Of a stretch of DNA of 64,000 nt, positions 1 through 64,000 are shown piece by piece. Under the pieces are notes generated by a model. That model worked only from the letters and a program-made list of their open reading frames with translations, did no database searches and was not told the origin of the DNA. The stretch is from Zingiber officinale (lineage: Eukaryota; Streptophyta; Magnoliopsida; Zingiberales; Zingiberaceae). The first letter of the stretch is position 1; each line of letters starts with the position of its first letter. The stretch lies in assembly GCF_018446385.1 (NCBI RefSeq), contig NC_056002.1, forward strand, positions 30,614,636 to 30,678,635, written 5' to 3'. Made by a program: the position numbers and the translations under genes.

Positions 1-1115
1 TTGACAACCCAACCATTTTTCTTCTTAATCTTGGTAGTTCAATCACCTTTAACTACGTCCCTGAAGAAATTAAAGGAACAAAATTAGCCAGGGAAAATTA
101 GAGAGCACTAAGCTACGTACAGAGTACAAAATCAGCTAGCTAGGGAGAATTACGATCGATCTCTTGCAATGAACAATCGCGTCGTAGATGGAGATATCGG
201 CGTTGCTATGACACCACTGCATGTTGGAGGAAGAGGCCGCAGCTGTAGTGGCGTTGGAAGCGCTGCTGCTTCTGCCGAAGTCTTTGCAGCTGCCCCGGGT
301 CGACGTCGACTTGGAAAAGGAAACCGATCTCGAGCACCTGAGTGTCGGGTGCGCCGAGGGGACGAGGAAGCTCAGGCACTTCTGCAACGTCTTCTTCGCA
401 GCCCTCATGCAGCCCCCGAACAAGTACTCCAGCTTCCAAATCTTCGATGAAGGAATCAGATCTATGGGCGACGACGAGCTGATTATTGGGCTGCGCGAGT
501 AATCCAGCTTTGCTCTGCAGGGAAGCGTCACCCTCGCGGTCAGTGACGACTGGGAGGAGGATTTGTAGAAGTAGTGATTATTGGGCAGCGCAGCTTGGAA
601 AGGAATGGAGAAGGGCCGACGGGTTTAGGGCTTGGAGAGGAAAGGAGAAGGGGCGGTGGGTTTAGGGCTTGGAGAGGAAAGGAGAAAGAAAAATGTGAAG
701 TAGATGAAGAGATCGTAAAGGGGGGGAATGCGGCGGCAAAAAAATTTCGAGGAGAGGGAAAGAAAAAACGCGGCGGCAAAAAATGGCGAAGGGGAAAAAC
801 GGCGAAGGGAAAAAATAATGGTATTCAACAACACTTAATAGACAACGATTTTCAAAAATTGTTGTCGTAATCCCAAAAAATAGCGCACATAGACAACAAT
901 TTTCAAAAACTGTTGTCGTCGCCTTTAAAAACTGTTGTCGTAGCCCTAAAAAAGCATAAATAGACAACGGTTTTTAAAAATCGTTGTCGTAAGCTAAAAA
1001 AAACTACTAAAAGACAACAGTTTTTGTTAAAACCGTTGTTAAAAGGCAAAAAGACAACAATTTGGCATAAAACCGTTGTCGTTTGAGTGTTGTTGAATGG
1101 GGATTTTCTTGTAGT
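1..1115 (-). mobile_element. CACTA-like DNA transposon, right-hand end
   Basis: The sequence TTTTCTTGTAGT at 1104-1115 is the inverted form of the CACTACAAGAAAA terminus typical of plant CACTA (En/Spm) transposons; the last base of the canonical terminus is changed (GTAGTA instead of GTAGTG). Inside it, 826-1100 holds a run of subterminal motifs around GACAACGGTTTT and its complement AAAACCGTTGTC. These alternate in orientation, as expected for the transposase-binding zone. The element extends left and its other end is not in the window. No transposase is visible, so it is probably non-autonomous. The stretch 503-825 is purine-rich (GGAGAAGG-like) with no convincing coding content. Family assignment is by terminus and subterminal structure only. 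Confidence 0.6.
221..502 (+). CDS. Unrecognised 93-residue ORF, possibly a gene fragment carried by the CACTA element
   Basis: An ATG-initiated frame of 93 codons, GC-rich against its AT-rich surroundings and with a protein-like composition. It has a hydrophobic Leu-rich N-terminal stretch (about residues 9-24), an acidic linker (VDVDLEKETDLEHL) and then RKLRHFCNVFFAALMQPP. I do not recognise the family. Overlapping frames open on the same strand from ATG 169 and on the minus strand, so coding is not certain. It lies inside the CACTA-like element, which suggests a captured host fragment rather than a resident gene. A stop follows directly and no second exon was recognised downstream. Confidence 0.3.
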   Translation: MLEEEAAAVVALEALLLLPKSLQLPRVDVDLEKETDLEHLSVGCAEGTRKLRHFCNVFFAALMQPPNKYSSFQIFDEGIRSMGDDELIIGLRE

Positions 1116-2465
1116 ATACGTACCACACTATATTCTCCTTAAAATTTTACAAAAAGCCAACTATTGACATCTAAATATATGTAAACTAAAGTATTACACA
1201 AAAATCCATCAATTAATATCTTCATGAATCCCTCCACATGGCATAAACATGTTGGCACCCATAACTTTGCCATATACATATTGTAGTGTGAAGCTCATTT
1301 CAAAACTCGAATCATCACAATTCTTTTATGGCATACAATTCTACATAGCTATACAAATCTGTGTGCCACAGCTAAAAATGAACCACCTCTCAAATACAAC
1401 TATACCTTGACATACTTGTCCATATACCCCTCAGAAAACATAAAGCAATAATCATTACCATGCAAACTCCAGAGAAACTATGATTGCAATTGAATATAAA
1501 GAAGCACAATCAATTAACATAGAAGGAGCAAAATAAAAGTAAACTAATAGGAGTATATTGGACTTCACTGATAAAGCTTGGCTACCTACACTCAAAGCTA
1601 AGTATCCTAATATGTTATTTTAGGCATGTATAACAAGTACATAAGACTCTTGGTCACAAGCATGTTAACTATTTCTTCTTCAAGAATAAAGTAAGCAATA
1701 AAGAGAAATAATTGAGTAAACAAAACATGCAGCCACCAATCAAGATCACCAAGTCAGCTAAAAGCAAGAACATCTGATCAACTCTAGAAAGAATAAAATG
1801 AGTTCAGAAAACCACATTGAGCCATATCGAGCATATAACCAAAGATGCTTGTAGCTGTATTTTTCCATTTAACTTCTTAGAACCTTAGACAATATAAATA
1901 CTAGAAAGACCAATAAATTCAAGTCAAGTTGGAGTAAAATAACTAGTTAATGAATCTTCACATTCTACATAAATCATCTTTATATACACACCAGAGCTTT
2001 GACAATAAACTAAACAGGTCAACAAGTTTAATATCAGATGAAGGAACTAAACATCTTAAATGCCCAAGAATTGGAAACAAGAAGCATAGCATACTCAATA
2101 ATATTTTTCCTTCTTTTCTAATAGTAAATCAGTCACCAGAACCAAGGAAATAAACTGCATCTGCTTCTACAAATCTTTAAGAACTATCTACATTTGCAAA
2201 TATATGGCAACAACATACTAGATTAATTTTCCAGAGACTATCAAACTTTCTTGGAGCCTTAAGGTTGTTGTATGCAAGACATAAAACTAATACAGGGATG
2301 AAAATGATTCCAATGGGTTTCTGTTACAAAAGAATCATCGAACAAATGTCCACTTTCCCCAAGTTGGGATGATGGAAGGGGCAGAGTTTCCCAAGCTAAT
2401 AAGATATTTAATAAATATACTAAGAGAACTACACTAATGCACAAGAAAAGGGAGACCTTACTCAC
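1116..2465. other. AT-rich non-coding stretch
   Basis: No open frame with protein-like composition and no repeat structure were found. It lies on the 3' side of the minus-strand epimerase exons and may be downstream or intronic sequence carried along with them. Confidence 0.4.
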
Positions 2466-2917
2466 CTCTACATCAAGGTTTGGAAATTTTTCCTCAATGC
2501 GTGTACCTAAAATGGAAATTGAGAGATACGAATGAATAGAATTTCAAAGGACATAAAAGGTAAGGAATATCACAAATTTAAGACAGAATAGTCGGTGCAA
2601 TAACCTTATCCATTGTTTCTGTTATAAACTTCTACCCACCAAATCCAGGTTCAATAGTCATTACCAAAACCATTTCCATTGGTGTTTCATACTCAACCTT
2701 TCTCAACAGAAAATGTCAATCATCAGTAACATATAAAAACAAGTATGAACTAAATATTAGGATTTTAGATCCCTGATGTTCAATACTCATAAGAAAAAGA
2801 AAGAGAATTTCCCAAGAGTTTAAAGAACTTGATATCATCAATAGAGACATAAGAAATGAATTACCAAGTGATACACTTGTTCAATAGGTGTTCTAGGCTT
2901 CAAAGCATCTTCCACCT
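2466..2917 (-). pseudogene. Ribulose-phosphate 3-epimerase fragment, three decayed exons
   Basis: Three minus-strand exon remnants match the cytosolic-type ribulose-phosphate 3-epimerase, the pentose-phosphate and Calvin-cycle enzyme that interconverts ribulose 5-phosphate and xylulose 5-phosphate. Exon a (about 2917-2865) reads ALKPRTPIEQVYHL, corresponding to the conserved ALKPGTP segment. Exon b (2697-2605) contains MVLVMTIEPGFGG, the phosphate-binding signature of the family, followed by an in-frame TAG where the family has Gln, then KFITETMDK. Exon c (2506-2466) reads as VHALRK followed by FPNLDVE, but only after allowing a one-base deletion. GT/AG boundaries surround all three exons and phases agree (exon b is exactly 31 codons). 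The N-terminal half and the final VDGG catalytic segment were not found. The stop, the frameshift and the missing ends make it a pseudogene, probably carried inside a CACTA-like element. Confidence 0.8.
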
Positions 2918-3414
2918 TTCATTTTAAGCATCTAAGGTTCAAAATTACAACTTGATTAGTATTAATCTAAAATGCAGATTGCCTTTTAATTTCTTTTGTA
3001 TTCCTAAGGCACCCAATGGACCATTAGAATCTTCCAAAACTTAAACATTTCTAAGTCCATGAATGGATTTCTTTAATAAAATTCATCTTTAGATAAATCT
3101 ACTCATACATTTGATAATGAAATTACTAGAAAAATATTCCAATAATAGCATGATCAATTGTTTCATCAATTCTCATTATAGCAATCAGCTCTCATTCCTA
3201 ATATAAAATCCACCAAGCTAAAATGGCAAAAGAAGCTTAAGAACCAGAAAACGTAAGTGCTTGCCTTAAGCCATTTTTCTTTCAAGCATGGATAGTTGAT
3301 AGAGTATTCTTTTATTGGGATCCTGGGTCGCAACACAACAACATCACAATCTCATATCAGAACATCTTAGCATCCTATCCGTATAATGAATAAAGATCTA
3401 AGCGAGTGAAACAA

Positions 3415-4068
3415 GAAAATTACCTTGCTTAAAGCAAGCATGAAGTAATTCTTTGCAGCAAATAAATCACCCTTCTTCCAACACAATTGCACAAACTCAG
3501 CCACGCATCTCCAAGAGAAGGATTAAACTTAACATTTTACGAGTAAAAAATAATTGACAACTTTAATAACACTAAGAAAAGAACAAAAACCCCAATATTC
3601 CAAAACAAGTTGAAATCCACCAGAATGAAAAAAAAAAAAATCAATAAAAAACAGCTCACTGAAGCCATCAAAAGAGAGAAAAACAAACGAAACCATTTTT
3701 GAAGAAAACTAATGCTAATAAACACTTAATTGATCCAACAATGAACCAAATGAATGTTCAGATTCATGTTAACAAACTGAGCAAATTTGATCTAATCCCA
3801 AATTTACCTTCACCGATGGCAAAACAACAATTCCTTCTCTGATGATAGCTCCAGTGTTCAGGCGGAAAACCCTACAGCTAGTCAGAGTATCAACGGAGCT
3901 GGCAGCAACTGTGGAATGGCTGGGGTGGCTACGGAGAGGATTACGGTTGTAGGTGGCCAGACATGGACTAGTGTGGTAGTCGTACAAACAGGAGAAGGGG
4001 CATCTACTCGGCTGGAACAGTGGCAACGACAAGGGCTCGGGGGACGGTGAGCGTCGAGATCTGCTCAC
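3415..4068 (-). pseudogene. Possible captured exons of unknown origin
   Basis: Two minus-strand segments look exon-like. The first lies in a GC-rich block (about 4068-3806) and ends in the frame REGIVVLPSVK, followed by a good donor (AAG|GTAAAT). The second (about 3508-3423) reads AEFVQLCWKKGDLFAAKNYF and is followed by AAG|GTAATT. Neither matches ribulose-phosphate epimerase or any family I recognise. The GC-rich block continues to about 4320 and resembles a plant 5' exon or 5' UTR. They may be the start of a gene captured with the epimerase exons, or chance reading frames. Confidence 0.25.
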
Positions 4069-4334
4069 GGTGGTGACATAGAACTGAGCACGACAATGTT
4101 TTGTGCCCGTGGTGGTTGAGATGGCAGAGACGCTCGGACGAGAGGGGCAGTAGATCCGCGAGAGAGAGTGGTCGGCTCCGGTGGATTGGGAGGCTAGGGT
4201 TCGGAGTGAAGTGGAAGAGATGGGGTGGCGGTGGTTCTCACTCGGCCGGCGATGAGAGGGTGATGCGAGAGGGAGGCGGCGGTGATGAATCGGGGAAAGG
4301 GAAAGAAATTGGGAGAGGGGAGAAATTAAACTTA

Positions 4335-4544
4335 GGGTGTGTTTGGTTCAAGTTATCATGTATAACTTTGATTATATGATTACCAAGTAATCACATAACC
4401 AAGGTTATGGGGAATAAAACATCACCAAATGTTGTTTGGTTCAACCTAAGTAATGCAACAAAAACTTGTTTGTTTGAAGGTTTTAATGAATACCTTAGTT
4501 TAATATTTTACCGTATTACCCTCAGTTACAAAATCAACTATACA

Positions 4545-4596
<52 letters not shown>

Positions 4597-5186
4597 TATT
4601 TTTTATGTTTTTTACTTTTCTTTTTCTTGTATATTTTTTTTACTTTTTTATGTGTTTTTTTTATTTTTTTAATGTCTTTATATTTTTTATATTATTTATA
4701 TTTATATATTTTTTATTTTTTTTACATTTTTTAAATTTTAAATTTTATTTATTTATTTTATTTTTAAAATTTTTAATTTTTTTTAAATTTTTTATTTTTA
4801 AAATTTTTAAATTTTCAAAAAATAAAAAATAAAAATTTTTATTTTTAAAATTTATTTTTTTTTAAAAGTATTTATTTTTAAAATTTTAAAATTTTTTAAA
4901 CATTTTTTTATTTTTTTAAATATTTTTTTACATTTTTTCTCTTTTTTTCATGTTTTTTCTTATCGGAGGGTATTTTTGGTAAAAAAAAATTCGTTAACCC
5001 CGGAATCAAGAAAACCCTTAGTTTTCTGAGGTTTTCCGATTCCAGGCTGCATGACCCTTTTGCTGACGTGTCGGGCATGGAACATTACTCGGGAATCATC
5101 GAATACCTAAACCAAACAAGGTTTTTGTTGATAACCTTGGATGGATAACCAAGGTTATCAAGAATAACCCTGAACCAAACGCACCC
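4335..5186. mobile_element. Tourist-like (PIF/Harbinger) MITE
   Basis: Terminal inverted repeats GGGTGTGTTTGGTTCA (4335-4350) and TGAACCAAACGCACCC (5171-5186) differ by one base. They are flanked by a direct TTA on both sides (4332-4334 and 5187-5189), the target preference of PIF/Harbinger elements. The 852-bp interior is non-coding: a TTA microsatellite, a long T/A-rich low-complexity stretch (about 4600-4960) and second-level inverted repeats near the right end (ataaccttggatggataacc and neighbours). Removing the element leaves a continuous host sequence, so it is a clean insertion inside the CACTA-like element. Confidence 0.85.
4545..4597. repeat. TTA trinucleotide microsatellite
   Basis: About seventeen uninterrupted TTA/ATT units inside the MITE, followed by T-rich low-complexity sequence. 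The open frame running through it encodes only Tyr/Phe runs and is not a gene. Confidence 0.95.
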
Positions 5187-5189
5187 TTA

Positions 5190-5407
5190 GGGTTTAATTA
5201 TAACTTATGTATTTATATTACAACTCTTCTAAAAAGTATTGCCTTTTCTAATGCAAGTGCAACACTTCTAAAAAATGTGTTGCATTTTAATTATAATGCA
5301 ACACTTATTTGAAAGTGTTGCATGGTTTTTTCTAAAATATGATATATGACAACATTTTTTAAAGTGTTGCTCTCAAAGTGATATCTTAGGCTCATTTTGT
5401 AGTAGTG
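5190..5407 (-). mobile_element. Second CACTA-like terminus with subterminal repeats
   Basis: The sequence ends in GGCTCATTTTGTAGTAGTG at 5389-5407, the inverted form of a CACTACTACAAAATGAGCC terminus. The 200 bp inside it carry alternating copies of GTGTTGCA and its complement TGCAACAC (about 5245-5370), a typical CACTA subterminal zone. The element extends left and presumably contains the MITE, the GC-rich exon-like block and the epimerase fragment. A matching left terminus was not found between 1,116 and 2,400, so the extent is unresolved. Termini and subterminal motif differ from those at 826-1115, so the two ends are not an obvious pair. Confidence 0.6.
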
Positions 5408-5567
5408 AGCCTAGAAGTTTATCCAGAAAATACTTATTTGTTGAGCCCAAAGCTAAATTTAAATCTAACACAAAGTTAAACCAAACCCTGAAACTAAATA
5501 TAACTCATCTCACAAAAATTATACGATTCCCTGATTGAAAACATAGATCGGATGAAATGACTAAGGA

Positions 5568-5690
5568 CTTCGAATCGAATCGAATTGAATCAAATCAAAT
5601 CGAATCGAACCAAATCGAATCGAATCGAACCGAACCAAATCAAACCGAATCGAATCAAACCAAATTAAATTAAATCTAATTAGATCTAAT
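5568..5690. repeat. Degenerate AATCG pentanucleotide repeat
   Basis: Runs of GAATC/AATCG alternate with AACCA and AATTA variants and grade into the A/T-only repeat to the right. Confidence 0.85.
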
Positions 5691-7270
5691 TAAAATTAAA
5701 TCAAATTAAATTCAATTGAAATTTCAATTTCTTTAAAATTAAATTAAAAATTCACTTAAAGATTATGTTAACTTAAATTAACTTTAAAAGTTATTTTAAA
5801 ATTAATTCAACTTTAAATTTATTTTAACCAAAAAAAATATTTTAAAATTAAATTAACCTAGAAATTATTTTAAAAATTATTTTAAAAAAAAAATTATTTT
5901 AAAAATTAATTTAACTTAAAAATTATTTTAAAACATATTTAAAAAATTATTTAACAAATTAATTTAACTTAAAAATTATTTAAAAACATATTTTAAAAAT
6001 TATTTATCAAATTAATTTAACTTAAAAATTATTTTAAAACATATTTTAAAACATATTTTAAAAAATTAATTTAACTTAAAATTTATTTTAAAACATATTT
6101 TAAAAATTCTTTAACAAATTAATTTAACTTAAAAATTATTTTAAAAAAGTAATTTAACTTAAAATTTATTTTAAAACATATTTTAAAAAATTATTTTAAC
6201 TTAAAATTTATTTTAAAACATATTTTAAAAATTCTTTAACAAATTAATTTAACTTAAAAATTATTTTAAAAAAGTAATTTAACTTAAAATTTATTTTAAA
6301 ACATATTTTAAAAAATTATTTTAACTTAAAATTTATTTTAAAACATATTTTAAAAATTATTTAACAAATTAATTTAACCTAAAAATTATTTTAAAACATA
6401 TTTTAAAAAATTAATTTAACTTAAAATTTATTTTAAAACATATTTTAAAAATTATTTAACAAATTAACTTAACTTAAAAATTATTTTAAAACATATTTTA
6501 AAAATTATTTAACAAATTAATTTAACTTGCAAATTATTTTTAAACATATTTTAAAAATTATTTAAAAAATTATTTAAAAATTATTTGAAAATATTGTTTA
6601 AAAAATTATTTAAAAATTCTTTAAAAATTCTTTTATAAATTATTTGACAATTCTTTTAAAAAATTATTTAAAAATTCTTTTAAAAATTTATTTAAAAATT
6701 ATATAAAAAATTATTTTAAAAAATTATTTAAAAATGATTTAAAAATTTATTTAAAAATTTATTTTAATTTTTTTTCAAAAATCATTTTAATTTTTTTTAA
6801 AAATTCTTTTAAAAATTCTTTAAAAATCATTTTAAAAATTTGTTTTAAAAATATTTTAAAAATTCATTTAAAAACTCATTTAAAAAATTATTTAAAAAAC
6901 CTTTTTTTAAAAAAACAATTATTTAAAAAACATTTTAAAAGCATTTTAAAAATTATTTAAAAATTCTTTTAAAAATAATTTTAAAATCTTTTTAAAATCA
7001 TTTAAAAAAATAAAACCTTTTAAAAAATCATGTTAAAAAAAATTCTTTTAAAAATATTAAAAATATTTTTAAAAATTCTTTTAAAAAGTCTTTAATAACT
7101 TTTAAAAATTATTTTAAAAATTCTGTTAAAAACTTTAAAGATCATTTTAAAACTAAGACACTTAAATTAATTAAAACTCAAATTTTAAAATTTTAATTGC
7201 AACTTAAAAACTTTAAATATATACCTATTTTATAACTTAAAATTTAAACATATTTTAAGATTTAAAATTA
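5691..7270. repeat. About 1.6-kb A/T-only tandem repeat block
   Basis: The block is built almost only from TTAAAAATT, TTTTAAAACATATTTTAAAA and AATTAATTTAACTT words. Between about 5,940 and 6,540 a unit containing AACAAATTAATTTAACTT recurs at variable spacing, with partial copies of about 125 bp (for example around 6,144 and 6,270). To the right the order decays into shorter TTTAAAAATT repeats. It has virtually no G or C. No gene, transposon end or telomere motif was seen. Confidence 0.85.
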
Positions 7271-7299
7271 AAATTAAACTTAAATCTAAGTTGAGATCG

Positions 7300-7961
7300 T
7301 GATTAGATTCTTGTCTCGAGGAGACGGAATCTAGGTAATACTCTGCTTATTAACTTTGAACTGTGTTAACACTTTGTTTTGCAGGATAATATTATTTGTA
7401 TTTTGATTCGGACTAACTCTTTCTTGCAGGAGAATTAAGGATTTTCTGGAGAAGAGTGGTCCGGGCGCTCGGAAGGGATCCGGGCGCCCGGAAGTGAATT
7501 TTTATCCGCAACGTCATTTCGCCACATAGAGCGCCCTGGTTGGCTCGGGTACGTCATATTCAGGGCGCCCTGGAGGTTCCGGGCACCCTGAACCTCCTAT
7601 ATAAGGAGGGTAAAGGCTGAAGCTCAACACAACAACGAAAGATATATTCCTCTGTGCTCCTGCGACGCTGCGAAAAGCTCTCCGACAAAATGTGCTATTC
7701 CCGTTTCTGTTTCTGTTTATTTATTGTCGATTTTTTTCGCTAATTAATTCCTGTACTTAGATTGTAATAATCTTTTAAGTTATTAGTGATTGTCCATCGA
7801 AAGGACCCTTGTGTGCGAGCCTTGGAGTAGGAGTCGCTAAAGGCTCCGAACCAAGTAAAACCACTTGTGTCATTCGCTTTATTATTTTCCGCTGTGCGCT
7901 TACTCTACAGAATTTTTTTAATCGATATTCACTCCCCCTTTATCGAATTCACAATCCAACA
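7300..7961 (+). mobile_element. LTR fragment with GC palindromes and TATA box
   Basis: The right end (ATCCAACA at 7954-7961) looks like a copia LTR 3' end. A TATA box sits in CTCCTATATAAGGAG (about 7594-7608). Upstream are GC-rich palindromes CCGGGCGCCCGG (7480-7491) and CAGGGCGCCCTG (7561-7572), with partial copies at 7460-7475, 7530-7545 and 7578-7592. Downstream of the TATA box the sequence resembles an R-U5 leader. The left boundary merges with AT-rich sequence and was not located. The frames at 7809-8090 are non-coding LTR sequence. Confidence 0.5.
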
Positions 7962-8238
7962 AAACCTACCTATCCTATATTTGACTCAATTGTTGAATGC
8001 TATTATATACTCTGTTTTCCATTTATGTGGGGGATTGTTGGAAATATGAATGGAATAAAGAGGTGGAGACGAAGAAACTATTGTGCATGAGTTTAGTCCC
8101 AAATTAGAAGTCTCTTGGTTTTATTGTTGGTTTAAATTATGATATATGCATTGATGTTGTAAGCATATGCATAGGGAGAAATTCTCTCACACGTGAGTAC
8201 GCAGGGGTGGGTGCAAATCCAAGGTTCGGATTGTACTG

Positions 8239-9464
8239 AACCAAGGTTTACTCGTGTGGAACCGCCACATCAGTGACCCCCCTAGAGCCGGTCCCACGGG
8301 TTATGGAGGGAGGTAAATGTAGGTACACAGCTGAAAGCGCATAGTCGGGACGTTAACCCCATGCAATGATACCCACAGGATCGAACCCTGGACCTTTCTG
8401 TTGGAGGATCGGTGGCCGGCTTGAAGGGGGGTTGGATAGACGGCACCCCCAAATCGTTAGCTTCCTACGTATTCGTTAGTGCGCAAGCGGAAATACAAAT
8501 ACTAATTACGAATACGAAAGCTAAAGACAAAGAAAAGAAATGGCAAACCAAGCTAACACGTTCATTTACGTGGTTCGGAGATAACTTGCTCCTACTCCAC
8601 GGCTGTCCGTAAGGTGGACGATCCCTCAATCCGTCGGTGGATTAATCCCCGGAAACTCCGGCTAGCACAATCCTCCTTGTCGGTGGAGAAACCTCGCTAC
8701 AACTCGATTAAGAGCACTTGGATTGCTAGGGCACTAGTTGACTACTAATTAGACCTTAACCAAGTCTAATTTCGTCACCTTGGCCGGCCATCCCAAGCTC
8801 CTTCTTATAGAGCTTGGGGAAATCAGCCTTGCTGATTTGCCCGTTACCAGTCGACTCGTCCTTGCACCACCGACCGTGCCACCAACCAAGACTAATCTAT
8901 CACCGACCGTCCCATGACCGACCGATCACCACCAGTCGACTGGTCCCAGTACCAGTCGACTGGTACAACCCTAAACTTAGGGTTTCCCATCCCGAGTACA
9001 TTCCACTCGCACTCGGACCCTCACGACTCACTTGACTCTTCTTTGCAGCCTTGACCTCTTGCCTTCAAGCCTACTTCCTTTGGCTCTCGTCCCTCGGATG
9101 CATCCAAGCCCGCGGCTTGTCTCCAATGCCATCCTTCGCGTATGCCACGAAGTCGCTTCCCTCGGCCCTTGTCCTTGCTGCCTTGTCCACGATCCCTCAG
9201 ATGCATTCAAGCCCGCGGCTTGTCCTCAATGCCATCCTTCATCGGACCCGAAGCCGTCAACCTGAGTCACATGTGTCACCTGCAGTCCTGCACAACTCAA
9301 GTACACATATCAAATAACGAGGGTAAACCTAACTTAAACCCTTTGCCCAAACACCAAAACACATGGTCCCACGAACCATTGGGATTGCTCCAACACTTTC
9401 GACCACGAAACCATGTACCCCCAGCTGTGCTACACCCTGGGGACAACCAAGGTTTACTTGTGTG
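8239..9464 (-). mobile_element. tRNA-derived SINE with 20-bp target duplication, split by a solo LTR
   Basis: The SINE is 8259-8398 plus 9401-9444 (about 184 bp), read on the minus strand. It begins near a pol III box-A-like TGTAGCACAGCTGGGGG and has a box B, GGGTTCGATCC, in reverse around 8383. It is flanked by a 20-bp direct repeat, one mismatch apart (8239-8258 and 9445-9464; starts AACCAAGGTTTACT), which is the hallmark of target-primed reverse transcription. The host sequence is a copia LTR. No 3' homopolymer tail is obvious at the GAACCGCC end. Confidence 0.75.
8399..9395 (+). mobile_element. Solo LTR with CTTTC target duplication
   Basis: The 997-bp sequence starts TGTTGGAGGATC, ends GCTCCAACA, and is flanked by CTTTC at 8394-8398 and 9396-9400. 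There is no interior, primer site or second LTR, so it is a solo LTR left by LTR-LTR recombination. It lies inside the SINE. It is closely similar to the solo LTR at 45,256-46,367. It contains perfect palindromes ACCAGTCGACTGGT (8931-8944) and GTACCAGTCGACTGGTAC (8949-8966). The open frames between 9,021 and 9,615 are LTR sequence read in several frames. Confidence 0.9.
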
Positions 9465-9942
9465 CGAGCATGACCTGCGTATGTCGAATGCCGAACTGGT
9501 CGAGACAAAATTTGCCCAAAAGAATGAACCAACATATTGCCACTTGAATCTCATTTTGCTACATGCCCAAAAGTGTAACGGAAGCATTAATGTGAAATTA
9601 ATGGTGATTCCGTAATGTCTTGATATGAATGACGACATTAAACTTATTAATGGTGATTTCGTAATGTCTTAGTATTAATGACGATATTAAACCCATTAAT
9701 AATAATTTCATAACATCTCGACATTAATGAAGACATTAAACTCATTAATGACGACATTAAACCCAGTATTAAATGATCATAATTTGATCATTTATTGCAG
9801 GCAAGGCGAGAGCTCCTATATAAGGAGGCTGGATCTTGAGCAAAGAGTAGATTGGAAGATAAGCGAAAAAAAAACGAGAGAAAGAGCAGAGAGTGAATCG
9901 CTGTCCACCCATATTCTCCTATAAAACTCTTTTAGTTGTGCA

Positions 9943-12335
9943 ATTGAGTTATCTTGGATCATCAAGTGAAAATAATATTATTTTATCATAAAAGAAAAAT
10001 AAAAGTAGTGGCGTTTGTTCATTTAGATAGTAAAGATGTCTTTTATGCTAGTTTTGTTCGATATTTTAAAATGAAATTTTAGTGAAGTTTTTCTGTAAAT
10101 GTCGTTTCTATTGACATTTTAGGATTATGGTTCCTATCTATATAACTTACCTAAAAATTTTAACTTAAATTTATATAGGATAATTAAAAAATCTTTATAT
10201 GGTTATCTTATTTAGTCTTTAAATTTTATATTTATGAATAGCACTTCTCTAAATTTAAAAAATAAATTATATTCTCTAAATAGAAGAGAGAGAGAAATAA
10301 AAAAATTGATATATGATGTAGTGAAAAATAGATATCTAAATTTACTTTAAATTATGTATTTTGGATAAAAAAATTAGTATGAATGTTCTAATTTATCCCA
10401 CAACAATATTGCTTAAGTTCCCATCACATGTTACGACAAAAGACAAGTATTTGTAATTTAATTTGCATCTAAACGGGAGATTGAACAAGTAAAGATAAAG
10501 TGAGAGAAAGGGAGAGAAAAAGATTGAACAAGTGCAAAAAAAAAGAAAAAGAAAAAGGAAATATAATGTCGAAAAGCATCATCAACCTTCGTGCTCTATT
10601 TTTTTCGGGTTCTAAACATACTTTAATCTTCCTTTTCGATATGTTACAACCGAGCTCTCTTAGAGCAGTAATTATAATTATATTTGAGGTATCGGGATGA
10701 TTGTAGACTTTGATTATATGACCCCTCATTATAGAATTCTAAAATTAGTTCTTGAGATTCTAGAGGTACCTTAATTACCAAATTATGATTGCACATCCAA
10801 GACCAACTATGATGATTTGGATATAGTGCTGAGCAAATTGAATTAATCGAAACCTAATAAAAAAGTGGATTTGCCAGATGAGGAGCTAACGAACGAATTA
10901 GGGATTTTACTGGATTTAAGCTTCGGTTGGATTTAAAATTTCAATTTATTTGGTTAAACTAAATAAAGAATTTTAAAATCAAACTAAATTATTTTTTTAA
11001 AAAAATAAATTATGAAATAATTGAATTAAAATTTTAAATTCAGTTGATTTGATTAATTTATTTAATTTAATCAATTTTTACTGAGAACTTTTTATTCCAT
11101 CGCAGGCAAGAGTTTCTAAGGCAGTGTTTTATTTTAACCTCATAATTTTTTATTTATAATTTATAATATTATGTGTGCCCTAATATACTATCTGTGTGAT
11201 TTTGTTGGAGGTAGAATGGAAAAGAAAATAAAGTATGCGGGGCAAAATGACATTTTCTAGAGTATAGTTGAAAAAACAAAAAATGGTATAAATATAAATA
11301 TTATAAGGAAGTGCAGTAGCCTTTGAAACTCTTCTTTTTATCACATCAACTTTAAAAAATCTATATAGTTGTTTTTATTATTGCTATCAATATATCTGAG
11401 ATTAATTCTCAGCATACATGAAATACGTTTTTAGTTGTCTCAACTCATCTTGGTATGTACGTTGTTAGCCAACAAAATTTTCCATATTTTACCACTCTTC
11501 TAGAAAATGAAGAATCATCCTCTGGAAGGGTCATTGAAGTGACAATAATACTTTTTGTTGTCAACTTTATACAAAGGAAAAAAAAATGATATGGATTTAA
11601 CCGAAATGAGAGAGTTGGTGCATTATTGCTGGTCTTCTCGATCCATGGGCTACTTAAGGGCATCGAGTGGACTACTAGAAAAATAATGTTTAACGTTTGA
11701 TTGTTTTTTTGAAACTTATGGCTTATTTTTCTACTTATTCGGGTTCATTTTTTCTCCGCAAGTCTTCATATGTCACAGGGCGAATGGATTTTATATTAAC
11801 ATAAGTTAGAGTCAGAGCGACTTCTCTGGCATGGCCCCTAAGATGCTTTTGTCAATAATCAATCGAAAAAGAGAATGAGAGAAATTTGTAAAGGAAGTAG
11901 TTGCCTCTATGGGTTAGAAAAAGAAAATCATCGTACATAGAAAATATCGTCCAAGGTGTTTATATATAGCCGTCAGAAAAAGAATCTTCATGTCACCTCT
12001 CTTCGTGTCTTTTCACTTTTTTAATTTCTGCTTAAGTCAGTGAAGACACAATTCTGATGATTCGTTATCGTGTGCTCAATCTGTAACTACCACGTAAGAT
12101 AAAGAAGATTTTGAGGCTACCATCTCTGACAATTAATATTCATCCACTATTCACTAATTGTCATATATTCTGAAGAAGGAATCAAGGAAACTGTGTCTGA
12201 CATTCCTCCATTCAATTATTACCATGTATTGATAATTAAAAGTCTGATAATAAAATTTTTGCTTAACCACATTGCTCTGTGGACCCCTATGTTATTGCCT
12301 TGTGAGTTTTTTAGCATGACAAATCTTATAATATT
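9943..12335. other. AT-rich stretch with no recognised gene
   Basis: No conserved protein motif, RNA gene or transposon end was seen on either strand. The frames at 10,469-10,729 and 11,445-11,663 are short, lack recognisable composition and have no flanking splice signals that extend them. Confidence 0.4.
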
Positions 12336-12339
12336 GATC

Positions 12340-12657
12340 AACGATCCTTCATAAGGTTACTCTGTAGAGCACAAAATTATTGCTCAAGGCATCCCTTAAG
12401 GTTGCTTTGTAGAACACAAAGTTATTGCTAAGTAATCATTTGTAATATTGCTTGATAATCATTTGTAGGATTGCTTGGTAGAACGTAGAGTTATTGCTCG
12501 ATGTAGCTCTTGTGAGGTTGCTCTATGAAACACAAAGTTATTGTTGGGTGCATCCCTTATGAGGTTGCTCTGCTAACTCTAAGTAATATTGCCCTATAAA
12601 CTTTAAGGATATTGCATGACTATGCCCATAAGATTGTTCTACTAACTCTATGTAATA
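12340..12657. repeat. Diverged minisatellite, about 55-65 bp period
   Basis: Variants of 'AAGGTTGCTCTGTAGAACAC / AAAGTTATTGCT / ...CATCCCTTATG' recur about five times, with truncated forms near the end. The copia element inserted into this repeat: it resumes at 19,099 (TTACCCTGCAAACTTCAAGG) and fades by about 19,150. Confidence 0.7.
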
Positions 12658-13762
12658 TGTTGGAAATGTGAATAGAATAAAGAGGTGGAGACGAAGAGAC
12701 TCTATTGTGCATAAGTTTAGTTCTACATTAGAAGTCTCTTAGCTTTATTACTGGTTTAAATTATAACACATGGATTGATGTTGTAAATATATGCATGGGG
12801 AGAGACTCTCTCAGGCATAGTGCGCAGGGGTGAGTGCAAATCCAGGGCTGCAATTGTACTGAACCAAGGTTGACTTGTGTGCGAGCACGATTGACGCATG
12901 TCGAATGCCGGACCGGTCGAGGCAAAATTTGTCCAAAAGAATGAACCAACATATTACCACTTGAATCTCTTTTTGCCACATGCTCAAGAGTGTAAGGGAA
13001 GCATTAATATGAAATTAATGGTGATTCCGTAATGTCTCAACATTAATAGCGGCATTAAACTCATTAATGGTGATTTCATAACGTCTTAATATTAATGGTG
13101 ATATTAAACTCATTAATAATGATTGCGTAACATCTGAACATTAATTAAGACATTAAACCCATTAATGATGACATTAAACCTATCATTAAATGATCATAAT
13201 TTGATTATTTATTGCAGGTAAGGTGGGAACTCCTATATAAGGAGGTTGAATCTTGAGCTAAGAATAGAGCGAAAGATAAAGCGAGAGGAAGAGCAGGGAG
13301 CGAACCTCTGTCCACCCGTCTTCTCCCACAAAACTCTCTTAGTCGTGCATCCGCTTGGTTGAACTACTCATGATAGCACTCAAGTGCATTCTCAGTTCGC
13401 CACGAACAACCAGTGTTTGGTTGTATTCATGGTTTTACCATTATATCATGGGAAATAGACGACCCAAGAGAACCTCGAAGCACAGCCGGAGGTGGGTCGA
13501 ATCTGTTTCAAGGAAACTGCGTTAAGCGCAGGCCTCGACATCTTACTCGGTGAATTCTCTTTTCGACTCGGCGATCGACTCTCGATTCTACTACGCACCA
13601 CATCAACTCCGTAACTCAGACCACTGAAAGCTTGGCAGAACCAACCCCGTTGGCAGCCTGAGATTATCAACTCAAGTCATCTTGACAAATAAGTTAAAAT
13701 TGATTTTGTGTAATTTCAATTCAGTTAATTCCTCAATATCTCCGACAACAGATTGTCCAACA
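12658..13762 (+). mobile_element. 5' LTR of the complete copia element
   Basis: Begins TGTTGGAAATGTGAATAG and ends TCCAACA. It is 1,105 bp long and preceded by target duplication TAATA (12653-12657). TATATAA lies at about 13,234-13,240 within CTCCTATATAAGGAG, the probable core promoter. The region after the LTR lacks a clean TGGTATCAGAGC primer site, so the primer-binding site is degenerate or uses another tRNA. Confidence 0.9.
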
Positions 13763-13791
13763 ATCTTGAAACATATTTGATTCTGTTGAGA

Positions 13792-14643
13792 TGACCACAG
13801 AACAAAGTGTTGAGGTGCAATAGACTCAACACATGAAGTCTCTCTCTGCCACGATTGAAACTGTGCCAATCAATCATGGGAAAAAGTCAGAGAAGTTCAA
13901 TGAACTGAACTTCAAGAGGTGACAGCAGAAGATGCTCTTCTACTTGACCACACTCAATCTGGCACAGTTTTTGACCGAGGACCCTCTCAAGCGTGCTGAG
14001 GATGCTGATGCACATACCATCAATTCAATGGAGGCATGGACTCATTCTGAGTTAGTTTGATGAAACTACATCCTCAACTGTCTTGCCGGCTCGTTGTACG
14101 CTTTGTATAGTATGAAGAGAACAGATAAGGAGCTGTGGGAGTCCCTGGATAAAAATTCAAGATGGAGGATACAGGGGCCAAGAAGTTCATCGTTGGTTGA
14201 TTCCTGGATTACAAGATGGTTGACTCCAAGACGTGATTAGCCGAGTCCAGGAACTTTAGGTGATCTTGCACGAGATCCACTCAGAAGAGATAGTTCTGAG
14301 TGAGACCTTGCAGGTGACTGCTATCATTAAGAAGTTGTCTCCACGCTGGAAGGACTTCAAAAACTATCTGAAACACAAGCGAAAGGAGATGAATGTGGAG
14401 GAACTCATTGTTAGACTTTGTATCGAAGAAGACAACAAGAATTCAGAGAGAAAGATGTTCTCTCAGGATATTGTGAAAGTCAACATGGTCGAGCATGATC
14501 AAAGCTAGAAACAAAAGAACCCCAAGTCTTCCAAGATGGGACCCAGAGGAGGCATCAGCAAGAAGAAGTTCTCTGATAACTGCTTTAACTGCGACAGAGT
14601 GGGTCACAAATCTTCGGAGTGCAGGAAGTCGAAAAAGAAGTAG
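13792..14643 (+). pseudogene. copia gag remnant
   Basis: The broken frames contain the copia-type gag core: NHGKKSEKFNELNFKR, then QQKMLFYLTTLNL. Next comes the segment at 14,260-14,508 with SETLQVTAIIKKLSP and DFKNYLKHKRKEMNVEEL. It ends in a zinc knuckle CX2CX4HX4C (CFNCDRVGHKSSEC, about 14,580-14,625) that would bind the RNA genome. Stops interrupt the early part and a TAG follows the knuckle. It would package element RNA if intact; here it is dead. Confidence 0.85.
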
Positions 14644-14734
14644 GAGGCCAACCTAAATGAGGGACCAGAAATGGATGACTTCTACAATGTGATCTCTAAG
14701 TTGAACCTGGTGGGTTTAAATCTGTGGCAATGGT

Positions 14735-16014
14735 GAATTGATACTGGAGCCACCAGACATGTGCCCTACAACAAGGAGCTGCTCCACAACTTCGAAGCAG
14801 TCAATGGAGACAAGTTGTTCATGGGGAACGCAACCTTGAACATTATGGGCCAAGGAAAAGTGGTGCTGAATATGACCTCGGGCAAGGACCTTACTTTGAA
14901 CAATGTGTTGTATGTTCCTGAGATTTTGAAGAATCTAGTGTCTGGATCACTACTAAGCAAACATGACTTTCACATTATTTTTGAGTCAGACAGAGTTATG
15001 TTGTCTAAGAATGGAATGTTTATAGGAAGAGACTATGTATCTGATGAGTTGTTTAAGCTCAATGTAGTGACCATTAGGCTTAAGATAAATAAGAATGAAA
15101 GTTCTTCTACTTATATGCTTGAGTGTTTATGTTTGTGGCATGGTAGACTAGAACATGTTAACTACGATATGTTGCGTAGATTAATAAACATGCAAAGCAT
15201 ACCTACATTCCACCATGACCTAAAACACAAGCGTGAGATTTGTGTCGAAGCGAAAATGACAAGGTCATCCTTTCAACATATTGAAAGAAGTAACGAACCA
15301 CTCGGGCTAATTCACACTAACGTGTGCGACCTTAAAGGTACACCACCACGTGATGAGAATAAATACTACATCACTTTTGTAGAGGATAACACAAAATACT
15401 GTTATGTGTATCTTCTCAAAAGTAAGAATGAAACTATAGAGAAATTTGCTCTCTATAAAAATAGGGTTGAAAACTAACTTAATAGAAAGATTAAGGTGGT
15501 TCGAAGTGACCAACACGGTGAATATGTATCATTGTTTGCTCAGTTGTGTGCTGAACATTTGATTTGACACGAATTACAGCTCCTTATACTCCTCAGCAAA
15601 ATGGAATTGCTGAGCGAAAGAATCAAACTCTAAAGGAGATAATCAATGCTCTTCTATTGAGCTCTGGATTGCCAGAGTTCATGTGAGGGAAGCTGTGTTA
15701 ACAGCTAATTACTTTTTAAATAAGGTGTCCCGAAAGAAAATAGATAAGATCCCTTATGAGTTGTGGAATGGAAGACAACTGTCCTACAAATATTTACGAA
15801 TATGGGGGCATCTTGCCAAAGTTTTGGCGCCTGATCCAAAAAGGATTAAGATAAGACCAAAGACTGTTGATTGCATATTCATTGAAAATGCACATAACAA
15901 CACTGCGTATCATTTTTGTGTGTATGAGTCACACATACCGGAGATACACAAGAACTCAATAATTGAATCAAGAAATGCCTTATTTTTTGAGCATGTCCTC
16001 AAAATGGGCATATG
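14735..16014 (+). pseudogene. copia protease and integrase remnant
   Basis: The protease motif DTGATRHV (aspartic protease D-T-G-A) appears at about 14,740-14,763 after a stop where Trp is expected. It is followed by the 238-codon open stretch 14,761-15,477, with LNNVLYVPEILKNLVS, the GAG-pre-integrase His pair (LWHGRLEHVNYDML) and one remaining zinc-binding Cys (ICVEAK). The integrase core then runs from LGLIHTNVCDL to VVRSDQHGEYVSL. The frame is broken at 15,475 and again near 15,560. The catalytic Asp of HTNVCDL and the D of RSDQHGEY can be seen. Confidence 0.85.
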
Positions 16015-16199
16015 AACACAAGGTGAAGATGATGATGAGGAACCAGTGGAGTTGAGCTTAAGACAAAGCAAAAGAGCTCGGGTAGAAAAATCTATGGATA
16101 AGATTTTATCATTTTCATGTTGGAAAGTGAGCCCCGAAGTTACTCAGAAGTTGTAGGCTTTTCTGATGGACCTCACTAGCGAGAGGCAATTGCATCTGA

Positions 16200-17700
16200 G
16201 ATAGACTTTATCTTGCAAAATCGCACTTGGGAACTTGTGGATCTTTCTCCTGGAAGTAGACCACTAGATTGTAAGTGGATCTTTAAGAAGAAAATGAAGT
16301 CAGATGACACAATTGATAAGTATAAGGCCAGATTGGATACTAACAACGAGAAGACCTCAATTACTTTGATACGTATTCTTTGGTATCAAGAATAACTTCC
16401 ATTAGAGCATTGTTGGCTATTGTCGCTCTATGGAATCTCGAAATACATCAAATGGATGTAAAGACTACCTTTCTAAACGGGTATTTAGAAGAAGAAATAT
16501 ACATGGAGCAACCTGAGGGGTTTTTGTGCCAGGACAGGAAAACAAGGTTTGTAGATTGGTGAAGTTATTATATGACTTGAAACAAGCACCAAAGCAGTGG
16601 CATGAAAATTGTTATAATGCCATGAAGGAATGCAGATTCAAGATTAATTAATGTGATAAATATGTCTATGTCACATAGAATGACTATATCATCTTGTGCT
16701 TATATGTAGATGACATACTTATTATTGAGAGTAATGATAAGATAATCAAATCCACTAAAGATATGTTGACCTTAAGATTTAACATAAAAGACATGAGTCT
16801 AGTTGATATGATTCTAGGAATCAAAATTTTTAGAACAACAGAAGGACTTGTTCTTAGTCAGTCCCATTACGTGGATAAGATTCTTGATAAATTCATCAAG
16901 GGTGATACTGTATTGGCACGAACGCCGATAGATACGAGTCAACATCTATCGAATCGAAAAATTGAGGTGAAAGTATCTCTCAGATAGAGTACTCTTGAGT
17001 GATTGAAAGTTTGATGTACCTGATGAGTTGTACACGACCAGACTTGGCCTACGTAGCAAGTAAACTGAGTAGATACACAAGTAATCTCAGTGTTGAGCAC
17101 TGGAAAGGGATAACAAGAGTACTGAGGTACTTGAGATATACTTGTGAATATGGACTGCACTATACGAGATATCCTACTGTGATCGAATGATACATCGATG
17201 CGAGTTAGATATATGACATAAAAGACTCTAAGTCTACAAGTGGATATGTATTCACTCTTGGAAGTGCAACCATATCCTGGAAATCTTCTAAGCAAACGGC
17301 AATAACTAGATTTATGATGGAATTTGAGTTTGTAGCTCTTGACAGATGTGGTGAAGAGGCTAAATGATTATGACAATTCTTAGAAGATATTCCACGATGG
17401 TCGAAACCTGTGTTGCCAATTTACATACATTGCGATAGTCAATCGACAATCAGTCGAACACAAAACCATCTGTATAATGATATGTCTAGGCATATACGTC
17501 GTATCATTAGACAACTACTCTCAACGGGAGTTATCATTGTTGACTATGTGAAGCCAAAGGATAACCTTGCGGATCCGCTAACCAAAGGGTTAAATCGAGA
17601 ATTAGTTGCGAGCTCATCACGGGGAATGAGCTTGATGTCGTTGTCAGCGATCAGTGCAGAGGACACCCAACCTATGCTGACTGGAGATTCCAAGAACTAG
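16200..17700 (+). pseudogene. copia reverse transcriptase and RNase H remnant
   Basis: Reverse transcriptase pieces in order are NRTWELVDLSPGSRPL, CKWIFKKKMKSDD, EIHQMDVKTTFLNGYLEEEI, YMEQPEGF, LKQAPKQWHE and CLYVDDILII with the catalytic YVDD (about 16,700). RNase H pieces are [16 protein letters not shown] and [14 protein letters not shown]. The C-terminal end reads IHCDSQSTISRTQN, then RHIRRIIRQLL and KPKDNLADPLTKGLNRE. At least seven stops or frameshifts separate them. The domain order (integrase before RT) defines Ty1/copia. Confidence 0.87.
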
Positions 17701-18149
17701 ATTCAAATGGATAATTAATTTACACTGACTAGATACATTGTGAGGGAACGACCCAATAAATCAGTAAAAGATGGAGGTTAAGCACATGACTTTTAATGAT
17801 CAAGAAGAGTAGATGACTACTCTCGAGGGATCATTTATGTGAGAAAGAAGTGAGTCCGCTTCGAAGAGAATTGGATACACAATTATTAGAGCTTCTCACA
17901 GAATTAGGCGTATTCATGGCCAAGAACGAACACACTAATGAGAACTGAGTTATATCAGGAAGAGTCTTGGGTGAGATATTTCAATACTTTCACAAACGAT
18001 AGAATAATTCAAGAACATCATATCTACTATTAGCCAGCAAGAAAATAAATCTTCACAAGGGAATGTTCAAAGGGTAAACCTACCTATTCTATATTTGACT
18101 CAATTGTTGAATGCTGTCATATACCCTGTTTTCCATTCATGTGGGGGAT

Positions 18150-19093
18150 TGTTGGAAATATGAATGGAATAAAGAGGTGGAGACGAAGAAACTATTGTGA
18201 ATGAGTTTAGTCCCACATTAGAAGTCTCTTGGTATTATTGTTGGTTTAAATTATGATATATGCATTGATGTTGTAAACATATGCATAGGGAGAAGTTCTC
18301 TCACGCGTGAGTGTGCAGGGGTGGATGCAAATCCAGGGTTCGGATTGTACTGAACCAAGGTTAACTCGTGTGCGAGCATGACTTGCGCATGTCGAATGCT
18401 GGACTGGTCGAGGCAAAATGAAGCATTAATGTGAAATTAATGGTGATTTCGTAATGTCTTAGTATTAATGGTCGACATTAATGAAGACATTAAACCCATT
18501 AATGACGACATTAAACCCAGTATTAAATGATCATAATTTGATCATTTATTGCAGGCAAGGTGAGAGCTCCTATATAAGGAGGCTGGATCTTGAACAAAGA
18601 GTAGATCGGAAGATAAGCGAAAGAGCAGGGAGCGAATCGCCGCCCACCCGTGTTCTCTCATAAAACTCTTTCAGTCGTGCATCCGCTTGGCTGAACTATT
18701 CATGATAGCATTTAGGTGCATTCTCAGTTCGCCACGAACAACCAGTGCTTGGTTGTGTTCATGGTTTTGCCGTTGTATCCTGTGAAAAGATGACCCGATA
18801 GAACCTCGAAACACAATCGGAGGTGGGGCGAATCTGTTTCAAGAAAATTACGTTGAGCGCAGGCCTCGACATCTTACTCGGTGAATTTTCTTTGCGACTG
18901 GACGATCGACTCCTGATTCTGCTACGCACCGCATCGACTCCGTGACTCGGACCACCAGAAGCTTGGCAGAATCAGCTCCGCTGGCGACTTGAGATTATCA
19001 GCTCAGGTCATCTCGACAGATAAATTTGAATTGATTTTGTGTAATTTTAATTCAGTTAATTTCTTAATATCTCTGACAATAAATTATCTAATA
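18150..19093 (+). mobile_element. 3' LTR of the complete copia element
   Basis: Starts TGTTGGAAATATGAATGG directly after the polypurine tract and ends TCTAATA (decayed from TCCAACA). It is followed by the TAATA duplication. It is shorter than the 5' LTR because of deletions around 18,417 and 18,470. TATATAA lies at about 18,571-18,577. Confidence 0.9.
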
Positions 19094-19487
19094 TAATATT
19101 ACCCTGCAAACTTCAAGGATATTACCTGGCTATACTCATCTATCCTCCAAGAAAAAAATTTAGCTATATACCGCTTGGGAGAATCCATTACACCTTCAGA
19201 ATAAATCTGGTTATCATCAAAACAAAATCACGGTTTCGACTAACTAATCATGTTAATGTTCGAACATCTTATATGAGTTCTCCATGTGAAATGTGATTCT
19301 CACTTTCTTTCTAGCTTCTTTTCAACATGTTGTATGTCCTGTTAAACCAATGCCCTGACCTTACTCTCACATGACAAATGTCGACAATGGGAAGATGAAG
19401 AAGAGTAGTTGGAGGTTGACCGTTAGCGAAGAAAGAAAGGTGCATGTCTTTTGCCGAGGTTAGTTGAACCCTCTCCTCTTCGTGGCT

Positions 19488-19495
19488 CTATAAAA
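19488..19495 (+). promoter_or_regulatory. TATA box of the CYSTM-like gene
   Basis: CTATAAAA lies 111 bp before the start codon and is followed by a CT/CA-rich leader (ccatccatcaaaacacacac) typical of plant 5' UTRs. Confidence 0.7.
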
Positions 19496-19605
19496 CCCCA
19501 TTCACTCTCCATCCATCAAAACACACACAACACGAGATAACTTCTTCCTTTCCTCCTTTCTCGTTTCGTTCGATATCGTTCGGTGTTTCGAGTCTCACCT
19601 CCTTC

Positions 19606-20004
19606 ATGGGCCCTGGAGGACCTGGCGGACCTGGCGGGCCTGGAGGGCCTCCTGGACCTGGGTGGGCTCCCCTCCCAGGGGGCCCTTTCCCTGGCTGGGG
19701 CCCAGCACCGCCAGGGGGCCCATTCTGGGGGCCAGGTTTTGGTGGCTTCCTACCCTCGTGGTTAGTCCTCCCAAGTAAACAGCTCTGATAACCGGTTCAG
19801 ACACCAATACCGAATCGGTTCTGATGGATCAAAAATAAAAAAACCCGGCTTTTTTATGTTTTAAAAAAATGTAATTTATTTCTGATTTATTTTCTGTTTG
19901 GTTGCAGTTTTTACTTCCTGTGCTGCTGCTGCTTACTTCAGGAATGCTGTGGGCCCTTGTTCGGGACGGGCCCAAGGCCGTATGGTCCTCCTCCTCCTTT
20001 TTGA
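19606..20004 (+). CDS. Small Gly/Pro-rich protein with CYSTM-like cysteine cluster
   Basis: Two exons, 19606-19760 and 19908-20004, joined through donor TG|GTTAGT and acceptor TTGCAG|T, encode 83 residues. Residues 1-51 are Gly/Pro/Trp/Phe-rich (MGPGGPGGPGG..., WAPLPGGPF). The splice junction creates Cys52. Then follow the hydrophobic FYFLCCCCLLQECC core (residues 53-66) and a Gly/Pro tail ending PPPPF. The CCCCLLxxCC core after a Gly/Pro-rich head is the layout of CYSTM (cysteine-rich transmembrane module) proteins: short membrane-associated plant proteins linked to stress responses. A TATA box and a CT-rich leader precede the ATG. Unspliced, the frame would stop eight codons into the intron and lose all cysteines. 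The stop is 385 bp before the RecA start codon, same strand. Function is inferred from the module only. Confidence 0.72.
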
Positions 20005-20237
20005 AATATTATAAAGTTACAGGGGTGAATTAGTAAAAGACACACTTGAAGGGAATGAAGGCTGAAAAACTACGGAGAACAACAATTATTCATAAAGATG
20101 CTTTTGCAGTTATAATGTCGAGGACTGAAAAAAAGTAAAATTGTAATGTCTTTGTAACAATGTACTAGTGCAATATAGTTAAATACAAGGGTTTTAATAA
20201 CTGTTATCGAACTCGAGTCGAGCTCAAACTTTTTATT

Positions 20238-20261
20238 ATGGTCACGAAAGAGATTGCCTAA
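20238..20261 (+). promoter_or_regulatory. Upstream ORF in the RecA leader
   Basis: ATG at 20238 opens a seven-codon frame (MVTKEIA) closed by TAA, 128 bp before the RecA start codon. It could dampen translation if the transcript starts upstream of it. The transcription start is not known. Confidence 0.3.
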
Positions 20262-20284
20262 ACCCTGCTCCCTCTCGAGATCGG

Positions 20285-20385
20285 TCGAAGCGAAGAGGAA
20301 AAGTGCCGCCCAAACTCCCATCTTTCTTCGAGTAACAGCAGAGAGGAAAAGTGCCGCCCAAACTCCCATCTTTCTTCGAGTTCCT
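20285..20385 (+). repeat. Tandem duplication in the RecA 5' leader
   Basis: GAGGAAAAGTGCCGCCCAAA and the roughly 20 bases after it occur twice (about 20,294-20,333 and 20,343-20,382), separated by about 10 bp. The copies are in frame with the RecA ATG with no stop between, but no in-frame ATG precedes them. Confidence 0.8.
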
Positions 20386-20388
20386 GCC

Positions 20389-21889
20389 ATGCGAGGCGCT
20401 CTCTGCTCCCTCTCCTCTGCGCTCTTGCGACGGCCCATCGCTTCCATCGGCGCCTCCGGACATCCGCCTCTTTCCCCTTGTCTCCGGTCTCTTCCCCAGG
20501 TGCCGTCTTTTTCCTCTTTTGCCCGTATCAGGTTATCTTTTGCACGGCGCCGGTAAACTGTGCGAGAAAATAGGATAAGGCTCTTATGTAGAAGATTAGA
20601 AAGAACTATTGTGAAAGAAAAAAATCACTCTTTTGGATCATTTACTTTGCACGTCAGTTGGTCGGCAAGTAGCCGGCTGAGAACTCCGTGTCGTTGGTTA
20701 TAAAGTTTGACTTTTTCTGAGGAAATAAAGCTTCATCATGCTCCATTCCTTACAAGTTACATCCAACTGTCTGCGATTTAAGTTTACTCTCTGCTCATGT
20801 ATCATCACCGTGTATGTTCATCACACCTTATGCTCGAGAAATGGCATTGCCATATTCCTCTTCCTGCAACTCTTTTTGTCCTATTAGACTTTACTAAATC
20901 ATATCTGCTTTGTTCCCTGATGTTTATACTTTGTTTTGGAAATATCCCCAAAACCTCCATATTTGTTTTCAGCGTCAAGTTTACACTTTTAAAAGCTCAT
21001 TAGCTTCCAAACTTGTGGTCAAGTTTTTGATTAATCAACGACATCTATGATTTCACTTGTTGCTAAGATGTTACTACTGAATTCCAATATGCAGTTTGAG
21101 TGTTGAATGTTTTATCCATTCTTAAATTGCCTATGTAGTAATCATGATTCATGAATTCTCATGTTTCATTTTTTGTTCTTTCACAAACTTTTTGTGGTTT
21201 GTAATAGGCTTATAACTATCAATATTTGGTTTCTATTCTCATATGTTAGCGCAATGAACACGATCAATGTTGGCATTGCCATTTGTGGAGGTGGCTTCTA
21301 TGAGTTCCAACAAAATTTTAGTAAACTAGCCTGGCTGAGTAGCTAAGCAAAGATCACCATTGCTTACTGCTCCAGTCTTTGTTATCAACTTATCATAGAT
21401 TATGGATGTAACAAATTCGAATGATTTTGCTACATTTTCTGGAATTAGGTGATAGTGGTATGACCACATAACTCATTGCAATGGTATTTATCTATGTTTT
21501 TCCTTCTACTGGTATTGTTTGCCACCACCAGAAAAATCAGTCACGCGAGTTGAAATATTAATGTAAAACTATATAGCTAAATATTATAGCTAAAACTTCT
21601 GCTATTTATTTTTCCCATGATTTTTTTCCCCATCTAGGGATAGTGGTTCATTAATATGTGAGAAAATGAGTGATAAAATTTGTCCTGAAATTTTTGATAA
21701 GGATATGGAGGTGGTCTATGGTCAAGACATTTCATAACTCATATACACTCATGCATATGTGGTTTATATGCATGCATATATGTTTAAAAATAATAATATA
21801 TAACATCACATGTCAAAAAATATGGGGTTAAATCTAATATGTGATATATTGTTTTTATGATAACTAAGAGCATTCCTCTCTCTCTCTCC

Positions 21890-21928
<39 letters not shown>

Positions 21929-24599
21929 AGAGTTGGTACTTGGGTAGTAGATTTGCATCACAAGAGCAAGGTTCGAATCCCTAGGGTTCATTCCCTTAGG
22001 AATAAGTTTCTCCCATATAGGAGGCGTTCAGTTCCATAATTTACCTCCCTTCCACAAGGCCTTGGGGCGTGTAGTGGAGGGGCGTCGGGGTGAGCGTTAT
22101 CACCTTTTACATCACACACACACACACATTAAAATCTTATATATGCAGAAGATTATGAGTGCTTTGAATAATTGATTGCGTTAATACTTTGATTTTCTTC
22201 TAGAGCACCAATTCATTTTTAAACGTTGAAAAAACAACTTCTAAATTTGTAGCTAGGGATTAGAAGTCTATATATTGTTTCTCTGTTCAACAACTTCAGC
22301 TTTGTGTTTATTGAGGAAGCTTCTTTTACAATGTTTTCATATGATAACTTATTCTAAATATTTTTTATGATCTAGTAGAATGGAAGAAGCATAGGAAGGG
22401 CTTGGATAAGCCGTTATTATTTGTCTTCTACAGGTATGTTATCATGGATTTATTTTGATTATTCAGTTTTGAAAGTTTCTTGGTGATATTTGAAGATTTG
22501 ATTGAGCGATGACATTCCAAAATCTTAGATATTAGGAGAGATCTATTTATATTTATGGTCTATTGGTTTTTCCCCTCATGCTTGGTCTAATAAGATTAGA
22601 TTTGAATTGCAGTTTTATAGAAATGGAGTATAATCTATCCACTAAGTGATGCGCAAATATGACTATTTCCATTCCTTGCAAGTTCAATGTTTTTTTAATA
22701 GTATTTTGTTGCCACAAATCTTCTTCTTTCCCTTTTCTTTTGTTACCTTCTGGCTATGTATGGCTTGTTAATATGATCAATGTGACATGCATTTCATATT
22801 GGTTGGTTAAAACATTGCATTGTAAATACTGTTTCTTTTAAATTCATAACATGTTTTGGTACATATAAAAAATTATACTCATTCAAAGTTTCAGTATGCA
22901 GTTGAATCGCTAGTTGAATATGAAAGGGATCCTCCATTTGATGATAGAAGCGTTCTGGACAAACGGTCGTCCCTCGATCTTGCACTATGTCAGCTAGCAA
23001 GTGATTTTGATAAAGAATCAAATTTATCATTAGGCCGTTTCTACCGTTCACGGCAGATTCCAGTAATCTCAACTGGCTCTCTAAAGCTTGATCTGGCCCT
23101 TGGAATTGGAGGATTGCCAAAGGTGATCGCTACTTTAGTGGACATTTAGACAATTTGGTAGCCATTTTTTCTTTTTATATATTGATTTGAGTTGTATTTT
23201 ACAGAGAGTCATTCATTTGAAGCTCATGGCATAGGATTTTAGGCACACTTGTAGCATTTGTGATATTTGTTGTTTCCTTTTTTGTGATTGAAATGATACA
23301 ATTTATATTACAGGTACATGGAAATTGATGAGATAATGAACTTGATTAAACTATGATATTAGATGGTTGCGCTTTAACTATATCTTTAACATTTTCACTC
23401 ACAATTTCCAATTTTGGATCTGTTTTCTTGTTACAGCCAAACATTTATCCAAAGTTTTTTTTCTTCCAAGATATGTTTGATATGACACTAGAGTGATGAT
23501 ATGAAACTTGTATGTTAAGAAAATAATTCAAGAGTGTTCATGTATTGCTTCAAAGATGACATATTGTTTAGTCTTCTGCAAGAGTGCTTTTTAGCTCTTT
23601 TTAGAAAATTGTTTCTTTCTTGATATGCATGATGAATGTATCTAATTTAGGTACTTATAAGCTTTTTATCGGCAATGCAATATTATTTCTCTTCAAATCT
23701 ATTGCTAGTAACATATTTTGTCATCCCAAACCAACTGAACCATATTTCTTGATGTGTCCACTAATTTGCAGGGAAGAATGGTTGAGATTTATGGGAAAGA
23801 ATCCTCTGGAAAAACTACACTCGCTCTTCACATTATAAAGGAAGCTCAAAAGCTTGGAGGTTCATTACTTTGTTTTATATTATAATCATAGAAACCTAAA
23901 TCTTCAACACCAAATAGACCTTTTGTTTCTTTGTTTTCTGTTTATTCAACACAGCGCGAAATTTTGCCAGCACAAGCTATGTGAATGCACAATTGTATAC
24001 CAGAAAGTATTGTTGCAACATAACGATCTTGATCTATATAAAGTAAATTATTCATGCTATCCAATTTAGAAGGACAAGGAGAGGTTGTCACCCACAAGTG
24101 GCAAGATTCAATAGAGGGATAAGATTTCATGCAGCCAACCCTAAATAATGAGGCTCCCATACATTGTGCTGAATACATAATACAGCCTAGTTTTCAAGTA
24201 ATTTTAAGGAATCAATATTATATTCCATTATCTCCCCTGAAAACCAGTTCAACATCATGATCTCAACAACCAGTACTTATGGGTTCTATTCATTAGTTGG
24301 ATCTAGTTTGAGACCATAAATTTTCCTCGGTGTGGCTATAATACCATTAGTAAAAAATTGGAATACAATTTTAAAGAGGACCACTGATCAAAAGTAACCA
24401 GCACCAAGCATTAGCTATCTTTTAATCTCTTCATTTTGAACTGCCCTTACAATGCATCCCTTCTTGAGTTTTGCCTCTAGTACTCCCGGAAATTTGCAGC
24501 ATGAAATGCAGCTTTTATTAATATGCAAAATCAATTAAATCTCTCCAATAAATGAGAAATTGAAAGAAAATATGGTAGGGACATGTTTAAAAACAACAA

Positions 24600-24636
<37 letters not shown>

Positions 24637-27600
24637 CAGATAGGTAGAAGAGTTGAATCTATTAAAGTGGAAACTATAAGTAGTAGAGGGGAAAAAAAGT
24701 ATATAGTAATAAAAAATGATTTAGTTAATTTGAATGTCATTACTGACATAGCATACAACTCAATGAACGGAAAGGTTTATATATCCAATCCCAAGTAGCT
24801 ACAAAGACATGGCTTAATCAGAAATGATGAGGATAATCACTAGTTTTGCTTTATATAGCATTCTATCTTAAAGAAGACTAAGTTGCTTTCACATTTGGTT
24901 ATTTTTACTTGGTGGATGTGCTTTATGATATCCTTTTTTAAAATCAAATAACATTGGTCTCTTGCATTTGTGTTTTATTGTTTTACATTCATTCTATCTT
25001 TTGATCTCATATTCAGTTTTCTGTCAGTTGAACATTATTGTTCATTTTATTTTGCAGGATGTTGTGCTTATTTTGATATAGAGAATGTGTTGGATCTCGC
25101 TTTAGCAGAAAGGATAGGTGTAAATATAGGCAATCTTCTGATTTCAAGAGCTGAATGTGCTGAACATTCACTAAGCATAGTGAATACACTCGTAAATAGT
25201 GGATCTATTGATGTTATCGTGGTGGATAGCGTATGCACTTATAGCTCCAAAGACATTATTCATTGCTATATGTTTTGTAAATCTTCTACTTTTTTCCACA
25301 TTAGTTGATAAAACTTTGAAGTAAGCATTTTTCAGGAGGAAGGCATAAGTATAATTTGTTTATTTCTCATTTTGTCTTTATCCGCATATCTCCCATCCAT
25401 CATATTATAGTTCATTGTTGTTCTCTTTTAATAAATCACTCTTCTTGGTCTTTCATCAGCAGGCATTGAACATTTTAGAATAAATTTTTTGATTGTATGA
25501 ATTATTAGTACTTTTACATCTCATATCCTTAATTCTTTTTTCTTTTTCTAAAAACAACTCTCAATGTTGAGAAAAAGATCTATGCAGCAGAAAGTAAATT
25601 GTGTCTTCTTTTTGACTCAAGATAATTTTGCTTTCATTAGTGATTATATGAAGTTCTACCTGGAATATTTTATGGATAAAGTACTTGTATCTAGGGATAT
25701 GGTTAATCTGACATCTCTGAATGAGAAACTCACTACTCTTATTGCCACTTGACCTGCTCAGCATAATTGAAATAGTTTTTTTAGTTTATGTTTTATTAAC
25801 TCCTAATTGATTTCTTTCTTTTAAGCATCATATACTTGTACTGAATGGCCTCCAATGCATGGTAAACTCAGATCTTGAGAAATTCAATTTAGATTTGAGA
25901 CTGATAGTTCATGATCAGATACGCACAGAATGAGCCTCTTTATTTACTTTATTTGGCTGAGATTCTTTCTTTTGAGCTTTCAAAAAGGAAAATGTTAGTT
26001 CGGGACTGAGATTCTTTCTTTTGAATACAGATTTTAATTAACATCACCAATCTAGTTGCAAATTTTTGTGGTGCATATATCATATTCGAATCTAATCAGC
26101 ATGATCTGAGGTGCCAATTTGCTATATTATCGGCTAATACATTTCAGTGGCGACTTTTCTACTGACATTGTTATCAATATGATAGGTAGCAGCCCTTATT
26201 CCCCAATGTGAAATTGAATCTACAATAGATATGAATCGTCCTGAGGTGCAATCTAGGTTGATGACTCGAGCACTCCGAAAGATTCATCATTCCTTATGCC
26301 GGTCAGAAGCTCTCATCATTTTTATTAATCAGGTACATATGAAATCTCACTAATCCTGAAATTGTATTCCTAAAAATTGTCTCGGAAAAAGATGAACATG
26401 AGCCATCAGTATACATTTTTTACCTTTTGCATCGATGTTTTTTTTTCTTTTCTTTTTTGGCATGAGACTATGAGAGCATCTCATGTAGTTTACCAGATTA
26501 TCTAAAGTCAATAATATATTATATTAAGGATATTGCAACTTTTAACTACACTATGCTATGTTTTCATTGGTATAGATTTTATTCTCAACATACAATCTCC
26601 TGAAGTGCAATGTCTATTTTAGTAATATCTCTTCTTTCTTTTTTGCTTTTCTTCTTTGAGTGATATAAACTCCAAGCCAATCAACTGAGGGAGTATAAGT
26701 TTTTATAAGTCGGGAGTTAATTCTTCGAGATAGAAGAAAAAGAATGGAAATACATAGATAAAATGATTAATGGATGTCTAATTGTTTGGTTTTGGAGTTT
26801 TTACAGAGTTAGTTACTGGGAGAAAATAGTAATTTCATCTTTTATGAGAGAAATATCACTCATAATAATACGCGAATAAAAGGATCCAATTTGAATGCTA
26901 CGTAATAAAAACATAATTATATACAAGATAACATTCTAATTAGCCCATCAAATGAGGAAGCGGAAGTCTAAAAAAGACTTGGTTAACAATAATAAGATAG
27001 AGCCTAATGACGTAGAAGGATTCATATAGCCGATCCCATCTAGTGTGATAAGGCTTGGTTGTTGTGGTTGTTGTTGTATAATATTCTAATTAGCTATTCG
27101 TTTAATGACATTAATAATACAATATAAAGGTACTATACAAATTTGTTTGATACAATGATATAAAGCTAACCGAGAACGATTCAGTTTAGAGGAAGCTTGG
27201 ATTTTCTTTATATATTCATAGAGATGTTCTAGTTTCAAAATAAATGCCCAAGGATTAAAATCACGAAGAACAGGTGTTTATACACTTAAAATTTGGAACT
27301 TACAATAAAATATAGATATGTCCAAATGATTAATAAGATTTTCCTCTCTGAATAAAATAGGAACAGAGTAATTTGTGAAGAAAGGTCTTGGAGTTCTAAA
27401 CTAACACTGTTGGTTTATTGGAAATACTAGAGGACTGGAAGACATTTTCAAGAAGATTAGATTGACCATATTTGGCTGAATCTACCTTTTATAAGCTTAG
27501 ACGAGTGAGCTATAGTTGACATTGGTTTAAACATTTTAGGACAGTTGCTGGGCCTAATAGGGTTTAGGGTTTTAGTCGATGTTGGTTCAAACATTTTAGG

Positions 27601-29529
27601 GTTTAGGCTCAATGAAAGAATAGTTGTCTAATGTGCTTGGTAATGCTATACTATGAAGAAAGTATTGATTCTAACTTCAAAGAAATTGTCGAAGAAGTGA
27701 AATAGGGTTTTAGGAGAAAACTTGAGTTTTCCGGAAATGATGAGTCAACACTGTCTAGCTGTGTACATCCATTTACTCGTAGATATATATCGTTTTGCAT
27801 TTTTAATAAATTCGAGTTTGGGACTCAACAAGAGAACAAGTTTTTTCATGTTAGACTAAAAGAACACAGTACAATTATGCTACTAGTCTTCGAGTCAAGG
27901 GCTCGGCTACTACATCTAATTTCACTCTATAGTAGTATCGTTCGTCAATCTTCAATTTTGAACTATGAACTTAAATATAATATTGGAACCATTCACAGCC
28001 AGGAAGGTTCATGAGTACAATCACAATCTTAATAATTTTTGAAGTAGAAAAAGAGTATTGAAAACTAAAAAAAGAGAGAAAAATATAGGAGTAAAAGTCT
28101 ACACCTAATTATTTGGCATTCTTGCTGTGTGACCTATAAGTCACGGGTTTGAGTCTCGGAAACAATTTCTTGTAAAGTAAGATTGTGTACAATAGACCTT
28201 TTCCCCGCATTAGCAGGAGCTTTGTGCACCGGGTTGTCCTTGTTCCTTCCCGGTCCGCCTGGTACACTCTGGTTAGGGTATCAGTTATTAGTTCATACTC
28301 TCCGTGACACTCGGTATTGTGCAATATTTAGCCATTCTTGTACTGCTCTATATGAATTTCCTTATCAATGTAGGAGAGCCTTCTTTCTTATATATGCCAT
28401 AAGACCTCGACAACATGCCGTTTAATGTTTTAATCTACATAATTTTGATCATGTGAAGTTTGCGAGTTGAATGATGAGTTTAAGTTAATAATTTGTTGTG
28501 ACAAGGTTTACTTGTTCTTTATGCATTAAATTGGATCCACTCCTAGAAACATGATATGCAACTTCTTTTGGGTGTTCTTTAAAGCAATATCTGATTGTGA
28601 ATTTAATGATTAGGTTAGAGAAAATGTGGGCCATAGGCATGGATTTGTAGATCAAAATGAGATCACATGCTGCGGAACTGCCTTACGATTCTATGCTGCA
28701 GTACGAATGAGAGCTAGAAGGAAATGCTTGCTTTACAATGACAATACGGTATGTGTTTCCATGTTCCTAGTTTTTAATAATTGCCACTAGGTGTGTATGA
28801 GTAGAGTTCTACTTGTTTTGGATTATGCTCGAGTCTTTATTTGTTTGTAAGAGTAGTTCTACATTAGATGCCCGGTATCCTTCCAGTCCAAGACTACTCT
28901 TCGAATTTTGAAGTTGAAAAAGATGATAATTTAAAGGGATGGTCCTGATGCTAATTTAATTTTGAAGTATTTTTACTTGTGTTTTCTGCTTTGTTTTTCT
29001 TTTCCTTCACTTCGTTTATCAATGACCTTGTAGGCTTCCTTTCATGTGGAAACTTGATTCTAAATTCTCCTTCGTATCTAATGTTAACCATCATCATAAA
29101 CAATCGAGTATAATTCTAGTTATTGCATTTCCTTCCGCCGCTGCTCGCGCGATCATCAGCATTTCTATTTGATATCTAATAAGGCTTGCTTGCGGTGTTG
29201 TTCAGGCCACTGGCATTGCTATATCGATTGAAATCATCAAAAACAAGCTTGCGCCTGCGATGAAGAGGGCTGACCTAAACATAGAATTTGGAAGAGGTCT
29301 CCGCCGCGAGGAAGAACTTCTCGAAATCGCCTCAAAGCATAGATTTATCAAAAAGGAACAAGATGGGTATTGGATACAAGGAGAGTATTACAAAGATCAA
29401 CAAGCAGCTGAAAGGTACCTCGCCGCAAATAACAGTCTGGCGAGCGACCTTACAGATCTATTAAAAGATCAATTGTTCAATGAGACAACAGAAAGTGGAC
29501 GACAAACTGAGATGATCGAGCAGTCGTAA
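20389..29529 (+). CDS. Organellar RecA recombinase (RECA2/RECA3 type)
   Basis: Seven exons: 20389-20499, 22895-23122, 23772-23859, 25058-25230, 26186-26332, 28614-28748, 29206-29529. All have GT/AG borders and the joined frame is open for 401 residues, the usual length for plant mitochondrial RecA. Exon 1 encodes an Arg/Ser/Leu-rich N-terminus ([20 protein letters not shown]) that looks like a mitochondrial transit peptide. Core motifs are [18 protein letters not shown], Walker A GKESSGKT (residues 121-128), Walker B VDVIVVDS (193-200) and IIFINQ (244-249), then [15 protein letters not shown] and [13 protein letters not shown]. RecA coats single-stranded DNA and drives ATP-dependent strand exchange, maintaining organelle genomes. 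The C-terminus lacks the long acidic tail of bacterial RecA. Oddity: residues 269 and 271 are Cys and Thr where the family has Gly and Asn (TCGGNAL). RECA2 and RECA3 cannot be separated by eye. Introns hold SINE and LINE debris. Confidence 0.93.
21875..21929. repeat. (CT)n(AC)n microsatellite in RecA intron 1
   Basis: Perfect CT repeats pass directly into about twelve AC repeats. A second short AC run lies at 22,112-22,128 on the other side of a SINE-like sequence. Confidence 0.95.
21930..22110 (+). mobile_element. SINE-like tRNA-derived sequence in RecA intron 1
   Basis: A box-A-like GTTGGTACTTGGGTAGTAG is followed 36 bp later by a box B, AAGGTTCGAATCCC, which is normal pol III spacing. A GC-rich body (cttggggcgtgtagtggagg) ends in ACCTTTTAC. 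AC-rich tracts flank both sides and may be the duplicated target. No clean target duplication could be defined. Confidence 0.5.
24600..24635. repeat. (TA)n microsatellite in RecA intron 3
   Basis: About seventeen TA units. Adjacent sequence (24,690-24,815; GATTTAGTTAATTTGAATGT, then CCAATCCCAAGTAGCT) resembles a worn LINE/SINE tail ending in a 'GCCGACCCCA..TAGTGGG' motif. Confidence 0.9.
26990..27080 (+). mobile_element. LINE/SINE 3' tail in RecA intron 5
   Basis: The sequence CATATAGCCGATCCCATC, then TAGTGTGATAAGGCTTGG followed by TTG-rich repeats to 27,078, matches the 3' tail common to plant RTE-type LINEs and dependent SINEs. Only the tail is recognisable. Orientation is plus. Confidence 0.45.
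28105..28240 (+). mobile_element. Au-type SINE in RecA intron 5
   Basis: It contains a box B, CACGGGTTTGAGTCTCG, then GTGTACAATAGACCTTTTCC, CCGCATTAGCAGGAGCTT and GTGCACCGGGTTGTCCTT. This order is characteristic of the widespread plant Au SINE family. The box A half (tggcattcttgctgtgtgacc) is worn. Plus orientation, inside an intron. Confidence 0.7.
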
Positions 29530-31530
29530 TCTCCATTGTATTTGCGAAGAAATCTTCGCTGTTCATTGATGAAAAAATGTTGTTTAATCTTTCTATTCAA
29601 GAGTTGATCATCAATTTATAAACAGTAGTCTGCAGTTGAAAGGATTTTAATTTTATGGGATATTTATTTGATCTGTTTGAACAAATTATTGTATTTTGTA
29701 GTCTGCAATTTCTTGCATGATTATTCTTTTAAACTTTATAATTTTATGTAGCAGTTCTTTTTGCCTTATTCAAAATTTTCATTTTCTTATTGAGTTCGTT
29801 CAAATTTCACTGTTCAAGTAAAGTTGTTATCTTGTAATTGAGATAAAATATGGATGTAATAAATAAAATTCGTATTATTATTATTATTATTTAAATGGAA
29901 ATTTTAAAAGGGTAAAAATTAAAAAGATGCCCTAATTATCCTTTTCTTTTAAAAGGGTGCATTTTTTTTTTAAAAAATAAAATTCAAACAAAGAGAAGTT
30001 ATATTACGGGTGCGGAAGTGTAATGGTAAAGTATTTACAAAAAATAAATAAGTAAAATATTCATGGAGGATCAAATTCGTCCACAAATAAATATTTGTGG
30101 TCGATTAGATAGCTTTTGTGAGCATTTTCTGATCCAACCGATCACAATTAAATCATGTCAAATCTTAAGGATTTAATGATATGATATGATATGATCCATC
30201 CGATCAATGAATGAGATATAGAGATGCAGGAAAAATGGAAGGCCGTAGAAATAAATTAAATTAAGTCGTATAATATAAAAATAATGATATTAGAGTTCGA
30301 ATTTGAAAAATATATATGATATTTGAAACTCGAATTCAATATAAAATTTAAGTTCGAGTTCGATACGATTTGTTCAAACTTGGATTCGAACATATTCGAA
30401 TTATAATTTGAAAATCACTTAGATTTAAATTTAATATATTTAAGTTTAAATAATTATGAGTTGGAGTTTGATTTAACTCGTGAATATTTGAATAAAATAT
30501 TATGAGTTCAAATTTAATTTAAAAAAGTTATTAAATATATTTAAGTTGGATTCAAATTCCATAATTTTAAATACCAATCAAATATTTTTTTAACCGACTC
30601 AAAACAAAAAAAAAAAAAACCCTCACGAACGGGTTTGATTGTTTGCACCGGTTAGTAGGACAAAGCTACATGTTTATATATTACAATACATTCAACCGAA
30701 ATTTACCAAAAACCCTTCAAAATCCCTAAAAGACCCCTCTTTAGTGGTTAAAAAGGATGCGTCGACAGCCTCAGCACCTTGGGGAAGAGAGGCAGGCCAT
30801 CGGAAGCAAACGGAGGCGAGGAAGGAAGAGGAGATTTGCAGTCGGCCGGTTGTAGGAGCTGGAGATTTGCAGCGGTCGGTTGGGCTGCGCTAGAGATAGG
30901 TAGGGGGTGGGGGGCCGATGGGGCCAAATTATTTACTCTCTTCAATTTTTAATATAAATTTATATATTGTATGTGTTATCTAATACGAATGCATATAAAT
31001 TTTATAAATAAATATTTTTTATTAGATAATTAAACATACTTTATTTTATTAAATTATAAAATTATTTGTATTGATTAATGATAAATTTTTTTAATAGTAT
31101 GATTTATCCTATAAAATACTAAAATAGAATCATTACTATAAAACATATACCTTTTGAGAACTCAAATTATTTAAGTTCCGAGTGTCACTTAAGGAGTTTT
31201 CTTCGTAAAAAAAATTAATTTACTTCTTTAATATCATATATTAAATTGATAAGAATAAATAATATCAAGATATTTATATAAATTTTTATATTGCAGTTGC
31301 AGCAAAATCTTGAAATTGATGATTCTATAAAATTTATTAATAATCATTGAAATTCTTTTAGGTATAAAAAAATGATATTAATTTAATTTAATTTTGGGTT
31401 TTATTAAATTAATTGAATGTTAGTTTGTAAAGAGTTTAGATTTTTAATAAAATAGTAAAAATTTTAATAATTTTTTCTTATAAATATTTTTTTTAAAAAT
31501 AAAAAGGATGAAACTGAATCAAAGTTAGAA
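29530..31530. other. Intergenic AT-rich region after RecA
   Basis: It holds the RecA 3' UTR, an ATT microsatellite at 29,874-29,892 and degenerate repeats of TTCGAATTTG/CGAGTTCGA words at 30,290-30,560. A GC-rich block at 30,750-30,930 has a short unconvincing frame. No gene was recognised. Confidence 0.5.
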
Positions 31531-31539
31531 ATACTAACC

Positions 31540-31725
31540 CATACGGTGTTGAAGCCCCAAGCGCTAGTGGCGATTGAACTTTGAAGCTGTGTTCGAAACG
31601 CTGAAGCCTTGAGCCTCCGTCCGAAATGTCGAAGCCCCAAGCCTTCAATTGAAGCTTTGTCTGAAACGTTGAAGTCCCAAATGACAATTGAAGCTCTACC
31701 CGAAATGGTGAGGAGGAAAAAAAAA
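31540..31725. repeat. Diverged minisatellite with GAAGCCCCAAG core
   Basis: Four to five units combine 'TTGAAGCCCCAAGC' with 'TTGAAGCTGTGTTCGAAACG'-like halves, at 30-45 bp spacing. The stretch stays largely open on the minus strand (31,493-31,687), but its composition follows from the repeat and it is not a recognised gene. Confidence 0.65.
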
Positions 31726-31887
31726 ATTAGAAACCCTAGATTAATTTTTTGTATCTATTTTTTTCAATTGAAGCTTCCCTCAAAATAATGATTTTTATAT
31801 CTATTTTTATCTTACTAATTGTATTATAATGATTAAAGTAGTTTTTTTTTCATTTTTGCAAGTTTTATTGCGACAGAAGATACTATA

Positions 31888-32777
31888 GATGGTACTACGC
31901 CTAGGCCCAAAAGAAGTTGATTACTATTTTGAAGTATTATAAGTATAAGCTTTTGAACAAGTAAAATAAGTTTCACATAAGTATAAAAGTATTAAAGTAT
32001 AAGTTTTAAACAAGTGAAATAAAAGAATAAGTTTTTAAGCAAGTGAAATAAGATTCAGAAAGTGTTTATAATTCAGCAAGTTTTAGTTTTCCTTATGCTA
32101 GCATGTTATTTTGATTAGCTTTACATGTTTAGCATTCCATTATGCATTATTCTTTTGCTATTAGATGAGCATGTGTAGTATTTTCTTTAGAGTTTTCAGT
32201 TCTTGGATTTCAGTATGTTTACATGCATATTCGAGTTTTTGTGAGTTAGATAGCGCTTACTAAGCATTTTGCTTATAGATTTCATTTCCTCTTACTGCAG
32301 ATAAAGGAAAGGAAAGGATATAGCAAAGGAAGGCGACAAGGTGGTGCGGATGGTGTGTGATGCCAGGACTATGGAAGTCTTGGGACTAGAAAAGAGTTCT
32401 TTTAGTTTTCTTTCTTTATTACTAAGTTTTCCGTGTTTTAGTGGACTGTAAACATTTGAGATTGTACTTTATAGTTCATGTCATTTGAGTTCATCCTTGT
32501 TTTAGATTGCATGCTGAGATGAGTTTTGTTTAATAAGTAGTTATTTTGGTGTTTGACACATATTTAACTGCGTGAGAGTTTGTTATATGTTCCAGTCACC
32601 TGTGGCTGATGTATACTATGTTTGTATCTCAGTTTATGGTCACCGATACAGGGGAGACTTTGCCAAAATTTTTCGGTAAAGACTCCTCGTGGTTTCGATC
32701 ATATCGGTTAAGTAGAGTTAGTAGTTAAGTAACGATCATCCTTAGAGAGTAGTATAGTAAGAAGGGTGGTCGTTACA
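31888..32777 (+). mobile_element. 5' LTR remnant of the gypsy element
   Basis: It matches 39,078-39,841 of the downstream LTR nearly base for base (GATGGTACTACGCC onward, including the AAAGGAAAGGAAAGGATATAG block). It runs to the LTR end CGTTACA. The first two-thirds of the LTR are missing, so the left end is a deletion, not an insertion border. Confidence 0.88.
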
Positions 32778-32778
32778 G

Positions 32779-32791
32779 TTGGTATCAGAGC
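32779..32791 (+). promoter_or_regulatory. Primer-binding site of the gypsy element
   Basis: TTGGTATCAGAGC, complementary to the 3' end of initiator Met tRNA, begins two bases after the LTR end. Confidence 0.9.
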
Positions 32792-33013
32792 AGTTCCTAT
32801 TCTCCAACATCACACATCAGCACCATCCTTGTCATCTTCAAGTAAGAAAGTATTTAAGTTTTTCCTTTTATGCTTTCTTTATTATTTGCAGTATGGAGAC
32901 ATTTCTTATATGCGCTTTAGTAAGATAGAAGTTTTGTTTCTCTTTTATGCATATACATAAGTATGTTTAGAAAGGATAGAGAAGATATCAAGTCTTTTAC
33001 TTTGCATAATTAG

Positions 33014-33660
33014 ATGTCAAGAAGAGGACGTCCCCGTACCGCTCGTACTGAAGATCAAGCACAGGAGAACGAAGAGCCTAGAACAGCTGAACCAAATCTC
33101 TCTGAAGTTGTTGCTCAACTCCAGAGACAAGTAGTAGAGCAGCAACAAGTGATCGTCAATCTGATGGTGAATCAGCAGCCAGTCCCTCCCACTCCTCCAA
33201 CTATCAATGTGGAGACTCCAGGGGTGCCTGAGATTCCACCAGCCGCCCTAGAAGTCCCCACAGCACCTAGAAGACAAGAAGCATACCTGATACAGTGGCT
33301 GAAACTGAAGCTAGAGAGTTTCTCAGGCACGACTGAGCCCTGGGATGCTCAGGCTTGGTTCAAGACACTGGAGAGCACCATGGAGCTTCTTGACTGGCCA
33401 GAAGTCGAGAAGGTCAAGTGTGCCTCTTTCTGCCTATCAGGAAATGCTCGTATGTGGTGGGAGAGAGAGTTAAGAGCAAGAGAGTAGTCAATCAGATGAG
33501 CTGGACTGACTCCGAGACAAAGTTGCACGAAGAATTCTTCTGCCAACGGATCACCAATAAACATTATGAAGAGTTTATAGAATTCAGAAGGTGAACCATC
33601 CTTTGAGTTCACGGGAGTGCCGAAGAGGAAGACCCAGAAATTCCTCTCCTCCCTAACAGC
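33014..33660 (+). pseudogene. gypsy gag, truncated
   Basis: The ATG frame at 33014-33487 encodes MSRRGRPRTARTEDQ, a coiled-coil-like Gln/Val-rich segment (VVAQLQRQVVEQQQVIVNLM) and a Pro-rich linker. The retrotransposon gag core follows: LKLESFSGTTEPWDAQAWFK, then KCASFCLSGNARMWWERE. It stops at TAG 33,485 and continues in other frames to about 33,600. The gag C-terminus, zinc knuckle and most of the protease are deleted: sequence passes from gag directly to the segment before reverse transcriptase. Confidence 0.85.
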
Positions 33661-33689
33661 TCACCAGATGTTAGCTAAAGGGTGTGTTG

Positions 33690-36640
33690 GTTTTCTTGCA
33701 TTCATTGTGAGTACAGAAGAACAAGAAAGACAGTAGGAGGATGTTCGGGTAGTTTGTGAGCATCCAGAGGTACTTCCAGAAGAGCTACCTGGATTACCTC
33801 CCAACAGAGAAGTGGAGTTCTAAATTGAGCTGGTTCTTGGCACTAGCCCAATTTCAAAAGCTTTGTACTGAATGTCTCCAGCAGAACTGAAAGAGCTACA
33901 AGAACAATTTCAGGAGCTGCTTGACAAGGGTTTCATCCGCCCTAGTCATTCATCCCGGGGAGCTCCAGTGTTGTTCGTTAAGAAGAAAGACGGTCTATGC
34001 GGATGTGCATAGATTTTAGAATGCTGAGTGAAGTAACAGTTAAGGACAAGTACCCTCTTCCCAGAATAGATGATCTATTTGATCAGCTAAAGAGGGCAAC
34101 AGTGTTCTCTAAAATAGACCTGCATTCTAGGAACCATCAGTTGAAAGTGAAAGGAAGTGATGCGCCCAGAACAGTTTCCAGGACCAGATATGGACACTAC
34201 AAATTTGTAGTCATGCCATTTGGTGTAACTAGTGCACCTGCAGTCTTCAAGGACTTGATGAACAGAGTGTTCAGAGAATACCTTGACAAATTTGTCATCG
34301 TATTCATCGACGACATTCTAGTCTATTCGAGAACCCCAGAGGAGCATGACACACACTTGAGAATAGTCCTGCAGACCCTTCAGCAAAAGCAACTTTATGC
34401 TAAATTCTCAAAGTGCGAGTTTTGGTTAAATCAGGTAGCGTTTCTAGGTCACATTATTTCTAGAGAAGGCATCCAAGTGGATCCAGCCAAAATAGAAGCA
34501 GTTAACAACTGGAGTAGACCCAAGAATGCTAAGGAGATCAGAAGCTTCCTTAGTTTAGCTGGGTACTACAGGAAATTCGTGGAGGACTTTTCCAGGATAG
34601 CCTCTCCACTAACAACCATCACTAGGAAGGACAAGAAGTTTGAATGGCCAGATAAATGTGAACAGAGTTTCCAAGAGCTAAAGAAGAGACTGACCAGTGC
34701 TCCTATCCTGACAGTTCCAGAAAGTGACAGGAGTTTTGATATTTACAGTGATGCTTCCAAGATGAGCCTAGGAGCTGTACTCATGCAAGAAGGAAAAGTT
34801 ATAGCTTATGCTTCCAGGCAACTCAAAGATTATGAGAAGAACTACCCCACTCATGATCTCGAGCTGGCAGCTGTGGTCTTTGCACTGAAACTCTGACGAC
34901 ACTACTTGTATGGAGTCCAGTGCAGAATCTTCACAGATCATCAGAGCTTGAAGTATTTCTTCACCCAGAAAGACTTAAACATGAGACAGCGCAGGTGGCT
35001 AGAGTTGGTCAAAGACTATGACCGTGAAATCTTCTACCACCCAGGAAAAACTAACAAAGTAGCAGATGCACTAAGCAGAAAATCTAGTGCATCCCTGATG
35101 TCTTTGTCATCATTAGCCCTACCACTGCAGAAGGAGTTGTCAGACTTTGGTATGAAAATTATTTATGGGCAACTCTCTGCATTGACCTTAGAGTCAACCC
35201 TGCTTGATGATATACAGAGAAAGCAAAGTGAAGATCCAACATCCAGAAGATCAAGCAGGGGATACAAGAAGAAGATACAGAGTTTCGAGTATCAGACAGT
35301 GGAGTTCTTTATCAGGGGAACCGCCTTTGTGTCCCCAATGATGAGGAATTAAGAAGGAAGATTTTAGAGGAAGCTCATAGTACACCCTACTCCATGCATC
35401 CTGGTTCTACCAAGATATACCAAGACGTGAAACAGAGGTTCTGGTGGTCTGGACTCAAAAGAGATGTAGCTAGATATGTCAGTACCTGCCTGACATGTCT
35501 GAGAGTCAAAGCAGAACACCAGAGACCAGGAGAAGTTCTACATCCTCTTCCAATACCAGAGTGGAAGTGGGAAGACATATCCATGGATTTTATAACAGGT
35601 TTTCCGAGAACCACGAAGGGATATGACGCGATATGGGTAATAGTGGACCGATTGATCAAATCTGCTCATTTTCTAGCCATCAAGGTGTCCCACTCTATAG
35701 AGCAGTTGGCACAACTGTATGTTAAGGAGGCGATCAGACTTCACGGAGTTCCTAAATCTATTATTTCTGATAGAGATGGGCGTTTCACCTCTCACTTTTG
35801 GGAGTGTGTTCAGAATGCACTAGGCACCAAACTCAAGTTCAGCACAGCCTTCCATCCTTAGACTGATGGATAGACAGAGCGAGTAAATCAAATTCTAGAA
35901 GATATGCTCAGAGCTTGTGCACTAGATTTCAACGGAAGTTGGTGCAAGTATCTATGCTTAGCTGAGTTTGCCTACAACAATAGCTATCAGGCCACCATCA
36001 AGATGACACCTTATGAGGCGTTGTATGGCAGGAAGTGCAGATCATCCATTTGCTGGCAAGAAGCAGGTGAAAGAGAAGAAATGGAAGTGGAACTGGGCAT
36101 TCAGACTGAGCTGATAGATGAGACTACTCAGGTTATCCAGAAGATCAGCCAGAGAATTGAGACCGCCCAGAGTAGATAGAAGAGTTATGTTGACACACGC
36201 CGTAGGCCACTGGAATTCCAAGTAGGGGATTCAGTCTTTTTTAAGGTTGCTCCTATGAAGGGAGTGATGAGATTTGGCAGGAAGGGCAAATTAAGTCCTC
36301 GCTATGTAGGACCCTACCTGATCACAGAAAGGATTGGGAAAGTAGCTTACAAGCTAGATTTACCACAGGACTGTCGGCAATACATAACGTATTTCATGTC
36401 TCCATGCTAAAGAAGTGTATTCACGACCCTAGCCAAGTGATTCATCCTTAGACAGTGTAGATCCAACAGGATCTTAGCTACGAGAGCAGACATATACAGA
36501 TAGTGGACAGAGCAGTCAAGAGACTAAGAAACAAAGAAGTGCCACTAGTGAAGGTCATCTGGCAGAACCAGAAGCACGAGGAAGTAACTTGGGAGCGTGA
36601 GGACAGTATGAGATAGAAATATCCAAAGTTATTCTAAGTT
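33690..36640 (+). pseudogene. gypsy pol (chromovirus, Tekay/Del-like), broken
   Basis: Recognised in order: the pre-RT segment LPEELPGLPPNREVEF, then [21 protein letters not shown] one-base frameshift lies near 33,993, after KKKDG. Reverse transcriptase follows (33,997-34,896) with [41 protein letters not shown] and catalytic FIDDILVYS. RNase H begins at [20 protein letters not shown], is interrupted by TGA at 34,894 (Trp expected) and continues at 34,906. Integrase has [28 protein letters not shown] and [14 protein letters not shown], and ends at TAG codons near 35,860. The C-terminal chromodomain remnant EEVTWEREDSMR is followed by a stop. Integrase after RNase H plus a chromodomain defines a Ty3/gypsy chromovirus. 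It is inactive. Confidence 0.9.
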
Positions 36641-36672
36641 CGAGAACGAACTTTTTATAAGGTATGGAAAAT

Positions 36673-39600
36673 TGTAACAACCCAAATTTTCTAATTTTGA
36701 GTCCCAAAAATAATTTAAAAATATTCAAAAATGCCTTAGAAATATTCTAGGGATTTTTAGAAATTTTTAAAGTATTTTTATGTAATTTTTGGAGGTCGTT
36801 TGATATTTTTACTAAACGAAAGAAGTTTCGAAAAAAAAATGTCCAAGCCGAGATTCGAACCCGAGACCTCCGGCCGAACCAAGCTTTAAGCGAATCCGGC
36901 TAACCAAGTGTGCAAGCGGTCATTACTGATCAGATAAAGGATGAATAATATTTAAGCAGTAGTTAAGGAATAGGAAATAAATTGAAATAAAAAGGGGTGG
37001 ATGAGGGATCGAACCCGCGATCGGAAGTTTTGGCAGAAACCGGTTGACCAAGTGTGCAAGCGAGCTATGCTAATTAAGGAAGGAGCGAAATATATTTATA
37101 TGGTAATAGTTAATAGAATACCTAGTTATAAGAAAAGAAACTTAGGTTTTCTTTCCCGAATTCTTTCGCTCCTCTCCTCTCTCGCGACGGCGCTGGCTCT
37201 TCTCGGGCGGAAACGAAGCGGGCCTAGGGCACGCCTCCGACGACCGGCGAGGGTGTTCTTTGAGAGATCCCTTCACACGGTGGTGATCCCCTCGTCGAGG
37301 AGGGTCTGTGGGCGCAAGGGAGGTTGAAGATCCGAGCTAACCGAAACCCTAGAGCTTTCTCCTTCGGTTGTAAGTCCAAGAAAGCATAGTAAGTTGCTAC
37401 TTACCTGCAATAGGATAGCTCCGAGGTTTAATCCTTGATCCTCTCCTTGTTCCCGAAGCTTTGCATGAGTTTCCTTGCTTTCTCTGTTTTCGGATCATAC
37501 TGTACAGATTGTCTATTTTGTGCTTGTTGCTGTGTGCCTCAAAGAAGGGAATAGGGTTGTCTGTTTAGCTTGTGAATGACTGCTTCAGACCTTGTTTCCT
37601 CTTGTTACTTCTTGTTTCCGAATCATGCCGTGAGTTTTTATAGGAAGAGGAGAAGGGGTTTTAATGGGTTTAGCATATAGTTAGGCTTTTAATTACTGGT
37701 TTAAAGTTATTGAAATTTAAAAAGAAGCAAGTTTGATTCCTTAAGGTTCAATTCAGCAAGTTTGATTCCTTAAAGTTTCAATTCAGCAAGTTTGATTTCT
37801 TAAGGTTCAATTCAGCAAGAATGATTCCTTTTGTTACAAATTCAGCAGGTTAGCTAATTTAGTTTTCTTTCAACAAGTTAGCTAATTTTAGTTATAGTTT
37901 TCTGTGCTATGCGATGTGCACGAACAACACACATAGTGTATTCTGTAGCTTAGTTGTCCTTACTAAAACTGGGCACGAACAACCATACATAGTGTATTTT
38001 GTAGCTTAGTTGTCCTTGTTAATTCCATGAACATGATTAGCTATAAGTTTAATATTTTAACCTTGGATTTTCCATGAGTTCCGAACAGAAAGAAGCCTTA
38101 CATAGGATTTAAACTTTAGCAGATTTTTAGTTTTGGTTTGTGCAACGTAATGAGCATGAATAGTTTTTTTTAGTTCTGGAAGTGTTTAGTTAGATTTCAG
38201 TAGCTTATTTAGACCCTCTGTTATTGATTCTTTAACATGCTGTTAGCCCCTTTTATTATCGATTCCTAGACATGTAGTTTTAGATCTCTTCGTTGTGTAG
38301 TTTAGCAAATCAGTGCAGCTTTTCTTAAGTGTCTAGTTTCCTTAAAAGTGCAGAATTTTAGACTCCTTAAAGCATACCATCACCCTCACGTATCAGTTTC
38401 TTTTATAGTAGTAGCATCCTTTCCTTATACGTTGCTGTGCTGGAAACAATTCAGGATGTATAGATTTATTAAGTACATGTTTAAGTATGCCATCATTTTC
38501 ATGTATCAACCCTTTGATAGCGGCGTCACCCTTTTCTTTGATACCATTCATTCTAGGATACAGATTTGAGTTTCTTTATTCTAGCATGAGATTAGATATG
38601 TTTCCTTGCTACCATTTAAATAAGCGTACAAATTTAATTTCCTTGTTATCTCAATATGCATGAATGGTTTTATTTATAAGCATGCAGTTTTATTTAGCAT
38701 CTCAGCGCAGTTTTATTTAGTATCTCAGCGCAGTTTTATTAAGCATTTCAATTCCAGATTTTGAGTTCCCTATCAGTATTTTGAGTTTAAGAAAGATATA
38801 AGAAAGATAAAGAAAAGAAAGAAAAAGGCCAAGGCCTTAAGTAGATCCCAAAGTCGAGACTTTAGGGATTTTGGGCACACAAGGTGCTTATTAAAATGTC
38901 GATGCATTATATATTAGAAGTAATAAAAGATAACAAGTATTTTACTTTTTTTTTAAGAGGCTAGTACCCGACTTCCGAGGTTGTCGTTAAACAAATCCAG
39001 GTGTCCAATTCCGAGGTCTTGGCCCTGGTAGACCGAGGTCTGCTCTTTTAGGATTGGTGGCTCGCTATCCCAACCTATTAGGGAACGCGCATAAGATGGT
39101 ACTACGCCTGAGCCCAAGAGAAGTTGATTATTATTTTAAAGTATAAGTTTTAAACAAGTGAAATAAAAGAATAAGTTTTTAAGCAAGTGAAATAAGATTC
39201 AGAAAGTGTTTATAATTCAGCAAGTTTTAGTTTTCCTTATGCTAGCATGTTATTTTGATTAGCTTTACATGTTTAGCATTTCAGTATGCGTTATTCTTTT
39301 GCTATTAGATGAGCATGTGTAGTATTTTCTTTAGAGTTTTCAGTTCTTGGATTTCAGTATGTTTACATGCATATTCGAGTTTTTGTGAGTTAGATAGCGC
39401 TTACTAAGCATTTTGCTTATAGATTTCATTTCCTCTTACTGCAGATAAAGGAAAGGAAAGGATATAGCAAAGGAAGGCGACAAGGTGGTGCAGATGGTGT
39501 GTGATGCCAGGACTATGGAAGTCTTGGGGCTAGAAAAAAGTTCTTTTAGTTTTCTTTCTTTATTTCTAAGTTTTCCGTGTTTTAGTGGACTGTAAACATT

Positions 39601-39841
39601 TGAGATTGTACTTTATAGTTCATGTTATTTGAGTTCATCCTTGTTTTAGATTACATGTTGAGATGAGTTTTGTTTAATAAGTAGTTATTTTGGTGTTTGA
39701 CACATATTTAACTGCGTGAGAGTTTGTTATATGTTCCAGCCACCTGTGGCTGATGTATACTATGTTTGTATCTCAGTTTATGGTCACCGGTACAGGGGAG
39801 ACTCTGCCGAAATTTTTGGTAAAGACTCCTCGTGGTTTCGA
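36673..39841 (+). mobile_element. 3' LTR of the gypsy element (about 3.2 kb, right end lost)
   Basis: It starts TGTAACAACCCAAATTT after the chromodomain end. Inside are two tRNA-like B-box segments on the minus strand (GATTCGAACCCGAGAC at 36,850 and GGATCGAACCCGCGATC at 37,005). There is a four-copy repeat of about 33 bp around AATTCAGCAAGTTTGATTCC (37,740-37,830), a two-copy repeat of about 63 bp (37,920-38,030) and a three-copy TTTAGCATCTCAGCGCAG repeat (38,690-38,755). It ends abruptly at TCGTGGTTTCGAT, about 100 bp short of the LTR end, where it meets an inverted LTR. The frame at 37,001-37,327 is LTR sequence. Confidence 0.85.
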
Positions 39842-40799
39842 TACCAACTTGTAAGACCCCACCCTCCTCACTACTAGACTTGTGAGGGCGGAGCGCTACT
39901 GGACTACTAACTTTACTTAACTATCCTTGTTCACATATTGATAGTAATTCCTAAAACTCTCGGAGAACTCAAAACATACAATTAACTAGCAGCGAAAGAC
40001 TAAATGACTCATCTAATACATTCTTAATAAATAGCAATCTGAATAAATTCTTATGCTAGGTCCCAAGGCTTCTATAGTCCAGGCATCACACATCCATCCA
40101 CACCTCCTTGTCGCCTTCCTTTGCTATAACTTTTCCTTTCCTTTATCTGCAGTAAGAGGAAATGCAACTATAAGCAAAATTACTTAGTAAGCGCTATCTA
40201 ACTCACAAAACTCGAATATGCATGTGAATAAGATAAATCTAAAACTGATTTGTGAAGTTTTGAAAACTATTTTCATAATAGATAAAAATAATAATAATCA
40301 AACTGCTGATGGGCCCGACAACTGTACTTGCTATGCGCACATCCCTAACTAGACCCGAGGTAGCTAGTCCTGAATCTAGTAGGGTTACTAGGTTATCTAA
40401 ACCTAGGGACGACTATGGGAGCCCAACCTAAGGACAACTGAGAGTCCAGCACAGTGCCACTGATAAAAGTAAAATACTGATTTATAAGCTGATTTATCTT
40501 AATTACTTCTTCTTTAAATGCCTTGACATTTTAACGAGCACCTTGTGTGCCAAAATTCCTAAAGTCTTGACTTTGGGATCTACTTAAGGCCTTGGCCTTT
40601 TTCTTTCTTTTCTTTATCTTTCTTATACTTGTTAATACCTCTAATAAAAGAATGTTTCTTTAAAAACTGAAATGTTTAAACAAATTCTAACTTTGAAATG
40701 CATAAACAAAAATCTGCATACTATGCTAATCAAAATTCTGCATACTATACTAATCAAGATTCTGCATTCTATGCTACACTATTTCTGCATACTATGCAA

Positions 40800-41525
40800 A
40801 CATAAATTCTGCACTATAATATTTAACCAAACTGCACTATAATCTTTTTCTTTAAAAACTGCACTATAAGTTCCACAAAAAATCTACACTACAAGTTCCA
40901 CAAAAAATCTGCACTATAAATTTCACCAAAAATCTACACTACAAGTTCCACAAAAAATCTGCACTATAAACTTTAAAGAAATCTGCACCATAAGCTCTTA
41001 AAGAAATCTGCACTACAAGCTCTAAAGAAATCTGCTCTAAAAAAATCTGCATTTTAAGCTCTAAGAAATCTGCACTACAAGCTTAATTAAAATTTGCACT
41101 ATGAGCTTACATAAAAATCTGCATTATAAGCTTAATTAAAATCTGCACTATAGGCTTAATTAAAATCTGCACTATAAGCTTAATTAAAAATCTGCACTAT
41201 AAGCTTAATTAAAATCTGCACTATAGACTTAATTAAAATTTGCACTATAAGCTTAATTAAAATCTGCACTATAAGCTTAATTAAAATCTGCACTATAAGC
41301 TTACATAAAAATCTGCATTATAAGCTTAATTAAAATCTGCACTATAAGCCTACATAAAAATCTGCACTATAAGCTTAATTAAAATCTGCACTATAGACTT
41401 AATTAAAAATCTGCACTACAAGCTTAATTAAAATCTGCACTATAAGCCTACATAAAAATCTGCACTATAAGCTTAATTAAAATCTGCACTATAGGCTTAA
41501 TTAAAAATCTGCACTATAAGCGCTT
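40800..41525. repeat. Tandem array, AATCTGCACTATAAGCTTAA unit
   Basis: About 25 units of 20-30 bp (consensus AATCTGCACTATAAGCTTAA, variants with AGCTCTAAAGA or CCTACATAAA spacers), carried by the inverted LTR. The same array occurs in the opposite orientation at 43,440-44,000. Confidence 0.92.
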
Positions 41526-41819
41526 CTCATGCTTCGAATTCAAGAAGAACAAAGGTCCGAAACTACTCCTACTGCAGGTGAGAAGCACTTACCTTGCTTC
41601 TTGGACTCACAACCGAACAAGAAGGGCTTCTAGGACCTTGGCCGGCCGCCGGAGACGATGCCCTAACTCCCTTTTGTTTTTTGCCCCAGCTCCGCCGTCA
41701 CACGCAGAAGAGAAGGAGAGAATGGTTTAGGTCCGGGAATAAAACCCTCTCCTAACTTATCCCTTTTATAACCTAGTATTTCTGTTAACTCCTTAAATAA
41801 ATTTTTATTTTTTTTCTAA

Positions 41820-42495
41820 ACAGAACCGTTGCTTGGATTCTTGGTTAGCCAAATCTTTGATCGGGTCAGAGGTCACGGGTTCGATTCCTCAACCGAACCC
41901 TTTTTCTCCTATTTATTTCCTATTTATTTCCTATTTATTAATTACTGCTTAAATAAATTTCGTTCCTTATTTTAATCAGCATCGCTCGTTGGAACACTTG
42001 GTCAGCTGTGCTTTTGCTAATCAGAGGTTGCGGGTTCGATTCCTCAGCCGAACCCTTTTTCTCCTATTTATTTCCTATTTATTAACTACTGCTTAAATAA
42101 ATTTATTCCTTCTTTTATTCAGTATTGCTCGCTGGAACACTTGGTCAGCCATGCTTTCTCTAAATTAGAGGTTGCGAGTTCGATTCCTCAGCCATCCCTT
42201 TTATTCCCATTTATTTTCCGTTTCCTATTAACTATTACTTAAATAAATTTCATTACCCTTTTTAATCAGCAACCTTCGTTGGGACACTTGGTCAACCGTG
42301 AATTGCTTAAGGTTTGGCTCGTGGGTTTAAATCTTGGCTGCAATCTTTTTCTTCCTATTATTTCCTGTTATCAACTTCTACTACTTAAATACATTTCATG
42401 CTTCTTTTTATCAGCAACGACTGCTTGCACACTTGGTCAGCCGGACTCGCTTAAATCTTTATTCGGCCGGAGGTCTCGGGTTCGAATCTCAGCTT
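41820..42495 (+). repeat. Five tandem tRNA-like (B-box) modules inside an LTR
   Basis: Units of about 150 bp each contain CACTTGGTCAGCCG-like sequence, then AGAGGTTGCGGGTTCGATTC ending at a CAGCCGAACCC-like stretch. B-box cores lie near 41,877, 42,031, 42,176, 42,324 (worn) and 42,477. The box B plus the GGTTGCGGG stem resembles the 3' half of a tRNA. The spacers are T-rich (TTTTTCTCCTATTTATTTCC). They are not complete tRNA genes, because a proper acceptor stem cannot be formed. Confidence 0.75.
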
Positions 42496-42634
42496 GGACA
42501 TTTTCTTGTCGAAACTTCTTTTGTTTAGTAAAAATACCAAACGACCTCCAAAAATCTCTAAAATTTTTTTAAAGCATTTCTAAATATTTTTAAGCACTAT
42601 TAGGACTCGAAATGAAGAAATTTGGGTCGTTACA

Positions 42635-43111
42635 ATCTCCCATACCTTATAAAACGTTCGTCCTCGAACTTAGAATAATTCTAGATTTCTCTGTCTCATA
42701 TTGTCTTCATGCTCCCAAGTAGCTTCCTCGTGCTTCTGGTTTTGTCAGATGATTTTCACTAGTGGTACTTCTTTGTTCCTTAGTCTCTTAACTTTCCTAT
42801 CCACTATCACCCATAACTTATTTGTCCTTTTTGTTCTCCTGTACTCGGTCCTCATTACAAGCGGTACGAGGATGTCCTCTTCTTGATATTTAGTTATGTA
42901 GAAAGAAACTAAGCAGAATTCTTAACTTTATAAGCACTTCTAAACATCTCCCTATTCTGTACATATAATCTAATACTTCTAAGGATTTCTCTTTACTGTA
43001 AAGAATAAAGAAAGCATACTAAAATTTTTTTTTTTAATACTTTCTTACTTGAAGGCGGCAAGGTTGGTGCTGATGTGTAATGCTGGAGAATAGGAACTGC
43101 TCTGATACCAA
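42635..43111 (-). mobile_element. Collapsed interior of the inverted gypsy element
   Basis: Minus strand from 43,111: primer site TTGGTATCAGAGC (43,111-43,099), a leader and the gag start ATCAAGAAGAGGACATCCTC (about 42,880; the gag start codon itself has become ATA). The sequence then passes without pol to the 3' end of the interior (CACTAGTGAAAATCATC, CTTGGGAGCATGAAGAC) and a polypurine-like tract before the LTR at 42,634. About 3.5 kb of gag-pol is missing, giving a deletion derivative. Confidence 0.82.
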
Positions 43112-43113
43112 CT

Positions 43114-43440
43114 TGTAACTCCCCACCCTCCTCACTACTGGACTGTGAGGGCGGGGTGCTACTGGTCTACTAACTTATCTTAACTAACATTGCACACATG
43201 TTGATAGTAATTCCTAAAACTCTCGGAGAACTCAAAACATACAATTAACTAGCAGCGGAAGACTAAATGGCTCATCTAATACATTCTTAATAAATGACAA
43301 TCTTAATAAATTCTTATGCTAGGTCCCAAGGCTTCTATAGTCCAGGCATCACACATCCATCCGCACCTCCTTGTCGCCTTCCTTTGCTATAACTTTTCCT
43401 TTCCTTTATCTGCAGTAAGAGGAAATGCAACTATAAGCAA
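43114..43440 (-). mobile_element. LTR end fragment, minus orientation
   Basis: It starts TGTAACTCCCCACCCTCC beside the primer site and matches 39,850-40,180. At about 43,440 it changes abruptly to plus-orientation LTR sequence at AAGCTTATAGTGCAG. Confidence 0.8.
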
Positions 43441-45128
43441 AGCTTATAGTGCAGATTTTTATGTAGGCTTATAGTGCAGATTTTAATTAAGCTTATAGTG
43501 CATATTTTAATTAAGCTTATAGTGCAGACTTTTAATTAAGCTTATAGTGTAGATTTTAATGCAGATTTTTATGTAAGCTTATAGTGCAGATTTTAATTAA
43601 GCTTGTAGTGTAGATTTTAATTAAGCTTACAGTGCAGATTTTTATGTAAGCTTATAGTGCAGATTTTAATTAAGCTTGTAGTGCAGATTTCTTAGAGCTT
43701 AAAATGCAGATTTCTTTAGAGCAGATTTCTTTAGAGCTTATAGTGTAGATTTCTTAGAGCTTAAAATACAGATTCCTTTAGAGCAGATTTCTTTAGAGCT
43801 TGTAGTGCAGATTTCTTAAGAGCTTATGGTGCAGATTTCTTTAAAGTTTATAGTGCAGATTTTTGGTGGAACTTGTAGTGCAGATTTTTGGTGAAATTTA
43901 TAGTGCAGATTTTTTGTGAAACTTGTAGTACAGATTTTTGGTGGAACTTATAGTGCAATTTTTAAAGAAAAAGATTATAATGCAGAATTTATGTTTACAT
44001 AGTATGCAGAAATAGTGTAGCATAGAATGCAGAATCTTGATTAGTATAGTATGCAGAATTTTGATTAACATAGTATGCAGATTTTTGTTTATGCATTTCA
44101 AAGTTAGAATTTGTTTAAACATTTCAGTTTTTAAAGAAGCATTCTTTTATTAGAGGTATTAATAAGTATAAGAAAGATAAAGAAAAGAAAGAAAAAGGCC
44201 AAGGCCTTAAGTAGAACCCAAAGTCAAGATTTTAGGGATTTTGGCACACAAGGCGCTCGTTAAAATGCCAAGGCATTTAAAGAAGAAGTAATTAAGATAA
44301 ATCAGCTTATGAATTAGTATTTTACTTTTATCAGTGGCACTGTGCTGGACTCTTAGTTGTCCTTGGGTTGGGCTCCCATAGTCGTCCCTAGGTTTAGATA
44401 ACCTAGTAAACTTTACTAGATTCGGGACTAGCTACCTCGGGTCTAGTTAGGGATACGCGCATAGCAAGTACAGTTGCCGGGCCCATCAGCAGCATGATTA
44501 TTATTTTTATCTATTATGTAAATAGTTTTCAAAACTTCACAAATCAGTTACGTGAATACAGTTCAGATTCAGCATTTGCCTAGCATCAGTTTAGCTCAGC
44601 TTATGTATCAGTTTAGTTAAACTTATTATTCTGAAGTATAAAAGTATAAGTTTTGAACAAGTGAAATAAGTTTTACATGTTTAGCATTTCAGCATGTCTT
44701 GTTTCTTTTGCCATTAGATGAGTATGTGTAGTATTTTCTTTAAAGCATTCAGTTTTAGATTTCTTTTATTCACATGCATATTCGAGTTTTGTGAGTTAGA
44801 TAGCGCTTACTAAGTAATTTTGCTTATAGTTGCATTTCTTCTTACTGTAGATAAAGGAAAGGAAAAGTTATAGCAAAGGAAGGCGACAAGGAGGTGCGGA
44901 TGGATGTGTGATGCCTGGACTATAGAAGCCTTGGGATTTAGCATAAGAATTTATTAACAAAGAGTTGAGTAGAATGTATTAGATGAGTCATTTAGTCTTC
45001 CGCTGCTAGTTAATTGTATGTTTTGAGTTCTCTGAGAGTTTTAGGAATTATTATCAACATGTGAACAAGGATAGTTAAGATAAGTTAGTAGTCTAGTAGC
45101 GCCCCGCCCTCACAGACCAGTAGTGAGG
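43441..45128 (+). mobile_element. Plus-orientation LTR segment, flipped relative to its left neighbour
   Basis: Contains the inverted 24-bp array (43,441-44,000), the AGGCCAAGGCCTTAAGTAG block and the GGAAAGGAAAAGTTATAGC block. It ends at GACCAGTAGTGAGGAG (45,128), where the sequence flips again. Confidence 0.8.
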
Positions 45129-46440
45129 AGCCCAACCTATGTTATCTAAACGTAGGGACGACTATGGGAGCCCAACCCAAGGACAACTGAGAGTCCAACA
45201 CAGTGCCACTGATAAAAGTAAAATACAGATTTATAAGCTTATTTATCTTAATTACTGTTAGGGACCGGTGGCCGGCTAGAAGGGGGGTTGGATAGACGGC
45301 ACCCCCAAATCCTCGCTTCTTTCTACAATGTTAGTGCGCAAGCGGAAATACAAACAAACAAGTAGAAAGACTAAAACTAAGAAAGGAAATGCAAACCGCT
45401 AACACGTTCGTTTACGTGGTTCGGAGATAACTTGCTCCTACTCCATGGCGTGTCCGTAAGGTGGACGATCCCTCAATCCGTCGGTGGATTAATCCCCGAA
45501 AACTTCGGCTAGCACAATCCTTCTTGTCGGTGGAGAAACCTCGCCACAACTCGATCAAGAGCACTTGGATTACTAGGGCACTAGTCGACTACTAATTAGA
45601 GGTTACCCACCACTAATTTCGTCAACTCTAACCAAGCTCCCAAATTTTGGTTATATAGGCCGCGGGTTGAAAACCCCGCCTACCAGTCGACTGCCAAAAC
45701 ATGCAGTCGACTGCCCTCTGTGAAAATTCGACCGTTACATCCCAACGGCTCGATACCAGTCGACTGCTAAAATTAGCAGTCGACTGGTGACTGCCCTCTG
45801 TGAAAATTCGACCGTTACAGCCCAACGGCTCGATACCAGTCGACTGCTAAAACATGCAGTCGACTGATACACACTGACCGAACAAACAGAACCATTCTGT
45901 TCTCACCCAGTCGACTGCGCGGTCGACTGCTACAGTACTGCTACAGTAACGCTACAGTAAAACCCCAAAACTAGGATTTTACTCCGAGTACAATCTCTCG
46001 TGCACTCGTACCCTCACCCTTATGACTCACTTGATGCTTCTTTGCAGCCTTGACATCTTGCCTTCAAGCTTACTTCCTTTGGCTCTCGTCCCTCGGATGC
46101 ATTCAAGCCCGCGGCTCGTCCCCAATGTCATCCTTCGCGTATGCCTCGAAGTCGCTTCCCTCGGCCCTTGTCCTCGCTGCCTTGTCCACGGTCCCTCGGA
46201 TGCTCCATCCTTCACCGAACCCGAAGCCATCAACCTGAGTCACATGCGTATCCTGCATACCTGCACACTCACATACACATATCAAATAACAAGGGTGAAC
46301 CTAACTTAAACCCTTTGCCCAAACACCAAAACACATGGTCGCACGGACCATTGGGATTGCTCCAACAATTACTTCTTCTTTAAATGCCTTGGCATTTTAA
46401 CGAGCACCTTTTGTGTCAAAATCTGTATTATAAGCTTAAT
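45129..46440 (-). mobile_element. Minus-orientation LTR segment interrupted by a solo LTR
   Basis: Positions 45,129-45,255 and 46,368-46,440 match 40,395-40,560 (ACCTAGGGACGACTATGGG and TTCTTTAAATGCCTTG blocks). The solo LTR sits between them. Confidence 0.75.
45256..46367 (+). mobile_element. Solo LTR with ATTAC target duplication
   Basis: The 1,112-bp sequence starts TGTTAGGGACCGGTGGCC and ends GCTCCAACA, flanked by ATTAC at 45251-45255 and 46368-46372. It is the same family as the solo LTR at 8,399-9,395. Between 45,680 and 45,925 it carries seven or eight CAGTCGACTG-type palindromes, some paired into long hairpins, and an 80-bp tandem duplication. Confidence 0.92.
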
Positions 46441-47873
46441 TTTGGGTCGTAATGAGGAATATTTTTACGTACTATTATATATCTTCCTATCTTCCTATTT
46501 TATTAAAAATCTCCTCCTTTTACTAATTAACTTTGGTGAAGACTAAAATGAATTTACGTTAATATCTTTTTTTTTTATTCATACTAAAAATAATTCCAAG
46601 GTTTATTAATAATTCCACAAGCGAAATAATTAGTGATCTAGAATTCTAGATTCATTATTAATTTTTCTCATCATTAATTTTCTCCGGTTGCTTTATATAA
46701 AAAATATAGTTTTTTAGTCCCACATTTTAGAATTGATAATACTATGATAAAAAAAGCTTCAATAAATATTTTAGGCCGACAATGTTAAAAATATACTTTT
46801 CTTAATTTTTTTTACTAAGATAAGTATAATATTAAATTAAATTAATTTTTTTCATAGGGAAGTCGTAAAGATGACACTCGAAAATCTAAACAATTCGGAT
46901 TTTAAAGTCATGTATTTTATCTTAATACCTCTACTAATGACTTTATTTTAATATTTTAATGCTAAAATATTTTAATTAATATAATTTTAATATAAAGAGT
47001 CAATGCATATTACACACGACATTTAAAATTTAAATCTCATCATACTATGAAGATTTTTTTTTCCAACAGAACGATAAATCTAAGAACATTGACCGCTTAA
47101 ATGAGCTGCCACGAGTTCGATGGACAACTTCTGGAAAATTAATCAATTTGAATAGACGGATATATATATATATATATCAAAATTCAAATGCTTCGTCCCC
47201 TTTCTCTGTGCATTTTGCATCAGAAAATGGACACAAATAATATCATTCAATGATAAAAACAAAATAAGATGATTTAATATTTTATACTTTGGCTCATCTA
47301 CTAAAAGCTGCTTCTAAACGTGCACTTTAGATTTCATCTAAGAAAATATTGGGCGGGCAGCTTGTCATGGACACTTTTAAATTTATCCTAACAGTCTGAT
47401 CAAAATTTTTATGGGCCGAAGGGCTATTTAGCGCTAGTTAAAAAAAAACCATTCAAATTGACAAACACAAAGGCAAATAATAATTTGCTTGAATGAAAAT
47501 CTAGCAAGAAACAGATGCTCAAGACTACCACACAATCACAAAATGCTATGTTATTGGTTCGAGCGAATCAGATCTAAGCTCAAACAAATGATAAATCTAT
47601 TATCAAACCAAGCAACCCCAAGATCACACAAACTAAAAAAAACAACTCTTGTATAAGTGTGTACAAATTGTTTCTAGGTTAGTATACATTTGCTATGGAA
47701 AAATGAGCTCCCATCCTGCCCAACTCATGATACACAGTTAAAATAAACAAACATGGGCAAACACTGATGAGAGTTCTACATGCAAACACATAATTAATTC
47801 CGATCTCAACCTCGGTTTTCATGTACAATGGCAATTGGAGACCGGATCAACAAGTTAAATAGGACATGCATCA
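46441..47873. other. AT-rich intergenic region and UBP24 3' flank
   Basis: No gene was recognised. There is a TA microsatellite at 47,161-47,178. The part nearest 47,873 is the presumed 3' UTR of the minus-strand protease gene. Confidence 0.5.
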
Positions 47874-50800
47874 CTACATTTGCTTATAGAAAAGAACATA
47901 AGCCTGGTCGTGCAAGACATTTTTTGTATTAACAGCCGTAACAGATGCATCATCATGCCGAAGCCATACACAGCCATGCCTTGCATCGGCAGTGTAGTGG
48001 CCCTTTGCTGGTTCTCGCCCATGGTGCGTTATGGTTGCCACAAGCTCGTATCTTCTTCGCTGCAAGGAAATGAAGGATCTTGTTCGTGAAGTGGGCTAAA
48101 TAACAAAAACAAGAAGAGACAAACAGGAGAATAATAAGGTAAATGATGAATAAATAGGAAAAAAATAGACCTCTGACAGGGAAACAAGTAGTTCGCGGCC
48201 AATATCAAGCTCTAATGGGAAATGGACAGGCTTGTGCAATTTTGTGCTTCCTTTGCTTCCGTAGCTGAATCTTGTTAAATGCAGTATCAATATCTTGGAA
48301 AGCGTTTGTATTTTCACTGATTTACTGGCATTTACTACCCCAGCCTGCACCAACCAAGAGAAAACTCAGCAAATCAAAACTAGGTAAACTATTAGCATGA
48401 ATGTGATTTTGTATGGAAGAACTAAGTTAATTTCAAAGATGCCGATCAATCTAATGATAATGAGGCTGAAATTGATATTACGTTGAAGAAATCAGGAAGA
48501 ACATAAGGAAAAGGAACTTGAGCAAGGTAAACATAAGAGAAAAAACATCAGGTATGGTGGTTTTTTTTCTTTGCAAAGGTAGAAATGGAGCTGGAAATTT
48601 AATACAACATATTGACAATTGCAGTGAGAAATTACTTGAATTGGTTGTTAATGTTAATATGATGTATGATCTTCCTTTATCATATATATTCTGGAATTAA
48701 AAATATTTTCTTAATTGCATAAGGAGTGTGTTTCTGGAACTAGTAAAACTATCATGATACTACTTTTGCAATTAATTAAAGACTTGATGTATTCAACTTC
48801 TCAATTATCAGGAACTCAATGACGAGAAAAATATGAACGTCCAGTTGTTGAAAAACATTCTTCATATCTTCACCAAAATTCAATCTAAGTTTGTAGTAAA
48901 AAACGTTCCAACACAGTAATTCAGCTTTATACAAAAGGCTAGTGGACATAAAAGCAACCTTGCCATGTGATGCTTTATATCCTTCAATAGTTTCAGGTGC
49001 AGAAAATAAGCGTAGTGCATCCTCAATGCTGTGAACATGATCCGGGAAAATGTCAAGATGGAGCAAAAGGAATGGCTGAATTGTTGCTGAAGCCTTGTTG
49101 CCTGGAACAGATGTTTTAAATCAAAGAGATGGATCCTAAGATTTAAATCATCAAAGACATGTTATTAAGCGACTTCTTACCTGTCGTCTTCACAAGGCTC
49201 CTTAACTGACCCCCAAAAATTGTAGTTAGCCGTGAAGGAACAAAACTCTGAGTTCTAGTGACTGCAGATTTGTTCTTTGGTCCAACAGTTTCCCAGCCAT
49301 CTTCATCAGCAGAAGAAACAATTGGCGTCTTGCCCCCACTAGAATCTGATAAATGACCATCAAGCTTCAACAATTCATCATGCATTTGATCCATGATAAA
49401 ACTCAAGAATTCCTGAGCATCCTCTTGTCTGCAAAAGTGATATCTGATGAGTTTACAAAAACAACAGCAATGAAATTGAAGGGCACTCAGGTATTCTGGA
49501 GTAAGTAGAAAACACAGCTTGCATATGAAGAACTTAATGTCTAGGAGTACTCCCTCTCAAACAAAACTTGGAGGCATTCACAACAGTTCATATAATTGAG
49601 TGATTTCTCAGTCTACCCAAATAGTTGATGTATATCATATGTGAACATGAGATAGAAATTAGCTGATGAAAATTAAGCTCCATTGGCATGTTATTCTACT
49701 CCCTTTCACCTCTCTTTCGCTCTCATAAATATTATAACTATGCCACTTTCATATGATAAAGGAAGAATGTCAAACATCTCTTGCAAGACAAAGATTGACT
49801 AGTCTATGATGTTAAACCATTTTACATTCTATGCATATTTGTCATAAGACCAACAGAAATTCATTCAATGATTAAAGTTAAACAATCAATGGATAGAAAT
49901 AAAGAGTTATGTAATTCATTCAATTAAAAATATCCAAAAAAGAGCAAGGTCACACCTATGCCTGCCAAATATTCCAGCTGGCAAGTCTGGAGTAAAACCT
50001 TTTAAAACAGCATCAAACATAGTCGGGCTAAAAGCCTTCCCAGTTTTGATAACTCCCTTTCCATTGGTAGTCAGTCTTGAATCATCCGGCATGTCAAATT
50101 GACATATAAAATCAACAATTGCATGCAATGTCGGAAAGCCAATCTGCAACAGGAAGAGAAATAAGGAATAGATTATAAAAAGATAAAGACTACATGAGAG
50201 CTGGTATAGTGGTTCAAGTGATTAAGACCTTTGAGATACTTTGATTCCTTAACTCCTGCAAAAGTTGAACAAACGGTGCACAGGCGAGAAGTCCTTGCAT
50301 TGTTGCATTTAAAAAACATATATTTCCAGAATTTACTAGTCCACGGGGCAATAAGCATTCGACTACTTGTTCTTTCTTACTAGTAATTTCCAGAGTTTCC
50401 AATGTGGGAGTTGGAGCTGCCCCTGAATCAGAAAGCACACTATGGTTTTTTGATGCTTGGAACCCACCTTTTGGGCTTGCTAGAGTAGTTTCTCTTGTAA
50501 TTCCATGATCAGATTCTCGAGAAGAAGCTAAATCAGAGTTATAGTGCCCATTTTCAGCAACTCCTATAGAGTGGGAGGAACATCTACTGGTGCATCCATT
50601 TGATTGGGTTCTTGTATTCACAGGTTTTCTATCATACTTAGCTGCTGATGAAGTAGTGCATGCTCGGCCGTTTGCAATTAAATTTGAAATTTGGACACCT
50701 TTTGAATTTACAGATGAATTGACTTTTATAGTTTCACTAGCAGAGCCTTTGTATAAACTTCGAGATTTTGAGGATCCAAACTGCAATCCTTGATTTTCTA

Positions 50801-51822
50801 CAAGAAATGAATCATCTTCAACTGACTGTTTCTTGAAGAACTTAGACTCGGCTTTGGTAAAAGAACCAAAGACTAAAACCTGCATTGACCAATCAAGCCC
50901 AAGAATAAGAACAATATAACAGCGCACAACTTCAAATTTACATTGCAAATCCGACTATAACAGATACATTTCTCAATTGAATAAAAGGAGAAGCAAAACT
51001 AAAAAAAGCAAGATGAAGAAATTTTATCTACTATGGAATGCACACGGTTTTTCCACATTGTTGCAGAATTATAGAATTAAACCATACAAAAGTAGATAAG
51101 ATGATTTGGAATTCAACTTGCAATAACTACAAATTTCAATGAACAATGATCACCTATCCAGATTATAAAACAGTCAGGATCAACAGCAACACAAGAAAAT
51201 ATTAGTTAGAACTGTCAGACTGAATCATCAATATTAAATTTGGCCAATAGAATAATAAAAAATGCATCAAAATGGAAATATTTTTTTTTAAAAAAAAAAA
51301 ACAGAATACAAAACATCATTGTAAAATTACATATATATGTTGCATTAGCAAATATATACTTAATCTCCTCTTTCCCCTACCACCCTTACTAGCAATCTCC
51401 TAGGATCCTTTTACATCACAGGTCGTGCTCAGCAGGAGGACCTGTGACTGTCAGGTTTGGCGCCTGTCTAGGCATGGGCCTGGTTGGCTTGTACCGAACC
51501 AATTAGTTTCCTACGGTAGATTTCGGAAAAAAAAAAAAAAATCTGATGCGGTTGTGAATTTTGAAGGCATATAATTTGAACACAACTAATGAAACTACTA
51601 TCACGGCCAAGCATCCTTTGAACGTACACGGCCCAAGTCTTTGCCCAATCAATTAGCAAAATCAAGTTTCTAACGGAATGTACCATGCGCCAGGATGCAA
51701 AAGTGGCGATAGCGAAAAACCGATTACAAAGGGAGAAGAATGGCAGAGGAGCAAACTGTAAAGCTGTAGAAAAAACACGAGGGGAGAAGAGCAGGATTGA
51801 TGATCACCGGAGGTTGCTTCAT
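47874..51822 (-). CDS. UBP24: Ubiquitin-specific protease, UBP24/USP10 type
   Basis: Seven minus-strand exons: 51822-51808, 50879-50229, 50143-49956, 49428-49181, 49101-48959, 48344-48171, 48059-47874. All introns are GT/AG and the phases join without a stop into 534 residues, close to the size I expect for plant UBP24. The start MKQPP is followed after intron 1 by VLVFGSFT, the N-terminal motif of this subfamily, then a Ser-rich linker (about residues 20-170). The catalytic USP domain has the Cys box [15 protein letters not shown] (Cys about 193), [20 protein letters not shown] and [16 protein letters not shown]. The His box is [12 protein letters not shown] (His about 494), with WLRHDDASV (Asp about 509) and the ending YVLFYKQM. 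It removes ubiquitin from substrate proteins. All catalytic residues are present, so it is probably functional. A TATA-like CTAAATAAG lies upstream near 51,980. Confidence 0.93.
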
Positions 51823-51999
51823 CGCACGCCTTCGCTGTCGAGATCCAGAGTTCGATGAGTCCTTCACTCCTTGCGCCTGCACCGACTCCGCCGCCGTCGC
51901 CTAGAGTAAGAGGAGGAGATGATCAAGGGGTTCGCGACGTTCGTGAGAGACCTAACGGCGCTCTCTACGCGCGCGCTTATTTAGAGATCCCGATTCCGG

Positions 52000-53503
52000 A
52001 CGAGGCCGATGGACCGAAATTTTCGGGTTAGGCCGGTTGAGAAAAAAGCGGGGATTTCAACCAATTTCGTAAAAAAATTCGGCATTTTGCTACCCAAGTT
52101 TCAGTATTAACATACCACGGATCATATTTTCATAATATTCAAATTAAATATATTTCTCAAATACCCCTATTTAGGTATATAAGTCACCTTCGAGACCTTC
52201 TTAATTTATGTATGTGATCTAAATTTATTTATATAATCTAAATTTAATAACTTAAATTGAGAACATAAATTAAATTGAGAGCCTATCTATACATTTTTAC
52301 TCTATTAATTTAAAAATTCATCATTTTCAATTTACATTATCCAATTTATATTTGAGAGTATAGATATATTGAGAAGTTTTCAAAAATATATTGATTTTAA
52401 TTTGAAGTGATTCAAAATTTTCTAAATTTATCGATCAATTTTAAAAGAAATTGGACGGACCTATATCATTTGAAAATTCAAAAATTTATTTATTTTTTAA
52501 CAGAGAAGTATTAGAAATTGAGTGATGATGTCTATTAGTGAGTATCATTTGTCCTATATTTTATAATGAGTTTATAATAAATTTTATTAAATTTAAAAAA
52601 TCAATCTTCTCAATTCACACTATCAAATCTAGATTTGAATACATAAATACGTTAAGAAGATTTCTCAGGAATATAGAAATTTTGATTTGATATAATTTAG
52701 AATTCTCTAAGTTTATTCGTTATTCGATCAGACTAAACTGACTGACACATCCATAGAAAATATATGTGATTTGAGTATTTAAAAACTTGAGTAGTAGGTT
52801 ATTTAAGTAATACTAAAAATTACTTACACGTGTACTGAACAGGAAAAACAATTTGAGTGATTTAGGTATATCAATCGGTTTGGTAGGATTGATCAGTTTG
52901 AATGCCCAATTAAAATGGGGGCAATTAACTGAAGCAAGTCGTGCAGGCTGGTCACTCGGGAATGGATCGAGTTAGCCAATCGAAATATTGAGCTAATCAG
53001 TTCGTTTGATTCAATTAATGGATTGGGCAGTTTAGATGATTTAACGAGTTTAGTTGAAGTGAGATGAAATATTATTCATGTAGCAATTTACCAAAAGACG
53101 TACGTGGTATATTGTATTTATCAAAAGGCATATCACCGTTTGGTATTACCAAAAGACACAGGTAAGTGATGTGTAATATCGAATATAACCCTCCCGCCAA
53201 TCTCCTCAGATCAATCATCATTTCCCAGGCATCCGAACCACATTTTTGAATAACTTTGATTTAAAAAAAATAAATTCGATTATTAGTGTACCTCCCTTTT
53301 TCGTGACATGCGAGTGCAGCTCCCTCTTGTGAAACACTAGTTTAGTGACCTCGAGTGTTTCTCAAGCGGCATCAAGCATTTCAGTTCAATTAAAAACCAG
53401 GATTGTTCGTGCGCCAACAGTGAATAATTCTAGGGTTTACATCAATCAGTTAGTATCATAATGGTGCAAAGACGTCGATCGGGGGTATCATCATCCTCTC
53501 CAC
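52000..53503. other. AT-rich upstream region of UBP24
   Basis: No gene was recognised over most of this stretch. It contains short direct repeats of TTACCAAAAGACGTAC-like words at 53,085-53,160. The last 45 bp contain an ATG-led stretch discussed as a finding. Confidence 0.45.
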
Positions 53504-55936
53504 TGTTGGTTAGCCCTAGGAAAACATACCGGTTCCACTGTATAAAAATTTTTGTACAAGTGTCGAATCTTTCCTTAAATAACCTATTGTATTCTTTAGA
53601 AGTTAAATTAGGAATCGCAAACGGAACTTAACATCATTGATTCCAAATTTAACTTATCTGTTCTTAATGATTTAGATTTGAATCGTAAGCGGAACTTAAC
53701 ACTATTGATTCAAATCCACCTATGTTATTAATTCCATTAAATATTAATTTTCAAAATTGGCTTCCAGGACTGCATGGCGAGGCATATGACCTTCTTGGAT
53801 ATAGGAGCAACCACTACCGCCTAATCAAAGTCTTTTAAGGAAAGCTAATATTTAATTTCCTTAAATAACTCTAGGTTAACCAAAAAGAACAATCGAATCA
53901 CAAATTTGAAAAAGAAGAAAACACAAACTTGAAAAATAAATTCGATAAACTAGATCTAATTGCTTCTTGTATTTAGAATTCTTATAAAGAAAATAACTAG
54001 TATGATTCGAAAGAAAATTACTAGTTATACCTTCTCTTTGTAAGCTAATGACCTCGAGATCTTCTGCCGTATTCCTCGCCTCGCCTTGGATGTCGTGTGG
54101 GCGACGATCCTCCAAGATGAACATCACCCAAAAGCTTCCTTCCTCTTCCTCTAAAATCCGGCCACCACCACCACCAAGGAGAAGAGAGCAAAGGGAAAGG
54201 GAGAAGGAAGAGGGCCGGCCACCAAGAGATCTCCAAGCAAGAGAATAAGAGTTATGTCTCATGAAGCCCCCCTCACCCCTTCTTTTATATTACTTGCCCA
54301 AGGCAAATAAGGAAAAACTTTTTACAAAAAATAAAATCATCCAAGAGTTTTTCCTTTTTCCTTTTTATTTTTCCTTTTCTTTCCTCTTGATTGAATCAAT
54401 CACCAAATTTGATTTTGTGATGATTTTAATTTATTTTATTATGGTCGACCCCTTGCTTAGACACCAAGCAAGGTGGCCGGCCACCTCATCAAGGGAATAA
54501 AGGAAATATAATTTTTTAAAAAAATTTTACAAGAAGAAATCCTCTTATAAAATTTACAAGCTCTCTTTCCTAAAGTAGGAGTTAAAAAAAGGAAAGTTGT
54601 AAAAATTAAAACCATGTTTTAAAATTTAAAATTTCTCTAACAAAATTTCCTTTTTTAACATGATGATAGAAAATTTTAATTTTAAAACTTATCTCCCCTT
54701 TTTTTCTTAAACCATGAGGATGGTTTAAAAAGGAAAGTTTTAAAACTTTTAAAACTCTCTATTAAAACATGTGGCCTAATTCAAATAAGGAAAGTTTTAA
54801 AAATTAAAATCTCTCTTTTAAAACTTATAGTTTTCTCCAAAGAGAAGATTTTAAAAATTCAAAACACCCCTCCTATTTGAAATAATTGTGGCAGACCCCT
54901 ATATGCTTGGTCACCAAGCAATAGGGTCGGCCCTATTAAAAAGAGATGTGGCCGGCCATTTCTTGGTCACCAAGCAATGGGTCGACCCCCTTCTTGGACA
55001 CCAAGACGGGTCTTTCTTTGGATGGACTTGAGGCTTTAATGAGGCCACGACAGGGACCTAGAGGAGAAATTGGTTTTGGACTTCCGATGAGCTTGAGTAT
55101 CCCGTGTTCGCCCCGAACACACAACTCAAGTTCATCGATAATAACTCATTCCACTAGAGAGTTATTAACGCACTACCGCACCAATTCCAAATTACATTAT
55201 GAGCTCCTTCTTATCATGAGTGTGTTAGTCTCCCTGTGTTTAAGATTACGAATGCCCACTAATTAAGTAAGTTACTGACAATTTACTTAATCAATATCTA
55301 TCTCCAAGAGTAGTACCACTCAACTTCATTATCATGTCGGACTAAGTCCACCTGCAGGGTTTAACATGGCAATCCTTATGAGCTCCTCTTGGGGACATTC
55401 TCAACCCAGATAACTAGGACACAGATTCCTTCTATAATCAACAACACATACTATAAGTAATATCATTTCCCAACTTATCGGGCATATTGATTTCTCGAGC
55501 TAAACCTCACCCTTTGATAAGTTAAAGAAATAAATATTAAATATATGTGCTTGTTATTATATTAGGATTAAGAGCACACACTTCCATAATAACTAAGGTT
55601 TAGTTATTTTACTAAGTCAGTACAAAAAGAACTTACCTAAATGGTCCTACTCAATACATTTAAAGTGTATCAGTGTAATTTATTAGTCAAGATAAACTAA
55701 TACTTAATTACACTACGACTATTCTGATGGTTTGTTCCTTTCCATTTTAGTCGTGAGCAACTTGTTTATAATTTATAGAGAACCGACAACATGATCTTCT
55801 GAGTGTGACACCACACTCCATGTTGTCTACTGTATAAATTAATTGAACAAATAAATGTAGATATTGCCCAATGTGATTCTTTTATTTCAACAAATAAATG
55901 TTTACAAAAGCTAGACTTTTAGTATACACTCTAACA
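53504..55936 (-). mobile_element. 3' LTR of a minus-strand copia element
   Basis: Read on the minus strand it starts TGTTAGAGTGTATACTAAAA at 55,936, next to a purine tract AGTGGGAGAT, and ends CTAACCAACA at 53,504 (2,433 bp). It is homologous to the plus-strand LTR at 57,900-60,587. It contains GGCCGGCC palindromes (54,212; 54,475; 54,950). The frames at 53,876-54,262 and 54,946-55,266 are LTR sequence. Confidence 0.88.
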
Positions 55937-55969
55937 ATCTCCCACTTATACTAAAAGACTAAGCTGCCA

Positions 55970-57899
55970 TATCTATTGCCATACATCTGATTCCCATCCC
56001 CTCCACATGCCGATCAAAAGCTTTCGTCGGAAGGGCTTTAGTGAAAGGATATGCCAAGTTATCTGCTGATGCAATCTTGGCGACGACAACTTCTCCTCGC
56101 TTGACGATGTCTCGTATCAGGTGGTACTTGCGCTCTATATGTTTACTTGCCTTATGGGCTCATGGTTCCTTCCAGTTTGCGACTGCACCACTATTATCAC
56201 AATAAATTGTGATAATCTTGGGCAAACCAGGAATCACATCTAAGTCCATTAGAAAGTTCCTGAGCCATACAACTTCTTTGGCTGCCTCAGAGGCTGCCAC
56301 ATACTCAGCTTCCATAGTTGAGTCTGAGACGCATTTCTGCTTAACACTCCTCCATGCAATGGCTCCACCTCCTAGAGTAAACACATAGCCTGACGTAGAC
56401 TTACTATTGTCCCTTTCTGATTGGAAATCTGAATCCGTGTAACCCACAGGGAGCAAATCGTCTGCTTGGTAGATTAGCATATAATCTCTAGTCCTTCTTA
56501 GGTACTTTAAAATATGCTTCACAGCAGTCCAATGTCCTTGTCCAGGGTTACTCTGATATCTGCTAACCATGCCCACGGCAAAACAGATATCAGGTCTCGT
56601 ACACAGCATTGCATACATAAGGCTTCCTACAGCCGAAGCATAAGGAACTGCCTTCATGTCCTCAATCTCCTTTGATGTCTTCGGAGGCATCTCTTTAGAT
56701 AAGGCTACTCCATGCCTAAAAGGTAAGAATCCTTTCTTGGAGTTTTGCATGCTAAAACGAGCAAGGATTGTATCTATATATAAAGCTTGGGATAGACACA
56801 ACATTCTTTTCTTGCGATCCCTTATAACTTTGATCCCAAGAATGTGTGTACATTCTCCTAAGTCCTTCATATCAAATTGTTTGGACAACCATACCCTTAC
56901 GTCCGATAATACCTTGACATTGTTGCCAATTAACAAAATATCATCTATGTATAGTACAAGAAATATCACCATGTTTCCGTTACACTTCTTGTATACACAA
57001 GACTCATCCGGACACTGAATAAATTCATATGACTTGATTACTTCATTAAACCGAATGTTCCAAGATCTTGAAGCTTGCTTTATTCCATAAATGGACCAAT
57101 TGAGCTTACACACTAGATGCTCTTTGCCCTTTTCAATGAACCCTTCTGGTTGCTTCATATGGATGTTTTCTTCAAGACTTTCGTTAAGGAAAGCTGTCTT
57201 GACATCCATTTGCCAAATCTCATAATCCATATGAGCGGCAATGGATAAGAGTATCCGGATAGACTTAAGCATAGCTACCGGCGAAAAGGTCTCCTCATAA
57301 TCGATTCTCTCTTTCTGAGTGTATCCTTTCGCAACAAGCCTTGCTTTGAAGGTTTCTACCTTCCCATCTGTCCCTCTTTTCCTTTTATAGATCCACTTGC
57401 ATCCAATGGCTTTTACACCATCAAGTGGTTCTACAAGCTCCCAGACCTTATTAGAATACATAGATTCTATTTCGGAATTCATTGCCTTTTGCCAAGATAC
57501 TGCATCTATATCTTGGAGTGCTTCATCATATGTCCGGGGATCATGTTCATGTTTACCCGGGATCAAATCCGAAGACTCTCCCAAAAACATGAATTTCTCA
57601 GGCTGCCTAACAACCCTCCCATTATGACGAGGCACCGTCTGTGGTTGTGTATCATGTGTGACACGTGTTGCAGTCTCTTGTGATACTTCATCTTGTATTG
57701 TTGGTACTGAAGTAGACGTGTCCTCTCTAAGTTTTCTAGAACAATTTTGCTACTGGGCTTGTGATCCATTATATAGTATTCTTCTAAAAACTGGGCATTG
57801 GTGCTAACAATGACCTTCTGGTCTTTAGGACTATAAAATAAACCACCTTTCGTTCCTCTAGGATAACCCACAAACACACGAACTTCTGTACGAGATTCT
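55970..57899 (-). pseudogene. copia integrase end, reverse transcriptase and RNase H
   Basis: From 57,877 downward the integrase C-terminal motif GYPRGTKGGLFYSPKDQKVI is visible. A frameshift lies near 57,725. The long open frame 57,635-56,160 (491 codons) follows, with WKQ-type start VSWQKAMNSEIESMYSN, WIYKRKRGTDGKVETFKARL, DVKTAFLNESLEENIHMKQP and catalytic YIDDILLIG. Its RNase H part has [20 protein letters not shown] and EAEYVAASEAAKEVVWL. A TGA replaces an expected Arg codon at 56,160, after which the frame resumes with KHIERKYHLIRDIVKRGEVV and ADNLADPFTKALP. The reverse transcriptase domain is otherwise intact, so this element is younger than the one at 12.7-19.1 kb. Its gag side is cut off at 57,899 by the next element. 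Confidence 0.9.
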
Positions 57900-60587
57900 T
57901 GTTAGAGTGTATACTAAAAGCCTAGCTTTTGGTATAAACATTTATCTAGAAATAAGAATCACATTGGTCAAATGTCTACATTTATGATAAATGTAGTTGC
58001 TCAATTAATTTATATTGTAGATAACATGGTGTGTGGTGTCACATACAGAAGATCATGTTATCGGTTCCTTATAAATTATAAACAGTAGCTCACGACCAAG
58101 ATGGAAAGGAACAAACTATTGGAAGGTCGTAGTGTAATTAGGTATTAGTTTATCTTAACTATATAATTACACTAGTACACTTAGAGTGTATTGAGTAGGA
58201 CCATTTGAGGTCGTTCCTTTTATACTGACTTTATAAAGGAACAAAGACCTCAGTTATTATGGAAGTGTGTGCTCTTAATCCTAATATAATAACAATCACA
58301 TATATTTGATATTTATTTCTTTAATTTATCAATGGGTGAGATTTAGTTCGATGAATAAATAAGCCCGATAAGTTGGGAAATGATATCACTTATAGTGTGT
58401 GTTGTTGATTATAGAAGGAAACTGTGTCCTAGTAATCTAGGTTGAGAATGTCCTCAAGAGGAGCTCATAAAGATTGTCATGTTAAACCCTGCAGGTGGAC
58501 TTAGTCCGACATGACGATAAGGTTGAGTGGTACTACTCTTGGACTAAGATATTAATTAAATGAGTTGTCAGTAACTCGCTTAATTAATGGACATTTGACA
58601 TCTTAAACACAGGGAGACTAACACACTCATAATAAGAAGGAGCCCAAAATGTAATTTGGGTTTGGTGCGGTAGTTCAATAATAGTTCTTTAGTGGAATGA
58701 ATTATTATTGATGGAATTAAGTTGTGTGTTCGGGGCGAACACGGGAAGCTTAATTTTATCGGGAGACCAAAACCAATTCCTCCTCTCGGTCCCTATCGTA
58801 GCCTCTTGTATATAGAGATTTTATACCCACCACATACCCACCTTCTTACCCAACCAATAGGGGCCGGCCAAGCTGAGCTTGAAGCTCAAGCTTAGGGCCG
58901 GCCAAGCCTAAAGGTTGGCCTTAAGGTGGCCGGCCAATAGATTGGAGCCCAAGCTTAGGTGGCCGGTCACATCATATTAAAAAGGATTTTTATTAAAATT
59001 ATTTCTTATGTGGATATCATGATTTTAAAAGAGAGTTTAAAAATTAAAAATTTCCTTTTATAACTTTCTACAAAAGATTAAGAGAAGAGATTAATCTCTT
59101 TCCTTATTTGTAAATTAAAAGGATGGTTTTAATTTTTTGTAAAAACTTTCCTTATTTGTAAATCATCTACATGTTTAAAAGAGAGTTTAAAATTTGAAAT
59201 ATTTCCTTATTTGTTGATTAAAGGAGGATTTTAAATTTTAAGAAAACTTTCAATTTTAATCATGTTCATGATTTAAAAGAGAGTTTAAAATTAAATATTC
59301 TCTTTTATAAGTTTCTACAAAAGACTAAGAAAAGATTTGATATCTTTCCTTATTTGTAGATTAAAAGAGATTTTAATTTTTTAGAGATAACTTTCTTTTT
59401 ATCCACATGTTTAAAAGAAATATTTTAATTTATAAAATTTCCTTTTTATTAACCACCATGAAGGGAAAAATTATTTGAGAAATTTTTATAAATTTCCGAA
59501 AGCAAATTAGGAAGTTTTAATTCTTGTGTGAATTAAAATTTCCTTGATTTGTGGAATGGTGTGGCCGACCATTGTATTTGTAAAAAGGAAATTATTTTTA
59601 ATTAAATAAAATTTTCTTTTTCATGGCAAAATAATTAAGGAAGTTTTTAATTAAATTTCCTTATTTGCCAAGACCAAGGATTAAAAAAGAGGGGGTATAG
59701 AAGGCTTCATGGTGAACAACCTCTATTATTTCTCTCCCTCTTTTCCTTGGTGTTGTGGCCGACCAACCTCTCTTCCTCTCTTCCTCTTGGTGGTGGCCAA
59801 GCCTTCTCTATTGGCTTGGAGCTCTTGTGGTGGCCGGATACTACTTGGAGAAGAAGAAGAAGAAGGAGAGATAGCTTGTATCCCTTGGAGCTTGGTTGGT
59901 GTTTTGTTCTTCGTCCTTGGTGAAGCTTCTTTGTGTTGGCCGAACCTAGCTAGGAGGAGAAGAAGGTGCTTGGTGGTTTCTCATCTCGGAAGATCGTTGC
60001 CCACACAACGTCCGAGGTTAGAAGAGGAATACGGTAGAAGATCAAGAGGTCTTTCTAAAAGGTATAACTAGTAATTTTTCTTTCCGCATCATGCTAGTTA
60101 TTTATGGAAATAATACCAAATACAAGAGGCTTACGATTCTAGTATTTCGAATATGTTTTTCAAAGTTGTGTTCTTTTGTTTTATTTTTCCTTGTGATTTG
60201 ATTGTTCTTTTCAGTTAACCTAAAGTTATTTTAGGAAATTAAATATTAGATTTCTATAAAAGGTTTTGTCTAGTCGGTGGTGGTTGCTCCCATATCCAAG
60301 AAGGCCATGTGCCTCGCCACGTCAGTACTGAGAACCAATTATGGAAATTAATATTTAATGGAATTAATAACTTAAGGTGATTTGGGTCGAACGTGTTAAG
60401 TTCCGCAGGAGATCCAAGTCAAAACCTAAAAGAACAAATAGATTAAGTTTTGGATCAAACGTGTTAAGTTCCGCAGGCGATCAAAAATTTAATTTAAAAG
60501 AACACATGGTAGCTAGGAAAAGGTTCAGACCTTTGTACAAAATTTTTGTACAGTGGAACCTCTAGGCTTTCCGAGTAGCAACCAACA
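57900..60587 (+). mobile_element. 5' LTR of a second copia element of the same family
   Basis: It starts TGTTAGAGTGTATACTAAAA and ends AACCAACA (2,688 bp), inserted into the integrase region of the minus-strand element. It has GGCCGGCC palindromes at 58,863-58,960. The 121-codon frame at 59,709-60,071 lies in the LTR and is not conserved as protein in the sister LTR. Confidence 0.9.
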
Positions 60588-61915
60588 ATTGGTATCAGAG
60601 CTAGGGATTTGCCTCTGTGTATTTGGTATTAGTTTAATTATGCACATGTCATACATAATTTAAGCAGGATAATAGTAGGATGTGCTAACTTTGTGGATGC
60701 AGGATCCAACTATTATGACTTATAGTTATTATGTGTGTGATTGGACCCTTGGACATGTCAAGGGCATTTTATTGTGTGTGCATGATTGTATTATAAAATA
60801 CAGCAGGAGCTGTATTTAGTTTTATTAGGATTTTATTTTTTGATCTAGATACATGTACATTCCTTCGAGGAATATAGGATCGAAAAATGTAAAAATTCTA
60901 TATATGTCGCGAATCGAATCTTGCAAGGCGTGGAACTTTTTGAGGACCAGAGGCGCAGCGGAACAAGGAGCAAGATGGATGCGACAACTAGACCCGGTGG
61001 CAGTGGCCAAAGATGGCAGCAGCTAGGGTTGGTGACACACGGAGGACAACAATAGATAAAAGCCATAATAGTTGAAAATTAGATTTTCTATTTATTGCTT
61101 TTATATTGTACTGTGTGTGCATGTTAGTATACATAGACTAGTATAGTTAAAAATTCCTCGTTTATAAATAACTAAGTGGGAGAGGGATTTTTAAATAAAT
61201 CCCATGGTCTCCATTACTGGTTTGTAAGTGATGCAAACAAGCTTGCGCGTTGGCTCTGAGTGCCTTCCTCCATAACGGATGAGCTTGTTTGTGGATCACT
61301 AGAACAGACTTCTAATTTTGGATGACTATAGGAAGTTAATTAAGAGCGTGTGATCTTCCCCAACGGAAGGGGCATAATCTTATTAATGGACTTAGTGTCA
61401 AGTAATGGTATACACTTAGGCATGTCTAATAGTATCCTCCCCATCGGAGTCACTGCTATTATTTGTGTGATCGAAGAAAACCAACTATTAATTTGTCAAA
61501 TAAAAAGGTTGACAAGATAATAAAATTAAAAACCCCTCTTACAAATGTTTGATTTTGTATACGTCCACACTAACGTGGCATACAAAATTCACGGTATTTG
61601 AGGTAATTTTATTTGTCATAAAGATTTATTGACAAGATAATTAATGGGTAAAACCCTCCTCTTATAAATGTTTAAATTTTGTATAAGTCCACACTAACGT
61701 GGCATGCAAAATTCACGATGTTTGAGGTGTTGGTGAATTTAAATAATATTGTTTGAGGAATCAATGTTATTTTAAATTCAAAGAGTTTTGACCAAATATT
61801 TGATCAAAGACAGATCAACTATTAATTTTATTCGTCATAAAGTAAAGTTGACGAGATAATAAAATTAATGAATAAAATCTCCTCAAACAAAATTAATGAA
61901 TAAAATCTCCTCTAA
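60588..61915 (+). mobile_element. Primer site and untranslated leader of the second copia element
   Basis: The primer-binding site TTGGTATCAGAGC lies at 60,589-60,601. The 1.3-kb leader that follows has no gag frame. From 61,490 to 61,735 a unit of about 130-165 bp is repeated: GACAAGATAATAAAATTAA, then TCCACACTAACGTGGCATAC and ACAAAATTCACG. The CACACTAACGTGGCA core contains GCCACGTTAGTG. The leader is cut at about 61,915 by the next element. Confidence 0.75.
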
Positions 61916-62807
61916 CTTTGAATAAAATCGATCCAGCGCTTATCGCTCGAAGCAGCCGCGTCCCAATCGATCCACTGATCGATTGGGACCTCTGGATCGA
62001 TCCACGGATCGATCCAGAAGCTCTCTGTTCGCTGGGACAGGTCTGGATCGATCCAGAGCCTGGATCGATCCACTGATCGATCCAGCACTTGATTTTTGTC
62101 CAAAACCAAGTCCCAAACCTCCCAAACCAACATCCGGTCAACCTTGACCTGTTGGTATGTCATGCCTAGCATCTAGTCACTCCCTTGACCTGCTAGGACT
62201 CCCTTACCAAGTGTCCGGTCAATCCCTTTGACCCACTTGAACTTTTCTCTGTGCCAAGTATCCGGTCAATCCCTTTGACCTACTTGGACTTTTCTTTCAT
62301 GCCAAGTATCCAGTCAATCCTTTGACCTACTTGGACTTCCCAGCACCAGATGTCCGATCATCCTTGATCCATCTAGATTTTCCCTTGCCTGGCTTCACTC
62401 ACCAGGGCTTTCACCTAGCTTCACTCACTAGGGTTTTTCATCTGCCTAGCTTCACTCACTAGGACTTTCACCTGGCTTCACTCACCAGGATTTCCATCTG
62501 CCTAGCTTCACTCACTAGGACTTTCACCTGGCTTCACTCACCAGGATTTCCATCTGCCTAGCTTCACTCACTAGGACTTCCTTCTGCTTGGCTTCACTCA
62601 CCAGGACTTTTCTTCTGCCTGGCTTCACTCACCAGGACTTTCATTTTGCCTAACATCCCAGTTAGGACTTCCCAGTCAAGTATCCAGTCAACCTTGACCT
62701 ACTTGACTCTTCTTCAATCAATATCTTATTGTCAAACATCTAAACCCAAACCAAGACTCAGCTTGGTTACCCAGGTCAACCTTGACCTGAGGGATATTGC
62801 ACCAACA
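61916..62807 (-). mobile_element. LTR of a third, minus-strand element, built of hairpins
   Basis: Read on the minus strand it starts TGTTGGTGCAATATCCC at 62,807, next to the purine tract AAAAAGGGGGAGAT (62,821-62,808), which marks a 3' LTR. It runs to about 61,916, where it is truncated or ends. Almost its whole length is inverted-repeat units (separate entry). The three overlapping minus frames at 61,893-62,172 are repeat sequence, not genes. Confidence 0.7.
61960..62790. repeat. Array of about 20 consecutive hairpins with covarying arms
   Basis: Group 1 (61,960-62,085): GTCCCAATCGATC/GATCGATTGGGAC with loop CACT, TCTGGATCGATCC/GGATCGATCCAGA, palindrome TCTGGATCGATCCAGA, and CTGGATCGATC/GATCGATCCAG with loop CACT. 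Group 2 (62,126-62,375): about 31-35-nt units with outer arms ACCAACA/TGTTGGT, CCTAGCA/TGCTAGG, CAAGTG/CACTTG, CCAAGTA/TACTTGG (twice), CAGATG/CATCTA, and inner arms GGTCAA/TTGACC. Group 3 (62,387-62,640): nine units of about 30 bp with loop CTTCACTCAC and arms CCTGG/CCAGG or CCTAG/CTAGG. Group 4 (62,649-62,790): CCTAAC/GTTAGG, AGTCAAGTA/TACTTGACT and CAGGTCAA/TTGACCTG. Confidence 0.9.
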
Positions 62808-64000
62808 ATCTCCCCCTTTTTGATGTTTGACAATACCACAATAACACTTACAATCCCATATGTAGGTTAGGCTAATCCCATAGCCTCCTTCTTCATGCCA
62901 CTAGGTAATGAAAGCATAAATTAAGCTCTTCATTCTCCCCCTAAGAGGGCAAACTCCCTCTAGGTAATGAAAGCCTAACTTACTCCCTTTCATGAGTCCT
63001 TTCATTCTCCCCCTATGACCTTCCCATAGGTAATGAAGGACTAAGCTTAACCATACATTCTCCCCCTATTGGCACACATCAACCCATCGTTGGACACACA
63101 TCAACCTATGCTCCAATTCTGGACACACTTCAACAAATCCATTTGTTGAAGACTCTCCCCCTGAAGAGTTGCTCATCGTTGTTCACAACATCACTCGTTG
63201 TGATCAACACGATAATGAAGGTCCCATACCCTTCATTTATCCTTAACTTCTCCCTCAATGTAGACAACTACCCAACCTTGAGCATTATCTACCACTTGAG
63301 TGTCCACTTGAAATAATGAGGATATCCACTCCCCATTTCTCCCCATTTCAAGTTTAAATGCTCAACCTTGAGCAAGTTCACAACAGAAGGTTAACCACCT
63401 TCCAAGGTTTATGAAAAATAATTTTCATGTCTTTAAAGAGTCCCTCCCCTAAAGACATGGTGGTAACTTCTGTCATTGCACCAACAATGACTTGGAATCC
63501 CTCTACCATTAGGAAACCCAAATTTAGAAGTTTTGAGGTTCAAATATTCAAAATTTGAAACAACCTCAACCTAAACTTCTACTTAGTCTTCGTTAACCAA
63601 TCCATCCTTGTTTTCAACATGAAAACACCCTTTGTATGTATACAAATGTATTTAAGGGGTTTGGAATGGTTACCTAGACTCAAAGAGGTTCAAAGATGCT
63701 GAAATCAGGCCTTCCCAGCCAAAATCAGCAACTTGGATCGATTGAGTTGGGTTCCAATCGATTGAACCTTTCTCAATCGATCCACCGATTGATTCAGACC
63801 GGATCGATCGGTGATCGATCCAGCGAGCTTTCGCGGGAATTGCCGTTTGAATCGATCCATGGATCGATTCATGGAACTCAATCGATCCATGGATCGATCG
63901 AAGCTCGATAGTTGCTGAAATTCCATTTCATCAACTTGAAACCCCTAGAAAATTCTACAAAATCCAAAATTATGAAATTTTGTGTAGACATTATTTAGGC
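62808..64000 (-). mobile_element. Non-coding 3' interior of the third element
   Basis: No domain of gag or pol was seen. Purine tracts like that of the LTR border recur (plus strand CATTCTCCCCCTA at about 62,931, 63,005, 63,056 and CTCTCCCCCT at 63,153), with a tandem repeat of about 70 bp containing TAGGTAATGAAAG. At 63,720-63,905 is a second cluster of ATCGATC palindromes. The frames here have no recognised product. The element continues beyond the window. Confidence 0.5.

Follow-up and report, generated by a model that had tools for sequence, protein, structure and literature searches.

The first ~0.68 kb of a Sirevirus-type LTR in Zingiber officinale (about LTR positions 19-682) forms an array of about twenty small inverted-repeat hairpins. 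The two arms of a hairpin tend to vary in concert, an indication that it is the pairing itself that is kept. We think it probable, though far from assured, that this is a cis-regulatory palindrome array lying in the presumed U3, in which the pairing of the outer arms is selected in transposing lineages and the RNA of the 3' LTR is the most likely folded strand.

The array and the element that carries it

The window, by which we mean the whole 64,000-nucleotide stretch analysed (NC_056002.1, positions 30,614,636 to 30,678,635), holds on its minus strand the start of a Ty1/copia 3' LTR of Sirevirus type, with the LTR start at 62807. An initial annotation, made from the sequence alone, had taken the array region for an LTR, as is borne out by the TG at 62807, the PPT and BLAST, and the hairpin units that it named are all present where it had placed them (Table 1). 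In the BLAST comparison among 30 loci, the window LTR matches other copies only to ~61927, that is, LTR position ~880 of ~1480; the window copy has therefore lost the rest of its LTR or had it interrupted. Intact LTRs measure ~1461-1593 from their start to the PBS (17 loci).

Table 1. Coordinates in the window of the LTR and its hairpins; motifs are given in the element sense.
Feature	Position	Strand	Description
3' LTR, Sirevirus-type Ty1/copia	61927..62807	-	BLAST among 30 loci, LTR start and PPT coordinates; TG at 62807
Terminal PPT AGGGGGAG, then AT/TG	62810..62817	-	octamer positions
Inverted repeat around the PPT/3' LTR junction	62727..62835	.	arms 62727-62744 and 62818-62835, 18 nt, 94% complementary
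Six long hairpin units	62126..62377	-	7-bp outer arms; inner stem GGTCAA/TTGACC or a relative; 3-nt bulge on the 3' side
Long units, one by one	62126-62156, 62165-62197, 62207-62241, 62254-62287, 62302-62334, 62346-62377	-	
Nine short hairpin units	62388..62636	-	CCT(G/A)G-TGAGTGAAG-C(C/T)AGG, one with a changed arm; partly a 56-bp dimer repeat
Hairpin CCTAAC/GTTAGG	62649..62666	-	
Hairpin AGTCAAGTA/TACTTGACT	62674..62708	-	inner GGTCAA/TTGACT
Two hairpins adjoining the LTR start, AACCAAG/CTTGGTT and CAGGTCA/TGACCTG	62749..62789 (62749-62768, 62772-62789)	-	pair states in 96-97 copies

We class the element as Sirevirus-type on five non-coding genus marks, each found in the window copy or its sisters, taking the criteria from PMC2829016. 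The PPT is repeated: five octamers occur in the window, the terminal one and those at 62935, 63007, 63060 and 63155, and nine 3' LTR loci carry 3 to 6 PPT copies in the linker. The terminal mark, PPT followed by ATTG, is present in 9 of the 30 loci, and the inverted repeat around the PPT/3' LTR junction is found in the window copy itself. The Sirevirus 5' LTR junction, CA/A(T or G)TGG-TATCAGAGC, is seen in sister copies, the window holding no 5' LTR of the element: the PBS junction ACA/AGTGGTATCAGAGC occurs in 17 of the 30 loci, and of the remaining 13 loci, 9 are identified as 3' LTRs by the PPT. Finally, all 7 of the LTR ends compared, again from sister copies since the window copy is without its LTR 3' end, have the poly-C integrase signal nearby (six at -31 to -36, one at -11). 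Genome-wide, the PPT/LTR junction occurs 7,904 times with at most one mismatch, against 0 for the control, in 3.09 Gb. The SIRE lineage is described as prevalent in Amomum, another member of the Zingiberaceae (PMC11066291).

A simple scan for a mid-LTR TATA box gave no motif match with at most two mismatches in 7 LTRs, so that we infer the assignment of the array to U3; the box is published as absent in 2 of 21 Sirevirus elements (PMC2829016). Nor did one element, L011 to L005, whose LTR starts lie 5.7 kb apart, show an RT or integrase domain in those of its stop-free stretches that were scanned. In that element a copia gag domain was matched at E 2.8e-3 and a zinc knuckle at E 0.0046, and in copy L002 copia gag at E 3e-4, all of them weak matches below Pfam cut-offs. 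Across L011, L111, L112 and L005 (G000:C5:17321094-17327543) there are two matching LTRs, and the domains found are gag-like only; this Sirevirus-type element may be non-autonomous. At gathering thresholds, Rfam gave 0 matches in the window.

The array holds more pairing than expected by chance. Stems of at least 6 bp number 8 and cover 110 bases; Markov sequences average 2.4 such stems and 30 bases covered, and 100 shuffles reached at most 80 bases. As RNA, the array has a folding z of -4.4 for the element strand and -7.7 for its opposite, none of 20 shuffles doing as well for either. Two long units folded singly reach -13.5 to -14.6 kcal/mol on either strand, and two short units -6.2 and -8.2 kcal/mol on the element strand, -3.5 and -5.5 on the opposite strand. 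The inner stems TTGACC/GGTCAA are what we take to be inverted W-box-like words; hexamers of the form TTGAC[CT]/[AG]GTCAA occur 14 times in the array of L005, where the Markov model gives 1.26 on average and at most 4 in 300 trials.

Several details of the units needed adjustment. The outermost pair of unit 62207 is broken in the window copy, just as the shorter arm initially given for it implied. The short units do share a constant loop, but it is the 9-nt CTTCACTCA, the final C originally included in it belonging to the right arm. Eight of the nine short units are CCTGG/CCAGG or CCTAG/CTAGG, as described; the remaining one, at 62587, is CTTGG/CCAGG, with one arm changed. Among 776 units with intact arms the loop is exact in 701, and the short unit with R/Y at pair 4 has 222,737 exact matches genome-wide, whereas the same pattern read backwards has 0.

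Other features lie around the array. Dense GATCGATCCA-type palindromes occur beyond it in the LTR (61960-62090) and again in the linker (63730-63900), which also holds, at 63476-63486, a second LTR-start word (TTGCACCAACA) ~680 bp upstream of the LTR in the element sense. A PBS-like word, TTGGTATCAGAGC, is at 60589-60601 on the + strand, and a second copia element may thus lie in opposite orientation beside the broken LTR. Elsewhere in the genome, PPT/LTR junctions are spaced ~5.6-5.7 kb apart on the same strand (G000:C1:89353428 and 89359132; 9531833 and 9537395), as in tandem elements sharing an LTR. Far from the LTR, at 40600-44194, the window contains a large inverted repeat, its best arms being 97% complementary over 225 nt. 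Within these arms a 24-bp repeat forms arrays that face in opposite directions (AAAATCTGCACTATAAGCTTAATT and its complement). Between these arms is a 144-bp repeat of ~2.9 copies (41866-42294) with a tRNA T-arm-like word, GGTTCGATTCC, although ARAGORN called no tRNA there; it called a tRNA-Ser (gga) at 19608-19686 on the + strand (bacterial code).

Linked changes in the arms

The copies compared come from the 30 best LTR matches and the first 80 of 100 listed PPT/LTR junctions on contig C1 (of the 7,904 in all), which is not a random sample. Three of these 110 loci, without a recognisable LTR start, were left out; 7 of the other 107, without the last long unit, were excluded from the long-unit set, leaving 100 copies, and one more from the tree, leaving 99. 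Identity filters retained 63, 68, 95, 97, 96 and 99 of 100 instances for the six long units, c4 to c8, and 49 to 97 of 107 for the head units. The tree was built from the LTR tail (616 columns, 99 copies, median identity 0.81, lowest 0.35), and recombination between copies and poorly aligned tails would blur the assignment of changes to its branches.

Fifteen types of perfect outer arm were found, six of which, unrelated single or double finds, we left aside. Six are common: CCAAGTA (142), CCAAGTG (77), ACCAACA (75), TCAAGTA (69), CCAGATG (63) and CCTAGCA (49). Changes of one base pair at a time join 7 of the types into a network, including the single instances CCAGGTG, CCGGATG and ACAAGTG, and CCAGGTG sits between CCAAGTG and CCAGATG. 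ACCAACA and CCTAGCA stay apart from the network and may have a separate origin.

In the pooled long units the paired fraction is 0.716, against a maximum of 0.541 in 500 shuffles, relatedness not being removed from this figure. In the six slots, scored in 63 to 99 of the 100 copies, one-sided changes number 440, two-sided Watson-Crick changes 39 and two-sided non-pairing changes 12, all of them counts of rows and not of events. On the tail tree, both partners changed on the same branch 27 times at the 73 true pairs, 23 of these ending in a Watson-Crick pair, where 2.6 were expected. Sliding the partners by 1-3 positions (39-64 pairs) gave 1-9 doubles, 0-6 of them Watson-Crick, against 1.0-1.4 expected. 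These controls themselves exceed independence, which shows that changes gather in clusters on branches; 27 versus 2.6 therefore overstates the true excess. The proposal that the arms change together thus stands against a control that takes the tree into account, but it needs tempering: changes on a single side are far commoner in the long units (262 branch changes versus 27 doubles).

Some doubles are replacements of one unit by another. Row by row, this can be seen for c6 in copies L076 and L101, for c8 in L075 and perhaps for c5b. In L098 and L100, c4 has new matched forms instead, and further doubles are partly decayed. It had also been proposed that one arm is rewritten from the other. In the six long units, however, we found no arm with several bases rewritten that unit replacement would leave unexplained: all three instances with at least two compensated outer pairs carry another unit's arm or one within a single base of it.

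The short units tell a different story from the one originally read in them, which was that tandem duplication does not predict their arms. Among 1002 short units (loop with at most one mismatch), the arms are CCTAG/CTAGG in 397 and CCTGG/CCAGG in 340, whereas the two mixed forms count just 20 and 10. Genome-wide, 210,108 of the 222,737 exact units are matched, a figure obtained by subtracting the 7,846 and 4,783 mixed ones. The arm type goes with the flanking spacers: where the same 9+9 nt flanks surround five or more units, which gives 26 contexts, the minority type makes up 20 of 376 matched units (7 more are mixed), and with 6+6 nt flanks 73 of 535, plus 14 mixed. The G-C/A-T switch therefore reflects mostly two duplicated unit lineages, and the window itself includes a 56-bp dimer repeat. 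With the arm type inherited along with its 9-nt flanks, the argument against duplication fails for the nine short units: an old double change was multiplied by duplication, often as the 56-bp dimer, and most of the pattern in the window copy spread in this way. Arm switching within a single array can hence mimic repeated covariation while being due to the duplication of units. Even so, in 906 short units, pair 4 left out, doubles at partner positions number 11 (7 Watson-Crick) against 2.0 expected, and at non-partner positions 11 against 6.0, so that a modest excess of partner doubles remains after allowing for uneven decay. Genome-wide, doubles at pair 5 number 737 against ~238 expected by hand estimate, a comparison on which we do not lean.

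Constraint and competing explanations

Changes per site on internal and terminal branches were 0.49 and 1.48 in the outer arms, 0.63 and 1.97 in the inner stems, 1.02 and 2.21 in loop and bulge, and 2.04 and 3.16 in the spacers. From totals rebuilt from these rounded rates, the internal-to-terminal ratio differs between stem and spacer (p = 1e-4) and not significantly between stem and loop (p = 0.11). The pattern fits selection in still-moving lineages followed by decay after insertion, with the caveat that stems are lower on terminal branches too and that spacers are harder to align. As a control for post-insertion change, two pairs of LTRs were compared, with 9 differences in 1419 columns and 23 in 1421, too few to use. 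One-armed changes as frequent as those at unpaired positions had been named as the finding that would speak against the folding idea. One-armed changes are indeed many (42 of 91 instances of c7 are imperfect), but stems change less than spacers.

Wobble pairs were used to ask whether selection acts on RNA or on DNA. In long units c4-c8, G-U exceeds A-C by 17:2 among common variants (at least 4% of copies) and stands at 27:32 among rare ones (Fisher p = 0.001). When the closing pair of the inner stem is set aside, since TTGACT there would still count as a W-box, the common variants give 11:1 by hand count and the rare counts are unchanged (p = 0.004). The head units alone give 13:7 for common and 34:36 for rare variants, and both sets together p = 0.0016. 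Measured against an assumed baseline of 0.6, G-U accounts for 30 of 39 common variants (p = 0.02) and 24 of 29 internal changes (p = 0.008), while the internal ratio of 24:5 does not differ significantly from the terminal 89:39 (p = 0.18). At the first pair of unit a1, among 96 copies, 30 have G-T and 22 G-C, most others have A-T, and none has A-C. The background is mildly skewed, internal changes of the tail occurring at 1.52 per base for C>T and 1.02 for G>A. In the short units the G-U/A-C counts, outermost pair first, are 13/16, 12/20, 4/7, 25/14 and 26/5, the pairs near the loop favouring G-U and the outer three A-C. Genome-wide they are 7,846/4,783 at pair 4 and 13,704/3,868 at pair 5, and the A-C form of pair 1, the one form counted there, reaches 10,343. 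In our sample the right arm of the short units mutates more at most positions (39, 12, 28, 28 versus 21, 23, 13, 11). Because of this higher mutation and of the disagreement of the short units, the wobble argument is a lead and not a result: the excess of G-U in common long-unit variants hints at selection on the sense RNA, a preference that the short units do not repeat. The excess of W-box-like words in the inner stems, on the other hand, favours a DNA role for the cores. Both roles may hold.

Under the reading that we prefer, the array would serve the element as a cis-regulatory region made of dyads bound by proteins, presumably of WRKY type for the cores. The need for a folded strand, most likely the 3' LTR RNA, would keep the outer arms complementary. 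Units would multiply and be replaced by unequal exchange, spreading arm types along the array; in lineages still transposing, compensation would mostly involve single pairs, and dead copies would then decay through one-sided changes. A stricter version, in which the palindromes are selected as folded sense-strand RNA and not as sequence motifs, the arms drifting through G-U steps and the array being a structural RNA domain of the transcript, we regard as a tentative possibility. Its counterpart is that the palindromes are kept only as DNA dyads for protein binding, such as WRKY dimers on inverted W-boxes, with RNA folding as a by-product. The excess of TTGAC[CT]/[AG]GTCAA, the lack of a general G-U preference in short units, the WRKY binding to W-boxes of a copia LTR reported for EVADE (PMC12786077) and the case for regulatory dyads made in PMC2829016 all speak for it. 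But the outer arms vary in their letters between units and yet remain complementary, more than a fixed binding site would account for, and common long-unit variants favour G-U over A-C (17:2, versus 27:32 for rare ones); we find it doubtful, if still a serious candidate.

Alternatively, tandem duplication and exchange of a few ancient hairpins could have produced the array with no current selection on pairing, the doubles being unit replacements. The tie between short-unit arm type and flanks, the 56-bp dimer, the replacements at c6, c8 and possibly c5b, and the many one-sided changes are in its favour. It nonetheless seems an unlikely account of the whole, since the matched arms CCAGGTG and CCGGATG are not those of standard units (one perfect instance each), since a1, a single unit at a unique place, varies between A-T, G-T and G-C at its first pair, and since partner doubles in short units exceed non-partner doubles relative to expectation (11 versus 2.0, as against 11 versus 6.0). 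Very improbable, to our mind, is a purely mutational rewriting in which the template switches during replication or reverse transcription, so that one arm is copied from the other and stems stay perfect without selection. Doubles do exceed independence, and the mechanism is published for RNA genes (PMC8794818). However, no instance in the six long units has two or more newly compensated outer pairs unlike the arms of other units, many mismatches stay uncorrected, and the 3-nt bulge, which arm copying across it would remove, is kept in the aligned rows shown and in the window.

Comparison with known palindromic LTRs

The question on which this array bears is why elements keep LTR palindromes at all. 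Palindromic repeated motifs (RMs) of Sirevirus LTRs were published in 2010 (PMC2829016), and they resemble the array in their high copy number, dyad symmetry, place in the upper LTR and context of Sirevirus PPT, PBS and integrase signal; the RMs of Osr10, Osr8 and Vitis even share its GGTC..GACC core. In the published cases each element has one largely conserved palindrome, whereas here the outer arms differ from unit to unit and there is a second class of units with a 9-nt loop. The published motifs lie at LTR positions 200-400, while our first hairpin is at position 19. They have a CGG-CCG core in 12 of 13 cases, unlike the inner GGTCAA..TTGACC(GG) found here, which has no CGG on its 5' side. 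As 1 of the 13 RMs is without that core and 8 of 21 Sirevirus elements are without RMs, the difference does not exclude a Sirevirus.

In maize, the Sireviruses Ji, Opie and Giepum have palindrome clusters with small-RNA peaks (Bousios 2016, as described in PMC10760457 and PMC5311732), and Sirevirus LTR palindromes are reported as small-RNA hot spots in the latter two papers. Clustered LTR palindromes with strong predicted RNA structure are common to those elements and ours, but the motif published for them, CACCGGACNNNGTCCGGTG, is unlike the array. The template-switch model for RNA hairpins (PMC8794818) predicts linked arm changes, yet multi-base rewriting is not what we see here. ATCOPIA93/EVADE likewise has W-box motifs in a copia LTR (PMC12786077); in our array they form inverted pairs inside hairpins, as putative binding sites. 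Searches on Sirevirus palindromes led to the 2010 description and later small-RNA work; among the titles and abstract openings returned for W-boxes with palindromic LTRs, and for template switching with hairpins and compensation, none described covarying arms in such an array. Palindromes in Sirevirus LTRs are thus already known, and what sets this version apart is that the arms vary between units and enclose inverted W-box-like cores. With 7,904 junctions and 222,737 exact short units, such an array lets pairing and sequence be separated by counting, as near-identical palindromes do not.
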